From Alphaproteobacteria bacterium (GTDB lineage Bacteria > Pseudomonadota > Alphaproteobacteria > Micropepsales > Micropepsaceae), in assembly GCA_947467345.1 (NCBI GenBank), contig CANIHD010000016.1, positions 18,481 to 82,480 of the forward strand: 64,000 bases of DNA, given 5' to 3'. Below the pieces are notes generated by a model. That model was not told where the DNA came from, made no database searches, and saw only the letters and a list, made by a program, of their open reading frames with translations. The position numbers were made by a program, and so were the translations under genes. Shown here one piece after another: positions 1 through 64,000 of the stretch (the stretch's first letter is position 1; the number at the start of each line of letters is the position of its first letter).

Positions 1-669
1 CTTCCGACCGTCATAACCGCGCCAGATGGTCCCGTTCGCACGCCGCCGGATACGCAAACCGCCGAAGTCCCCTATACCGGCCTGAAAGTATATGGCGAAC
101 CTGTTGCGCCAGAGCAGGAAGCCGCAGCTTCCTCACTTGCGCCCGCCGCTCCGGAAGCAATTGTCCCGGCTGCGGAGCCAGCGCCAGTCGTTGCGGCCGC
201 TTCACCTGCTGCGACACCGCCACCCGCAGCGCGAATAGTTACACCGCCACCGGCTCCTGTTGTAGCTGCTGCGCCTCCGCCGCGTCAGGCTCCTGCAGCA
301 CCCCGCGCACCCGTAACCCCGCCGCCTGCCATTGCCGTTTCATTGCCGGCTGCAGCTGCACCGCGTCCGGCACCCGCTCCTCAAGCCGCTGCCGCGCCGG
401 CCTCCGCCGCGACACGCGCTACGGGTCCGATGCTTCAAATCGGCGCCTATCCGTCGGAAGAACTTGCGCTCAGCGCTTGGAATAATTTCCGCGCCCGCTA
501 CGCCACCGCAATTGGTGGGCTGACGCAGAATGTCCAAGTGGCAGACCTTGGCGAACGCGGCACCTGGTATCGCCTCCGCGTTGGTCCGTTTAATAGCAAG
601 GATGCGGCGGTGGAGAAATGCGAACAGCTGAGAGAGGCCGGCGGTACCTGCTTCGTCGCGGCGCCCTGA
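1..669 (+). CDS. SPOR domain-containing protein (5' truncated by window edge)
   Basis: Frame 1 is open from base 1 to TGA at 667-669; Pro/Ala-rich linker followed by a SPOR-like C-terminus (MLQIGAYPSEELALSAWNNF...WYRLRVGPFNSKDAAVEKCEQLREAGGTCFV). Confidence 0.8.
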   Translation, partial: LPTVITAPDGPVRTPPDTQTAEVPYTGLKVYGEPVAPEQEAAASSLAPAAPEAIVPAAEPAPVVAAASPAATPPPAARIVTPPPAPVVAAAPPPRQAPAAPRAPVTPPPAIAVSLPAAAAPRPAPAPQAAAAPASAATRATGPMLQIGAYPSEELALSAWNNFRARYATAIGGLTQNVQVADLGERGTWYRLRVGPFNSKDAAVEKCEQLREAGGTCFVAAP

Positions 670-696
670 CGCTGCCTGCACGAGAGCAAGATCACC

Positions 697-1713
697 ATGT
701 CCGCAAGCGCGGCGATTTACGGATGTATGGGCACGGAGTTGTCGCCCGATGAGCGCGCGTTTTTTCGCGATGCCATGCCGTATGGCTTCATTTTATTCGC
801 GCGCAATTGCGCCGCCCCCGATCAAATCCGGCGACTCTGCGAGTCTTTGCGCGACATCACCGGCCAATCCGACACGCCGATCCTCATCGACCAGGAAGGC
901 GGCCGCGTTCAGCGTCTTCGCCCGCCGCATTGGGCCGCAAGGCCGCCGGCGCGCCAATTCGGAAATCTCTTTGATGCCAATCCCGATGCCGCGCGTCAGG
1001 GCGCCTATCTCTGCTCGCGCCTTATCGCGTCCGAGCTCATTGCGCTTGGTATCAATGTCGATTGCGCGCCTGTGCTCGACGTTCCGGTTCCGGGAGCGCA
1101 CGATGTGATTGGCGACCGCGCTTTCGCCGAAGATCCGGAGCTGGTTATCGAACTGGCGCGCGCTTCCATGGAAGGTTTTCTCGACGGCGGCGTTCTTCCC
1201 GTGATCAAGCACGTACCGGGGCATGGCCGCGCCAATGCGGATTCGCATCTTGCCTTACCGCGTGTCGATGCTAGCCACGCAGAACTCAGCGCGCGCGATT
1301 TCGTCACCTTCCGCGCACTCAACAGAGCCCCGATGGCGATGACAGCCCATGTCGTTTACGAAGCGCTGGACCCTAAGCATCCGGCGACGACGAGCAAAAA
1401 AATCATTCGCGACATCATTCGCGGCGAAATCAGATTCGACGGGCTTCTGATGAGCGACGATCTTTCCATGTCGGCCCTCGAAGGGCCGCTTGGCACAAGA
1501 ACGCGCGATTCATTGCACGCCGGCTGCGATGTGGTTCTGCACTGCAATGGCCGCATGGATGAGATGCGCGAGATCGCTGCCGAAGTCATTCCGCTCGCGG
1601 GCCGTGCGTTGGCGCGCGCTGAATCCGCACTGGCGCAATTGAAGTGCCCCTTAGAATTCGACGTCGCCGCAGCCGATATGTGGCTGAATAATATGATCGG
1701 AGCCGCGGCGTGA
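697..1713 (+). CDS. nagZ: beta-N-acetylhexosaminidase (GH3)
   Basis: 338 aa; IDQEGGRVQRLRPPHW and KHVPGHGRANADSHLALP motifs typical of NagZ; next to scpAB. Confidence 0.93.
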   Translation: MSASAAIYGCMGTELSPDERAFFRDAMPYGFILFARNCAAPDQIRRLCESLRDITGQSDTPILIDQEGGRVQRLRPPHWAARPPARQFGNLFDANPDAARQGAYLCSRLIASELIALGINVDCAPVLDVPVPGAHDVIGDRAFAEDPELVIELARASMEGFLDGGVLPVIKHVPGHGRANADSHLALPRVDASHAELSARDFVTFRALNRAPMAMTAHVVYEALDPKHPATTSKKIIRDIIRGEIRFDGLLMSDDLSMSALEGPLGTRTRDSLHAGCDVVLHCNGRMDEMREIAAEVIPLAGRALARAESALAQLKCPLEFDVAAADMWLNNMIGAAA

Positions 1714-2513
1714 GCGAACCGGAAATGACAGCGCCCGCCGCCTTTGAAGCTGCCGCCTCAGCCGCGCCTGAAGACGCGTTGATCCTTGAGTTGGACGGCT
1801 TCGAAGGGCCGCTCGATCTTCTGCTCGCATTGGCGCGGTCGCAAAAAGTCGATCTCGCGAAAATTTCAATCTTGCAACTCGCCGATCAATTTTTGGCATT
1901 CATTGAATCCGTGCGTAAACATCGTCTGGAATTAGCCGCCGATTATCTCGTGATGGCGGCGTGGCTGGCTTATCTCAAATCGCGGCTGATCCTGCCGCAA
2001 GCGCCTGCAGCTGAAGGCGGCACCGCCGAGGATGCGGCAGCCCAATTGCGCTGGCGTCTGCAGCGTCTCGAAAACATGCGCGAGTCTGCGGCCCGCCTAA
2101 TGGCGCGCGAGCGCCTCGACCGTGACGTGTTTGCGCGCGGCATGCCGGAAAATGTCCGCGTCATCCGCACGCGCAAGCAGGTGGATTCACTCTACGAATT
2201 GCTGTCGTCCTATTCGCAGCAGCGGATCAAGCAGACCGGCCACAAAGTCTACGAGATGAAACGCCCGGAGATTTTCTTAATCGAAGAGGCGCGGTCTCGT
2301 CTGGAACGGGTTCTCGGAAAAATCCCGGAATGGACCGTTCTGACTCGCTTCCTGCCGCTGGAATGGCGCATCGAGGGGCGCAGCCGCACGGGCATCGCCA
2401 GTACATTTTCGGCCTGCCTAGAACTTGCCCGCGACGGTAAGTTGGAACTCAGGCAACTAACGCCATTCGGCGACATTTTCTTACGAGACCGTGCAATGGA
2501 GGGCTCGACGTGA
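1710..2513 (+). CDS. scpA: segregation and condensation protein A
   Basis: 267 aa; LELDGFEGPLDLLLALARSQKVDLAKISILQLADQFLAFI; overlaps nagZ stop, followed by scpB. Confidence 0.93.
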   Translation: MSEPEMTAPAAFEAAASAAPEDALILELDGFEGPLDLLLALARSQKVDLAKISILQLADQFLAFIESVRKHRLELAADYLVMAAWLAYLKSRLILPQAPAAEGGTAEDAAAQLRWRLQRLENMRESAARLMARERLDRDVFARGMPENVRVIRTRKQVDSLYELLSSYSQQRIKQTGHKVYEMKRPEIFLIEEARSRLERVLGKIPEWTVLTRFLPLEWRIEGRSRTGIASTFSACLELARDGKLELRQLTPFGDIFLRDRAMEGST

Positions 2514-3322
2514 ACCACGTCATTCGACTAACCGAAGCCGACGCACAACCCATCGACACACTAGGGGCCAAGGACCACATTAAGCTGATGCCTGCACCCG
2601 AGCCTCAAGAGAGCGAATTGGAATCCAACGGCGAAGCGGAAACGGTGGAAGCCGCGCCGGGACCCGAGCTCACCCATATTCGTATCGTCGAGGCTTTACT
2701 GTTTGCGGCGTCCGAACCTTTGGACATCAACGCGCTCGCCGCCGCGCTGCCGCAATCCACGAATGTGGAAGCGATCCTCACTGCCCTTCAGCGCGACTAT
2801 GAAGGTCGCGGCGTCAATCTGTTGAAGGTCGCGAACAAATGGCAGTTCCGCACCGCGAAGGATCTCGGCTTTCTTCTGCATAAGGAGAAAACCGAAGAGC
2901 GCCGCCTGTCGCGCGCCGCCATCGAGACCTTGGCTATTGTCGCCTATCACCAACCGGTGACGCGCGCCGAGATCGAAGATATTCGCGGCGTCATGGTGTC
3001 CAAGGGCACGATCGACGCGCTCATGGAAGTCGGTTGGGTGCGCATCAGAGGCCGCCGCCGTACGCCTGGCCGTCCAGTTACTTACGGCACGACCGAAGCC
3101 TTCCTGGTGCATTTCGGTCTCGAGAATGTCGGGGATCTGCCCGGTATGGATGAGCTGAAAGCCGCAGGCTTCCTTGAATCGGCGCCGCCGGCAGGCTTCG
3201 CGGTTCCCAATCCGTCGGACATGCTGGCTCCGGACGAAGATCCCTATGTCGAAGGCGAGGATGGGCAGGACGATCTGTTCGCCGAGCCAACGCCAGAACA
3301 GGCCATCGAACTGGAGAATTAA
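2510..3322 (+). CDS. scpB: segregation and condensation protein B
   Basis: 270 aa; [19 protein letters not shown]...[25 protein letters not shown]...[24 protein letters not shown]. Confidence 0.93.
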   Translation: [270 protein letters not shown]

Positions 3323-3372
3323 TGCGGCGGGGTGCCAGACCGGGTTCTTAGACGAGCACACGCTGTGGTAGC

Positions 3373-4671
3373 GTGCGGCCCGCGTTTCAAACGCTCCCGA
3401 TTTCTCGCACCCGGTTCCGCAACTCTATGTCAGACGCAGCAGCACAAGCGCCCCGCGCAACCATGTCTAAGGGCGTTCTGTTTGTTCTGATCGTCGTCTT
3501 CATCGACATGATCGGGATAGGCATCGCGATGCCGGTTATTCCGGTTCTTGTCGGCGAGTATGTCGGCGACCGATCTCTGCAAACCCATTGGTATATGGCG
3601 ATGACGGTCGCCTATGGCGGCATGCAGTTTCTTTGCGCGCCCGGTCTCGGCGCACTCAGCGATCGTTATGGACGAAGGGCCGTTCTTCTCGCCGCCATTA
3701 TCGGGCTCGGGTTTCACTATCTTCTCATCGGCTTTGCTGCGTCGTTGTGGCTGATATTTGTGGCGCGACTGCTTGGCGGCATAACGGGCGCCAGCTTCTC
3801 CGTCGCTAATGCCTATCTGGCCGATGTCAGCGCGCCGGAAGAGCGCACCAAGGCCTTCGGCATGATCGGCGCTGCGTTCGGATTGGGGTTCATCTGCGGC
3901 CCACCGCTGGGCGGGCTGCTTGGCGAAATCAATTTGCATTTGCCGTTCTTCGTCGCAGCGGGGTTGTCGCTTGCTAACGCGGTATACGGCTACTTTGTGG
4001 TTACGGAATCTCTGCCGCCCGAGCGGCGCAGCAAATTCGCGATCTCCAAGGCCAATCCCTTTCGCGCGCTGATTGCTTTGGTGTCGAGCCACGCGATTGG
4101 CAATCTCGTGATCATCTATTCGCTCTACATGCTGGCGCACGCGACCATGATCCAGACCTGGGTTCTGGCCATGCATTTCCGCTTCGATTGGACCACGGCG
4201 CAGAACGGCATCGTTCTGGGATGCGTAGGACTATTGTCTGCGATAGTGCAGGGCGGTCTCGTCGGCCGGCTGGTGAAATGGCTGGGTGAAGAACGCCTCG
4301 CGATGTACGCCGTCGGCACCAATATGATCGCGCAATTTCTCTACGGCATCTCTTGGGAAGGCTGGATGATCTACGTCATCCTCTTTGCCTCATTCATCGT
4401 GTTTAGCGCCGGTGCAGCTCTGCAAGGGTTGGTTTCGAAGGGAACCGATCCGCGCATGCAGGGCGTCACTTTGGGCGCGCTGACCTCGATCAGCAGCCTG
4501 TGTTTCGTTGTTGGTGCTTTGGCCGGAAACGGAATTCTGGGCGTCGTCAGCGAATTGCCGCAAGGTGATTTCCGCTTGGGCGCGACGTTCTATTTCACCT
4601 CGGCGCTCAATTGCATCGCCTTCACCCTGCTGGTGCTGCGCCGAAAAGATGCCCGTGCGGCGGCGGGTTAA
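3373..4671 (+). CDS. MFS transporter, TetA-like drug:H+ antiporter family (start may be 3427)
   Basis: 432 aa with 12-TM pattern; GALSDRYGRRAVLLAAIIG and IDMIGIGIAMPVIPVL motifs of the Tet(A)/DHA1 group. Confidence 0.85.
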   Translation: MRPAFQTLPISRTRFRNSMSDAAAQAPRATMSKGVLFVLIVVFIDMIGIGIAMPVIPVLVGEYVGDRSLQTHWYMAMTVAYGGMQFLCAPGLGALSDRYGRRAVLLAAIIGLGFHYLLIGFAASLWLIFVARLLGGITGASFSVANAYLADVSAPEERTKAFGMIGAAFGLGFICGPPLGGLLGEINLHLPFFVAAGLSLANAVYGYFVVTESLPPERRSKFAISKANPFRALIALVSSHAIGNLVIIYSLYMLAHATMIQTWVLAMHFRFDWTTAQNGIVLGCVGLLSAIVQGGLVGRLVKWLGEERLAMYAVGTNMIAQFLYGISWEGWMIYVILFASFIVFSAGAALQGLVSKGTDPRMQGVTLGALTSISSLCFVVGALAGNGILGVVSELPQGDFRLGATFYFTSALNCIAFTLLVLRRKDARAAAG

Positions 4672-4713
4672 CCCAGCCTCAGCTGCGCGGCTTGCCGGTC
4701 ACGCGCGCAATTT

Positions 4714-4885
4714 GTATAAGCACCTGTCATTGGGGAGTAGCCGCCCGGACCTCCACCGGGGCACGTATCAACAGACTTGGCCCTCGCGGGCTATGGTGCG
4801 CGCTGGAAGCATCCGCCAGAAAAAAGTGCCTATCGCACTTTTTCGTCCGGCGGTGCGACCGATAAAACGGCGAGACCTTTGGCTC
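4714..4885 (+). ncRNA. yybP-ykoY family (Mn2+) riboswitch aptamer, approximate bounds
   Basis: Contains TTGGGGAGTAGCCGCC (4729-4744), ATCAACAGACTTGG and CGAGACCTTT blocks resembling the conserved loops of the yybP-ykoY aptamer; lies directly upstream of a TMEM165/GDT1 family gene, a known partner of this riboswitch class. Confidence 0.82.
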
Positions 4886-4923
4886 TTCGTTTTCCGTCCG
4901 GGGTCGGGCGAAAACGAAAAGCC
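4881..4923 (+). promoter_or_regulatory. Long hairpin, candidate riboswitch expression platform
   Basis: GGCTCTTCGTTTTC (4881-4894) pairs with GAAAACGAAAAGCC (4910-4923), 13 of 14 positions; 37 nt before the ATG at 4961. Confidence 0.6.
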
Positions 4924-4960
4924 ATTGGTATGTCCTGCCTGACCCCCCAGTGAGTTCATC

Positions 4961-5515
4961 ATGGATGTGTTTCTCATTTCTGTGGGCGCCGTCGCTTTGG
5001 CCGAGATCGGCGACAAGACGCAGCTTTTGGCGCTTGTGCTGGCCGCGCGCTACCGCGCGCCAATTCCCATCATTCTCGGCATTCTCGTCGCCACCACTGC
5101 AAACCATCTCGCGGCAGCATGGGTCGGCGTATTGGCGGCGGATTTTCTCTCCGGCGATGTTTTGCGCTGGGTCATCGCCGCGTCGTTCATCGGTATGGCG
5201 CTATGGATGTTGATCCCGGACAAGCTCGATTCCGGACCGCGTATCGGAGATAAATGGGGCGCCTTCGCTGCGACCGCCATTTCGTTTTTTATTGTCGAGA
5301 TAGGCGACAAGACACAGATCGCGACTGTGGCGCTGGCGGCGCGCTATCACGCTGTGCTTCTCGTGGGTGCCGGCACGACAGTCGGGCTGATGCTCGCGAA
5401 CGTGCCCGTTATTCTCGCCGGAAAAATGGTGGGCAATCGTCTGCCGTTGCGGCTGATACACACCATCTCGGCGGTGATATTTCTTGTGCTCGGTGTCGCT
5501 GCGCTAATTTTTTAA
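4961..5515 (+). CDS. TMEM165/GDT1 (UPF0016) family protein, predicted Mn2+/cation exporter
   Basis: 184 aa; two E-x-G-D-K-T/S motifs (ALAEIGDKTQLLAL and FIVEIGDKTQIATVALAARY). Confidence 0.92.
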   Translation: MDVFLISVGAVALAEIGDKTQLLALVLAARYRAPIPIILGILVATTANHLAAAWVGVLAADFLSGDVLRWVIAASFIGMALWMLIPDKLDSGPRIGDKWGAFAATAISFFIVEIGDKTQIATVALAARYHAVLLVGAGTTVGLMLANVPVILAGKMVGNRLPLRLIHTISAVIFLVLGVAALIF

Positions 5516-5530
5516 ACGCAGCGAAGAAAC

Positions 5531-6715
5531 TTACCGCGATTTGGCGCGGGATTTCTTCTCCGGCACGACCGCGTTTTCCACCACGACGGCTTCGCCATTG
5601 TCGAGCGCAATGGCGAGGCGTCCTTCCGCCAGCGCGCGCGCATCATTGCCGAACACTTCAGCGCGCCAGCCTTGCAGGGCCGGCACATCTTCGTCGCCGC
5701 CTGCGAGGCGTTCCAGCTCATCGCTGTTCGCGATGAGCCGCGCAGCGACGCCATATTGCGTCGCCCTAAGGCGGAGCAACGTCTTCAAGAGATCTAGCGC
5801 TGCCGGCGACGGCTCGCGGCCGCGCCGACGCGACTCAAACGGCTGTATCTCGGGTAGGGGCGCTTCAAGCGTTTCTTTAATAACGGCAAGCAAAGCCTTG
5901 CCCTGACGCGACGCCGCGTAACCGTTCGGCAGCGCGCGAATATCGGAAAGCGCTTCCGCCGTGGCCGGCGGATGCGACGCGATTTCCAGAATGGCTTCGT
6001 CTTTGACAACGCGGTTGCGCGGCACGTCGCGCGATTGCGCCTCACGCTCGCGCCACGCCGCCATGGCCATGACGAGCGCGACGAATTTCTTATTGCTGGA
6101 GCGCAGCTTCAAGCGGCGCCACGCATCTTCCGGTTCCAGTTTGTAAGTCGCTGGATCTTTCAGCGTCTTTTCTTCTTCTTCCAGCCAAACGGCGCGGCCG
6201 CTTTTTTCCAGCTCTGCCGAAAGCGTTTCGTAAATCGTGCGCAAATAGGTGACGTCGGCCAGCGCATATTCCAGCTGCCGCTTGCTCAGCGGCCGGCGGC
6301 TCCAATCGGTGAAGCGCGCGGATTTGTCGATGTCCGCTTTGGCTATACGGCGCACCAGCGTTTCGTAGGAGGCAGCCTCTCCGAAGCCGCACACCATCGC
6401 GGCGATCTGCGAGTCGAACAAAGGCTGCGGAATGATGCCTGCCGAGTGATGGAAGATTTCGATGTCCTGCCGCGCGGCATGAAACACCTTCATGACCTTC
6501 TTATTGGCGAGTAGCTTATGGAATGGCGCGAGATCGATGTCCTTAGCCAGGGGATCGATGATGCCTTCCGCGGTCGGGCTCGCCGCCTGGATCAGGCAGA
6601 GTTTCGGCCAATAGGTCTGGTCCCGGATGAACTCGGTATCGAGGGCAACATAAGGGCCCTCGTTCAACTCGGCGCAGAAGGCCTTAAGATCAGCAGAATC
6701 CGTGACAATACGCAT
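5531..6715 (-). CDS. rnd: ribonuclease D
   Basis: 394 aa; VALDTEFIRDQTYWPKLCLIQ, DSQIAAMVCGFGEAASYETLV, DWSRRPLSKRQLEYALADVTYL exonuclease motifs plus HRDC-like C-terminus. Confidence 0.93.
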   Translation of the reverse strand: MRIVTDSADLKAFCAELNEGPYVALDTEFIRDQTYWPKLCLIQAASPTAEGIIDPLAKDIDLAPFHKLLANKKVMKVFHAARQDIEIFHHSAGIIPQPLFDSQIAAMVCGFGEAASYETLVRRIAKADIDKSARFTDWSRRPLSKRQLEYALADVTYLRTIYETLSAELEKSGRAVWLEEEEKTLKDPATYKLEPEDAWRRLKLRSSNKKFVALVMAMAAWREREAQSRDVPRNRVVKDEAILEIASHPPATAEALSDIRALPNGYAASRQGKALLAVIKETLEAPLPEIQPFESRRRGREPSPAALDLLKTLLRLRATQYGVAARLIANSDELERLAGGDEDVPALQGWRAEVFGNDARALAEGRLAIALDNGEAVVVENAVVPEKKSRAKSR

Positions 6716-6881
6716 GGTCAGCTCTTAGCGGGATTCGTCCCCGCTGTCCCCGCCGGCTATGCGTTATGGCTGGAAATTCACGGTTCCTGTGCGTTTGGGT
6801 CACGGCGGGTAGGCCAGGGAACCGCCCCTTGACTTAGGGCGGGGTCCTTTCCACAAACACCGCATCTAGCGGGATCCCACC

Positions 6882-8684
6882 ATGCATATTTATCGTACCC
6901 ATACGGCTGGCGCCTTGCGCCAGTCAGACGTCGGACAGCGGGTCCGTATTTCAGGTTGGGCCCACCGGGTGCGCGACCATGGCGGGCTACTGTTCATCGA
7001 TGTGCGCGACCATTACGGGGTCACGCAATGCGTGCTGGAACCCGACTCTCCGGCCTTCGCTGAGGCCTCGCGGGTCCGCTCGGAATGGGTCGTCACCGTC
7101 ACCGGGCCGGTCGTGGCGCGCAAAGGCGATACCGCCAATGCCAACCTGCCCACCGGCGATATCGAGATTCGAATCGAAGAGCTGTCCATTCAAGGCGAGG
7201 CCGGCGAGCTGCCGCTGCCCGTCTTCGGTGAAGCCGAATATCCGGAAGATATCCGCTTGCGCTACCGCTTCCTCGATCTCCGGCGCGAGAAGCTGCACAA
7301 GAACATCATACTGCGCGCGCAAGTCATTCAGTCCATTCGCCGCCGCATGGTGGACCAAGGCTTCACCGAGTTTCAGACGCCCATCCTGACCGCCTCCAGC
7401 CCCGAGGGCGCGCGCGACTTCTTGGTGCCGTCGCGCATGCATCCGGGCTCGTTCTATGCGTTGCCGCAGGCGCCGCAGCAGTTCAAACAGCTCATCATGG
7501 TGGCGGGCTTCGACCGTTATTTCCAAATCGCGCCCTGTTTCCGCGATGAAGATGCGCGCGCCGACCGTAGCCCGGGCGAATTCTATCAGCTCGATCTGGA
7601 AATGAGCTTCGTCACGCAAGACGATGTTTTTGCTGCTATTGAGCCGGTTCTGCATGGCGTCTTCACGGAGTTCGCCAATGGACGGCAAGTGTCGCCGATA
7701 CCGTTTTCGCGCATTCCTTATTCCGAAGCGCTGGCCCTCTACGGCACCGACAAGCCGGATCTTCGCAATCCGCTTCTGATCGCCGACGTGTCGGATATTT
7801 TCACGCGCGATGACGTCACGTTCCAAGCCTTCAAGAAAGTTGTGCAGGCGGGTGGCGTCGCACGCGCCATTCCGGCGCCAGGCGCCGGCGCGCAATCGCG
7901 CTCATGGTTCGATAAGTTGAATGAATGGGCGCGCGGCGAAGGCGCCGCCGGGCTCGGTTACATCATTTTCGAGGAAGAGAACGGCGTGTTGGTCGGCAAG
8001 GGACCAATCGCGAAATTCCTTTCGTCGGAGGCATTACAGAAGCTTGCGGTTCGCGCCGCCGTGAAAGCGGGCGACGCCGTATTCTTTGCCGCCGACAAAC
8101 TGGCGCGCGCCGCCGATCTTGCAGGCAAGGCGCGCACGCGCATCGGCAGAGAGCTTGGCTTGATCCGCGAGGATAAGTTCGAGTTCTGCTGGATCGTCGA
8201 TTTTCCGATGTATGAATATAACGAGCAGGAAAAGCGCATCGATTTCTCGCACAATCCATTCTCGATGCCGCAAGGCGGAATGGAAGCGCTGGAAAATCAG
8301 GATCCGCTCACCATCAAAGCGTTCCAATACGACATCGTTTGCAATGGCGTGGAATTGTCGTCAGGCGCCATCCGTAACCATAAGCCCGAGATCATGTTGA
8401 AAGCTTTCGAGATCGCCGGCTATGCGCGCGCCGAAACCGAAGCGAAATTCTCCGGCATGCTGAATGCGTTCCGCTACGGCGCGCCGCCGCATGGTGGCTC
8501 AGCGCCGGGCATCGACCGCATGGTCATGCTGATCGCGGGCGTCGAGAATTTGCGCGAAGTGACGATGTTTCCGATGAACCAGCAGGCGCAGGATTTAATG
8601 ATGGGCGCGCCGTCGGAAGTTTCGGCGAAACAATTGCGCGAACTTCATATCCGCGTCGTGCTGCCGGAGAAAGAAAAAGCGTAA
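6882..8684 (+). CDS. aspS: aspartate--tRNA(Asp/Asn) ligase
   Basis: 600 aa; [40 protein letters not shown] class II motifs. Confidence 0.97.
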
Positions 8685-8702
8685 TCATCGAAAACATAAA
8701 GC

Positions 8703-8736
8703 AAAACGGCGCGGGAGATTCCTGCGCCGTTTTTTG
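8703..8736 (+). terminator. rho-independent terminator of aspS
   Basis: AAAACGGCGCGGGAGATTCCTGCGCCGTTTTTT: GC-rich stem with T tract about 20 nt after the aspS stop. Confidence 0.85.
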
Positions 8737-8756
8737 TCTGCCCTCTATGAAGAGGA

Positions 8757-9248
8757 TTAGTTCAGCTTACCGGGAATTTCTTTCAACGCGCTCTGGACCA
8801 TGTCCTGGGCGCGTTTGTCGTCGAGGCGGGCAGCGATCAGCTTCTCGGCTGCCGACACGGCTGCATCGGCGGCGAGGGCGCGGACTTCCGCGAGTGCCGC
8901 GGCTTCCGCTTGTGCAATTTTATCCTGTGCCTGCTTGCCGCGGCGTTCGATCGCCTGCGCGATCTGCACGCGCATTTCCTTGGCATAGGCTCCCGCTTCG
9001 GCGCGCGCCGCCGTCAAAATGCCGTGCGCTTCTTTTTCCGCATCCGCCTGCTTGCAGCGATATTGCTCGAGAAGGCCTTGCGCTTTCTCGCGAAGACGGC
9101 GCGCATCGTCCAATTCTTTGGCGATTTGGGCGGAGCGCGCATCCAGCGTTTTGCCGATCATGGCAGGCACGCCCTGCCACAGAAGAAGGCCAAGAAAGAT
9201 CAGCGTGCCGACGCCAACCCAGGTTTCCGCATTCGAGAAGAATTCCAT
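8757..9248 (-). CDS. atpF: F0F1 ATP synthase subunit B
   Basis: 163 aa; N-terminal TM then long coiled coil; last gene of the Fo cluster. Confidence 0.9.
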   Translation of the reverse strand: MEFFSNAETWVGVGTLIFLGLLLWQGVPAMIGKTLDARSAQIAKELDDARRLREKAQGLLEQYRCKQADAEKEAHGILTAARAEAGAYAKEMRVQIAQAIERRGKQAQDKIAQAEAAALAEVRALAADAAVSAAEKLIAARLDDKRAQDMVQSALKEIPGKLN

Positions 9249-9249
9249 C

Positions 9250-9795
9250 TCAGCCTCGAATCGATTGGACGGCTTGAAGCGCGTCAGCCGAGGAGACTTT
9301 CTCGCCGATCAAACGTTCGACAATATCGGCCGCGGCCTCGCTCGCCACTTGCTGGACATGGCCGGCGGCGCGCTTGCGGGTTTCCTCAATGCGGGCCTCC
9401 GCTTCCGTCAGCGCCGTTTGCGTTTGCGCATCGGCGGCTGCCTTCAGGCGATCCATTTCTGCGTTGACGGTCTTGCGTTTCTCGTCGGCCAAAGTCGTCG
9501 CGCGGCCACGTGCGCTCGCGAGAGCGCTTTCATAAGCGGCGAGAGCGTCGCTGGCCTCCTTGCGTAAGCGTTCGGCGGTTTCAAGATCGCCCGTAATACG
9601 ATCCTTCCGCGCCGCGATGACGCTGCCGATCTTTGGCAGCGCCACTTTGCTCAAGACGACGAGCAAAAAGCCGAATGTAAGCACCAGCCAGAACAACTGG
9701 CTGGCGTAGGTTTCGGCATTCATTTGCGGCAGGCCGCCCTCGGCGTGTTCTTCGCCGGGTACGACAATGCCTTCCGTCGTCTCGATGTCTTGCAT
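9250..9795 (-). CDS. F0F1 ATP synthase subunit B'
   Basis: 181 aa; TM helix LFWLVLTFGFLLVVLSKVALPKIGSVIAARKDRITGDLETAERLRKEA typical of b'; between c and b genes. Confidence 0.9.
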   Translation of the reverse strand: MQDIETTEGIVVPGEEHAEGGLPQMNAETYASQLFWLVLTFGFLLVVLSKVALPKIGSVIAARKDRITGDLETAERLRKEASDALAAYESALASARGRATTLADEKRKTVNAEMDRLKAAADAQTQTALTEAEARIEETRKRAAGHVQQVASEAAADIVERLIGEKVSSADALQAVQSIRG

Positions 9796-9804
9796 GGCCG
9801 GAAA

Positions 9805-10047
9805 TTAAACCGGCGGCGCGTAGAGCATGATCAGCGCGATCACGAGGCCGAACAGACCCGTCGCTTCGCAAAGCGCGAAGCCGAGGAGCAGGTTCGCCGT
9901 CTGGCCGGCAGCCGCGCCCGGATTGCGCAGTGCGCCCGCGAGGAAGTTGCCGAACACATTGCCGATGCCGATGCCGGCGCCGATCAGCGCCATGGCGGCC
10001 AAACCGGCGCCGATAAATCTTGCTGCTTCAACGTCCATGTTTTTCAA
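9805..10047 (-). CDS. atpE: F0F1 ATP synthase subunit C
   Basis: 80 aa; [69 protein letters not shown]. Confidence 0.96.
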
Positions 10048-10095
10048 GCTCCTAGAAAGAAATGACCGCCGGCTCTGCCCAAAGCCGGCTTGGTT

Positions 10096-10872
10096 TTAGT
10101 GATCGTGCAAATGAAGGGCGTCGTTGAGGTAGATGCTGGTGAGAATGGCGAACACATAGGCCTGCAGAAACGCCACAAGAAATTCGAGCGCGGTGACGCC
10201 AATGATGACCAACATCGGAATGACCGACAGCGCCGATAACGCGCCGCCCGCCGCCGCCAGACCGACGACGAAACTGCCGAACACGACGAGCATCGTATGC
10301 CCCGCGAGCATGTTGGCGAAGAGACGTACCGAAAGGCTAATGGGGCGGCTGAGGAACGAAATGATCTCGATCGGCGTCAGGATCGGCAGCATGTACCAAG
10401 GCACGTGCGGCACGAAGAGGGTCAAGAAGCGAAAGCCGTGCTTGGCGATGCCGACGACAATCACCATTGCAAACACTGTAAGCGCCAAAGCCAGCGTGAC
10501 GATGATGTGGCTTGTGACCGTGAACTGATGGAAGGCGCCGCCGGTGATGAGCTGGAACGGCAACAGGCCCAGCATGTTGGAGAACAGCACGAACATGAAC
10601 AGCGCGAAAATGAAGGGAAAGAATTTCAGGCCTTCAGTGCCCGCTGAAGAGCGGATCATGTCGGCGATGAAGGTGTAGCTGATCTCGGCAAGCGATTGCA
10701 GGCGCGACGGAACCATCGAGCTCTTCGACATCGCCATGGTCAGCAGCAGCGTGATTGTCGCCACCACAATGACCATCCACAACGATGCGTTGGTGAACGA
10801 TACATCGACGCCGCCGATCTCCAGCGGGATGATCGGATGCACCGCGAATTGTTCCATCGGTCCGGCTGCCAC
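10096..10872 (-). CDS. atpB: F0F1 ATP synthase subunit A
   Basis: 258 aa; PIEIISFLSRPISLSVRLFANMLAGHTML signature. Confidence 0.96.
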   Translation of the reverse strand: MAAGPMEQFAVHPIIPLEIGGVDVSFTNASLWMVIVVATITLLLTMAMSKSSMVPSRLQSLAEISYTFIADMIRSSAGTEGLKFFPFIFALFMFVLFSNMLGLLPFQLITGGAFHQFTVTSHIIVTLALALTVFAMVIVVGIAKHGFRFLTLFVPHVPWYMLPILTPIEIISFLSRPISLSVRLFANMLAGHTMLVVFGSFVVGLAAAGGALSALSVIPMLVIIGVTALEFLVAFLQAYVFAILTSIYLNDALHLHDH

Positions 10873-10902
10873 GCGAACCTATCCTCTAGCTGTGCCAACC
10901 GA

Positions 10903-11208
10903 TCATTTATCGGGCGGCGTTTCACTCAGTCTCTTGGCGGTGCGGAACACGTTGCGAAAGCCCGTGGCCACTCCGAATAAAAACATGACGAGAAGGAAAA
11001 GCGGCGAAGTCCCGAATACGCGGTCCAACGCCCAACCAATCGCGCCACCAACCACAACCGCCGCCACCAATTCGGTGCTCAGGCGCATTGCAATGCCCAG
11101 TTGCGAAGGTGCCGCCCCCTCTTTTGGAACAGGGATGCGCCCTCGTGCCTTCCGGAGTTTTTCCTCCAGTTCGTTCAGCGCTTCTGGGTCGGGATCGCGG
11201 TCGGACAT
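10903..11208 (-). CDS. AtpZ/AtpI family protein
   Basis: 101 aa; GMAMRLSTELVAAVVVGGAIGWALDRVFGTSPLFLLVMFLFGVATGFRNV-like AtpI sequence at head of the Fo operon. Confidence 0.88.
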   Translation of the reverse strand: MSDRDPDPEALNELEEKLRKARGRIPVPKEGAAPSQLGIAMRLSTELVAAVVVGGAIGWALDRVFGTSPLFLLVMFLFGVATGFRNVFRTAKRLSETPPDK

Positions 11209-11398
11209 GGTCCCACGTCAATCAGCCGTTCCGGGCGCTGCGAAAATGGAGAATCCGCTTGCGAAGGCGGGCGGACCATATGAGCGGGTTACAATACTGT
11301 CAAGTGCAGGAAACATGGTGTAACCCACTGAATAAGAAGACAAATTTAAGATGTCGCAGGTGCTAAAGCGTGGTCCTGCTGCAGCGCGAAAGGCGAGG

Positions 11399-14300
11399 CT
11401 ACGCAGCGATGACTCGCTCGGCTTCCGCCAGTGACACAGACACCAACTGGCTGACGCCCCGTTCCGACATGGTGACGCCGAAAAGCCGGTTCATCCGCGA
11501 CATGGTGAGGGCGTGGTGGGTGATGATCAAATAGCGGGTTTCGGCCATCCGGGTCATCTCGTCCAACAGGCGGCAGAAGCGGTCCACATTGGCGTCATCG
11601 AGCGGCGCGTCGACTTCGTCCAGCACGCAAATCGGGGCCGGGTTCACCAGGAACACCGCGAAAATCAGCGAAATGGCCGTCAGCGCTTGCTCACCGCCCG
11701 AGAGGAGGGAGAGCGTCGCCAGCTTCTTGCCGGGCGGACGGGCGAGAATCTCGAGGCCGGCTTCCAGCGGATCTTCCGATTCGGTGAAGGTGAGCCGTGC
11801 TTCGCCGCCCTGGAACAATTCCTTGAACAGGCGTTCGAAATTCGCATTCACCTTTTCGAAGGCCGCGACCAGCCGCTCGCGCCCTTCGCGGTTCAGGCTT
11901 TGAATGCCTTTGCGAAGGCGCTGAATGGCGCCGTCGAGATCGGCGCGATCGGCTTGCAGCGTGGCAAGACGCGTTTCTTGCTCAGCGGCTTCTTCTTCCG
12001 CCCTGAGATTCACGCCGCCAAGCTGTTCGCGTTCACGCTTCAATTTTTCGGCTTTGGACTCGGCCTGGTCGAGGGGCGGCAGTTCGGCGCCGTCCTTCAG
12101 CTCCGCGCGCTCCGCCAATTCCTCGGGCGCCGCATCCAGTTCTTCGCGAATGCGCTGTGCCAATTCGGAGACACGCGCGACCGCCGATTCAGCGCGGGCC
12201 TGAGCGGCAGCGCGCGCTTCGCGCGCTTCGCCAAGCGCTTGATCGGCGATACGCGCCGCGCGGTCGGCGTCGGCCAGAATGGTTTCGGCTTCGGCGCGGG
12301 CATCGGCGGCGAGTTTGCGCGCGGTCTCGGCAACGCCGATGGCGTCCAGCAATGCATTGCGTTTTTCGGCGATCTGCTCGGGCTTGCCTTCGATGATCGC
12401 AAGTTCGCCTTGCATGTCCGCAATGCGGGCGTCGATCTCGACAATCTTCTGGCTGGCGGCATTGTGCCGCGCATTCCAGCGCGATGTTTCTTCTGCAACC
12501 ACGCGCGAACGTTGCGCCCTCGCCGAAGCGGCACGGCGCATCGTTTCGACAATCGCCATGGCTTCGCCGGTGCTGGCACGTTCTTCGGCGGCAATGGAGC
12601 GCGTTTCCGCTAATGATGCCGCCAATGCGGCGCCATCGGGCAGGGAAGCAAGGTTGGTTGTCGCTGATTGTTCTGCCGCCTGCGCATTGGCCAAGGCTTC
12701 GTCCAGATTGCGGCGTTCGGATTCCAATGTCGCCAGTTTGGCGGCGCGATCCGCCGCGGCGCGTGCGGCTTTCGTTGCCGCGTCTTGTGCGGCGGCGAGC
12801 GCGGCTTCGCGTTGGCGCAATTCTTGATCAGTGGAGCGGGTGAGTTCGCGCGCAGCCGACGCCGCTGTTTGCATGCGAACATAGACGCCATGCGTTTCAG
12901 CGCGCGAAGCTTTCGCACTTTGAAGTTCAACCTCCAATGCTTCGAGACGATTACGCTGCTCAAGACGCAGCGCTGCCGGGCTCTTCGCTTCGGCGGAAAC
13001 GCGATAGCCGTCCCAACGCCACAAATCGCCTTCACGCGTGACAAGACGTTGTCCGGCGCGCAAATATTTCTGCGCTTCCGGTCCGTCTTCGCGTGCGATG
13101 ACACCCGTAAAGGCGAGGCGGCGGGCCAGTGCAGACGGAGCATTAACAAAAGTCGCTAAAGCAACGGCACCGTTGGGTAAAATGGGAGAGTCGATGCCGC
13201 CCAAATCATGCCAATGCTGCGGCGCCGCTTCATCAAGCGGTGAATCGAGATCGTCGCCCAACGCGGCAGCGAGCGCGGCTTCATATCCGGGCTCCACGCG
13301 CAACGCGTCGATCACCGGCGGCCACAAATCCTGATCGGTCGGACGCAGCATTTTCGCGATGGCATTTGCTTCGGCGGACATGCGCTGCACTTCGCGCTCC
13401 GCCGCTTCCAGCGGACCACGCGCACGGGCTTCCGCGTCCTGCGCGTAGACTTCGTCGTTGCGCGCGCGCTCTGCTGTTGCACGCGCCGAAACGGCGCCTT
13501 CGCGTGCGGCTTCGACCGTTTGCTCAGCCGCGCGGACGTCCGGAGCATTGGCAACTTCCGCTTCGGCATCAGCAAGACGCGGCGCCAAGGCTTCGCGCTG
13601 GCGTGTGGCGCGCGCCGCATGTTGCGCCGCTTCATTGCGCGCGCGTTCAAAGCTGGAGCGCATCGCGTTTAACTCGGCGAGCTCGCCGGTCAAACGTTCC
13701 AGTGCACGCTCACGATCGGCCAATTTGGCTTTCAGATCCTGCGCGGTTTCTTCGGCTGCAGCCAATTCGCTGATCGCGCTTTCGCTAGCAGCACGAAGCG
13801 TCTCCGCTTCCGCCAATAGCCCCGCTAAAGCGGTTTGCGCGTCGTGTTCCAACGCCTGTTCGCGCTGTTTGTCTTGTTCGGCATGGCCGAGACGTTGACG
13901 CAAACGCTGCGCTTCTTCGCGGGCACGCGCCTCTTCAGCGTCGAGAGCTTCGCGTTCATGCACCAAACGCTGCAAAGCGGCGGCGCGAATAGCTTCCGCT
14001 TCGCGCAAAGGCGGCAAAGACGAGGCCGCATTGGCGCGCGCGGTTGATGCTTCGGCCGCCGTACCAGTGCGATCCGCGACCAATCCCGTTGTTTCATCGA
14101 AGGCGCGAGATGCCGTCTCTTCTTGTTGCCGCGCACCGACCCAACGCAAATGAAATGCCAGTGCCTCGGCTTTGCGGATCAACCCCGACAGATTGCGATA
14201 ACGCACCGCTTGGCGCGCCTGGCGGCGCAGGCCCTGAAGCAGCGTGTCGACTTCCGCGATGATGTCGTCGAGCCGCGCCATATTGGTTTCGGCAGCGCGC

Positions 14301-14884
14301 AAGCGAAGTTCGGCGTCGTGACGGCGCTGATGAAGACCGGAAATGCCGGCGGCTTCTTCCAAAATCGCACGCCGTGCCAGCGGTTTCTGGCTGATGAGGA
14401 TGCTGATCTGCCCCTGACGCACGAGGGCGGGCGAAGCCGCACCGCTGGAGGCATCGGCGAAGAAAATCTGTACGTCGCGCTGGCGAACGTCACGGCCATT
14501 GATGCGATAGACGGAGCCCGCCTCGCGTTCGATACGGCGCGTGATCTCAATCGTTTCGGATTCATTGTAAGGCGCCGGCACTGAAAGGTCGGAATTGTCG
14601 ATGACCAAGGTGACTTCGGCATTGTTGCGCATAGGGCGCGAGCCCGTCCCGCCGAAAATGACGTCATCCATGCCGCTGCCGCGCATAGAGGTCGGGCGGT
14701 TTTCACCCATAACCCAGCGCAAAGCTTCGAGAAGATTGGATTTGCCGCAACCATTGGGCCCGACAACGCCCGTCAGCCCCGGTTCGATATGAAGTTCGGT
14801 CGGGTCAACGAAGGATTTGAAGCCGCTGAGACGAAGTCGGGTGAATTTCAAGGCCACGCGTCTTTCATTGGTCGCTGGTTTCAC
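11399..14884 (-). CDS. smc: chromosome segregation protein SMC
   Basis: 1161 aa; Walker A GVVGPNGCGKSNLLEALRWVMGE, long coiled coils, C-terminal LSGGEQALTAISLIFAVFLVNPAPICVLDEVDAPLDDANV. Confidence 0.97.
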   Translation of the reverse strand: MKPATNERRVALKFTRLRLSGFKSFVDPTELHIEPGLTGVVGPNGCGKSNLLEALRWVMGENRPTSMRGSGMDDVIFGGTGSRPMRNNAEVTLVIDNSDLSVPAPYNESETIEITRRIEREAGSVYRINGRDVRQRDVQIFFADASSGAASPALVRQGQISILISQKPLARRAILEEAAGISGLHQRRHDAELRLRAAETNMARLDDIIAEVDTLLQGLRRQARQAVRYRNLSGLIRKAEALAFHLRWVGARQQEETASRAFDETTGLVADRTGTAAEASTARANAASSLPPLREAEAIRAAALQRLVHEREALDAEEARAREEAQRLRQRLGHAEQDKQREQALEHDAQTALAGLLAEAETLRAASESAISELAAAEETAQDLKAKLADRERALERLTGELAELNAMRSSFERARNEAAQHAARATRQREALAPRLADAEAEVANAPDVRAAEQTVEAAREGAVSARATAERARNDEVYAQDAEARARGPLEAAEREVQRMSAEANAIAKMLRPTDQDLWPPVIDALRVEPGYEAALAAALGDDLDSPLDEAAPQHWHDLGGIDSPILPNGAVALATFVNAPSALARRLAFTGVIAREDGPEAQKYLRAGQRLVTREGDLWRWDGYRVSAEAKSPAALRLEQRNRLEALEVELQSAKASRAETHGVYVRMQTAASAARELTRSTDQELRQREAALAAAQDAATKAARAAADRAAKLATLESERRNLDEALANAQAAEQSATTNLASLPDGAALAASLAETRSIAAEERASTGEAMAIVETMRRAASARAQRSRVVAEETSRWNARHNAASQKIVEIDARIADMQGELAIIEGKPEQIAEKRNALLDAIGVAETARKLAADARAEAETILADADRAARIADQALGEAREARAAAQARAESAVARVSELAQRIREELDAAPEELAERAELKDGAELPPLDQAESKAEKLKREREQLGGVNLRAEEEAAEQETRLATLQADRADLDGAIQRLRKGIQSLNREGRERLVAAFEKVNANFERLFKELFQGGEARLTFTESEDPLEAGLEILARPPGKKLATLSLLSGGEQALTAISLIFAVFLVNPAPICVLDEVDAPLDDANVDRFCRLLDEMTRMAETRYLIITHHALTMSRMNRLFGVTMSERGVSQLVSVSLAEAERVIAA

Positions 14885-15032
14885 GGGTTGCCGATAGACG
14901 CTGGCAACTCATTGGCTCGGGGTTTCGCGACTCACCCCTCCAGCCAAGAGCATAGAGCCTGATTCCGGAAAACCGGGTCAATCAAGCGCGAAGACTTATC
15001 ACCAGTCGAGCGCGGCTATTTGGCCGCCAAGC

Positions 15033-15785
15033 CTACTTATCAGCCAAAAGCGGGTCGATCTCCGCCTTCATGGACGCGAAGGAGATCTCGCCCCGATGAA
15101 GGTTGCCGTTGATAAGGAAGGTCGGGGTGGACGCGACGTTGTAGCGGGTCTGGCCTTCGTTCCAATTCGCATCTACCAGGGCCAGCTTGGCGGGATCGCG
15201 CGTGCAGGCAATGATCTGCTCGCGGCCCATGCCGGCCATGCGGCCCATGCGGGCCATGCCTTCTTCAATGTCCTGCTGGGACATTTGTTTGTCGCCGTCG
15301 AAGTCCTGGATCCAGCCTTGTGGGCCGGTCTGATTGCGGAACAGGAGGTCGATGAAATTGAGCGCGGCTTCGCCTTCGAAGCAGCGTGCGGCGGCAGAGG
15401 CGAGGCGAGCAGCGCCGTCAAGCGGATATTCACGGAACACCAGCCTAACTTTGCCGGTGTCGATATATTCCTTTTTCAGCTCGGGAAGCGTACCCGTCGC
15501 GAAGGCCGCGCAATGGGGGCAGGTCATCGAGGCGTATTCGACAATGGTGACCGGAGCATTGGCGCTGCCGTGAACCAAATCGGTGGGCTTTATTTCGACT
15601 TCCATCCCGCCACCGCCGACGCCGGCCAGCAGGCTTCCGCCCGTGCCGCGCGTAGAGAAATAGGCGATGATGCCGACGGCGATCACGATGGCGACGCCGA
15701 GCACGATGATGATCTGGTTCCGCTTCACGCGCGACCTCCGATATTTTGTTTTGACGTTTGTGGCAGACGGAGCCCGGGCATTCAA
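15033..15785 (-). CDS. DsbA family thiol:disulfide interchange protein
   Basis: 250 aa; N-terminal TM, CPHC active-site motif (YASMTCPHCAAF), cis-Pro region NVASTPTFLINGNLHRG. Start could be internal (GTG near 15726). Confidence 0.88.
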   Translation of the reverse strand: MNARAPSATNVKTKYRRSRVKRNQIIIVLGVAIVIAVGIIAYFSTRGTGGSLLAGVGGGGMEVEIKPTDLVHGSANAPVTIVEYASMTCPHCAAFATGTLPELKKEYIDTGKVRLVFREYPLDGAARLASAAARCFEGEAALNFIDLLFRNQTGPQGWIQDFDGDKQMSQQDIEEGMARMGRMAGMGREQIIACTRDPAKLALVDANWNEGQTRYNVASTPTFLINGNLHRGEISFASMKAEIDPLLADK

Positions 15786-15829
15786 TTGGTAGCCCGGAAA
15801 GGTTGACCGGCCAGGATTGTTAACCCCGC

Positions 15830-16303
15830 CTATTCCTTGAATTGACGGCGTAGGGACGACAGGCGGTCGATGGCACCGGTCAGGCCAGGTTCGGCCTCCG
15901 GAAGCGGTTTTCGGTCGAGGCCTGGGTGGTCGGGAGGCTCCTTCGACCGGGCGATAGTGCCTGAAACCAGGCGGATGCGGCTGATCCGCCCCGAACCCAT
16001 AAAGGCATTGACCCGGTTCAAAAGGGCCCGCGTCTCATGCTGCAGGAACACGGCGGCGCCGGCTTCGCAGCGCAAAGTGAGCACCGCACCTTCCGCGCCC
16101 TCCAGCAATTTCACCGGCTCGGCCACGGCGGCGACGGCCTCTCCGGCGATGTCCGGCCAACGGGTCACCAGGCTGAGGTCGGAAAACCCGGCACGCTGAA
16201 ACGCAGCTGAGGCGTGGTTCAAAGCATCACCCGCAACGGCGCCGACGCGGCCACGCCGCGCCGCCGGCTCTTGCAAATTCTTGTCGTTCGCGTTCTGGCT
16301 CAT
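15830..16303 (-). CDS. DUF721 (DciA-like) family protein
   Basis: 157 aa; WPDIAGEAVAAVAEPVKLL...LTLRCEAGAAVFLQHETRALLNRVNAFMGSGRISRIRLV; divergent from mutY. Confidence 0.8.
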   Translation of the reverse strand: MSQNANDKNLQEPAARRGRVGAVAGDALNHASAAFQRAGFSDLSLVTRWPDIAGEAVAAVAEPVKLLEGAEGAVLTLRCEAGAAVFLQHETRALLNRVNAFMGSGRISRIRLVSGTIARSKEPPDHPGLDRKPLPEAEPGLTGAIDRLSSLRRQFKE

Positions 16304-16305
16304 TC

Positions 16306-17433
16306 ATGCCGCCGAGGGTCAAATCGCATCATAGAGAGGGCGCCGCGCCTCACAAGCGCTCTCCCGCAGCGTCGCTGCTTGCCTGGTACGATTTGCATCG
16401 CCGCGAATTGCCGTGGCGCGCGAAGCCGGACGAGATCTCTGATCCATATTTTGTTTGGATGTCGGAGATCATGCTGCAGCAGACCACGGTGGCGGCGGTT
16501 GGTCCCTATTTCCGGGCCTTCACCCAGCGTTGGCCAAATCTGCAGGCCTTCGCCACCGCCAGCCAGGATGAGATTTTGGGCGCGTGGTCTGGCCTCGGCT
16601 ATTACAGCCGGGCCCGCAACATGCACCGCGCCGCCAAAACTATTGTGGCCGAACACGGCGGAAAATTTCCCGGAAGTTCTGACGCTTTGCGGGCGCTCCC
16701 GGGTATCGGCCCGTATACGGCGGCAGCCATCGCCGCGATTGCGTTCGGCGAGCCTGTTGCAGCCATGGATGCCAACGCCGAGCGCGTCATAGCGCGGTTC
16801 TTTGCGGTGGAAGAGGCGCTGCCGAAAGCACGCCCGCATCTGGCGGCATTGGCTGCGCCGCTTGTGCCGGAAAAACGCGCCGGCGATTTTGCGCAAAGCC
16901 TGATGGATTTGGGTTCACAAATTTGCACCACTAAGAAACCCGCCTGCGGAATTTGTCCTCTGGCAGAAGAGTGCCGCGCTTTTGCATTGGGCATAGCCGA
17001 AACCCTGCCGCGAAAGGCAGCGAAACCTTCACGGCCGCTGAAACGCGGCGCAGCTTTCGTCGCGCTTGATTCAAAAGGCGCGGTTTACGTTGTGCGGCGT
17101 CCCGAGAAGGGCCTACTGGGCGCCATGCTGCAGCCGCCGCTTGGCGAATGGAGCGAAAAATTTCCGTCGTCAAAGAGCGCGATAGAAGCCGCGCCATTTA
17201 CTGGCGACTGGAGCCGAAAGCCAGGAATGGTTCGGCACGTCTTCACCCATTTCGAACTCGAAATGGAAGTCTATGTCGCTGAGTTTCGCCGCCGCCCCAA
17301 CGGCGAAGGTTTTTGGCTTGCGCGCGACGAAATGAAAGCAGCGGCACTACCGACCGTCATGCGCAAGATCATCGACCACGCGCTCGACGAAGATGCGCCG
17401 CTGTTTCGCAAAGTGAATGCGGGCCGCAATTAA
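16306..17433 (+). CDS. mutY: A/G-specific adenine glycosylase
   Basis: 375 aa; LPWRAKPDEISDPYFVWMSEIMLQQTTVAAVGPYF, ALPGIGPYTAAAIAAIAFGEPVAAMDANAERV, CX6CX2CX5C cluster. Confidence 0.95.
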   Translation: MPPRVKSHHREGAAPHKRSPAASLLAWYDLHRRELPWRAKPDEISDPYFVWMSEIMLQQTTVAAVGPYFRAFTQRWPNLQAFATASQDEILGAWSGLGYYSRARNMHRAAKTIVAEHGGKFPGSSDALRALPGIGPYTAAAIAAIAFGEPVAAMDANAERVIARFFAVEEALPKARPHLAALAAPLVPEKRAGDFAQSLMDLGSQICTTKKPACGICPLAEECRAFALGIAETLPRKAAKPSRPLKRGAAFVALDSKGAVYVVRRPEKGLLGAMLQPPLGEWSEKFPSSKSAIEAAPFTGDWSRKPGMVRHVFTHFELEMEVYVAEFRRRPNGEGFWLARDEMKAAALPTVMRKIIDHALDEDAPLFRKVNAGRN

Positions 17434-17442
17434 GCGGCCCGC
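17419..17442. terminator. Perfect hairpin at the convergent mutY/ccrM 3' ends
   Basis: GCGGGCCGC-AATTAA-GCGGCCCGC: 9-bp arms, 6-nt loop containing the mutY TAA; no clear T tract. Confidence 0.5.
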
Positions 17443-17447
17443 AATTC

Positions 17448-18593
<1,146 letters not shown>

Positions 18594-18637
18594 TCACGCT
18601 TGGAAGAAGGGGCGCCGGTTGGAACCCCTGTTCCCAA

Positions 18638-18723
18638 GAATCGTGATTCACCGGAGTCTGTGGGTCAATAGGCGTTTTGAATCAGGGAGTTAAAAATGAG
18701 TCCCATTTGAGTCCCCATGATTC
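18638..18723. promoter_or_regulatory. Cluster of seven GANTC sites upstream of ccrM
   Basis: GAATC 18638, GATTC 18645, GAGTC 18654, GAATC 18679, GAGTC 18698, GAGTC 18709, GATTC 18719, read directly. Confidence 0.85.
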
Positions 18724-19328
18724 ACAGCACACAATATCTGGTAGACCGGTGCAAAAGATCTTCGGTGGTGGCGGGTGGGGCCGACCGATTTCAGGGCGGT
18801 GAGATGCTCGTCGGTGCCGTAGCCTTTGTTGGTCAGCCAGCCATAGAACGGGTGCTCATCGTGTAGAGCGCGCATCATGCGATCGCGCGTGACCTTGGCG
18901 ATGATCGATGCCGCTGCAATCGAAACTGAGCGCCCGTCGCCGCCAATCAGCGTGTCGCAGCGGCAGGGCAGGGCCGGCGCATCATTGCCGTCCACCAGCG
19001 CGAATTTTGCGGCGGTCGTCAGCGCGCGAACCGCACGCGCCATGGCGAGATGCGTCGCCTGGCGAATATTGAGAAGATCGATTTCATCGACCGAGGCTTC
19101 GCCGACGCCGACGCAAGACGTCTCCATGATCCGCACGAACGCGTCTTCGCGCGCGGCGGCAGTCATCTTTTTGGAATCGTCGAGCCCTTTGGGAATGCGC
19201 TTGCGGTCGAGAATGACGGCGGCAGCTACCACGGGCCCAGCCAATGGTCCGCGGCCAGCTTCGTCAACGCCGGCAATGGGGCCTTCGACAGTCTTCAGCC
19301 AGCGCGCTTCGTAAATGTAATGCGGCAT
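18690..19328 (-). CDS. rnhB: ribonuclease HII
   Basis: 212 aa; IAGVDEAGRGPLAGPVVAAAVIL, ASIIAKVTRDRMM. Confidence 0.95.
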   Translation of the reverse strand: MPHYIYEARWLKTVEGPIAGVDEAGRGPLAGPVVAAAVILDRKRIPKGLDDSKKMTAAAREDAFVRIMETSCVGVGEASVDEIDLLNIRQATHLAMARAVRALTTAAKFALVDGNDAPALPCRCDTLIGGDGRSVSIAAASIIAKVTRDRMMRALHDEHPFYGWLTNKGYGTDEHLTALKSVGPTRHHRRSFAPVYQILCAVNHGDSNGTHF

Positions 19329-19485
19329 AGCCGGCTCGGACTCGTCATCGCAGGGTTACGCGTTCAACCATACGCTGCTGGAGAGGGTAGGGAGCAAGGG
19401 TGGAAAGCTCCCAACTCACAGGCATGACAACCCGCTAGACCGAATCAATTTTACGTAAGTCTTCTTATCCGTGCATTGGCTGGCG

Positions 19486-20580
19486 TTAAATTGCCAAAGC
19501 GAGCTGATCGCCGACGCGCGGCGGCAGGCGGAATTGGGTGAGGTCCAGCGGTGTGCGCTTCTTGTTGAGGCCAAGGCGCCGGCACGCCATGGCAAAACGC
19601 TGCGCTATGATTTGGGCATAGGGACCGTTGCCGACCATGAGCGTGCTCCAATCGGCGTCGTAATCCTTGCCGTTACGCATGTTGCGGATAAGGCTCATCA
19701 CATGTTTGGCGCGGCCGGGCTCATGGGTTTCCAGCCATTCGCGAAAGAGATCTTTGATCTCCAGCGGCAGGCGCAAAAGCACATAGCCCGCGCTTTGCGC
19801 GCCAGCTTCGGCAGCTTCAGCCAACAGAGATTCAATCTCGTCGTCGGTGAGAGCGGGAATGATCGGCGCCATCATGATTCCGGTGGGAATGCCCACCGAC
19901 GACAGCACTTTGACTGTTTCCAGACGCTTGCTGGGCGTTGCCGCGCGCGGCTCCATATGGCGTGCCAGCTTGCGGTCGAGCGTCGTCACCGACAACGCCA
20001 CCTTCGCCAAGCCTTGCGACGCCATTTCTGACAAAATGTCGATGTCGCGCGCGATCAAAGCCGATTTGGTGACGATGCCGACCGGATGTTTGAACTTCAG
20101 CAGCACTTCCAAAATCGAGCGCATGATGCGGTATTCGCGCTCAATCGGCTGGTAGGGATCGGTGTTGGTGCCGATCGCAATCACTTGCGGGCGATAAGAG
20201 GGCTTGCGCAATTCGGCTTCAAGCAGTTTCGCCGCATCCGGTTTGAACAGAATCTTGCTCTCGAAATCCAAGCCGGGCGAGAGGCCGAGATAGGCGTGGG
20301 TTGGCCGCGCGAAGCAATAGACGCAGCCATGCTCGCAGCCGCGATAGGGATTGATCGACTGGCTAAACGAGATGTCCGGCGAATTGTTGCGCGCGATGAT
20401 GGTGCGCGATGCATCGCGCATGATTTCGGTTTTGAGCGAGGGCGGCGCTTCATCGTCGCCAGTCCAGCCATCATCGAACCCGACATAGTTCAGATTGTCG
20501 TAGCGGCTGGAGGCGTTCGAGCGCGCGCCGCGCCCATTGATGCGGCGAGAATCGACGGCGGCGGTCAGGAACTCTGTCAT
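19486..20580 (-). CDS. PA0069-family radical SAM protein (spore photoproduct lyase-like); ORF extends to 20676, start probably 20580
   Basis: INPYRGCEHGCVYCFARPTHAYLGLSPGLDFESKILFKPDAA: CxxxCxxC radical SAM motif. Confidence 0.88.
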   Translation of the reverse strand: MTEFLTAAVDSRRINGRGARSNASSRYDNLNYVGFDDGWTGDDEAPPSLKTEIMRDASRTIIARNNSPDISFSQSINPYRGCEHGCVYCFARPTHAYLGLSPGLDFESKILFKPDAAKLLEAELRKPSYRPQVIAIGTNTDPYQPIEREYRIMRSILEVLLKFKHPVGIVTKSALIARDIDILSEMASQGLAKVALSVTTLDRKLARHMEPRAATPSKRLETVKVLSSVGIPTGIMMAPIIPALTDDEIESLLAEAAEAGAQSAGYVLLRLPLEIKDLFREWLETHEPGRAKHVMSLIRNMRNGKDYDADWSTLMVGNGPYAQIIAQRFAMACRRLGLNKKRTPLDLTQFRLPPRVGDQLALAI

Positions 20581-20678
20581 GCCCCGACTATAACGACCGA
20601 ATAGAACAAAACAAGAACATATTTGCCGAAGGCGGCCCAGTGCGCCATTATCGACGATGAGGGCGGGGACCGACATCT

Positions 20679-21320
20679 ATGAAATTAAAGGCAGCGGTGG
20701 TGGTTTTCGCCCAACCGGCGCGGGTTGAGGGCACCCGGCTGGCGCGTCAGCTTGGCGCCGCCGATGCCGCTATGGTGCATGGCCGCCTTCTAAACAGGAC
20801 CCTTAGACATTTGAGGGCTGGCGGCGTGCCAGTCGTCGTCGCCTTAGCGCCGGATGCAACCGGCTATCGCGACATCGCCGAGCGCGCGGGCGCCCAAATC
20901 ATGGTCCTGCCGGATGGTGACCCCGGCACGCGCCTCAATGCTGTTCTACGCCGCGCGAGTAGCGGTGCCATCCTGATCGATTCCGATACGCCGGGGCTCG
21001 ATGCTGTGCTGGTGCGCCACGCGGCCGAGGCGCTGGGATTATTCGACCTTGTCGTCGGGCCAAATTGGAGTGGCGGCACCTATCTGATCGGTGTGCGCGC
21101 CCCCACCTTCGCGTTTCGTCTGTTCGAGCATGTGCGGTGGAATACAAGGCATATGATCGAAGACCTTATCGAAGGCGCGCCGTCGCATTGGCGCGTCGGA
21201 TTGCTGCCGGTGCTGGCCGACGCGATGGATTCTGCAAGTCTGGGAGAACTGGCGAGCGATCACGCGCCGGCACGGCGCCGCTCGTCACGCCTTGGATTGA
21301 TTGAACTGAAACGGCGCTAG
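20679..21320 (+). CDS. DUF2064/TIGR04282-like putative glycosyltransferase
   Basis: 213 aa; nucleotidyl/glycosyltransferase-like AAVVVFAQPARVEGTRLARQLG... AILIDSDTPGLDAVLVRHAAEAL. Confidence 0.65.
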   Translation: MKLKAAVVVFAQPARVEGTRLARQLGAADAAMVHGRLLNRTLRHLRAGGVPVVVALAPDATGYRDIAERAGAQIMVLPDGDPGTRLNAVLRRASSGAILIDSDTPGLDAVLVRHAAEALGLFDLVVGPNWSGGTYLIGVRAPTFAFRLFEHVRWNTRHMIEDLIEGAPSHWRVGLLPVLADAMDSASLGELASDHAPARRRSSRLGLIELKRR

Positions 21321-21362
21321 CGCCGTAGGGCGAAGCTCGTCGCATTTCGGATATGATGGCCT

Positions 21363-21872
21363 ATGACAGAAGTTCTACTCGGTGCAGGCCGAATGTTCGC
21401 GAGTCACTATCAGTTTGTGGTTTGCCAGGATCCCTTCGCGGCAATCAGCGACGATTGGCACTGGGGCGACGAAAGCATGAAGCTTGGCTTCACTGGCGCC
21501 CGTCACTTTCGAATAATCGGTACGGAGGCTGATTCAAACCAACACTGGATCGAACTCGTGGCGTCAGATTACCCGCCTAATTTTGCGGAATGGCAGCGCG
21601 TGACATGCGCTCATTTCCAAACATCCAGCGGCAACATTCACGTTATGCCGATCTTCGGGGGCGAACCTGTCATATCGGCCCATGTCAGCCATGGATATTA
21701 CGCTCTTTATGTTGCCGGACAAAATCTCGGAGTTGACCAGCATAGTCTTGGTGAGATTTCGGACACGGACTTCGCCAGTCGCAAAGACTTAGAATGGTAT
21801 CGGATTTTTTTAGTTCCGGGGGCGCCTGATAAACAGGGCCGTCTCAGTGACGCGCCGATGCCCATCAAATAA
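21363..21872 (+). CDS. ComJ-like family protein (putative nuclease-inhibitor fold)
   Basis: 169 aa; ASHYQFVVCQDP...WHWGDESMKLGFTGARHFRIIGT...VTCAHFQTSSGNIHVMPIFGGEPVISAHVSHGYYALYVAG resembles the layout of Bacillus ComJ as I remember it; not searched. Confidence 0.5.
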   Translation: MTEVLLGAGRMFASHYQFVVCQDPFAAISDDWHWGDESMKLGFTGARHFRIIGTEADSNQHWIELVASDYPPNFAEWQRVTCAHFQTSSGNIHVMPIFGGEPVISAHVSHGYYALYVAGQNLGVDQHSLGEISDTDFASRKDLEWYRIFLVPGAPDKQGRLSDAPMPIK

Positions 21873-21879
21873 ATTCCAG

Positions 21880-22413
21880 CTAGCGCCGGTGTTCTTCCAG
21901 ACGCGGCATGATGTCGACGAAATTGCAGGGCATGTGACGCGAATCCAATTGGAATTTCAGGATTCCGTCCCAGCCGTCTTTTACCGCACCAGGAGAGCCC
22001 GGCAGTGCGAAGAGATAGGTGCCGTTGGCGACGCCAGCGCAGGCGCGGCTTTGAATGGTCGAGGTTCCGATTTTGGCGAAACTGATTTGGTGAAACACAG
22101 TTGAGAAGCCGTCGATCTCCTTCTCGAACACGCTGCGGAAGGCTTCCGGCGTGACGTCGCGCCCCGTCAGTCCGGTGCCACCAGTGGAAATCACCGCATC
22201 GATTTCAGGATTGGCGATCCAGCTTTTCAATTGCGTGGCGATTTCCTTGATGTCGTCGCGCATGATGGTGCGGTCGGCAACAGTATGGCCGGCGGCTTCA
22301 ATGCGCGCCGTAAGCGTGTCGCCTGACGTGTCGTCGCCGCGCGTGCGCGTATCGGAGACGGTCATGACCGCAATCCGGACCGGAATGAATTTTCGTTTTT
22401 CGTCGATGGGCAT
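21880..22413 (-). CDS. moaB: molybdenum cofactor biosynthesis protein B
   Basis: 177 aa; VISTGGTGLTGRDVTPEAFRSVFEKEIDGFSTVFHQISFAKIGTSTIQSRACAGVANGTYLFALPGSPGAVKDGWD. Confidence 0.93.
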   Translation of the reverse strand: MPIDEKRKFIPVRIAVMTVSDTRTRGDDTSGDTLTARIEAAGHTVADRTIMRDDIKEIATQLKSWIANPEIDAVISTGGTGLTGRDVTPEAFRSVFEKEIDGFSTVFHQISFAKIGTSTIQSRACAGVANGTYLFALPGSPGAVKDGWDGILKFQLDSRHMPCNFVDIMPRLEEHRR

Positions 22414-22448
22414 GGCGCGAGTGTAAGGCGAGGGCGTGGACGCGCCAA

Positions 22449-24194
22449 CTAGTTCTCAGCGGTGGTGGCGCTTATCGAGCGGTATTGCGGCCATTTGCCC
22501 GCGGCGAAATCGTCCAGCCCGTCCATCGGTTCACCCATATTAAGGCGATACATCCACAGATTGACCATCAGTCGCTTGATGTAATCGCGTGTTTCGGCGG
22601 TCGGGATGCTTTCGATAAAGAGGAGCGGATCGGATTTGTCGGCTTGCGCCTCGATCCAGCGCGAAAGATTGTTGGGGCCGGCATTATAGGCGGCGACCAT
22701 CTCGACCAGATTGCCGTTCTGCCGCTCGAGAAGCCCGGACAGATAACGCTGCCCCAGCGTCAGATTAAAGACGGGGTCGTCTAATTTGCTTCCGTTCTTA
22801 TTCGCCAGCGTCCTGTCCTTGGCGATGCCGGCTGCGGTCTGCGGCATCAATTGCATAAGCCCGCGCGCGCCGGCGCGCGAGCGCGCATCGACATCGAAGC
22901 GGCTTTCCTGACGCGCAATCGCAAACAGTACCGCGCGGTCGATGCGGAAGCCGTCTTCGGGCACGTAAGCCGGCATCGGATAGAGGCTGGTCAGGTAGAC
23001 GCTGCGATGCGCCGCCGTTTCTGCGGCACGTAGTTCCAACGTCGGCAACTCAAGCGCTCGGGCAAGCGCCGCGAAGGCGGGATCCAATTCCGGCGAGATG
23101 TCGCCGAAGGCGCGTCCGAGTTCGCGCTCGGCGGCCTCGTTATCGCCCAATTGCCAAAACGCCACGGCGCGGCGCGCGGCCGGCGTCTGCATAAGGGCAG
23201 CGAAGCTTTCCGGTTCGAGCGTCGGTTCGGTCAAAGTGTGGCCCGGCGTGTTGCCGAGCAGCCGCGCTGACAGCATCCCGTAAAACGTATCCGGTTGGTA
23301 CGAGGCGTTGGTGAGCAATGCGACCACGCGTTCCGGTTGGCCCGCACGGATGCGTGCGCGTGCCGCCCAGAAAGCGCCGCCGGCGATGTTGCGCGCCGAT
23401 GCGCCGCTGGTCTCGATCATCTTTTCAAAATGCGCGGCGGCAGTGTCGAATTGCCCCATGCGATAGGCGGCGAGCCCGGCAGTCCAGCGCGAAAGCGCCG
23501 CGTTGTTGGCGCTGCGTGCGATCAAGTTTTCCGAAAGACGAAACGCATCTTCGTCGTGACCTTGAGCCAAGTAGGCGGACGCCACATAGCAGGCCAGCCG
23601 GTCGATGTCGGCTTGCGGCAGGTTCGGGCCTGCTGTCAGTTTTAGCAGCGCAGCTTCGGCATTGCCTGGATGGTCATCGCGCGCGAACGCGCGGAACTGC
23701 GCCATCAATGTTTCGGCGCGCGGTGATTTCACAGGCAGATCGACATTGATTTCGAGATCGTAGCGTTGTCCACGCCAGCGTGCCTGAACGACACCCGCCG
23801 GAGCTTTCGCCTTTTTAGGCTTCTTGTGCATCGCTAATGCGCGCACGCGGTCGGCTTCGAAATGATCGCCATATTTGCTCAGCCACGCGGCGAGTTCGGT
23901 ATAAGTGCTGCTATAGCCAGGGCCGAGATAACGCTGCTGCAGAACGTATCCGACCAGCGATTTGTCGGTGAGCTTGTCGATGAGATCGTCGGCGTTGCGG
24001 AATTGTTTCTTGTCTTGCGCCGCGAAAATATCGCGATAGAGCGTGACGTCGACGTTTGCGAGAAATGACGGCGCTGCTGCACGCGGCGCAACGCGTGCAG
24101 GTGCAATACCTGAATCATTCGATTGCGCTAAGGCGAATGTCGGTGCCGCAAGCATAGCGGCAGCGCCGAGCGCGAAGATGCAGGCCAATTTCAT
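22449..24194 (-). CDS. soluble lytic murein transglycosylase (SLT)
   Basis: 581 aa; signal peptide, helical repeats, C-terminal ARQESRFDVDARSRAGARGLMQLMPQTA and VAAYNAGPNNLSRW. Confidence 0.92.
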   Translation of the reverse strand: MKLACIFALGAAAMLAAPTFALAQSNDSGIAPARVAPRAAAPSFLANVDVTLYRDIFAAQDKKQFRNADDLIDKLTDKSLVGYVLQQRYLGPGYSSTYTELAAWLSKYGDHFEADRVRALAMHKKPKKAKAPAGVVQARWRGQRYDLEINVDLPVKSPRAETLMAQFRAFARDDHPGNAEAALLKLTAGPNLPQADIDRLACYVASAYLAQGHDEDAFRLSENLIARSANNAALSRWTAGLAAYRMGQFDTAAAHFEKMIETSGASARNIAGGAFWAARARIRAGQPERVVALLTNASYQPDTFYGMLSARLLGNTPGHTLTEPTLEPESFAALMQTPAARRAVAFWQLGDNEAAERELGRAFGDISPELDPAFAALARALELPTLELRAAETAAHRSVYLTSLYPMPAYVPEDGFRIDRAVLFAIARQESRFDVDARSRAGARGLMQLMPQTAAGIAKDRTLANKNGSKLDDPVFNLTLGQRYLSGLLERQNGNLVEMVAAYNAGPNNLSRWIEAQADKSDPLLFIESIPTAETRDYIKRLMVNLWMYRLNMGEPMDGLDDFAAGKWPQYRSISATTAEN

Positions 24195-24242
24195 TCAGAT
24201 GCCCCCAGATGGACGAAACCGTAACCGTCCACCGTACTCAGC

Positions 24243-25139
24243 TCAGCTAAGCCCCAATTGTTCCATCTTCTCGGCAACGGAGCAGAGATCACGCCATGCC
24301 AAGCGCTTCGCCGCAGGTTGCCGGAGCAGATAAGCAGGGTGAAGTGTGGGCAACGTCGGCACGGAACGCAAGCCGTCCCCGGAAGTGGTTTGATAAACGT
24401 CCCATTTGCCACGTAAGCGTAGGATTCCCTCGGACGTGCCGAGAACATGACGCGCCGACACAGCTCCAAGAAGAATCAAAATTTCCGGATTTATGAGTTC
24501 GATATGGCGCTGCAGGAACGGCAGGAGCGATGCTGCCTCCTCGGGAGAAGGATCGCGATTTTGCGGCGGCCGCCATGGCAGAACATTGGTGATGTAGACT
24601 TTCGTGCGGTCGAGCCCGATGGCGGCGATCATCTGATCGAGTAATTTTGCTGCGCGGCCCACGAAAGGGATGCCTTGCGCATCTTCGTCGCGTCCGGGTG
24701 CTTCGCCGATCAGCATGATCTTCGCTGTGGGCGAGCCATCGCCGAATACGGTTTTGCTGGCGCCGCGTTTCAACTCGCCGCCGTCGAACGCTTCGAGCGC
24801 GGATTTCAATTCGGAGAGCGTACGGCAGGTGGAGGCAAGCGCGCGCGCTGCACCCGGTGCGGTGGATAGCGACACCTCCGCCGCTTGCTGGACGACATTA
24901 GGCGAGGACGGTCTAAGGTTGTGTGAGGTTTCGCGCGGAGGCTCAATGCCACGTTGCGCGGGCGGTGAGGTGGCCCGCGACAAACGGTCCACCGGCTCTT
25001 CTAAAATGGCTTCGTCAGCGCCGGCATCTATCAGCCAGCCCAGCGTCGCGAGCGCATCCTCCTTGGTAACACCGATCATGGCGGCACTAGAGCCGAAAAC
25101 GGCGCCGAGTCGAAGCCAAACTTGCGGCGTTTGCCTCAT
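24243..25139 (-). CDS. uracil-DNA glycosylase (family 4-like)
   Basis: 298 aa; IMLIGEAPGRDEDAQGIPFVGRAAKLLDQMIAAIGLDRTKVYITNVLPWRPPQNRDPSPEE, PTLHPAYLLRQPAAK. Confidence 0.9.
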   Translation of the reverse strand: MRQTPQVWLRLGAVFGSSAAMIGVTKEDALATLGWLIDAGADEAILEEPVDRLSRATSPPAQRGIEPPRETSHNLRPSSPNVVQQAAEVSLSTAPGAARALASTCRTLSELKSALEAFDGGELKRGASKTVFGDGSPTAKIMLIGEAPGRDEDAQGIPFVGRAAKLLDQMIAAIGLDRTKVYITNVLPWRPPQNRDPSPEEAASLLPFLQRHIELINPEILILLGAVSARHVLGTSEGILRLRGKWDVYQTTSGDGLRSVPTLPTLHPAYLLRQPAAKRLAWRDLCSVAEKMEQLGLS

Positions 25140-25165
25140 GCCCGGGCGGGTCCCATAACTCGACC

Positions 25166-26824
25166 GTGAGCGATGCGCGCGAATCGATGGAATTCGATGT
25201 GGTGATCGTGGGGGCAGGGCCCTCGGGGTTGTCCGCCGCTATCCGGTTGAAGCAATTGGCGTTAGCTCAGGGACGCGAGGTCAGCGTCTGCGTGGTTGAG
25301 AAGGGCTCCGAGGTCGGCGCCCACATTCTTTCCGGCGCGGTTATCGATCCGATTGCCCTCAACGAACTCTTTCCGGATTGGAAGGCGCGGGGCGCGCCGC
25401 TCGAAACGGAGGTCACCGAGGACCGCCTGTATGTGCTGGGTCCTGCCCGTGGCTTCCGCTTTCCGTCCTTCCTGCTCCCGCCGCTGATGCACAATCGCGG
25501 CTTCTATATCGGTAGCCTGGGTCTTGTGTGCCGCTGGCTGGCGCGCGAGGCGGAGGCGCTGGGCGTAGAGATCTATCCGGGCTTTGCGGCGACCGCGCTG
25601 CTACGCGGGGACGCTGGCGAAATCCTCGGTGTTGTCACCGGTGACATGGGCGTTGGGCGCGATGGCCGTCACAAGGACAGCTTCACGCCAGGTATGGCGC
25701 TGCTCGCCAAATACACGCTGATCGCGGAAGGCGCGCGCGGCTCGCTGGCCAAGCAATTGATCGCCGACTTTGATCTCTCCAAAGACCGCAGCCCACAGAG
25801 CTTTGCCATCGGCTTGAAGGAATTGTGGGAGCTGCCGGCGGAAAAGCACCGGCCCGGCCTTGTCGTTCACACGCTGGGCTGGCCACTGGACAACAGCACC
25901 GGCGGCGGCACCTTCCTCTACCATTACGGCGAGCGCTTTGCCGCCGTCGGCATGGTCGTGCATCTCGATTATAAAAATCCGCACCTCTCGCCCTATGAGG
26001 AATTTCAGCGCTTCAAAACCCATCGAATGATACGCCCGATGTTGGAAGGCGGACGGCGGATCGCCTATGGCGCGCGCGCCATCACCGAAGGCGGCTGGCA
26101 GGCGGTCCCGAAACTCGCTTTTCCAGGCGGAGCGCTGATCGGATGCGCGGCGGGCTTTGTCAATGTCCCGCGCATCAAGGGTGGCCATAACGCCATGAAG
26201 ACCGGCATGCTGGCGGCGGAGGCTGCATTCGCCGCCATCAGCGAAGGCCGAGCGCATGATGTGCTCACGGACTACGAGAACGCCTACCTGAATTCGTTTG
26301 TGTATAAGGACCTCTTCCGCGTCCGCAATGTGAAGCCGTTGTGGTCGCGCTTTGGAACGGCGTTCGGAATTCTGCTGTCTGGTTTCGATCTTTGGACGAA
26401 CCAGCTCTTCGGGCTCAGCCTATTTGGGACGCTGACCAAGGAGGCGCCGGATTATGCCGCGCTAAAACCGGCATCCGCATCTCGCCGCATCGCATACCCC
26501 CCGCATGACAATGTCGTAAGCTTCGACAAAATGTCGTCGGTGTATCTTTCCGGCACATCCCACGAGGAAGATCAACCGGTCCATTTGACGTTGAAAGACG
26601 CCGATGTACCGATCCGCGAAAACCTGCCGCTTTATGACGAACCAGCGCAACATTATTGCCCGGCAGGCGTTTTCGAAATCGTGGCGGAAGCAGGCGCTAG
26701 CAAATTCGTGATCAACGCGGCGAATTGTGTGCACTGCAAAACATGCGACATCAAAGATCCGGCCCAGAACACTGTCTGGGTTCCGCCCGAAGGCGGAGAT
26801 GGCCCAAATTACGCCAGTATGTGA
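25166..26824 (+). CDS. electron transfer flavoprotein-ubiquinone oxidoreductase
   Basis: 552 aa; VVIVGAGPSGLSAAIRLKQLA, GSEVGAHILSGAVIDPIALNELFPDWK, C-terminal CPAGVFE...NAANCVHCKTCDIKDPAQNTVWVPPEGGDGPNY. Confidence 0.95.
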   Translation: MSDARESMEFDVVIVGAGPSGLSAAIRLKQLALAQGREVSVCVVEKGSEVGAHILSGAVIDPIALNELFPDWKARGAPLETEVTEDRLYVLGPARGFRFPSFLLPPLMHNRGFYIGSLGLVCRWLAREAEALGVEIYPGFAATALLRGDAGEILGVVTGDMGVGRDGRHKDSFTPGMALLAKYTLIAEGARGSLAKQLIADFDLSKDRSPQSFAIGLKELWELPAEKHRPGLVVHTLGWPLDNSTGGGTFLYHYGERFAAVGMVVHLDYKNPHLSPYEEFQRFKTHRMIRPMLEGGRRIAYGARAITEGGWQAVPKLAFPGGALIGCAAGFVNVPRIKGGHNAMKTGMLAAEAAFAAISEGRAHDVLTDYENAYLNSFVYKDLFRVRNVKPLWSRFGTAFGILLSGFDLWTNQLFGLSLFGTLTKEAPDYAALKPASASRRIAYPPHDNVVSFDKMSSVYLSGTSHEEDQPVHLTLKDADVPIRENLPLYDEPAQHYCPAGVFEIVAEAGASKFVINAANCVHCKTCDIKDPAQNTVWVPPEGGDGPNYASM

Positions 26825-26875
26825 CTTGGAAATGAATTGCGCCTAGATTGGCGCCGAAATCCATAAGGCGCCGCA

Positions 26876-28582
26876 ATGCGCAAGACGATACTTCTCGGTT
26901 CGGCAGTCGCAGTCTCCTTGGCGCTCACCGCTTGCGCCACGCCCGGCGCGCGGTTGGACGGTTCGGCGTCGGTTGCGACGCCGGGAAATTCCACTGCTGG
27001 AACCTATCTCGCCGCGAATTTTGCGGCAGCTGAAGGCGACATCGGCAACGCCGCGCAATTCTACACCGAGATGCTGAAACAGGATCCGGGCAATCCGCAG
27101 CTTTTGGAGCGCGGCTTTGTGTTCGCGGCTTCGGGCGGTGATTTCGATACGGCGCTGCCTTTGGCGCAGCGCCTGGTCCAACTCGATCCTGACAATCTTC
27201 TTGCCCATCTGGTGCTGTCGATCGGCGCCTTTAACAAAGGCGACTACTCAGCAGTGCTCGACCGCATCGGCCTGGCGGGACGCGGTCCCTTCGCGATTCT
27301 GACAAGCACGGTGATCGAGGCGTGGGCGACGCAGGGCAACGGCCGCACCGACGACGCCATAAAGATTCTCGACAAGCTGAACGGCCAAATGGGCGTCGAG
27401 GGTCTGCAAGCCTTTCACAAGGCGCTGATCCTTGATGAAGCCAACCGGCCCGAAGAAGCTGAAGCGGCGTATAAGCGCGCGCTGCAATTGGTGGGCGCGG
27501 CGCCCCGCGCCAGCGACGCCTATGGCAGGTTTCTTCGCCGCCAGCATCGCAACGAGGAAGCGAAGGCGGTCTATGCGCGCGTCGCGCAAGGCGCGGCTAA
27601 TCCTATGGCGGCCATGGCGTTGGCGGAAATCGCGGCCGACCGGACCACGGAGCCTCTGGTTTCCACACCCGCGCAAGGCGCTGCGGAAGGCATGTTCGCC
27701 ATCGCTGCATCGCTCAACGCCGAGAATGGCGCCGAAGTCGCCATTCTCTATCTCAATCTCGCGCTTTATTTGCGCCCCGACCTTGATCTGGCTCGCGCGC
27801 TTCTCGGTGACCGTTACGAGCGTGGCGGCCAATATCAGATGGCGAACGAGGTTTACTCTCACGTCTCGCCGCAGTCGCCCTACAACGCGCTGGTTCAGGT
27901 ACAGAGCGCTCTCAATCTGGGCCGCATGGGCAAGACCGATGAGGCCGTCGCGAAAATGCGTGCGCTCGCGGCACAAGAACCAAACAACCCCGATGCGCTG
28001 ACGGCGCTGGCCGATCTTTTGCGCAGCGAAGAGCGTAATGCCGAAGCCATCCCGGAATACAACAAAGTCATCGGCATGTTGCCGCCGAATGACCCACGCA
28101 TGGCGAGCCTCTATTACGCACGCGGCATTGCCTATCAGACCACCGGGAATTTCGACGCGGCGGAAAACGACTTCAAGCGGGCGCTGGAGCTCGCGCCCAA
28201 CCGCGCCGATGTGCTCAATTTTCTCGGCTATAGCTGGGTGGATCGCGGCAAGAACCTGCCCGAAGCCGTTCGTATGCTCGAGAAGGCGCGCTTCTTGCGT
28301 CCGCAAGACGGTTACATTGCCGACAGCGTCGGCTGGGCCTATTACAAACTCGGTCGCTTCCGGGAAGCCGCCGAGATTCTGGAAGAAGCCGTGCAGCTTG
28401 CGCCGGGCGCTTCCGAAATGAACGACCATTTGGGCGATGCCTATTGGCGGGTGGGGCGCAAGCTCGATGCCCGTTTTGAATGGAGCCATGCGCTGCAATT
28501 GGGGCCGGAGCCGGATGTGCGTCCCGTGATCGAACGCAAGCTTCAACTTGGGTTAGACGCCGCGACCGATAGCGGGACGTAG
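26876..28582 (+). CDS. TPR-repeat lipoprotein
   Basis: 568 aa; lipobox LTACATPG, repeated TPR units (NFDAAENDFKRALELAPNRADVLNFLGYSWVDRGKNLPEAVRMLEKA). Confidence 0.85.
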   Translation: MRKTILLGSAVAVSLALTACATPGARLDGSASVATPGNSTAGTYLAANFAAAEGDIGNAAQFYTEMLKQDPGNPQLLERGFVFAASGGDFDTALPLAQRLVQLDPDNLLAHLVLSIGAFNKGDYSAVLDRIGLAGRGPFAILTSTVIEAWATQGNGRTDDAIKILDKLNGQMGVEGLQAFHKALILDEANRPEEAEAAYKRALQLVGAAPRASDAYGRFLRRQHRNEEAKAVYARVAQGAANPMAAMALAEIAADRTTEPLVSTPAQGAAEGMFAIAASLNAENGAEVAILYLNLALYLRPDLDLARALLGDRYERGGQYQMANEVYSHVSPQSPYNALVQVQSALNLGRMGKTDEAVAKMRALAAQEPNNPDALTALADLLRSEERNAEAIPEYNKVIGMLPPNDPRMASLYYARGIAYQTTGNFDAAENDFKRALELAPNRADVLNFLGYSWVDRGKNLPEAVRMLEKARFLRPQDGYIADSVGWAYYKLGRFREAAEILEEAVQLAPGASEMNDHLGDAYWRVGRKLDARFEWSHALQLGPEPDVRPVIERKLQLGLDAATDSGT

Positions 28583-28616
28583 AACCGCTAGCGCCGGTGT
28601 TTTATATGTATGGGGA

Positions 28617-29063
28617 TTGATTTGCGGCGCGAGGGTTCGCGCGGCATTGAAAAAAATGGGGTCGACGATGCGGATGGGTATGTATTTGACAGCGATTGCC
28701 GGGCTTCTCTTTGCCGCGCCGGCTCTTGCGCATCACTCCTTTGCGATGTTCGATTCCGAAAAGACGATGACGATCGAAGGAACGGTGCAGGAATTCGAAT
28801 ACGTCAATCCGCATGCGTGGCTGCACATCGTTGCGATGGACGGCGCCGGCAAGGCAGCGAAATGGTCCATCGAAATGGGCGGCGTCAACGCCATCGTGCG
28901 CAGCGGCTGGAAGGCCGACACCGTCAAGCCGGGCGATCGTCTAACGATCCAAATCCATCCGCTGAAGGACGGCTCGCGCGGCGGTCAATATCTGGCAGCA
29001 AAACTTCCCGACGGCCGCACCATGGATGGCGGCGATCTCGGTCTGCCCCCAATAGCGCGCTAA
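28617..29063 (+). CDS. DUF6152-like secreted protein (start possibly 28668)
   Basis: Signal peptide followed by HHSFAMFDSEKTMTIEGTVQEFEYVNPHAWLHI, the pattern of DUF6152 proteins. Confidence 0.75.
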   Translation: MICGARVRAALKKMGSTMRMGMYLTAIAGLLFAAPALAHHSFAMFDSEKTMTIEGTVQEFEYVNPHAWLHIVAMDGAGKAAKWSIEMGGVNAIVRSGWKADTVKPGDRLTIQIHPLKDGSRGGQYLAAKLPDGRTMDGGDLGLPPIAR

Positions 29064-29079
29064 TTCTGATTAGATTGAA

Positions 29080-29742
29080 TTAAGGCGCCGGCGGCGCAGC
29101 CGCTTTGCCGGCGAGGCTGCTGCGCGCAATCAGCCCGCGTCCATATTCGGCGTTGCCGGCAATCCATTGCAGCGAATTGGTGAAGCGCACGGGATCGGCC
29201 GAGAGCTTTGCGTCCTCGCCCGCCTGCATGCCGATGATCGCGTAGAGTTTTCCTTGGGTGAAAAAGAGATTGACGCTGAGCCGCGCACCGGCGGGGCAGG
29301 TGAACGAAGCCGCGTCCTGGAACAGGCGCTTCGCGCGTTCAACCTGTAGCGGACCATCCGACACAACATTGTCGCGGCAATCAATCGTGATGAAGCGGCC
29401 ATATTCCATTCCGATATTGAGGCGCGAAATCGTATTCACCGCGACCGTGCCGAAATGGCCCAGCCAATATTCGAACTCGCCCATGATGACCGTGCCATCC
29501 TCAAGACGGCCCGTATCGACGACCAGCGCCATGAAGGTCGCGTCGCCGTCGCGGAAACTTGAATATTGCGTCGGCGCGGAAGGGATGAGATCGCTTTTAT
29601 AGTTGCCGCGCGCTTCCGTCGGCACGCCAGGAAAGGTGACGCTATAGCCGAGCGGCTCGTTGTTGTAGGTCGTCCATGCTGCCGCGGCCGGCGAGGCCAC
29701 GAACAACGCGAAAATAGCGGTCAATAACGCGAACTGGCGCAA
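29080..29742 (-). CDS. Secreted protein of unknown function
   Basis: 220 aa; signal peptide MRQFALLTAIFALFVASPAAAAW then YNNEPLGYSVTFPGVPTEARGNYKS; no family recognised. Confidence 0.7.
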   Translation of the reverse strand: MRQFALLTAIFALFVASPAAAAWTTYNNEPLGYSVTFPGVPTEARGNYKSDLIPSAPTQYSSFRDGDATFMALVVDTGRLEDGTVIMGEFEYWLGHFGTVAVNTISRLNIGMEYGRFITIDCRDNVVSDGPLQVERAKRLFQDAASFTCPAGARLSVNLFFTQGKLYAIIGMQAGEDAKLSADPVRFTNSLQWIAGNAEYGRGLIARSSLAGKAAAPPAP

Positions 29743-29823
29743 ATCCGTTCTCCTGTAGGTCGCTGCAACTGGGACTTACACTATCGCATCGCGCTGCGCC
29801 TGTCCTTGTGCTAGGCGGGGCCT

Positions 29824-30708
29824 ATGACGCTTTCCTTACGTGTCCGCGCACCGGCCAAGGTCAATCTGTTTCTCCATGTGGGGGAACGCCGCCTGGATGG
29901 CTACCATTCTCTGCAAAGCCTCGTGGCCTTCACCGAGGCTTGCGACGTCGTGCATCTGTCGTTTGCCGAAGAGTTGAATTTGGAGACAAGCGGGCGTTTC
30001 GCGCAAGGATTGCCGACGCACAATAATCTGGTACTCAGGGCTGCGCAGGCTTTGGCAAGCGAACGCGGTGTGGAGATTGTTCTCGAGAAAAATCTTCCGG
30101 TTGCCGCAGGTCTCGGCGGCGGGTCGGCGGATGCTGCAGCCGCTTTGCGCGGTCTCAACACGTTATGGGAATTAAAGCGCGACAACGCGGAATTGTTGAA
30201 TCTGGCAGCGACTCTGGGATCAGACGTTCCGGCCTGCGTCTATTCACGGACAGCATGGATGGAAGGCCGTGGCGAACGCCTGACCATTCTTCCGCCGCTG
30301 CCGCCGCTAGACATCGTGCTGGTGAATCCGGGCGTAACGGTGCCGACGCGCGATGTCTTTCAGGCGCTCAACATGCGCAGCGGCATCGATATGATGACGC
30401 CGCCGCGCTCCGAAATCCGCGACGTGTGGGATTTGGTTTCCTATCTCGCCGATGCCGGCAATGATCTCGAAGCACCGGCCACGGTGATGTTTCCGACGAT
30501 CGATCAGGTGCTCGCATCACTTGAACACGAGCCCGGATGCGTTCATGCGCAAATGTCCGGCAGCGGCGCAACCTGTTTCGGATTGTTTCAGGAAGGTCCG
30601 TGGGCGCAAGGCGCTGCCGAACGGCTGCAGCTCGATCATCCTTTGTGGTGGGTGACGAAGACGCGGTTTGCCGGCCCTGAATTCGCAATACCGGAAATCG
30701 TAATTTAG
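29824..30708 (+). CDS. ispE: 4-(cytidine 5'-diphospho)-2-C-methyl-D-erythritol kinase
   Basis: 294 aa; APAKVNLFLHVGERRLDGYHSLQSLVAF, NLPVAAGLGGGSADAAAALRGLN. Confidence 0.95.
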   Translation: MTLSLRVRAPAKVNLFLHVGERRLDGYHSLQSLVAFTEACDVVHLSFAEELNLETSGRFAQGLPTHNNLVLRAAQALASERGVEIVLEKNLPVAAGLGGGSADAAAALRGLNTLWELKRDNAELLNLAATLGSDVPACVYSRTAWMEGRGERLTILPPLPPLDIVLVNPGVTVPTRDVFQALNMRSGIDMMTPPRSEIRDVWDLVSYLADAGNDLEAPATVMFPTIDQVLASLEHEPGCVHAQMSGSGATCFGLFQEGPWAQGAAERLQLDHPLWWVTKTRFAGPEFAIPEIVI

Positions 30709-31772
30709 TACGCGCGCTCGACCACGAAATCGGCGATCTCGGAGAGCGCGGATTTGATATCGCCTTCAGGCACCCGTGCTAATGCGGCGCGAGCAGCCGA
30801 CGCATAGATGCGCGCGCGATCGATGGTTTCCGCGAGTGCGCCGCCGCGTTCCAAAAGTTCGATGGCACGTAAAAGATCGCCTTCATCCTGAACGCCGACC
30901 TCCATGGTCTTACGCCAGAAGCGCCGCTCGTCGTCGCTTGCGCGCGCGGCAGCGAGGATCACCGGAAGCGTCATTTTGGATTCGCGGAAATCGTCGCCCA
31001 CCGCTTTGCCCATCACGGCCTGACGGCCGGAATAATCGAGCGCATCGTCTACGAGCTGGAATGCGATGCCGAGATTGAGCCCGTAATCGGAAAGCGCCTG
31101 GCAATCTTCCGTGCTGGCGCCAGCAATCATCGCGCCGGATTTCGCGGCGGCGGCGAAGAGCGCGGCCGTTTTAGCGGAAATGACGCGCAAATAATCCGCT
31201 TCTGTCGTGTTCAGATTCTTGGCCGTCCGCAATTGCATCACTTCGCCTTCGGCGATGATGGCGGACGCGTCGGAAAGAATGCCAAGCACCGAAAGCGAGC
31301 CCGCCTCGACCATCAGTTGGAAGGCGCGGCTGAACAGAAAATCGCCGACCAACACGCTCGGCTTATTGCCCCAGAGCACGTTGGCCGCAGCGCGGCCGCG
31401 CCGAAGCGCGCTCTCGTCAACAACGTCATCGTGCAAAAGCGTTGCGGTGTGGATGAACTCGACCGCGCCGGCCAGCCGCAAATGCGCCGTGCCGGCATAA
31501 CCAAACAGATGCGCTGCCGCGAGCGTAATGAGCGGGCGCAGGCGCTTGCCGCCAGAATCGACCAGATGCGCGCCCAGCTGCGGGATCAGCGCCACTTCGC
31601 TGGTCATATGCGAATGAAGAACTGCGTCTACTGCATTCAGATCGTCGCCGACCAAAGCAGCGAGATTCTCGACCGGACTGGTCGAGGCTCCCATATCCGC
31701 GCGCCGCGCGGATGGCGATTCCGAGGCATCCCTAGTCATCGGTGCTTGCCAGCCCGTCCTGGTTTGCGCCAT
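30705..31772 (-). CDS. trans-polyprenyl (octaprenyl-like) diphosphate synthase
   Basis: 355 aa; LLHDDVVDESALRRGRAAANVLWGN and FQLVDDALDYSG Asp-rich motifs. Confidence 0.93.
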   Translation of the reverse strand: MAQTRTGWQAPMTRDASESPSARRADMGASTSPVENLAALVGDDLNAVDAVLHSHMTSEVALIPQLGAHLVDSGGKRLRPLITLAAAHLFGYAGTAHLRLAGAVEFIHTATLLHDDVVDESALRRGRAAANVLWGNKPSVLVGDFLFSRAFQLMVEAGSLSVLGILSDASAIIAEGEVMQLRTAKNLNTTEADYLRVISAKTAALFAAAAKSGAMIAGASTEDCQALSDYGLNLGIAFQLVDDALDYSGRQAVMGKAVGDDFRESKMTLPVILAAARASDDERRFWRKTMEVGVQDEGDLLRAIELLERGGALAETIDRARIYASAARAALARVPEGDIKSALSEIADFVVERAY

Positions 31773-31828
31773 TTAGTGAGCCCGATGCAGGCAGGTCAAG
31801 GAACTCGCCTACGAGGAGGGGAAAAGGC

Positions 31829-32068
31829 GTGAAAGAACTCCTCCGCACCAACAACCCCGTCTACCTCTCTTTCGCCCAAGCCCTTCTGGCGGATGAAGGA
31901 ATCGACGCCATTGTTTTCGATGCCCACATGAGCGTCCTGGAAGGCAGCATCGGCGCTTTGCCGCGGCGGCTTATGGTTTCCGACGATGACGAGAGCAGGG
32001 CCCGCTGGCTGCTGGCCAGGGCGGAGCCGCTCCCTCCTGTCGAACCGGAGCCCGAAGGGACCCCGTGA
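31829..32068 (+). CDS. DUF2007 domain-containing protein
   Basis: GTG start inside ORF 31742-32068; KELLRTNNPVYLSFAQALLADEGIDAIVFDAHMSVLEGSIGALPRRLMV. Confidence 0.8.
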   Translation: MKELLRTNNPVYLSFAQALLADEGIDAIVFDAHMSVLEGSIGALPRRLMVSDDDESRARWLLARAEPLPPVEPEPEGTP

Positions 32069-32784
32069 CGGTCGAAACGACGCAGGACGGCTTTCTCGAC
32101 CGGCGCCTACTTCTCGACCAGCCGCGCCGTGGCTTCCGTGCCGGCCACGACAGCGTGCTTCTAGCCGCCGCGGTTCCGGCGCTTTCAGGGCAGTCTGTGC
32201 TGGAGCTTGGATCCGGCGTGGGTGTCGCGAGTCTTTGCCTCGCCGCGCGCGTTGCGGATTTACGGATTCTCGGGGTGGAATTAGATTCCAATCTCGTCGC
32301 ATTGGCGAACGGAAACGCCGCGCGAAACGGATTTGGCACTACTGCGGGCTTCGTGATTGGCGATGCGCGCGATTTTGCGCCCGCAGAAGCGCCATTCGAT
32401 CATGTGTTTTTCAATCCGCCATTTCATCCGATGAGTGGGCAGAGTTCGCCTAATGCCGCGCGTGATCGCGCGATGCGCGACATCGACGACGCGTTGGTGC
32501 AATGGACGGCACACGCGACAACGCTTCTGCAGGACGGTGGCACCATCACGGTGATCATGCGTGCCGACCGGGTGGAGGAGTGGTGTGCCAGCGCCCAGGG
32601 CGCGATGCGTGTGACGCCTCTGCTCGCGCGAGCGGGTGAGCCACCTAAGCGGGTAATCGCGCGGCTGACGCCGGGCGGAGAAGCCAGCCTCATCTCCCAA
32701 CCGCCTTTTGTGCTCCATCAGGACGACGGCAAGCCAACAGAGGCGGCTGAAGCAATACTGCGCCACGGAGCCGCGTTCCCATGA
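32065..32784 (+). CDS. tRNA1(Val) (adenine(37)-N6)-methyltransferase-like SAM methyltransferase
   Basis: 239 aa; VLELGSGVGVASLCLAARV, FDHVFFNPPFHPM (NPPF motif). Confidence 0.82.
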   Translation: MTVETTQDGFLDRRLLLDQPRRGFRAGHDSVLLAAAVPALSGQSVLELGSGVGVASLCLAARVADLRILGVELDSNLVALANGNAARNGFGTTAGFVIGDARDFAPAEAPFDHVFFNPPFHPMSGQSSPNAARDRAMRDIDDALVQWTAHATTLLQDGGTITVIMRADRVEEWCASAQGAMRVTPLLARAGEPPKRVIARLTPGGEASLISQPPFVLHQDDGKPTEAAEAILRHGAAFP

Positions 32785-32860
32785 GGGGCCCGCCTTGTGG
32801 AAGCCCGGACGGGCGGCTATCAGGGCCAGCTAAGGGCATCCGTGCGTTCAGGGGTTTTCC

Positions 32861-33739
32861 GTGTCTCAAACATTGACGTTTCAGGACCTTATTCTGACCC
32901 TTCAGGCCTATTGGGCGCGCCAAGGCTGCCTCATCCTGCAGCCCTATGACATGGAAATGGGCGCCGGGACGTTTCATCCGGCCACGACCTTGCGCGCCCT
33001 CGGACCTCGCCCGTGGCGGGCCGCCTTTGTACAGCCATCGCGTCGGCCTAAGGACGGGCGCTACGGCGAGAACCCGAACCGGCTGCAGCATTATTACCAG
33101 TACCAAGTGATCCTGAAGCCGTCGCCGCAGAACGTGCAGGCGCTTTATCTCGACAGTTTGCGCGCGCTCGGCATCGACCCTAACCGGCATGACATCCGCT
33201 TCGTGGAAGACGACTGGGAAAGCCCGACGCTTGGCGCCTGGGGCCTGGGCTGGGAAGTCTGGTGCGATGGGATGGAGATCACCCAGTTCACCTATTTCCA
33301 GCAGGTCGGCGGCTTCGATTGCGATCCCGTGTCTGCCGAAATCACTTACGGCCTCGAGCGGCTGGCGATGTATGTGCAAGGCGTCGAGTTCGTCTACGAC
33401 CTCAAGTTCAATGAGAATTTCCGCTACGGCGAGGTGTTTCACCAAAACGAACGCGAATATTCGGAATATAATTTCGAGCGCGCCGACACCGACATTCTGT
33501 TCCGACATTTCGTCGATGCCGAAGATGAATGCCAGCGCCTAATTGCTTCGAAGCTTGCGCTGCCCGCCTATGACCAGTGCATCAAGGCGAGCCACGCTTT
33601 TAATCTGCTCGATGCGCGCGGTGTGATTTCCGTCACAGAACGCGCCTCCTATATCGGACGCGTGCGCGCGCTTTCCAAAGCCTGTTGCGAAGGCTGGTTG
33701 GCCAGCGGGCAGGGCGCCTACGAGCCGAGGGCGAAATAA
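32861..33739 (+). CDS. glyQ: glycine--tRNA ligase subunit alpha
   Basis: 292 aa; [56 protein letters not shown]. Confidence 0.97.
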
Positions 33740-35793
33740 TGTCGGAACTCCTCCTCGAATTGTTTTCGGAAGAAATTCCGGCCCGCATGCAGCAGGGCGC
33801 CGCGAAGGATCTTGAGCGTCTTGTCGTTGGCGCGTTGTCGGATCGTGGGTTTCTGTTTGAAGGCGCGCGCGCTTTCGCGGGGCCACGGCGCCTTGGCCTC
33901 GCCGTTTCGGGGCTTCCCGCTAAACAGCCGGACGTCACCGAAGAGAAAAAAGGGCCGCGTGTTGACGCCAATGAAAAGGCGATTGCGGGGTTTTTGAAAT
34001 CCGCCAGCGTAGCGCTAACGGATTGCGAGAAACGGGAAGACGCTAAAGGCGCGTTCTATGTCGCGGTAATCAAACGTTTGGGCCGTCCGACGCCGGATGT
34101 GCTGGCGGAGATGTTGCCGGAAGTACTGGCGAAGCTTCCTTGGCCGAAATCGATGCGTTGGGGCTCATCGAGCTTTCGCTGGGTACGGCCCTTGCATAGC
34201 GTGGTCTGCACTTTCGATGGGGAAGTCGTGCGCTTCGAATTCGGCGGCGTTTCGTCCTCCAATGTTACGCAAGGACACCGCTTCCTTTCAAAGGGAGCGA
34301 TAGAAGTCCGCCGCTATGACGACTATGTCGCCAAGCTAAAAACTGCCCATGTCATCGTGGATGCCCCCGAGCGCCGCGAAATCATCCTGCACGAAACGAG
34401 GCAGAAAGCCTTCGCCTTGGGCTTGGAGCCCATTCCTGACGAGGGCTTGGTCAACGAAGTGATGGGGCTCGCCGAATGGCCGGTGGTGCTGGTGGGCACC
34501 ATCGATCCTGCCTTCATGGATGTGCCGGCGGAAATCCTGCAAACCTCCATGCGCACGCATCAGAAATATTTCTCGCTGCGCGATCCGGCGTCGTTGAAGC
34601 TCGCCAATAAATTCGTCGTCGTCGCCAATATGATCGCGGACGATGGCGGGCGCGAGATCATCGCCGGCAATGAGCGCGTTCTGCGCGCCCGCCTATCGGA
34701 CGCGAAATTCTTTTGGGATCAGGACCGCAAACGTAACCTCGAATCCCGCGTCCAGGATCTGCAGCAGATCGTCTTCCACGCCAAGCTCGGCACCCAGCTC
34801 GAACGGGTGAAGCGTGTTATGGCGCTGTCGGGTGAGATCGCGAAGATCATCGGCGCCGACGTCGAGAACGCAAAACGCGCCGCGCATCTCTGCAAGGCCG
34901 ATCTGACCACCGGAGTGGTCGGAGAATTCCCCGAACTGCAAGGCGTGATGGGGCGCTATTACGCGTTGCACGACGGCGAGGATAAACACGTCGCTGACGC
35001 CATTCGCGATCATTATCGCCCGCTTGGCCCCTCCGATGAGGTTCCTGCCGCGCCGCTTTCCATGGCCGTCGCGCTTGCCGATAAGCTCGATACGTTGATT
35101 GGGTTCTTCGCCATTGGCGAGAAGCCCACAGGCTCCGGCGATCCCTATGCGCTTCGCCGCGCGGCCCTGGGTGTCATTCGCATCGTTCTGACGAATGAGG
35201 TTCGCCTCAAACTGCGGCAGACCTTTGAAAGCCGCGCCGATACCTTCAAGGCACATTTCTCGCGCAAGGAAGCGGACGAGCTGATCGCGTTTTTCGCCGA
35301 TCGTCTCAAAGTCGCGCTGCGCGAAAAAGGCGTTCGCCACGACCTCATCGACGCCATATTCGCGTTGGGCGACGAAGATGATCTGGTGCGCCTGGTTCGC
35401 CGCGTTGAGGCGCTACAAGCATTCTTGAAAAGCGATGACGGCGCCAATCTTCTGGTCGGCTATCGCCGCGCCGCGAACATTCTGCGCATCGAAGAAAAGA
35501 AGGATGGCCGCGACTATCGTGGCGTTCCCGACGGCTTGCAGCAGGACGAAGAAGTCGCCCTTCAACGCATACTCACCAAAACCAAGTTGGAAGCTGCAAA
35601 GGCGCTGCATGCCGAAGATTTCGCCGGCGCCATGGCGGAGCTCGCGCGCCTGCGCGTGCCGGTGGATGTTTTCTTTGAGAAAGTCACGGTCAACGCGGAC
35701 GACAAACTCCTGCGCGAAAATCGATTGAAGCTGCTCTCCCAAATCGTCGAGACGGCACATCACGTCGCCGATTTTTCGAAGGTGGAGGGATGA
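33739..35793 (+). CDS. glyS: glycine--tRNA ligase subunit beta
   Basis: ATG at 33739 overlaps the gly[33 protein letters not shown]; follows glyQ. ORF track start 33685 is an upstream extension. Confidence 0.96.
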   Translation: MSELLLELFSEEIPARMQQGAAKDLERLVVGALSDRGFLFEGARAFAGPRRLGLAVSGLPAKQPDVTEEKKGPRVDANEKAIAGFLKSASVALTDCEKREDAKGAFYVAVIKRLGRPTPDVLAEMLPEVLAKLPWPKSMRWGSSSFRWVRPLHSVVCTFDGEVVRFEFGGVSSSNVTQGHRFLSKGAIEVRRYDDYVAKLKTAHVIVDAPERREIILHETRQKAFALGLEPIPDEGLVNEVMGLAEWPVVLVGTIDPAFMDVPAEILQTSMRTHQKYFSLRDPASLKLANKFVVVANMIADDGGREIIAGNERVLRARLSDAKFFWDQDRKRNLESRVQDLQQIVFHAKLGTQLERVKRVMALSGEIAKIIGADVENAKRAAHLCKADLTTGVVGEFPELQGVMGRYYALHDGEDKHVADAIRDHYRPLGPSDEVPAAPLSMAVALADKLDTLIGFFAIGEKPTGSGDPYALRRAALGVIRIVLTNEVRLKLRQTFESRADTFKAHFSRKEADELIAFFADRLKVALREKGVRHDLIDAIFALGDEDDLVRLVRRVEALQAFLKSDDGANLLVGYRRAANILRIEEKKDGRDYRGVPDGLQQDEEVALQRILTKTKLEAAKALHAEDFAGAMAELARLRVPVDVFFEKVTVNADDKLLRENRLKLLSQIVETAHHVADFSKVEG

Positions 35794-35821
35794 TGTTCCT
35801 GGCGCCGAGAGATAGGGCTGC

Positions 35822-38497
35822 ATGACGCAATGGGTCTACCGTTTCGGCGGGGGTAAGGCGGAAGGGCGCGCCGAGATGCGCGTTCTCTTGGGCGGCAAGG
35901 GCGCGAATTTGGCGGAGATGTCCAATCTCGGCCTGCCAGTGCCGCCGGGCTTCACCATCACCACCGAAGCGTGCACCCATTACTACAAGAACGGGCAGTC
36001 CTATCCCGCTGGGTTGACGGACGAAGTGGCGTCGGCGCTGGCGGAAGTCGGCGGTCTTGCCGGCGGCATTTTCGGCGACACATCAAAACCATTGCTCGTT
36101 TCCGTGCGTTCCGGCGCGCGCGCCTCCATGCCGGGCATGATGGACACAGTGCTCAATCTTGGCCTCAACCGTGAGACTGTGGCGGGCCTCGCCAAACTCA
36201 CCGGCGATGAACGCTTTGCCTATGACGCTTATCGCCGCTTCATCCAAATGTATTCCAGCGTCGTTCTTGAAATGGATCACGCGCATTTCGAGTCCATTCT
36301 CGAAGGCGAAAAAGACCTGAAGGGCGCCGAGCTCGATACCGATCTCGAAGCGGAGGATCTTCAACGCATCGCCGATTTGTATAAGGCGAAGGTGAAGAAG
36401 ACGCTGGGGCGCGTGTTTCCCGACGATCCGCACGAACAATTATGGGGTGCCATCGGCGCTGTGTTCGGATCGTGGTCAGGCCAGCGCGCGAAGACCTATC
36501 GCCGGCTGCACAATATTCCCGAGGATTGGGGCACTGCCGTCAATGTGCAGGCCATGGTGTTCGGCAATCGTGGGCCGACATCGGCAACCGGCGTTGCGTT
36601 CACGCGTGATCCTTCCACCGGCGAGCGCGCGCTTTACGGCGAATTCCTGATCAACGCGCAAGGCGAAGATGTCGTCGCCGGTATCCGCACGCCGCAATCC
36701 ATCACGCGCCGCGCGCGCGAAGCCGGCGGCTCTAAGCGCTCCTCCATGGAAGAGGCGATGCCAGAGTCGTTTGCCGAACTCTCACGCATCGCGGACAGGC
36801 TCGAAGCGCATTACCGCGACATGCAGGACGTGGAATTCACGGTGCAGGAAGGCCGTCTATTCATGTTGCAAACGCGGTCCGGCAAGCGCACTGCGAAGGC
36901 CGCGTTGCGAACCGCGGTGGAAATGGTGCGCGAAGGTTTGATCAGCGAGGATGAGGCGGTCTTACGCGTTGATCCTGCGGCGCTTGATCAAATGCTGCAT
37001 CCGACGCTGGATCCCAAGGCGCCGCGCTCGGTGATCGTATCGGGTCTTGCCGCGTCTCCCGGCGCTGCAACTGGTGAGATCGTGTTCACCGCAGACGAGG
37101 CCGAGCACGCCGCAAGCGAGGGTAGAGACGTCATTCTTGTGCGCCTCGAAACGAGCCCGGAAGACATTCACGGCATGCATGCGGCGCGGGGCATATTGAC
37201 TGTGCGCGGCGGCATGACATCTCACGCCGCTGTTGTTGCGCGCGGTATGGGACGGCCATGCGTGACCGGCGCGGGCTCGCTTAAGATCGATATGGAACGC
37301 AGGACCATGACCGCCGGCGGCGTTACCATTGGAGCTGGTGAAACTGTGACGGTCGATGGCGGCGCGGGCAAAGTCTATCGTGGCCGCATCCCGACGCTAC
37401 TGCCGGAACTTACCGGCGATTTCGCTACGCTGATGGGCTGGGCCGATAAGAAGCGGCGCTTGAAGATACGTACAAACGCCGACACGCCGGCTGATTGCCG
37501 GATCGCGCTAACCTTCGGCGCCGAAGGTGTCGGCCTCTGCCGCACCGAACATATGTTCTTCGAAGCCGAACGTATTCTCGCCGTTCGGCAGATGATCCTT
37601 GCCGATGATGTGGAGGGCCGCAAAGCCGCCCTCTCAAAATTGCTGCCGATGCAACGCGGCGATTTCACCGAGATCTTCCGCATCATGGCGGGCTTGCCGG
37701 TGACCATTCGTCTGCTCGATCCGCCGCTGCACGAATTCCTGCCGCACACCCAAGCGGAAATCGCCGACGTTGCGGCGGCATCGGGTGCCGATCCGCACAA
37801 ATTGCGCGCGCGGGTGCAGGCTCTGTCGGAATCCAATCCAATGCTGGGCCATCGCGGCTGCCGCCTCGGCATCACCTATCCGGAAATCTATGAGATGCAG
37901 GCGCGCGCTATTTTCGAGGCGGCGATCGATATTGGCGTGGAGCTTGGCAAAAGCGTCGCGCTCGAAGTCATGATCCCGCTTGTCGGTTTCAAATCCGAGC
38001 TCGATCTTCTGGCTGAAAAGATTGCGCAGGTCGCCGCGGCGGTGGCAGCAGAAAAAGGTACTGCGCCGATTTACGCCATCGGCACCATGATTGAATTGCC
38101 GCGCGCCGCCTTGCGGGCGGCCGACATCGCCAAGACGGCGGAGTTCTTCAGCTTCGGCACCAATGATTTGACACAGACGACGCTTGGCGTTTCGCGTGAC
38201 GACGCCGGAAGTTTTCTCAATGAATATTTGGCGCGCGGGCTTATCGAGCGCGATCCCTTCGTGTCGCTCGATACCGAAGGTGTCGGCGAATTGATCGAAA
38301 TTGCCTCCGAGCGCGGCCGCAAAACGAGGCCAGACATCAAGCTCGGCATTTGCGGTGAGCATGGCGGCGATCCGGACACGATCCGCTTCTGCGAAAGCGT
38401 TAAATTCGATTACGTTTCCTGTTCACCATATCGCGTGCCGATCGCGCGGCTCGCCGCGGCGCAAGCAGCGCTGAAATCCGCGCGCGAACGCGACTGA
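35822..38497 (+). CDS. ppdK: pyruvate, phosphate dikinase
   Basis: 891 aa; LGGKGANLAEMSNLGLPVPPGFTITTEAC, GGMTSHAAVVARGMGRPCV, GLCRTEHMFFEAERI. Confidence 0.97.
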   Translation: MTQWVYRFGGGKAEGRAEMRVLLGGKGANLAEMSNLGLPVPPGFTITTEACTHYYKNGQSYPAGLTDEVASALAEVGGLAGGIFGDTSKPLLVSVRSGARASMPGMMDTVLNLGLNRETVAGLAKLTGDERFAYDAYRRFIQMYSSVVLEMDHAHFESILEGEKDLKGAELDTDLEAEDLQRIADLYKAKVKKTLGRVFPDDPHEQLWGAIGAVFGSWSGQRAKTYRRLHNIPEDWGTAVNVQAMVFGNRGPTSATGVAFTRDPSTGERALYGEFLINAQGEDVVAGIRTPQSITRRAREAGGSKRSSMEEAMPESFAELSRIADRLEAHYRDMQDVEFTVQEGRLFMLQTRSGKRTAKAALRTAVEMVREGLISEDEAVLRVDPAALDQMLHPTLDPKAPRSVIVSGLAASPGAATGEIVFTADEAEHAASEGRDVILVRLETSPEDIHGMHAARGILTVRGGMTSHAAVVARGMGRPCVTGAGSLKIDMERRTMTAGGVTIGAGETVTVDGGAGKVYRGRIPTLLPELTGDFATLMGWADKKRRLKIRTNADTPADCRIALTFGAEGVGLCRTEHMFFEAERILAVRQMILADDVEGRKAALSKLLPMQRGDFTEIFRIMAGLPVTIRLLDPPLHEFLPHTQAEIADVAAASGADPHKLRARVQALSESNPMLGHRGCRLGITYPEIYEMQARAIFEAAIDIGVELGKSVALEVMIPLVGFKSELDLLAEKIAQVAAAVAAEKGTAPIYAIGTMIELPRAALRAADIAKTAEFFSFGTNDLTQTTLGVSRDDAGSFLNEYLARGLIERDPFVSLDTEGVGELIEIASERGRKTRPDIKLGICGEHGGDPDTIRFCESVKFDYVSCSPYRVPIARLAAAQAALKSARERD

Positions 38498-38708
38498 CGC
38501 GATTAACTTTCATCGCGCCGCAATTCTCGTATTTTCATAGTTAACTTATGATGCGTGTACGGAATATTTGTACACGGAATGATGCGTCAACATTGACGCC
38601 GCGTCACGTTAACTCTCTGTAGAGGTTGACGAGGGGTTACAGCGCTGGTAGCAAACTTAGAGATTGTCCCGGTCGTGGAGGTTGGGTGGGAACGCCACGG
38701 CATTTTGA

Positions 38709-39458
38709 TTGTTGTTGCAGACAAGATTTCGAGGTCTGAAGATGACAACGCGTTCCGCCCTTCTTCGATCGGATAGCGGTATTGTTGGTGCCGCCTTTGT
38801 CGTTCTCCTTACGGCTTCGGTTGCGGTAGGCATTGATATCTATGCCGAAAATGCTCCGCTGAAATCCGCGGAATCGTCGCCGCAATTTACCCAATCCCCC
38901 GCCGAATTGGCCGCAGCGAAACTGCAGCGCGAGCAGCAATGTCTCGCCGACGCGATGTATTATGAGGGCCGGAGCGAAGGTTCCGAAGGGCAGAAGGCCA
39001 TCGCCGAAGTGATTCTGGCCCGCACCCGCAGCCCACATTATCCACACACAATTTGCGGCGTCGTGGACGAGGGCGTGGAACGCGGCAAAAGCTGCCAGTT
39101 CACATTCCGCTGCGACGGCTCGATGAAACGTCCGAAAGAACGTCAAGCCTGGGAGCGTTCGCGGCAACTCGCGGCGCGCATTCTCGCCGGTGCGGAACGC
39201 CTTAGCGGCGAAACAGGCAACGCCATCGCCTACCACACAACCGAAGTTTCGCCGATATGGGCGGGCACAATGCTGAAGACGGCGCAGATCGGCCGTCATG
39301 TTTTTTATCGCTTCGCGCCGCGCAACCGCGTTGCCGTCGAAACGACACCGCGCGGCGGCGAGCTGCTGTCGACCGGCGAAATCGTTCCGGTCGATGCACT
39401 TCCTGTGTCGGATACGCAGCCCACAATCGTCGCGGGCGAGCAAGTCGGCGGGACCTGA
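38709..39458 (+). CDS. cell wall hydrolase (SleB/CwlJ-like Hydrolase_2 family)
   Basis: 249 aa; CLADAMYYEGRSEGSEGQKAIAEVILARTRSPHYPHTICGVV...CQFTFRCDG...YHTTEVSPIWAGTM. Confidence 0.88.
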   Translation: MLLQTRFRGLKMTTRSALLRSDSGIVGAAFVVLLTASVAVGIDIYAENAPLKSAESSPQFTQSPAELAAAKLQREQQCLADAMYYEGRSEGSEGQKAIAEVILARTRSPHYPHTICGVVDEGVERGKSCQFTFRCDGSMKRPKERQAWERSRQLAARILAGAERLSGETGNAIAYHTTEVSPIWAGTMLKTAQIGRHVFYRFAPRNRVAVETTPRGGELLSTGEIVPVDALPVSDTQPTIVAGEQVGGT

Positions 39459-39463
39459 AGCCG

Positions 39464-39562
39464 CATCCTTCGAGACGCGCGCGTCGCGCGCTCCTCAGGA
39501 TGAGGAATTATACTTATCCCTCATGGTGAGGAGGTCGCGAAGCGACCGTCTCGAACCATGAG
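39464..39562. repeat. REP-like palindromic intergenic element
   Basis: Inverted pair TTCGAGACG (39469-39477)/CGTCTCGAA (39547-39555), CTCATGGT/ACCATGAG, inner hairpins CCTCAGGATGAGG and GGTCGCGAAGCGACC; between convergent genes. Confidence 0.75.
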
Positions 39563-39583
39563 ACGCGCTTCCATCGCGCGATT

Positions 39584-40450
39584 TCAAAGAAAATCGAGGC
39601 CGAGGTCGAGATTGCGCGCGCTGTGCGTGATCGCGCCCGACGAAATATAGTCCACTCCGGTTTCCGCGACGGCGCGAACGCTGTCCAGCGTAATGCCGCC
39701 GGACGCTTCCAGCACGGCGCGCCTTGCCGACATTGCGACAGCGCCGCGCAATTCATCCGGCTTCATATTGTCGAGCAAGATCGTATCGACGCCCAAGGCC
39801 AGCGCGATTTCCAGTTGCGCCAGGGTATCGACTTCAAGTTCGATCTTGACCATGTGCCCGAGGCGTTCGCGGGCGCGCGTGACGGCGGGCTCAACGCCGC
39901 CGGCGGCAGCAACGTGGTTGTCTTTGATCAGAACGGCGTCGTCCAAGCCGAAGCGATGATTGAATCCGCCGCCGCAGCGCACCGCGTATTTTTGTAGGAT
40001 GCGCAGGCCCGGCAATGTTTTGCGCGTGCAGACGATGCGCGCTCTTGTGCCCGTTGTTTGGCGGACCAACGCATTCGTCGCAGTTGCGACGCCCGACAAA
40101 TGGCCCATGAAATTCAACGCGGTTCGCTCGGCTGAAAGCACCGCGCGCGCCGGCCCTTCCAATTCACACACAATTTGCTTGGGCTCGACCTTGCTGCCGT
40201 CCGGCATATGCGGTGTCAGCCGTACACTCGGGTCTACCAGACGGAACGCAATGACCGCCGCAACGAGGCCGCAAATAATTCCCGGCTCGCGCGCCGCGAT
40301 AACCGCCCGCGCGGTTTGATCTTCCGGCAGTAAGAGGTCTGTCGTGAGATCGCCGGCGCGGCCGAAATCTTCCTCCAGCGCGCGGCGCACTTGAGGTTCA
40401 ATCAGGAAGTCTTGCGGCGGATAGACGTGAACCAGAGCAAGCCTGCTCAT
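39584..40450 (-). CDS. nadC: nicotinate-nucleotide diphosphorylase (carboxylating)
   Basis: 288 aa; TTDLLLPEDQTARAVIAAREPGIICGL, CTRKTLPGLRILQKYAVRCGGGFNHRFGLDDAVLIKDNH. Confidence 0.96.
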   Translation of the reverse strand: MSRLALVHVYPPQDFLIEPQVRRALEEDFGRAGDLTTDLLLPEDQTARAVIAAREPGIICGLVAAVIAFRLVDPSVRLTPHMPDGSKVEPKQIVCELEGPARAVLSAERTALNFMGHLSGVATATNALVRQTTGTRARIVCTRKTLPGLRILQKYAVRCGGGFNHRFGLDDAVLIKDNHVAAAGGVEPAVTRARERLGHMVKIELEVDTLAQLEIALALGVDTILLDNMKPDELRGAVAMSARRAVLEASGGITLDSVRAVAETGVDYISSGAITHSARNLDLGLDFL

Positions 40451-42027
40451 GCGGTCGCCGTCAGCGTATCCACGGCGCTTGCATTTTCAGCGATGCGCTC
40501 AGCTTCGGACAGATGAATGAATGTGCGATGCGGGTTCGCATCGGTCTGCGGGAAGTCGGTGCGGAAATGGGCGCCGCGGCTTTCCTGCCGCTGCAAGGCC
40601 GCCGCTGCCGCGAGCTTCGCAACCGCCATTATATTCAACAGCGACGCGGTGTAGGCGCCGGCGCGCTCAATGGCCGCAATGCCTGCCAAGGCTTTGTTAA
40701 GACCCGGGGCGTCGCGCTCAATGCCAAGATGCGTCGACATGATTTCACGCAAGCGCTTGGGCGGCGGCAGCATAGCGGCAGGGCCAACTGAGTGGCGTAA
40801 CGTACCGGATATTTTCAGTTCGCCGGCCACGCGATTTTTCAAATCTTCCGCTGCGCGTGCGCCGAACACCAAGGCTTCCAGCAGCGAGTTGGAGGCGAGA
40901 CGATTGGCGCCATGAACGCCGGTGGAAGCGACCTCGCCGCACGCCCACAGCCCTTCAAGGCTGGTTCGCCCATTGGCCTCCGTGGCAATGCCGCCCATGT
41001 GGTAATGGGCCGCCGGCGCCACCGGTAAAGGCCGCACTGCGGGATCGATGCCGGCTGTAATCGCCGCCGCGTAAACAGTCGGAAATTTCTGCTCGAACGT
41101 TTGGCCGAGATTGCGGCAATCCAGGAAGGCGCGGCCGCCGCGCGCGATTTCGCGGTGGATGGCGCGGGCAACGATGTCGCGCGGCGCGAGTTCTGCGTCC
41201 GGGTGCAGCGCGATCATGAACCGCGCGCCCTTTTCGTTGATGAGTGTGCAGCCGGCGCCGCGTAAGGCTTCGGTTGCCAGCGGAGCAGGGTCACGGCCTT
41301 CGGCGATGGCTGTCGGGTGAAACTGCACGAATTCAGGGTCGGCGATCAGCGCGCCGGCGCGGGCTGCCATGCCGAGGCCTTCGCCGCGCGATTCCGGCGG
41401 GTTGGTCGTCACCGCATAGACCGCGCCCAGTCCGCCAGTGGCGAGCACCACGGCTGGCGCCCGGAACAGAACCAGGCGGCCATTAGCGCCGCTGCCTTCA
41501 CGCGCAAATACGCCAACCACGCGCCCATCCTGGAGCGCCAGTTCGACGGCGTGAAACCCGTCCATCAGCGTGATGGATGGCGCGGCTTCCACAGCCGTCG
41601 CAAGTGTACGTGTGATGACAGCACCGGCGCGGTCGCCGCCGACATGCACAATGCGCGGCCTGGCGTGCGCTGCTTCCAGGCCGAACGCCAAGTCGCCATT
41701 CGCGTCGCGGTCGAAGGGCGTGCCCAAAGCGACGAGATCGAGGATTCGATCCGGTCCTTCACGCACGAGTAGCGACGTCATCGCCGGGTCGCACAGACCG
41801 GCGCCGGCGGCGATCGTGTCGGCCAGATGGCTTTCCCAGGAATCGCCTTCGTCCATGGCAGCGGCTACGCCGCCTTGCGCCCAGACGCTGGAACCCGAAC
41901 GACCCACGCGGGCTCCGGCAATTACCAGTGACGGCATGGGCGCCAGTTTGAGCGCGGTGAAAAGGCCGGCGACGCCGCCGCCGAGGATCAGAGCCCCGGA
42001 TGTTTCAATGACATTGTCCGGTGTCAT
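40447..42027 (-). CDS. nadB: L-aspartate oxidase
   Basis: 526 aa; N-terminal FAD motif GGGVAGLFTALKLAP, VQFHPTAI, YHMGGIATEANGRTSLEGLWACGEVASTGVHGANRLASNSLLEALVFG. Confidence 0.96.
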   Translation of the reverse strand: MTPDNVIETSGALILGGGVAGLFTALKLAPMPSLVIAGARVGRSGSSVWAQGGVAAAMDEGDSWESHLADTIAAGAGLCDPAMTSLLVREGPDRILDLVALGTPFDRDANGDLAFGLEAAHARPRIVHVGGDRAGAVITRTLATAVEAAPSITLMDGFHAVELALQDGRVVGVFAREGSGANGRLVLFRAPAVVLATGGLGAVYAVTTNPPESRGEGLGMAARAGALIADPEFVQFHPTAIAEGRDPAPLATEALRGAGCTLINEKGARFMIALHPDAELAPRDIVARAIHREIARGGRAFLDCRNLGQTFEQKFPTVYAAAITAGIDPAVRPLPVAPAAHYHMGGIATEANGRTSLEGLWACGEVASTGVHGANRLASNSLLEALVFGARAAEDLKNRVAGELKISGTLRHSVGPAAMLPPPKRLREIMSTHLGIERDAPGLNKALAGIAAIERAGAYTASLLNIMAVAKLAAAAALQRQESRGAHFRTDFPQTDANPHRTFIHLSEAERIAENASAVDTLTATA

Positions 42028-43088
42028 CAGGCGGCCTGTTTTTCTGTTTGTTTAGGGCGCAGCGGCACGCGCAGCATGGCTTCAACGGATGCGCGCGCAC
42101 GCGCTGCGATGATCGGGTCCACAGTGACTTCCACCGTCATCGTACGCAGCGAATGCAGAATCTTCGGCAGCGTAATGCGCTTCATATGCGGGCACAGATT
42201 GCAGGGGCGCACGAACTCGACATCGGGATGCTCGACGGCAACATTGTCGCTCATCGAGCATTCGGTCACGAGCACCACGCGCGCAGGTTTCTTATTGGCG
42301 ACATAGGAAATCATGCCGGATGTCGAACCCGCGAAATCGGCTTCCGCCACCACTTCCGGCGGGCATTCCGGGTGCGCCAGTACGACAACGCCGGGATTGG
42401 TCACGCGATAGGCGCGGATTTCCGCCGCGGTGAAACGCTCGTGAACTTCGCAGTGACCTTTCCAGGTGATGATCTTGATCGCGGTTTGCTTGGCGACATT
42501 CTGCGCCAGAAATTCGTCCGGGATCATGATGACGGTATCGACGCCATGCTCGCGCGCAATCGATTCAACAACATCCACCGCATTCGATGACGTGCAGCAA
42601 ATGTCGGATTCGGCTTTCACCTCCGCCGACGTGTTCACATAGGTGACAATGGGCAGGCCGGGATATTTCTGCCGCAACAGGCGCACATCGGCGCCCGTGA
42701 TGGATTCCGCCAGCGAACAACCGGCCCGCATATCGGGAATGAGCACCGTTTTGTCGGGCGAAAGAATCTTGGACGTCTCGGCCATGAAGTGAACGCCGCC
42801 CTGCACAATCACCTTGGCTTCGGTCTTCGCCGCTTCTCGGGCAAGTTGCAGGCTGTCGCCGACAAAATCGGCGATGCAGTGAAAGATTTCCGGCGTCATA
42901 TAATTGTGCGCCAGGATCACTGCGTTTTTCTCGCGCTTCAGCCGATTTATCTCGGCGACATAGGGCGCGAAGGTCGGCCATTCGATTTCCGGAACGACAC
43001 GGGCCACGCGCGCATAGAGATGCGCTGTCTCCCGTGCGACCTCCGGGGTGTATGCGAGTTGGTCGGCCTCTAAGCGTCTGGCGTCCAA
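42027..43088 (-). CDS. nadA: quinolinate synthase (TTG start)
   Basis: 353 aa; [80 protein letters not shown]. Confidence 0.96.
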
Positions 43089-43100
43089 GGTGGCACCTCT

Positions 43101-43119
43101 TATGCTCTATTTGAGCATA
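43101..43119. promoter_or_regulatory. Perfect dyad TATGCTC-N5-GAGCATA, candidate NAD-biosynthesis operator
   Basis: Read directly just upstream of the nadA ribosome-binding site; a NadQ/NrtR-like gene lies about 1 kb away. Confidence 0.55.
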
Positions 43120-43370
43120 TATATAGGGCAATAAAAGCCCGGTTCAAACTGGCTTCGAAAGCCTAGTTCCGAGGCGCAAGAAATCAAGTCAGGGCTAAAA
43201 ATCCGCCCACTCCCTAGGGAATCTCCCTACTCGAAACGCTGTGGCCTCACGGCCACTCTCGATTACGTTTCGAGCAGATTGGCGCATTTTTGAGCAAAGT
43301 TATTAGCGCCAATCCCATTAGCACGATAAAAAAGGAATGATTTTCTGATTCTAAAGAGAAGGAATTGCCA

Positions 43371-43931
43371 ATGATAAAAATCTAATTCCTAGGCGCCACC
43401 GCCCTGGTTCTCGCGTCGCTTGCGTTTATTGCACCCGCTTCCGCCCAAGATGCCCAGACGAGCTTCTACGGAGCGATCGGCTATTCGTTCGTCACGTCGG
43501 ACTATGAAAGTGATAACGTCACCTTGGGCGCCCTTGGAGGCAAACTTGGCGTTCGGTTCATGCAAAATTTCGGCGTCGAGGGTGAAGCCCACTTCGGCGT
43601 TTCTAACGATCAGATTCCATGTTCCGCCTGCACTGACGATATCGATGCAGAACTCAAGCACGACTACGGAATTTATTTCGTCGGCTTCGTTCCGCTGAAT
43701 CCGAATTTCGATCTATTCGCCCGCATCGGTTACGGCGAAGCCAAGGCTAAAAGTTCAGTTGGCAGCGTCTCCGTATCATCGACGGACAGCGGATTTCGCT
43801 GGGGCGCCGGCGGTCAATTCTTTTTCGACGGCGTGAACGGCCTTCGTGCCGAATACACCAATTCCGGTAATCTGGATGACAACGATTTCGAAGCGGACAT
43901 CTTTACGCTGTCGTACACACGGCGTTTTTGA
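43371..43931 (+). pseudogene. Outer-membrane beta-barrel protein gene interrupted by TAA at codon 5
   Basis: ATG ATA AAA ATC TAA TTC CTA GGC GCC ACC GCC CTG: after the stop the same frame encodes a signal peptide (FLGATALVLASLAFIAPASAQD) and a beta-barrel protein ending in YTRRF; RBS-like GAGAAGGAA precedes the ATG. Confidence 0.7.
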
Positions 43932-43947
43932 TTTGGCTTGATTTAAA

Positions 43948-43979
43948 AGGACGCGGCGAGCGATTGCCGCGTCTTTTTT
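43948..43979 (+). terminator. rho-independent terminator after the beta-barrel gene
   Basis: GACGCGGC-GAGCGATT-GCCGCGTC-TTTTTT. Confidence 0.82.
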
Positions 43980-43980
43980 C

Positions 43981-44991
43981 TTAGCTGCGCCGCGCTGGCG
44001 CTCTCGGCGCAAGTCGCACACCAGGCGCGGGGCGTTCCCGCAAGACTTCGCGCCGGAAACGAAATTGTTCGGCCGGCCTTCCGCCCATGCTGCGCGAAAG
44101 CCGTCCCGTGCCTTCCACCAGGCCCTGGCTTTCCACCAGCCGGCGAAAATTTTGCTTATGCAGTCGAATGCCGGACAAGGCTTCGACGGTGCGTTGCAAT
44201 TCCAGAAGCGTAAACTCGGCCGGCATAAGTTCGAAAACGACCGGACGGTATTTCATCTTGCCGCGTAAGCGTCCCATGGAAGTCGCTAAAATCCGGCGAT
44301 GATCGAATTTCATTTCGCGGCCGAGTGTACCGGCAGGTGCGGAAACACCACCTCGATCGCGCAAAGCCTCCGCAACGAGGCCGGATTCATACAGCAGCTC
44401 GTAGCGCTCTAAAACTTTCTCTTCGTCCCAATTGATGCCGTCCGTGCCGAAAGATAGTTGCACGCGGACGCGGCGCCGTTCGCGCTGCGCCGCATCTATG
44501 CCTGCGGCCACAAAGGTTTGCAGCCCGGGAAGAATTGCGGCGTCGATGATGGATGGCTTTGTTCCGCGCCAATCTTCCCACGGAAAATAGCTGTACCAAT
44601 CGTGCCACTCGGTCTGTGTTGCGGCTTTGCCCGACGATGCATGGGTCAGAGCGAGATAACCCACCGAGAGTACGCGCGGCCCTTCACCGGGTTTAGTGAG
44701 ATGGCGGCCGCGGTCGCCGAATGTGTAGAGCTGCTCGACATAACCAAGCTGAAGCCCTGTCTGTTCCTCCACCCATGTGCGCAACCCTATTTCCAGCGTG
44801 CGATGTGCGACAGGATCGAAGGTACCGAAGGGTAGGGCATCGCTGGTGCCCGGCCGATGCACCACCATGGCGCGCGGGCGATCGTCTTTCACCGACACGA
44901 TGGCCGCCGAAAGTCCCATGAGCACGGCGTTCGGATCGTCGGTCCGGGCGGCGGCAACTTTATGGAGTGCGGTCTTCTTGGTGGCGGTCAT
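43981..44991 (-). CDS. NadQ/NrtR-like (Nudix-related domain plus winged HTH, COG4111-like) regulator; start 44991 or 45000
   Basis: VLMGLSAAIVSVKDDRPRAMVVHR...LPFGTFDPVAHRTLEIGLRTWVEEQTGLQLGYVEQLYTFGDRGR...PAEFTLLELQRTVEALSGIRLHKQNFRRLVESQGLVEGTGR: NrtR-type layout. ORF-track start 45186 overlaps the next gene. Confidence 0.78.
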   Translation of the reverse strand: MTATKKTALHKVAAARTDDPNAVLMGLSAAIVSVKDDRPRAMVVHRPGTSDALPFGTFDPVAHRTLEIGLRTWVEEQTGLQLGYVEQLYTFGDRGRHLTKPGEGPRVLSVGYLALTHASSGKAATQTEWHDWYSYFPWEDWRGTKPSIIDAAILPGLQTFVAAGIDAAQRERRRVRVQLSFGTDGINWDEEKVLERYELLYESGLVAEALRDRGGVSAPAGTLGREMKFDHRRILATSMGRLRGKMKYRPVVFELMPAEFTLLELQRTVEALSGIRLHKQNFRRLVESQGLVEGTGRLSRSMGGRPAEQFRFRREVLRERPAPGVRLAPRAPARRS

Positions 44992-45034
44992 GCTCTGCAT
45001 TTCACGGCGCGGGCGCACGAATGCAAGCCCGCTT

Positions 45035-45631
45035 CTAGACAGACAGCAGCTTGAACCTCTCCTGGTAAAGGAGCTGTGCCTCTTGCGCGGGGAGCGGCAC
45101 CAAACGTGGCACGGTCGCACCGCTGGGTGTTCCGAAGAACTCTCGCGCCTCGGTGACGGAAAACCCCGCGAGCTGCGTGGCCTCAAAATAAGCCGCGAAA
45201 CGGTCGGCCTTCTTGATGAGCAGCGTTTCCTGAGGTGTCAACGCCGAGGGGAGCCCAAAACGCATGTGAATGGCGCCGAGGAGCCTCAATTCGAAAGCCT
45301 TGTAATCGAGCCCGACAGCCGCCTTAAACGGGCTGATCAAATCGCCGATCACATATTCTGCGGAGTCGTGGAGAAGCGCGGCTAGGCGCAAAGCCGAGGC
45401 CCCGCGCGGCCGCAATTCGCTGACGATTTTTTCGACCAGCACGCAATGCTGCGCCACCGAGAAGGCGTGGCTGCCGCTGGTCTGTCCGTTCCAGCGCGCC
45501 ACGCGGGCAAGACCGTGTGCAATGTCCTCGATCTCGATATCGAGTGGCGAGGGATCCAGCAGGTCAAGCCGCCGGCCACTCAGCATGCGTTGCCAGGCGC
45601 GTTTCTTGGTCATGTTTCGACTGGCAACCAT
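45035..45631 (-). CDS. HD-domain phosphohydrolase (YfbR-like)
   Basis: 198 aa; SHAFSVAQHCVLVEKIVSEL...LRLAALLHDSAEYVIGDLISPFK. Confidence 0.85.
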   Translation of the reverse strand: MVASRNMTKKRAWQRMLSGRRLDLLDPSPLDIEIEDIAHGLARVARWNGQTSGSHAFSVAQHCVLVEKIVSELRPRGASALRLAALLHDSAEYVIGDLISPFKAAVGLDYKAFELRLLGAIHMRFGLPSALTPQETLLIKKADRFAAYFEATQLAGFSVTEAREFFGTPSGATVPRLVPLPAQEAQLLYQERFKLLSV

Positions 45632-45804
45632 CAGGCTCTCATGGCGTTTTCTTCGGCAGGCTTAAAGAAACTTGCAAGTCCTGGCGAGCCTGGCATAGGC
45701 CGGTCATACAAAGGGGCAATGGTATCTGCGGCGGTAATTGCGCGAAGGCTCCGCCGGGCCATAATGGTGCCAAGTCATCTGACGAACTCATGGAGGAAGC
45801 CTGC

Positions 45805-46671
45805 ATGTCGATCGGCAAAATATTGGCCGTCGTTACCGGAGGGCCACGCGACGTAACGGTGCTCAATTATGCCATTCAGGCCGGAACGCCTTTCAACGCG
45901 CATGTCGTGGCGGTGTTTGTGCGCCCTGACCTGACGGAAGCCATTGCCTTCTTCAATGACAGCGTCTCGGGTGTTGTGATCGACGAAGTCGTCAAAGCCA
46001 GCCGCGACGCGGCTGACGAAGCGGGCCGGCGGATCGAAGCGTCCATCGCCGAGGTCTGCCGGAATGCGAACGTTCCGGTCGTTGAAACGCCGTCGCGCAG
46101 CGACCGCGTTTCACTGTCATTTCATCAGATGCAAGGCAATCTCACCGATCAATTGACCGGTATCGCGCGGCTCTCTGATCTTGTTGTTTTCGGGCCGTTG
46201 CACGAGCGCGACAAGGCGGGTCTCACCGATACCTTCGTTCAAGTGCTCACGGACACGGATCGCCCGGTGCTTCTCGTAACTGAGACACCGCCACCGGCTT
46301 TTGCGCGCCGGATCGCCATTGGATGGGATGGCAAGGCGGCCGCGGCACAAGCCGTCAGCGCCGCGCTTCCCTATTTGGCGCGCGCCGATCACGTGGAAAT
46401 TCTCAGCGTTCAGCGCAACGCCGAAACGCGCCAGCCCACGGAAGCTCTGATCGAATATCTCGCCCTTCATGGCGTGAGCTGCTCCGAACGGGTTGCGGTT
46501 CGGACTCAGAAGACCACCGGCGAAGCGCTTCTCGAGGCCGCCGCGGCGGGCGGCGCCGACCTTTTGGTGGTGGGCGGTTACGGGCACGGCCGCATTCGCG
46601 AAAGCCTGATCGGCGGGGTGACGCGGCACGTCATCGCCAATGCGCAACTCCCCGTGTTCATGGTGCATTAA
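45805..46671 (+). CDS. universal stress protein family (tandem Usp domain)
   Basis: ATG 45805; MSIGKILAVVTGGPRDVTVLNYAIQAG...LLVVGGYGHGRIRESLIGGVTRHVIANAQLPVFMVH. Confidence 0.88.
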   Translation: MSIGKILAVVTGGPRDVTVLNYAIQAGTPFNAHVVAVFVRPDLTEAIAFFNDSVSGVVIDEVVKASRDAADEAGRRIEASIAEVCRNANVPVVETPSRSDRVSLSFHQMQGNLTDQLTGIARLSDLVVFGPLHERDKAGLTDTFVQVLTDTDRPVLLVTETPPPAFARRIAIGWDGKAAAAQAVSAALPYLARADHVEILSVQRNAETRQPTEALIEYLALHGVSCSERVAVRTQKTTGEALLEAAAAGGADLLVVGGYGHGRIRESLIGGVTRHVIANAQLPVFMVH

Positions 46672-46784
46672 AGGCTCCACTGGTTCCTTTTTGCTCAAAG
46701 TTTAGGCACTACAAGCACACCGTGTGAACCTGGAATTTAGGCTTTGGCCTTAACGATACGGTTGCCTGTCACACGATTGCATTG

Positions 46785-48170
46785 ATGATCGCCCTGCATC
46801 AGACTCGTTCCGTGCCTGACACTGCTCCGGCCGCCGTTTCCGCGCCGCGCATTGCCGTGCTCGTAGCTATCATCGCTACGGCTGTAGGTTTTGGCATCGG
46901 GCTTGTCCTCGCGCATCTCGGTTTGACGAACTCGTCAAGCGTGCTGGTCGCGATTGCCGGCTTCTTCATCGCCGCCCTGACATCGGCATACGCGCTCAAA
47001 TGCTTGCGTGAGATTCGCCAGCTTCGCGAAGTTCTCGTTGATAAGCACAGCTACCAATCCTTCGTCGACAACGCGACGGAAGGATTTTTTCGCTCGACCA
47101 AAAACGGAAAATATCTCCGCACCAACGTCGCCCTTGCAAATATCTACGGCTACGAAACGCCCGAACAATTGGTGAGCGAGCTGACTGACATCGCCACCAG
47201 CCTGTACGTCGATCCGACACGGCGTGAAGAGTTTTGCGCGGAAATGCAGGAGCATGGCCGCGTAACAAATTTCGTTTCTCAAATTCGCCGCCGTGACGGA
47301 ACGGTCATTTGGATTTCCGAGAACGCGCGCGCCGTTCGGGACGAAAACGGCGATCTCGTCTTCTACGAAGGTACGGTCGAGAACGTTACCGCACGGCATG
47401 ACTCGGAAGCGGCCATGCAACGCGCGTTGCAGGAAGCGCAGGATGCCGCGCGGGCGAAGGTCGCCTTCCTCGCCGGCATTAGTCATGAATTGAAAACACC
47501 ATTGAACGCCATTATCGGATTTTCGGAAATCATGCGCCACGAAATGTTCGGTCCCGTGACTGAGCCGCGCTACCGCGAATATCTGGTGGACATTCACACC
47601 AACGGACATCGCCTTCTCGAAATCATCAATGACGTGCTGGACTTCACCAGAGCCGAGGGCGGGCTTTTGGTGCTCGATGATGCGGTGATTCCCATTCCCG
47701 AACTCGTCGAAGATACCTGCCGTGCCGTGACACCGACGGATAAGCGCATCGCGGCAATCCATGTGAATCTGCCGGGCGATCTGCCTTCGCTTCGCGGGGA
47801 TCCCAAGCGTTTCAACCAGGTGCTCGGGCATTTGCTATCGAACGCGATCAAATTCACGTCGCCGGAAGGCAAAATCGAAATCACTGCGGAGCGCTGTGAG
47901 GAAGGCTCATTGAGACTCTCCGTCATTGATTCCGGCATCGGCATGGCACCCGAGCGTATTGCCCACGCATTGCAGGCGTTCCGCCAATTGGATGAGCGCG
48001 TGTCCCGCAGGTTCGAGGGCGTCGGCGTCGGCTTGCCGCTGGCTCGCGTACTTCTTGAATTGCTCGGTGCGAAGCTGGAAATCGAGAGCGCGGAAGGGCG
48101 AGGTACGCGTGCAACCATCGTAGTTCCGCCCACCCGCCTTATCGAACGCGCGGCTCAGGCCGCGGCTTAG
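46785..48170 (+). CDS. PAS-domain sensor histidine kinase, PleC/DivJ-like DHp domain
   Basis: Two N-terminal TM helices, PAS domain, H box [66 protein letters not shown], HATPase N/G boxes. Confidence 0.88.
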
Positions 48171-48217
48171 CCGTAGGGTGCTCGCGCATCGCATGCGCCT
48201 GCGCTAAACGTTCCCCC

Positions 48218-48937
48218 ATGACACCACCACCATCCGCCAACAACGCCCTTGTGCTCTTCTCCGGCGGGCAGGATTCGACCACGTGCCTTGTCTGGGCGCT
48301 TGAGAGATTCACGCGCGTGGAAACTGTGGGCTTTACCTATGGCCAGCGCCATGTCGCCGAGATGGAGGCGAGGCCGACTATTTTGGCGGAGCTGCGCAAG
48401 ACTCTGCGCTGGGCAGAGCGGCTTGGCGCCGACCACGTATTGTCCCTTGCGGTTCTCGCCGACATCGGCGGCTCGGCGCTCACCGACGATGTTGCCATCG
48501 AGATGGGCGAGAAGGGGTTGCCGACAACCTTCGTGCCAGGGCGCAATCTTCTCTTCCTGACGACGGCTGCCGCATTGGCGACGCGGCGCGGAATCAAAGA
48601 CCTTGTCGGCGGTATGTGCGAAACCGATTTCTCCGGCTATCCAGATTGCCGCCGCACAACATTGGACGCGGTGGAGAAATCTCTCGCGCTCGGCTTTGAC
48701 GACCCATTCACGATTCACACCCCGTTGATGCATATCGACAAAGCCGAGACGTGGGCGCTGGCCGAGCGTCTCGGTGGCCGGGAATTCGTCGAGCTGATCA
48801 TCGCGGATACCGTGACGTGCTATCGCGGTGATCGCTCGCAACGTCATGTGTGGGGATTTGGTTGCGGTGTTTGCCCGGCTTGCGAACTGCGTGCTTCCGG
48901 GTTCGAGCGTTACGCCGCGGGCGCGACAACGCTATGA
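48218..48937 (+). CDS. queC: 7-cyano-7-deazaguanine synthase
   Basis: 239 aa; [21 protein letters not shown]-loop; C-terminal [21 protein letters not shown] Zn-binding Cys. Confidence 0.95.
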
Positions 48938-49569
48938 CCTATCAGGTCAAAGAGATTTTCTACACGCTGCAAGGCGAGGGCGCGCGCGCCGGCCGTCCTG
49001 CCGTGTTCCTTCGTTTCGCAGGCTGCAATCTATGGACCGGACGCGAACAAGATCGCGCGCATGCAACATGCAAATTTTGCGACACGGAATTTGTCGGCAC
49101 GGACGGAACCGGCGGCGGTAAGTTTGAAACACCGGCGCAATTGGCGAATGCGGTTGCAGCGCTGTGGCCGGCGAATGGTGACGGCACACGCTACGTCGTT
49201 TGCACCGGCGGCGAACCCCTGCTGCAACTGGACACTGCCTTAATCGAAAGCCTGCATGCGGTGGGTTTCGAGATTGCTATCGAGACCAATGGGACAATCG
49301 TGCCGCCTCCCGGTTTGGATTGGATCTGCGTCAGTCCGAAAGCCGGCGCCGAATTCAATTTGCGCCAGGGCAACGAGCTCAAGCTTGTGTTTCCGCAAGA
49401 GGGAGCGGCTCCGGAGAAATTCATCGATTTGCCCTTCGCGCATTTTTTCCTGCAGCCGATGGACGGGCCGGCGAGGGCGGCGAATACCGAGCTTGCTGTC
49501 GCCTATTGCCTGGAACATCCGCAATGGCGCCTTTCCCTTCAAACCCACAAATTGCTGGGAATTCGCTGA
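48934..49569 (+). CDS. queE: 7-carboxy-7-deazaguanine synthase
   Basis: [55 protein letters not shown] radical SAM; ATG overlaps the queC stop. Confidence 0.95.
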
Positions 49570-49622
49570 GATTTCCGGCCTTGCGCTTGACGGCGGGGGC
49601 GGTCCCTGCCAAACGCGGCCGC

Positions 49623-49988
49623 ATGTCCGGACCCACATTCGAGATCACGCAGCAATTTACCTTTGACGCCGCGCACCAATTGGCAGCTGGCGCGGAGGAG
49701 AACAAGCGCATTCACGGTCACAGTTTTTATGCCGAAGTGACGCTTCGCGGCCCCGCGGATCGCGACAATGCGTGGGTGCGCGATTTCGGCGAGGTGAACG
49801 CGGTTCTTTCCGTGTTGCGCGATGAATTGGATCACCGGCTCCTCAACGAGGTCGAAGGGCTGGGAACTCCGACCTTAGAGAATTTGGCGCGCTTTATTTT
49901 TCGCCGCGCCAAAGCCCGCTTGCCTGAGGTTTGCCGCGTGAAATTAAGCCGGCCGTCTTACGGCCAATCCTGTGTGTACGAGGAATAG
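49623..49988 (+). CDS. queD: 6-carboxy-5,6,7,8-tetrahydropterin synthase
   Basis: ATG 49623; [54 protein letters not shown]. Confidence 0.93.
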
Positions 49989-49989
49989 A

Positions 49990-50451
49990 ATGGCGAAGGG
50001 CGAGAAGAAAGAGTTGCAGCTCGGCCGTAGCGTCGCCATGCCGGCATCGCCAGAAGTGGCGGTGCTCGATGCGGTTCCCAATCCGCACGCCGACACGGAC
50101 TATGTCGTGCGTTTCACCGCGCCGGAATTCACCACTTTATGTCCGATCACGGGCCAGCCGGATTTCGCGCATCTGGTTATCGATTTTTGTCCCGCGCGCT
50201 CACTACTCGAGTCCAAATCGCTGAAGCTTTATCTCGCGAGCTTCCGCAATCATGCGGGCTTTCATGAAGACTGCACGATCGCGATTGGAAAACGCATCAT
50301 AGCCGCCATCGCGCCGAAATATTTCCGTATCGCTGGCTTCTGGTATCCGCGCGGCGGCATTCCGATCGACGTGTTCTGGCAAACCGGCCGCCTCCCGAAG
50401 AATGTTCAACTGCCGGATCACGGCGTGTCGCCCTATCGCGGGCGCGGCTGA
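49990..50451 (+). CDS. queF: preQ1 synthase (NADPH-dependent 7-cyano-7-deazaguanine reductase)
   Basis: [54 protein letters not shown]. Confidence 0.96.
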
Positions 50452-51041
50452 GCCTTCTTCGAAGCGCTCTTCTTCAAAACATCGTAGCGATGGCAGGTGG
50501 TGATGTGGTCGTTGACCATGCCGATGGCCTGCGCAAACGCATAGACGATCACCGGCCCGCAAAATTTGAATCCGCGCTGCTTGAGCTCTTTGGCGAGACC
50601 TTCGCTCATTTCGGTTTTGGCAGGAATTTCGCCCATCTTCTGGAAACGATTGATCTGCGGCTTGCCGTCGACATGTTTCCAGATCAGTTCTGAAAAACCG
50701 CCCGGTTCCTTTTCCATGATCTCGAGCCAGAGGCGCGCACCGCCTATGGCCGCCTCGATTTTGGAGCGGCTGCGCACAATCCCCGCGTCATTCATGAGGC
50801 GTGAGATTTGCGGCTCGCCGTAACGGGCGATTTTCTCCGGCGCGAATTCGCTGAAAGCGCGGCGAAACTGCTCACGCTTGAGCAAAATGGTGATCCAGGA
50901 GAGCCCCGCCTGAAACCCATCCAGCACGAGCTTTTCATAGAGCGCCCGGTCGTCATATTCCGTTACGCCCCATTCATCGTCGTGATAGGCACAATAAAGC
51001 GGGTCGCTCCCCGGCCATGGGCAGCGTGAGATTTCTTTCAA
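50433..51041 (-). CDS. tag: DNA-3-methyladenine glycosylase I
   Basis: 202 aa; [58 protein letters not shown]. Confidence 0.95.
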
Positions 51042-51574
51042 CGCCGGCGTCCCCGCGCCCGCACGCGCGGCGCGGCTCGTCTGGTTGCCGTCTTGCGTCC
51101 TGCCGGTTTGGCTTTCGCGGCGATTTTCTTCGCAGGCGCTTTCGCCTTTTTGGCAGGTGCTGCCTTTGCCTTCTTGGCGGGGGCCTTCTTCGCGACTGCC
51201 GCCTTTGGCGTCACGACGGCTTCAATATGATTGCCGTCGGGATCGATGATAAACGCCCCATAATATTCCTGGCCGTAATTCGGGCGCGGACCAGGCGCGC
51301 CATTATCCTTGCCACCCATTTCGAGCGCGCGCGCGTGAAACGCGTCGACAGCCGCCTTATTCTTGGCGGCAAAGGCGACATGCGCACCGTTGCCCGAGCT
51401 TGAGGTGCCGTCGCGCGGCAGCTGAACCCAGAAATGCGGAATGCCCGCGCCATAGGCCACAGCCTGCGGCAGAAAGTTCATGACGCGCTTATATCCAAGC
51501 GATTCAAAAACCTCGTCGTAGAACCGCGCTGCACGAACAACATCGGTCACGCCGATGGAAATATGATGGAACAT
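51038..51574 (-). CDS. VOC (glyoxalase-like) family protein with Lys/Ala/Pro/Arg-rich C-terminal tail; ORF track extends to 51628
   Basis: MFHHISIGVTDVVRAARFYDEVFESLGYKRVM...GAFIIDPDGNHIEAV (VOC) followed by [51 protein letters not shown]. Confidence 0.88.
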   Translation of the reverse strand: MFHHISIGVTDVVRAARFYDEVFESLGYKRVMNFLPQAVAYGAGIPHFWVQLPRDGTSSSGNGAHVAFAAKNKAAVDAFHARALEMGGKDNGAPGPRPNYGQEYYGAFIIDPDGNHIEAVVTPKAAVAKKAPAKKAKAAPAKKAKAPAKKIAAKAKPAGRKTATRRAAPRVRARGRRR

Positions 51575-51612
51575 GATTGGCTCCTGATTGGCTTTTGTAA
51601 GTTTGCGAAATT

Positions 51613-52446
51613 TCAGAGGTGAAGCCAACCGGGTTTCGTCAGAAGCACGGTTCTGTCATCCGCAATGATCTTCTCGCCGTGCTCCTCGGCTGCGGCAAGG
51701 CGATCAAGCCGGATATGGACAAGGGCTGTCGAACCGACGCCCGTGGCGAAAGTGCCGAGTTCGCGCCCCTCCGCCGCAATCGGCGTTCCCGGCGGCGGCA
51801 AGGGCGAGTCTATTTCCGCGATCATGATCCGGCGCCGTGCGGTCGCCCGATGCTTCATGCGCGAGGTTACTTCCTGGCCGACGTAACAGCCCTTGCGAAA
51901 GCTGACCCCGTGCAGCTCCTCGAACCCCACGTCCAACGCAAAGACCTGATCAGGCGGCAGGTCGGCGCTGCCGGGCACGCCCAGCCGAATAGAGTGGCGA
52001 TGATAGTCCTCGGGGCCGGCATTCGCGCTGGCCAGCGCGCTCGGCTCGGCAAAGATTCGATATCCCAACTCGGCAAGTCTGGGATCACGGATATGAACGG
52101 CGCTAGCTGGAACGAGCGGCGCCTCGTCGTCGTCCCAGGCCGCCATCACGGTGAGGGGGGCCGGCTCAATATCGATCTTGGCCCGTAAGCGATACATCTT
52201 CAGCCGCTTCAAAAGATCGGGCGCGCGGGTCCGATCGCAGTCGATCAGAAAACGGTCGGCGCTGATTTCCACAATTATGAAATCATGGAGAATTTTTCCT
52301 TGCGGTGTCAGCAGACCCGCATAGACGGCCTCGCTGGGGGCGAGGGTTTGTAGATCGTTTGTAACCAGCCCTTGCAGGAAATCACGCGCCGTGGCTCCGC
52401 TGACGGCCAACACGCTCCGATCGGGAAGTAAGGTCATAAGTCCCAT
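51613..52446 (-). CDS. YgfZ/GcvT-domain folate-binding protein
   Basis: 277 aa; LSGATARDFLQGLVTNDL-like start (VSGATARDFLQGLVTNDLQTL) and signature KGCYVGQEVTSRMKHRATARRRI. Confidence 0.92.
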   Translation of the reverse strand: MGLMTLLPDRSVLAVSGATARDFLQGLVTNDLQTLAPSEAVYAGLLTPQGKILHDFIIVEISADRFLIDCDRTRAPDLLKRLKMYRLRAKIDIEPAPLTVMAAWDDDEAPLVPASAVHIRDPRLAELGYRIFAEPSALASANAGPEDYHRHSIRLGVPGSADLPPDQVFALDVGFEELHGVSFRKGCYVGQEVTSRMKHRATARRRIMIAEIDSPLPPPGTPIAAEGRELGTFATGVGSTALVHIRLDRLAAAEEHGEKIIADDRTVLLTKPGWLHL

Positions 52447-52523
52447 GGAGCGGACCTAAGCCGGTACGCATCCGGGTGCAAGTCTGTTGCCAGGCGGCGA
52501 GGCCTTGGCGTAGCTATCGCGCC

Positions 52524-53552
52524 ATGACTTTGCGTATCGTGACGGCGCTTGCTGGGGCGAAAGTCGGAGGCGCAGAGGCGTTTTTCGTAGCGCTGACGGC
52601 TTCTCTCGCCCGGGCTGGAATTCCCGTCCACGCAGTGATGAAAGCGAATGCCCAGCGCGAGGCCGACCTCGCCAAGGCGGGAGTCGGGGTCTCGTTAGCC
52701 CCTTTCGGCAAGGTCTTGGACTTTCGCACCGGCGCGGTGTTTCGCCAGGTCGCTGCCAGCTTTCAGCCGGACATCGTTCTGGCCTTCGCCGGACGGGCCG
52801 CTTCGCGCACACCGCGCGGCAGCTACAAAACGATCGGGCGCCTCGGCGGCTATTACAATCTCGCCAATTTTCGCCATTGCGATCACCTCGTTTGCAACGC
52901 GCCCGATTTGATCCGCTACGTCACCGAAGGTGGCTGGCCGAAACAGAACGTCTCCCTCATCCCCAATTTCCCGAATCTGGAGCCCGCCACGGAGGTACGG
53001 CGCCAGGATATGGGTACGCCTGAGGGCGTCCCGCTTGCCGTCGCTTTGGGGCGGCTTCACCGCAACAAGGGCTTGGACATACTCATCGAAGCCGCCGCGC
53101 GCGTGCCGGATCTTTGGGTTTGGATCGCAGGCGAGGGGCCCGAGCGGCAAAACCTTGAAGCGCTCACGGCTCGTCTCGGCGTAGAAACCCGCGTCAAATT
53201 TCTCGGTTGGCGGAATGACCGCGCTGGCTTGCTGAAGGCGGCGGATTTTTGCGTCTACCCGTCACGCGAGGAGCCGTTCGGGAATGTCGTCATCGAGGCG
53301 TGGGGTTACGGCACCGCGCTTATCGCGGCTTCCAGCACCGGTCCCGCCTGGCTTATCCGCGACGGCGAAGACGCGATCCTGACGCCGGTCGACGATATCG
53401 AAGCTACGGCCGCCGCGATTCGCAGAGTGATCTCGTCGCCGGATTTGCGCGCTTATCTTGTTGCGAATGGGTGCAAGCGCATTGAGGCAGAGTTCACAGA
53501 AGAGAACATCATTCGCCGCTATATAGAGCTGTTCGAATCGGTGCAGCATTAA
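52524..53552 (+). CDS. glycosyltransferase family 4 protein (ORF track starts 52476)
   Basis: MTLRIVTALAGAKVGGAEAFFVALTASLARAG; LGRLHRNKGLDILIEAAARVPDLWVWIAGEGPERQNLEAL; YPSREEPFGNVVIEAWGYGTALIAASSTGP. Confidence 0.9.
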   Translation: MTLRIVTALAGAKVGGAEAFFVALTASLARAGIPVHAVMKANAQREADLAKAGVGVSLAPFGKVLDFRTGAVFRQVAASFQPDIVLAFAGRAASRTPRGSYKTIGRLGGYYNLANFRHCDHLVCNAPDLIRYVTEGGWPKQNVSLIPNFPNLEPATEVRRQDMGTPEGVPLAVALGRLHRNKGLDILIEAAARVPDLWVWIAGEGPERQNLEALTARLGVETRVKFLGWRNDRAGLLKAADFCVYPSREEPFGNVVIEAWGYGTALIAASSTGPAWLIRDGEDAILTPVDDIEATAAAIRRVISSPDLRAYLVANGCKRIEAEFTEENIIRRYIELFESVQH

Positions 53553-55324
53553 TGTGTGGTATTGCGGGCTTACAGACGGTGAACGGTGCGCCTCCGGAGG
53601 CGCATGTCCTCGACGGGCTGACGGCGGCAATCGCGCATCGCGGGCCTGACGGACAAGGGCGGTTTGTTGCGCCCGGCCTTGGCGTGGTTCAGACGCGCCT
53701 GGCCATCATCGATTTGGCAACCGGCGACCAGCCGCTTTTCGGCCCAAACGAGACCGCGCTCGTCGCTAATGGCGAGATCTATAATTATATCGAGCTGCGG
53801 CGGGAATTCGCGGTCGAGAAATTCAACACACAATCCGACTGCGAAGTTCCGCTGCATACATATCAACGCTCTGGCAGCGCCTTCGCGTCGCAATTGCGCG
53901 GCATGTATGCGGTGGCCCTCACCGATCCCGCCAAAGGCACCGTGGAGCTGGCGCGCGATCCCTTTGGGATCAAGCCGCTCTATTACGCGGCCACGCCGCG
54001 CGGGGTCGTTTTTGCTTCCGAGCCCGAGGCGATCCTCCGCAGCAAATTGGTGGAGCGAGAAATCCGGCCCGAAGCCGCCAGTGAATTGCTGCAGCTGCAA
54101 TTCACCACCGGACGGAAAACCATTTTCAGCGGCATCGACCGCGTGCTGCCGGGAGAAACCATCACGCTGCATGGCGGCAAAGTCTTGGAGCGGCGCATTA
54201 CCACCGCACTACCTGACGCAGAACCGCGCGACATCACCGAAGACGAAGCGCTGCTGGAACTCGAACGTGTTCTCATGGACAGCGTGAGCGTGCATCAGCG
54301 CAGTGACGTACCTTACGGCATGTTTCTGTCGGGCGGGGTCGATTCGTCGGCTCTCATCGCCTGCATGGCGCGGCTGAATGATCGGCCGGTGCGCGCCTTC
54401 ACCGCTTGGTTTCCAGGCACCGATGCGCATGACGAACGCGAACACGCCAGCAAAGTCGCGCGCGCCGTGGGTGCGGAGCACATCGAAGTTTCCGTCACCG
54501 AGAATGATTTTTGGAAATCACTTCCCGCCATTGTGGCGGCGGTGGACGATCCGACAGCCGACTACGCCATCGTTCCAACCTATCTGCTTGCACAAGAGGC
54601 CGCGAAGGAACTGAAGGTCGTGCTGAGCGGCGAGGGCGGCGATGAATTGTTTGCGGGTTATGGCCGCTACCGTACCGCATTGCGTCCGCGTGTTTTGGGC
54701 GGACGCAAAATGCGACGTCGCGGCGTCATGCACAACATGGGCATTTTGCGGGGCAAAGACGAGCATTGGCGCGACGGCATCGCAAAGGCGGAGAAACTTG
54801 CTGACCGGCGGCATTGGACAAGGTTGCAGCGTATGCAATTCGTCGATTGCGCCGACTGGCTTCCGAACGACCTTCTCCTCAAATTGGATCGCTGCCTGAT
54901 GGCGCATGGGCTTGAAGGGCGCACGCCGTTTCTCGATCCGGTTGTGGCCGACATGGCGTTTCGCCTCCCCGATCATTTGAAAATTTCCGGCGAGACCGGG
55001 AAATATCTCTTACGCAAATGGCTGGAAAAAGCGTTGCCCGAAGCGCAGGCCTTCTCCAAAAAGCGCGGCTTCACTGTTCCAATCGGGGAGTGGATCCAGA
55101 ACCGCGCGGAAAAATTGGCGCCGCTGGTCGCGCGCAGCGAGGGCATCAAGCAGGTTTGCAACCCGGAAGAAGTATTGCATGTGTTCCGCAGCTTTGCCCG
55201 CGCACCGGATAAGCGCGAGGCCATGGCATGCTGGCATTTGCTCTTTTACGCGCTATGGCACCGTGTGCATGGTGAGGGCCGCCAGGCTGAGGGCAGCGTG
55301 ATGGATATTTTGGGGACGCCATGA
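53552..55324 (+). CDS. asnB: asparagine synthase (glutamine-hydrolyzing)
   Basis: 590 aa; MCGIAGLQTVNG N-terminal Cys, GMFLSGGVDSSALIACMARL PP-loop. Confidence 0.95.
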   Translation: MCGIAGLQTVNGAPPEAHVLDGLTAAIAHRGPDGQGRFVAPGLGVVQTRLAIIDLATGDQPLFGPNETALVANGEIYNYIELRREFAVEKFNTQSDCEVPLHTYQRSGSAFASQLRGMYAVALTDPAKGTVELARDPFGIKPLYYAATPRGVVFASEPEAILRSKLVEREIRPEAASELLQLQFTTGRKTIFSGIDRVLPGETITLHGGKVLERRITTALPDAEPRDITEDEALLELERVLMDSVSVHQRSDVPYGMFLSGGVDSSALIACMARLNDRPVRAFTAWFPGTDAHDEREHASKVARAVGAEHIEVSVTENDFWKSLPAIVAAVDDPTADYAIVPTYLLAQEAAKELKVVLSGEGGDELFAGYGRYRTALRPRVLGGRKMRRRGVMHNMGILRGKDEHWRDGIAKAEKLADRRHWTRLQRMQFVDCADWLPNDLLLKLDRCLMAHGLEGRTPFLDPVVADMAFRLPDHLKISGETGKYLLRKWLEKALPEAQAFSKKRGFTVPIGEWIQNRAEKLAPLVARSEGIKQVCNPEEVLHVFRSFARAPDKREAMACWHLLFYALWHRVHGEGRQAEGSVMDILGTP

Positions 55325-56652
55325 ATTCGGAATTCGACGCGCTCATCAAAGGCGGAATTTGCGTCACGCCCGGGGGAATTGTTGAAGCCGATATCGGCAT
55401 ACGAGATGGCCGCATCGCCGCCATAGGCGCGCTTTCTTCATCGACTGCCGCCGAAATATTCGATGCCAAAGGCCTGCATATCCTGCCCGGCGTCATCGAC
55501 ACCCATGTGCATTTCCGCGAGCCGGGATTGGAGCACAAGGAAGATATGGAAACGGGGAGCCGCGGCGCGCTGCTCGGTGGCGTCACTTCCGTTTTCGAAA
55601 TGCCCAACACGCTTCCGCCGACGACTACGCGCGCTGCCATAGATGATAAGCTCGCTCGCGCGGCCGGAAGCATGCATTGCGACTACGCATTTTATGTTGG
55701 TGCCACACCGAACGCGCTCGGAGCGCTGGCAGAACTCGAGAAGGCGCCGGGCGTCGCCGGTGTGAAGCTGTTCATGGGGTCGTCAACCGGAAATCTTTTG
55801 GTTGACACGGATGAAGCGATTTCCGGCGCTTTGAAGTCCGGACAGCGTCGGATGTCCATTCACGCGGAAGATGAAGCGCGACTCAAAGAGCGCAGCAAAC
55901 TTGCCATTCCAGGCGATCCGGCAACACATCCCGTATGGCGCGATGAGGAAACCGCGCGGCTCGCCACAGAGCGCGTTTTGCACCTGGCAAAAGACGCCGG
56001 CCGGCGCATTCACATATTGCATGCGACCACCGAAGCGGAAATGCCGTTGCTGGCGGAGGCGCGCGATTTCGCCACCGTGGAAGCCACTGTTCAACATCTG
56101 ACGTTGGTTGCGCCGGAATGTTACGAGCGCCTTGGTACGCGCGCGCAAATGAATCCGCCGATACGCGAACCGCGTCATCGCAAGGCTCTGTGGCGCGCCG
56201 TTGCCGAGGGCCTCATCGATGTTGTGGGCTCCGATCACGCCCCGCACACGCTGGCCGAGAAAAGCGGGCTCTATCCCCAGACGCCGTCGGGTATGCCGGG
56301 AATTCAAACTTTGACCACGATCATGCTCGACCATGTTCACGCCGGACGCCTTAGCCTGATGCGCGCTGTGGATCTATTGAGCACCGGGCCGGCGCGAGTC
56401 TTCGGCATTGTAGGAAAAGGACGAATAGCGCGTGGTTACGATGCCGATTTCACCATTGTCGATATGAACGCTCACCGCATGATTGAAAGCCGCAATATGG
56501 CGTCGCGCTGTGGCTGGTCTCCCTTCGACGGAAAGCGAACGACGGGCTGGCCTGTCGCGACCATGTTGCGCGGGCAGTTGGTCATGCGCGACGACGCCAT
56601 CATCGGCGAGCATCGCGGTCAACAGCTCCGCTTCGCTGATGTTTCTCTGTGA
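55321..56652 (+). CDS. dihydroorotase / amidohydrolase
   Basis: 443 aa; GVIDTHVHFREPGLEHKEDMETGSRGALLGGVTSVFEMPNT, DVVGSDHAPHTLAEK. Confidence 0.92.
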   Translation: MNSEFDALIKGGICVTPGGIVEADIGIRDGRIAAIGALSSSTAAEIFDAKGLHILPGVIDTHVHFREPGLEHKEDMETGSRGALLGGVTSVFEMPNTLPPTTTRAAIDDKLARAAGSMHCDYAFYVGATPNALGALAELEKAPGVAGVKLFMGSSTGNLLVDTDEAISGALKSGQRRMSIHAEDEARLKERSKLAIPGDPATHPVWRDEETARLATERVLHLAKDAGRRIHILHATTEAEMPLLAEARDFATVEATVQHLTLVAPECYERLGTRAQMNPPIREPRHRKALWRAVAEGLIDVVGSDHAPHTLAEKSGLYPQTPSGMPGIQTLTTIMLDHVHAGRLSLMRAVDLLSTGPARVFGIVGKGRIARGYDADFTIVDMNAHRMIESRNMASRCGWSPFDGKRTTGWPVATMLRGQLVMRDDAIIGEHRGQQLRFADVSL

Positions 56653-56864
56653 CATCGTAAAATGGACGCTACAGCCTTACAAAATTTTCATATCCCCTGA
56701 CCAAATCCTTCGCAGTCGCGGCAAGCCACTGAACGACAAATGCTTGACGAACAACGCTAATTGGGTTGGGCTCACACAAGCCGCCGATTTGATTGGTAGC
56801 GGGCGGCCGCTCGCGGCAGATGGCCGAGGTTGCGAGGACCAAAAGTCCGAAGGACCAGCTTAGC

Positions 56865-57527
56865 ATGGAGCATATCGCCCTTTTTCTCGGTGGCATCGTC
56901 ATCGGTATTTTGGTTGCAGCGCCGATCGGCCCGGTGAATTTGATTTGTGTGCGTCGCACATTGGCCTATGGCCCGCTCAACGGATTCTTTTCTGGGTTAG
57001 GCGGCGCCGTGGGCGACGGTGTATTCGCCGTTGTTACTGCGTTCGGCCTGACGGCCGTCTCTCTTGTCATTGAAGGCTATGCGACGCCGCTGAAGCTGAT
57101 CGGCGGGCTTATGTTGATCGGATTCGGCATTCACAATTTTCGTGCCGAAGTCACGGACCCGCGCAGCGGCTGTCCGCTCGATCTCAAAGAAAAAGGCTCG
57201 TCCACCCTTTGGGGTGCAATTGCGTCCACATTCGCGCTGACCATCACCAATCCGGCGACGCTTCTTGGGTTTGCGGCGCTCTTTACGGGTCTGGGCACAG
57301 TCGTGGGCGGCATGGGCGGCAAAGCCAGTTTCAATGCCGCTGCGGCCACCGTTGGCGGCGTAATTACGGGTTCAATCCTGTGGTGGCTGGCGATCACGGC
57401 CATCACCGGAATTTTTCATCGTTCGGTTGATGCCAAAGTAATGCGCCGAATCAACCACATTTCCGGCGTGGCTGTGACATGTTTCGGTGTTGTCGTGCTT
57501 GCCGACGTGTTTTTCGGAATTTTCTAA
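56865..57527 (+). CDS. LysE family translocator (ORF track starts 56793)
   Basis: MEHIALFLGGIVIGILVAAPIGPVNLICVRRTLAYGPLNGFFSGLGGAVGDGVFAV. Confidence 0.88.
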   Translation: MEHIALFLGGIVIGILVAAPIGPVNLICVRRTLAYGPLNGFFSGLGGAVGDGVFAVVTAFGLTAVSLVIEGYATPLKLIGGLMLIGFGIHNFRAEVTDPRSGCPLDLKEKGSSTLWGAIASTFALTITNPATLLGFAALFTGLGTVVGGMGGKASFNAAAATVGGVITGSILWWLAITAITGIFHRSVDAKVMRRINHISGVAVTCFGVVVLADVFFGIF

Positions 57528-57548
57528 ATATTCTCGCACAAAGGAGGA

Positions 57549-58286
57549 TTGCGCCGGCGCTGGCGAACAATCCTCTATTGGATTCTGGTTTTGGCGGTGG
57601 TGCCAATAGTTGCGGGTCTTTCGTACCGGCAAGGTATTTTTCGCTTTGCCTATCCGTCGCGCGCGGAATTCCCGGTGCGCGGAATCGACGTGTCCCATCA
57701 TCAGGGCCGCATCGATTGGACGCGCGTCGCGCAAAATGAAACGCGTTTCGTCTACATCAAGGCGAGCGAAGGCGGGGATTGGCTCGATCCGCTCTACACC
57801 GCAAACATCGTAGGACCGCAAGCGACCAATATGCGCGTGGGCGCATATCATTTCTTCACGCTTTGTTCGCCGGGGAATTTACAGGCACGTAATTTTCAGG
57901 CGGTAGCCACAACGGCCCACGATCTGCCGCCCGCTATCGATCTCGAATATGTGGGCAATTGCGCGGCTCGTCCGAGCCGGCAGGAATTCGAAAAAGAGCT
58001 GGGCGACTTTATTCGCATTGTGCGCGCCGAACTCGGTGCCGAGCCCATCCTCTACACAATGGAGGATTTCTTTTCGGACTATTTAGAAGGCGGAAGATTT
58101 TCGTCCGCGCCGCTATGGGTTCGCGACATATTTTTTGGAATGTCCTGGCCGCCCAGTGCCGAGCACGTTCTCTTCCGGCAATTCGCGAATAACGGCCGTG
58201 TCGTAGGGATCGCAGGTCCGGTCGATCTCAATCATTTCATCGGATCGCCGGAAGCTTTCGAAAGAGCGTTTCCGCGGCGGCAATGA
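57549..58286 (+). CDS. glycoside hydrolase family 25 (lysozyme-like)
   Basis: 245 aa; N-terminal TM then RGIDVSHHQGRIDWTRVAQNETRFVYIKASEGGDWLDPLY. Confidence 0.92.
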   Translation: MRRRWRTILYWILVLAVVPIVAGLSYRQGIFRFAYPSRAEFPVRGIDVSHHQGRIDWTRVAQNETRFVYIKASEGGDWLDPLYTANIVGPQATNMRVGAYHFFTLCSPGNLQARNFQAVATTAHDLPPAIDLEYVGNCAARPSRQEFEKELGDFIRIVRAELGAEPILYTMEDFFSDYLEGGRFSSAPLWVRDIFFGMSWPPSAEHVLFRQFANNGRVVGIAGPVDLNHFIGSPEAFERAFPRRQ

Positions 58287-58680
58287 TTCGCCTGGTTTCG
58301 GACCACATCTTGTAGTTCACGATTTCGCGCGTTAGCACCCAGCGCACTTCGCTTGCATCATCGCCGGCACGAATCGCGTGGCCATTTGCGCGGGCGCAGT
58401 AATCCACCAGCACATAGTGATCGGTAATGCTGCCATCTTCTCGCAATACAGCATCGACGGTATCGATCAGTGTAGGAGGACCTATGTCCAGGCCCGTTTC
58501 CTCCAATATCTCGCGGCGCAAGGCCTCTTCGAGGCTTTCGCCCCACTCGACCTTGCCGCCCGGAATGCTCCATTTATCCAGTCTCGGTGGACGGCCTCGG
58601 CGGACGAGGAGCACAGAATCGGCTCCGTCCCAGATGACGGCGCCAACCGCGACGATAGGCCGGGACGGGATTTCGGGCAC
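58237..58680 (-). CDS. Nudix hydrolase (GTG start; ORF track extends to 59223)
   Basis: PIVAVGAVIWDGADSVLLVRRGRPPRLDKWSIPGGKVEWGESLEEALRREILEETGLDIG (Nudix box GX5EX7REUXEEXGU). Confidence 0.92.
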   Translation of the reverse strand: MPEIPSRPIVAVGAVIWDGADSVLLVRRGRPPRLDKWSIPGGKVEWGESLEEALRREILEETGLDIGPPTLIDTVDAVLREDGSITDHYVLVDYCARANGHAIRAGDDASEVRWVLTREIVNYKMWSETRRIIAAAETLFRKLPAIR

Positions 58681-58752
58681 AATTCTGTCTCTCGCAACCG
58701 CCGGACAATTATGCCAGAAGGGCGGCAGAAACCTATTGTCTAGGATAGATTC

Positions 58753-59307
58753 ATGCGTTCGCGGATGTTGGCCGCCCTTGCGGTATCGCTTGGAGTGGTT
58801 CTTGTCGCCGGCTGTAACCGAAACGAACAGGCGGCAGCGCCCGAGACACCGGCAGCTCCCGCTGCTCCGGCAGAGGCTGCGCCCCCCGCGGCAGCGGCTG
58901 ATCTTTTGAGCCCGGAAGCGAATCAGAAATTCCTCACCGACAATGCCGCCAAGGAAGGCGTCACGACGCATCCTTCGGGCTTGCAGTATCGCGTCATCAA
59001 AGCAGGTGCCGGCGCCATGCCGACCTCGCCGGCGGATCTGGTCACAGTCACCTACAAAGGCAGCCTCATCGACGGCACCGTGTTCGACCAAACCGAACCG
59101 GGCCAGTCGGTGGAGTTCGAAGCGGGTGGTTTGATCCAGGGGTGGGTTCTCGCACTTCAGCTGATGAAAGAAGGCGACGAATGGGAATTGGTGATCCCGG
59201 CTGAACTTGGCTATGGCGCGCAAGGCGCCGGCGGCGTCATCCCGCCGAACCAGACGCTGGTGTTCACCATGGGCCTGCAGAAGGTCACCAAAGCACCTAC
59301 GCCGTAA
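58753..59307 (+). CDS. FKBP-type peptidyl-prolyl cis-trans isomerase, lipoprotein
   Basis: 184 aa; lipobox LVAGCNRN; VTVTYKGSLIDGTVFDQTEPGQSVEF...GYGAQGAGGVIPPNQTLVF. Confidence 0.93.
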   Translation: MRSRMLAALAVSLGVVLVAGCNRNEQAAAPETPAAPAAPAEAAPPAAAADLLSPEANQKFLTDNAAKEGVTTHPSGLQYRVIKAGAGAMPTSPADLVTVTYKGSLIDGTVFDQTEPGQSVEFEAGGLIQGWVLALQLMKEGDEWELVIPAELGYGAQGAGGVIPPNQTLVFTMGLQKVTKAPTP

Positions 59308-59316
59308 GAGGCGCTT

Positions 59317-60729
59317 TCAATCGGGCAGAAGCTTTCCCGGATTGAGAATGTTCTTCGGATCAAGGGCCGCTTTCAGCGCCCGCATCGTGTCAATCTCCGC
59401 CGCGCTTTTATAGAGCGCGGCGGCTTTGTTTTTGGCGAGTCCCAATCCGTGCTCGGCTGAATATGAACCGCCGAAATCTTGCACCACGTTGTTGATGGCA
59501 AGCTCGACAGAATCGCGCGCCGCGAGAAGATTGGCATCTTCGCCTGGGGCCGCGCGAACCGCGAAATGCAGATTGCCGTCGCCGATATGGCCAAACACGA
59601 TCGGCCGGGCGGGGGCGAAAACTTTGCGGACTGCGACATCAGCCGCTGCGATGAAAGCGGCAATGCGTGAGGGAAGCACCGCGACGTCGTGAGAGAGGGA
59701 TGCGCCGTCGCGCTTCTGCGCTTCGGGAACAGTTTCGCGTATGCGCCACAGCGCGGAGCGGTCGCGCGCATTCTTCGCGAACACGGCATCGGCAACTAGG
59801 CCATCCTCGACTGCGTGCGCAAGCGCTTCCTCAAGAGCGCTCGTGGCATCGAAGGATGTGGAATTCGACGTCTCGACCAGAATGATCCACCCCGCATGTG
59901 CCGGCATCGGATCGGATGTTCCCGGCACATGACGAAGAACGAGATCTAATGCCGGGCGCGAGATGATCTCAAAGGCAGTGACAAGCCCGCCGGTTGCGTC
60001 CTGGAGGCGATTGAGAAGCTCCACCGCAACTTCAACGTCCGACAGCGCAATGATGGCGGTCGAGTAGCTCGCTGGCTTGGGCGAAAGCTTGAGCATCGCA
60101 GCGGTGATGATCCCGAGCGTTCCTTCGGCGCCGATAAAGAGCTGCTTCACATCATAGCCGGTGTTGTCTTTGCGAAGACCGCGCATCAAATCCAGCACGC
60201 GCCCGTCTGCCAGAACGACTTCGAGACCAAGCACGAGATCGCGCGACATGCCGTAGCGCAACACGCCGACACCGCCGGCATTGGTGGAAACATTGCCGCC
60301 TATGGTGCAGGAGCCTTCAGCAGCAAGGCTGAGCGGGAACAGGCGTTCTGCTCCATCGGCCGCACGCTGCACATCGGCAAGAATGGCGCCGGCTTCCGCG
60401 ATCAGGAAATTGTCTTCGGTCGAGATCGCGCGAATGCGATTCATGCGCTGCAAAGACAGCAGCACTTCGCCCTGCGTCGGTATTTGCCCGCCGACCAATC
60501 CCGTGTTGCCGCCTTGCGACACCAAAGCTGTGCCGGTCTCGTGACAAACCCGAACAATATTCGCGACTGCCTCCGTCGATGATGGCTGCAACATGAGCGT
60601 GGCCCTGCCGTGCCAGCGGCCGCGCCATTCGCTTAAGTGCGGCGCGATCTCGGCAGGATCTTCCGTCGCGCCGCCGGGACCGGCGGCGTCCAGCAATCTT
60701 TTGCGAATATTCGGATCGAGCGATGTCAT
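59317..60729 (-). CDS. FAD-binding oxidoreductase (D-lactate/2-hydroxyglutarate dehydrogenase-like)
   Basis: 470 aa; VSQGGNTGLVGGQIPTQGEVLLSLQRMNRI, NVSTNAGGVGVLRYGMSRDLVLGLEVVLADG, EHGLGLAKN. Confidence 0.92.
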   Translation of the reverse strand: MTSLDPNIRKRLLDAAGPGGATEDPAEIAPHLSEWRGRWHGRATLMLQPSSTEAVANIVRVCHETGTALVSQGGNTGLVGGQIPTQGEVLLSLQRMNRIRAISTEDNFLIAEAGAILADVQRAADGAERLFPLSLAAEGSCTIGGNVSTNAGGVGVLRYGMSRDLVLGLEVVLADGRVLDLMRGLRKDNTGYDVKQLFIGAEGTLGIITAAMLKLSPKPASYSTAIIALSDVEVAVELLNRLQDATGGLVTAFEIISRPALDLVLRHVPGTSDPMPAHAGWIILVETSNSTSFDATSALEEALAHAVEDGLVADAVFAKNARDRSALWRIRETVPEAQKRDGASLSHDVAVLPSRIAAFIAAADVAVRKVFAPARPIVFGHIGDGNLHFAVRAAPGEDANLLAARDSVELAINNVVQDFGGSYSAEHGLGLAKNKAAALYKSAAEIDTMRALKAALDPKNILNPGKLLPD

Positions 60730-60735
60730 GTCTGC

Positions 60736-61728
60736 TTATATCACGCGCGAGGCAGGGCGCGGCGCCGCCGCACGCCGGAGACGATCATTGATCGCTTCGC
60801 CAAGGCCATCTTCGGGTATCCGCATGACCGCGATAGTAGCAACGCCGGTCTTGTCGAGGCGCCGCAGCATGGCGAAGAGATTGGCGGCGGCTTCGCCCAG
60901 ATCGCCACTCGCGCTCAGATTGCAACTCTGCGTTGCGCCGCCTATTTCGGCACCGAAGGCGAGTAGGGCTTCGCCGCTACTGAGGTCGGTGGCGTTCAGC
61001 CGCAATTGCGCGCGCGGCGCATAATGGCTTGCCAGCATGCCCGGCGCTTGGATGCCGCGATCGGCCGCCGCGAAGGGTCCGACCAGCGGCTCCAGTTGCG
61101 CCCGCGTGATAGCGCCCGCGCGAAGCAGCACCGGACGTTCGCCCTGAAACCCCACGATGGTCGATTCCAGCCCGACGGAGCAGGGCCCGCCGTCGAGGAT
61201 CATCGCGACGTCGCTCCCCAATTCTTCGAGCACGGCCTCGGCGCTGGTTGGGCTGATATTGCCGGAGCGATTGGCGCTAGGGGCTGCGATCGGAACGCCG
61301 GCCGAGGCAAGCAATGCGCGGGCAACTGAGTGCTGGGGCGCGCGCACCGCAACACTGTCCATGCCGGCGCTTACCAACAACGAGAGCGAGCAATCGGCAC
61401 GGCGCGGCAGCACCAGCGTCAGAGGCCCCGGCCAGAACGCGTGTGCCAAGCGTTGGGCAGCGTCATGAAAGCGAACATAGAGCTCCGCCTCTGCCACGCC
61501 GGCCACATGAACGATCAATGGGTTGAAATCGGGGCGCCTCTTGGTTGCGTAGATTGCAGCGACGGCTTTGTCGTCCAACGCGTTGGCGCCGAGCCCGTAA
61601 ACCGTCTCGGTGGGGAAGGCGACCAGCTGCCCGTCGCGTAGCAACTCACCGCCTTTCGCAATGCACAATGGTGTTGCATCGCAAAGCGGCGAAGGGATCT
61701 GTGAAGCTCCTGACGTCATGCCGACCAT
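60736..61728 (-). CDS. L-threonylcarbamoyladenylate synthase (Sua5/YwlC type)
   Basis: 330 aa; VAFPTETVYGLGANALDDKAVAAIYATKRRPDFNPLIVHV, SANRSGNISPTSAEAVLEEL. Confidence 0.94.
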   Translation of the reverse strand: MVGMTSGASQIPSPLCDATPLCIAKGGELLRDGQLVAFPTETVYGLGANALDDKAVAAIYATKRRPDFNPLIVHVAGVAEAELYVRFHDAAQRLAHAFWPGPLTLVLPRRADCSLSLLVSAGMDSVAVRAPQHSVARALLASAGVPIAAPSANRSGNISPTSAEAVLEELGSDVAMILDGGPCSVGLESTIVGFQGERPVLLRAGAITRAQLEPLVGPFAAADRGIQAPGMLASHYAPRAQLRLNATDLSSGEALLAFGAEIGGATQSCNLSASGDLGEAAANLFAMLRRLDKTGVATIAVMRIPEDGLGEAINDRLRRAAAPRPASRVI

Positions 61729-61880
61729 TTACCTTAACCCGGAATTCAAACGGCCCTTAGCATGCGCAATCTCGCGCAAAACCAACACGGACACACCCTT
61801 GCGCCGGATCGCTAAAAGGGATTTGGTTAACTCCATTAGGGTGTAACGGCTAAACCCAAAACAACTCGGGGGAAATACCA

Positions 61881-62345
61881 ATGGCGATGACCGCAACGAA
61901 GAGTGGGTCAACTTCGATGGCGTGGGCGGATAATCCCGACCTCGCAAAAATGTTCATTCGCGTGAATCTCGGCTTCTTGCTGATCTGGCACGGGATCAAT
62001 TTTGCAAACGGCAATACCAATCAGATTTCTGCGCTTGGCGAACTCGGCATTCCGGGCTTTATCGGATGGCCGGCCGGCGTGCTCTGCGAAATCGTTGCGC
62101 CGATCATGGTGATTGTCGGCGTGTATTCGCGTCTTGCCGGGGGCGCAATGGCCATCTTCATGCTCTTCGCGCTTGGCCTTCGCCATCTTGCTAACGGACA
62201 TCTGTTCATGGGCGAAGCGAACGCACAGGGCTTCGTTGACGCCTATTTCCTGGAACGCCAATTCTTTTTCTTGTTCAACGCGCTTGCGCTCTTCTTCATG
62301 GGCGGCGGCCGTTATGGGCTGAATATCGGCGGACGCTGGAACTGA
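61881..62345 (+). CDS. DoxX family membrane protein
   Basis: 154 aa; four-TM protein FIRVNLGFLLIWHGINFANGN...LGIPGFIGWPAGVLCEIVAPIMVIVGVYSRLAGGAMAIFML. Confidence 0.82.
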   Translation: MAMTATKSGSTSMAWADNPDLAKMFIRVNLGFLLIWHGINFANGNTNQISALGELGIPGFIGWPAGVLCEIVAPIMVIVGVYSRLAGGAMAIFMLFALGLRHLANGHLFMGEANAQGFVDAYFLERQFFFLFNALALFFMGGGRYGLNIGGRWN

Positions 62346-62386
62346 AGACTCGTCGTTCGGTCATTCGACCTAATAACGTAAGGAAG

Positions 62387-62423
62387 CCTGTCGCGGCGTT
62401 GGCCGCGACAGGTTTTCTTTTTT
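62387..62423 (+). terminator. rho-independent terminator of the DoxX gene, overlapping the next ORF
   Basis: CCTGTCGCGG-CGTTGG-CCGCGACAGG-TTTTCTTTTTT: perfect 10-bp stem plus T tract. Confidence 0.9.
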
Positions 62424-63178
62424 GTGCTTCGGAGATTGGATTTGCGGCGGAACCACGTCGCGCCGCGGCTGTACCAAAATGTCCCGCTGCCGGCACCGTA
62501 GACGCATCGTTCGCTTCTGCGACGACGGGAAATAGCTTTCGCACAACTGATGGGAGCGAAATCGTTCTCGCAGGGACGTGGAGCCCCGATGGCACGGCTG
62601 CCGCATCGTCGGTGCGCGAACTCGCAGGCCGCCTAGCAAATAAGCGACTCACACTCGCCACCGATGGATCTGACACGTCCGATCGGTATGGAAGATTGGT
62701 GCGCTACGTCTTCGCCGATGGCATTCGCGTTCAGGATGAACTCCTGCGCGCCGGTCTGGTGCTCGCAGCGCCAGATCGCGCCAGCACGGCGTGCAGCGCT
62801 ATTTTCCTCGGCGCCGAGAATGCGGCACGAACGGAACGCTCAGGGCTTTGGGGTACCGGCGCTTTTGCAATTCTGACCGTGAACCAAATCAACCTCGACG
62901 CAAGTCGGCGTGCCGGCACATTCCAGATTGTGGAAGGTGTCGTCGAAGCGGCAGCAATTGTGCGAGGGCGCGCTTATTTGAATTTCGGTATCGACCGGCG
63001 CACGGATTTTACGGTGACGATGGCGCCGCCTGATATGCGTGCTTTTCGCGCCGCCCGTATCGATATGAAAACGCTCGCGGGCAAGCGCGTGCGGGTGCGT
63101 GGCTGGCTGGAGCTTTACAACGGCGCCGAGTTGTCGCTGTCGACACCCGGCGCCCTTGAGATTCTTGAAGATCGATAA
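62399..63178 (+). CDS. thermonuclease (SNase-like) family protein, start uncertain
   Basis: 259 aa; DGSEIVLAGTWSPDG...LTLATDGSDTSDRYGRLVRYVFADGIRVQDELLRAGLVLAAP (SNase-like core); called TTG start lies in the terminator loop. Confidence 0.72.
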   Translation: MAATGFLFCASEIGFAAEPRRAAAVPKCPAAGTVDASFASATTGNSFRTTDGSEIVLAGTWSPDGTAAASSVRELAGRLANKRLTLATDGSDTSDRYGRLVRYVFADGIRVQDELLRAGLVLAAPDRASTACSAIFLGAENAARTERSGLWGTGAFAILTVNQINLDASRRAGTFQIVEGVVEAAAIVRGRAYLNFGIDRRTDFTVTMAPPDMRAFRAARIDMKTLAGKRVRVRGWLELYNGAELSLSTPGALEILEDR

Positions 63179-63198
63179 CCCGTCGGTCGGCGAGGGGG

Positions 63199-64000
63199 TT
63201 AGGCGGCCTTTTTAACGAGCGCGCTTTCAACCCGTTTGACGGCAGCGGGTTCGTCAATGCGCTCGATGGCAGCCACTTCGCGCGCCATACGTGCCAAAGC
63301 CGCCTCATAGAGCTGACGCTCGCTATAGGACTGCTCCGGCTGACCGCTGGCGCGATGAAGATCGCGGACCACTTCGGCGATGGAAACGAGATCGCCGGAA
63401 TTGATCTTGGCTTCGTATTCCTGGGCCCGGCGGCTCCACATGGTCCGCTTGATGCGGGCGCGGCCTTTGAGCGTATTCAATGCCGCGGCGACCACATCGG
63501 GTGAGGCCAGCTTGCGCATGCCAACCGCTTTGGCCTTGGTCGTCGGAACGCGAAGGATCATTTTGTCCTTCTCGAAGGCGATGACGAAAAGTTCGAGCTT
63601 GGTGCCGGCGACTTCCTGCTCGTCGATCTTCTGAATGCGGCCGACGCCGTGAGTCGGATAGACGACGAAATCGCCGTTCTTGAATTCGTGCTTTTTGGGC
63701 GCAACTGCCACGGGCTTCGCCACAACGGGGGCGGCAACAGGCTTCGCGGGTGCAGGGGCGGCCGCAGCCACAGGCGCCTTCAGCGGCGTGGGTGCAACAG
63801 GCGCGGCCTTTGCAGCAATAGGTGCGGGCTTCGCAGAAGGTGCAGGAGCCGCCTTCGGGGCAGCAGCCTTTGCTGCAGGAGCGGCCGCCTTGGGGGCGGC
63901 AACAGGCTTCGCGGGTGCAGGGGCGGCCGCAGCCACAGGCGCCTTCAGCGGCGTGGGTGCAACAGGCGCGGCCTTTGCAGCAATAGGTGCGGGCTTCGCA
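63199..64000 (-). CDS. CarD family transcriptional regulator with long Ala/Pro/Lys-rich N-terminal region (truncated by window edge)
   Basis: FKNGDFVVYPTHGVGRIQKIDEQEVAGTKLELFVIAFEKDKMILRVPTTKAKAVGMRKLA is the CarD domain; upstream frame remains open to base 64000. Confidence 0.92.
   Translation of the reverse strand, partial: AKPAPIAAKAAPVAPTPLKAPVAAAAPAPAKPVAAPKAAAPAAKAAAPKAAPAPSAKPAPIAAKAAPVAPTPLKAPVAAAAPAPAKPVAAPVVAKPVAVAPKKHEFKNGDFVVYPTHGVGRIQKIDEQEVAGTKLELFVIAFEKDKMILRVPTTKAKAVGMRKLASPDVVAAALNTLKGRARIKRTMWSRRAQEYEAKINSGDLVSIAEVVRDLHRASGQPEQSYSERQLYEAALARMAREVAAIERIDEPAAVKRVESALVKKAA
63731..64000. repeat. 165-bp direct tandem repeat within carD 5' coding region
   Basis: 63731-63835 is identical to 63896-64000 (105/105 bases to the window end); period 165 bp = 55 codons. 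Confidence 0.92.

Follow-up and report, generated by a model that had tools for sequence, protein, structure and literature searches.

A conserved two-site GANTC core and a helically phased array in the predicted ccrM promoter of Alphaproteobacteria

Introduction

CcrM holds a central place in the epigenetic regulation of Alphaproteobacteria, and in Caulobacter the leader of its own gene carries two GANTC sites. What is known of the control of ccrM itself comes, to our knowledge, mostly from Caulobacter and rhizobia. A methylation system of a different kind is found in E. coli, where SeqA acts on clusters of hemimethylated GATC sites spaced by turns of the DNA on one face of the helix.

GcrA is a dimeric protein that prefers methylated GANTC and recruits RNA polymerase; it covers -35 to +7 of the fully methylated ctrAP1 promoter, and only short stretches of it when the DNA is hemimethylated (PMC3667746). 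When GANTC sits between the -35 and the -10, Caulobacter promoters become active at 40-60 min (PMC4287350), and ccrM has been described as 'most probably' under direct methylation control in this organism (PMC3973325). Promoters of the GcrA/GANTC type are therefore already known, as is the proposal that methylation controls Caulobacter ccrM. An earlier comparative study tallied GANTC sites over promoter regions of 500 bp without reaching a conclusion (PMC2877005).

Here we analyze a stretch of 64,000 nucleotides (the window) from an alphaproteobacterium of the Micropepsaceae, in which seven GANTC sites crowd upstream of ccrM. Like the Caulobacter GcrA promoters ctrA P1, mipZ, podJ, and ftsN, this promoter has GANTC near or within the -35/-10 region and lies in a genome that encodes GcrA; in those promoters the reader binds methylated GANTC (PMC3667746, PMC4287350, PMC3885167), whereas here the use of GcrA is predicted. 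The Caulobacter promoters mostly have one site, with more than one within 50 bp in 11 of 96 cell-cycle promoters (PMC4287350), whereas the ccrM promoters described below have two core sites at fixed positions and a phased array of up to eight. The Caulobacter ccrM promoter (compared by description, outside our set of loci) serves the same gene and has the same proposed direct control by methylation (PMC3973325), but it is activated by CtrA, and no full CtrA box is present here. SeqA/GATC clusters likewise consist of several methylation sites at turn spacing, but their methylase, motif, and reader are different. The literature we searched, outside which key subscription papers lie, held no description of a conserved two-site ccrM core or of a phased array.

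Results

The genome (2.49 Mb, an assembly 96% complete in 25 contigs) has one copy of ccrM. Its product combines an N6 adenine methylase domain (Pfam N6_N4_Mtase, PF01555, 1.2e-69) with a C-terminal RAMA domain (PF18755, 1.2e-18), as expected of CcrM. It matches the NCBIfam model of Caulobacter-type CcrM (NF050803) over the full model length with 643 bits, under the curated cut-off of 830; because the model is narrow, this score counts against the label 'Caulobacter-type equivalog' and not against CcrM. With 61-82% identity among full-length alphaproteobacterial matches, the enzyme presumably methylates GANTC. The predicted ccrM leader showed no unusual RNA structure, folding no better than shuffled sequences (z 0.58). 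Across the window, the sole Rfam match was a manganese riboswitch (yybP-ykoY, RF00080; window 4720-4905, + strand, 60.3 bits), away from the ccrM promoter.

An earlier note on this DNA had counted seven GANTC sites in 86 bp, and we recovered every one at the position it gave (Table 1): four in the gap between the genes (18576-18689) and three, as it said, within rnhB, whose ORF ends at 18690. It had put the chance expectation for 86 bp at about 0.3 sites; the excess is real, but that figure is too high, and we obtain 0.21 because GANTC is depleted in this genome, to one site per 387 bp. This background comes from 464 kb of stretches of the same genome, together with whole-genome pattern searches; in the window itself there are 147 sites, against 294 in dinucleotide shuffles. 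About 7e-4 such clusters are expected per genome (Poisson), and when the same number of sites was placed at random over 464 kb, a maximum of six came up 6 times in 2000 trials, while seven did not occur. A search of the whole genome for linked triplets of GANTC returned no other chain of at least five sites, making the ccrM cluster the densest found in the genome. Equal density elsewhere, which would have spoken against the note's reading, was looked for and did not turn up. Within the sampled 464 kb, the next-densest cluster has five sites in 89 bp (G000:C3 50141-50229, or L120:141-229, where G000 is this genome). It is found in the upstream region of a gene for a B12-dependent ribonucleotide reductase, and this region is a candidate for a further methylation-controlled promoter.

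Table 1. Features of the ccrM-rnhB region, in window coordinates; promoter positions (-35, -10 and the like) are predicted.
Feature	Position	Strand	Remarks
ccrM, GANTC adenine methyltransferase, 375 aa	17448..18575	-	Pfam, NCBIfam
Predicted ccrM leader	18576..18633	-	start predicted near 18633 on the basis of the -10
Extra GANTC (GAATC on +), ~-9..-5	18638..18642	.	common to few relatives
Predicted -10, CACGAT (CAnnnT)	18640..18645	-	first base shared with GANTC 18645-18649
Core site 2, GANTC abutting the -10, ~-16..-12	18645..18649	.	position nearly invariant
Core site 1, GANTC in the -35/-10 spacer, ~-25..-21	18654..18658	.	central base free
Predicted -35, TTGAC	18664..18668	-	in the search pattern, hence invariant by construction
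Upstream GANTC, ~-50..-46	18679..18683	.	kept also in Rhodobacteraceae and Pelagibacteraceae
TTAAC element in the vacant -25 array slot	18689..18693	-	includes the rnhB stop codon
rnhB (RNase HII)	18690..19328	-	last residues are a non-conserved tail overlapping the array
Phased upstream GANTC within rnhB ORF	18698..18702	.
Phased upstream GANTC within rnhB ORF	18709..18713	.
Outermost phased GANTC, within rnhB ORF	18719..18723	.

The cluster is, as far as its sequence allows us to predict, the ccrM promoter itself. We compared 122 ccrM loci (30 related genomes, 80 named GTDB loci, and 12 anchored loci out of 13 more), searching for TTGAC followed by two GANTC within a spacing range. The core TTGAC-n-GANTC-n-GANTC-A-nnn-T is present in 74 of these 122, a proportion that is not an unbiased frequency for the class because the named loci represent the nearest relatives by CcrM. 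Counted from TTGAC, a GANTC mostly follows 8-10 bases on, a second one comes at +19, and then an A and, 4 bases later, a T. The search pattern left this A and T free; among the promoters with the second GANTC at +19, to which the core logo was limited, the A is kept in 28/28 promoters of the family and 41/41 of other families, and the T in 26/28 and 41/41, respectively. With TTGAC as the -35 and a 17 bp spacer, the A and the T occupy -11 and -7, where conservation of a -10 element is strongest, and the C of the second GANTC becomes the first base of the -10 hexamer. The two core sites thereby lie at about -25 and about -16, within or next to the -35/-10 elements. As predicted, the -35 (TTGAC) is good and the -10 (CAnnnT) weak; a generic scan detected no sigma70 promoter in the ccrM direction, which fits the weak -10. 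At its exact spacing, TTGAC-N14-GANTCA occurs a single time in the genome, at ccrM.

The central base of core site 1 varies freely in promoters of the family (C in 11, G in 12, A in 3, T in 3). That GA-TC is kept while N varies points to methylation as the conserved function: selection for CcrM methylation would be expected to fix GA-TC and leave N free, a pattern unlike the site of a methylation-blind factor.

On the ccrM strand, four further GANTC sites lie upstream of the two core sites and one lies downstream. Across the family (31 promoters, one of which, L031, is an apparent duplicate of L002) the median is six GANTC, occupying slots at about -55, -45, -34, -15, -5, +8 to +10, and +19 from the first T of TTGAC; the -25 slot is filled by TTAAC in place of GANTC. 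The window promoter is without the -5 site, present in 18/31 promoters of the family, and has an extra site at +26. A period scan gave a peak of 10.5 bp whether it took in all sites, genus-weighted positions, or the window only, and mean within-promoter phase coherence was 0.69, against 0.39 (sd 0.03) under random placement; relatedness inflates this test, and the genus-weighted and single-promoter values agree with it. TTAA[CG]-N4-6-GATTC occurs in 14/26 core promoters of the family, and the TTAAs-GATTC element is found in Pelagibacteraceae as well.

The earlier note had suggested that the array might constrain the C-terminus of RnhB. Measured from TTGAC, the stop codon of rnhB falls anywhere between -154 and +18 depending on the species, leaving 0-5 GANTC inside the ORF; the tails of relatives vary in length and sequence, and the window tail with its three GANTC lies beyond the RNase HII family models. 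At four loci the core is present and rnhB is not adjacent. These observations do not support a C-terminal constraint. The cluster belongs to ccrM, as the note had it: its position is fixed to ccrM and not to rnhB, and it is kept in orthologous promoters. Given the sliding stop and the four loci where rnhB is not adjacent, the constraint is on the ccrM promoter DNA, and the rnhB tail follows passively.

In a quick CcrM tree, the core appears on most deep branches, including Rhodobacteraceae, Kordiimonas, Sneathiella, Dongia, and Pelagibacteraceae. It is absent from the whole Hyphomicrobiales clade (14 rows in that tree), where the ccrM promoter region holds 0-3 GANTC, so that the objection that orthologous promoters might lack the cluster mostly fails but does hold for this group. 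Hyphomicrobiales ccrM promoters (L065, L083, L090, L101, L109, and others) share instead a TTTAC-N7-GGTAACCATAA-like element. An element resembling GTAACCAT, which we regard as CtrA-like, was detected at 13/19 Hyphomicrobiales loci versus 0/74 core promoters. Two loci labelled Candidatus Marinimicrobia (L093 and L096) carry an alphaproteobacterial-type ccrM and rnhB pair, with a CcrM that groups with Rhodospirillaceae-like sequences; they are probably mislabelled bins.

Both candidate regulators are encoded in this genome: GcrA (PF07750, 7.6e-50) and a CtrA ortholog with 80% identity to the Caulobacter CtrA query. The earlier note had also pointed to the coupling of Caulobacter ccrM to CtrA/GcrA. 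The full CtrA box TTAA-N7-TTAA is found in 0/74 core promoters, the window included, where there is a TTAAC half site only, so coupling to CtrA through a full box is not supported here, and we set CtrA aside as the main driver of ccrM. In three Pelagibacteraceae genomes no CtrA ortholog was detected (best match ~32% identity), and all three keep the core. GcrA was found in two; the third, with the core, is a small genome of single-cell type and possibly incomplete. A core kept without CtrA points to GcrA, rather than CtrA, as its reader.

A motif of similar make-up occurs at another gene. In relatives (L135-L141), TTGAC-N4/5-GAATC-N6/7-GATTC precedes, by ~35 bp, the ATG of a gene encoding an FtsB-like protein. 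This ftsB-type promoter is present in ~20 genomes of several families, with ftsB followed by pdhA in most, and may be a second conserved promoter of the ccrM-core kind. The window's genome has no exact match to TTGAC-N5-GAATC-N7-GATTC; its best match has one mismatch.

Discussion

The anatomy, conservation, and phasing of the array, and the gcrA and ctrA genes, are observed here. Taken with what is known of GcrA, they suggest that the ccrM promoter is probably of the GcrA-sigma70 type, with an output that depends on GANTC methylation. The autoregulation through methylation that the earlier note had proposed is in keeping with the cluster and with a core kept in orthologous promoters; from the densest cluster of the genome, its spacing of about one turn, and its retention in many relatives, we conclude that ccrM very probably senses the methylation state that CcrM itself makes. 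That this amounts to a 'strong switch' at ccrM is a step we infer.

GcrA bound to the methylated core GANTC would recruit or stabilize sigma70-RNA polymerase and so rescue the weak -10. The upstream sites, which intervals of 10.5 bp place roughly on one side of the helix, would add to GcrA occupancy in a cooperative manner, so that promoter output would respond steeply to the completeness of methylation. CcrM would in this way adjust its own production to whether the DNA, once the replication fork has passed, is hemimethylated or fully methylated. Our preferred sign, at this stage a guess, is that ccrM would be on while hemimethylated after replication and damped when full methylation lets GcrA coat the promoter; we favor it because positive feedback alone would not shut ccrM off. 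GcrA binding, methylation dependence, sign, and timing are all what we infer in this scheme. Since the extended motif preferred by GcrA is disputed (PMC7987155), sequence cannot prove that GcrA is used.

We also entertain a bolder version, possible if doubtful, in which the phased array would be a methylation-counting device. A cooperative reader, GcrA or another protein, would assemble along one face of the DNA only when several sites share a methylation state, giving sharp, SeqA-like feedback timed by replication; the device would be ancestral and replaced by CtrA control in Hyphomicrobiales.

Other explanations have to be weighed against the GcrA-sigma70 reading. Control could be of the Caulobacter style, with CtrA activating ccrM through the TTAAC box and GANTC methylation merely fine-tuning its shut-off. 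CtrA does activate Caulobacter ccrM and binds the Brucella ccrM promoter (PMC2877005), the ortholog is encoded here, and the family keeps TTAAC in the -25 slot. Yet none of the 74 core promoters has the full box, TTAAs-GATTC and the GANTC core persist in Pelagibacteraceae that lack a CtrA ortholog, and the Hyphomicrobiales, which do carry the GTAACCAT element, are without the core. We therefore consider CtrA as the main activator unlikely, although it could contribute through the TTAAC half site.

A little less probable still is that another protein (CcrM, a MucR-type protein, or a reader of hemimethylated DNA) represses ccrM from the phased array in the manner of SeqA. A protein multimer bound along one face of the DNA would need such 10.5 bp phasing, and MucR-type proteins reportedly occlude GANTC methylation in alphaproteobacteria; against this, sites at -27/-25 and -16 have the known geometry of GcrA activation, not of pure repression. 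That the cluster is functionless, a product of chance or of rnhB coding, is scarcely credible, since the placement of three sites in rnhB codons is all that favors it and it is already contradicted by the conservation data: such clusters are far too rare by chance, and this one is conserved in dozens of species wherever rnhB ends, and at the four loci without an adjacent rnhB.

The GcrA-sigma70 reading bears on how ccrM control may have evolved. From the persistence of the core even where CtrA is absent, we suggest that feedback through GcrA and methylation is the older arrangement and that CtrA control is a replacement in Hyphomicrobiales, whose ccrM promoters offer a clean contrast set for CtrA-type control. 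A position-resolved view reveals a signal that counting per 500 bp (PMC2877005) did not. More generally, the phased array lends itself to asking what number of sites, and in which methylation state, sets the output of a promoter.
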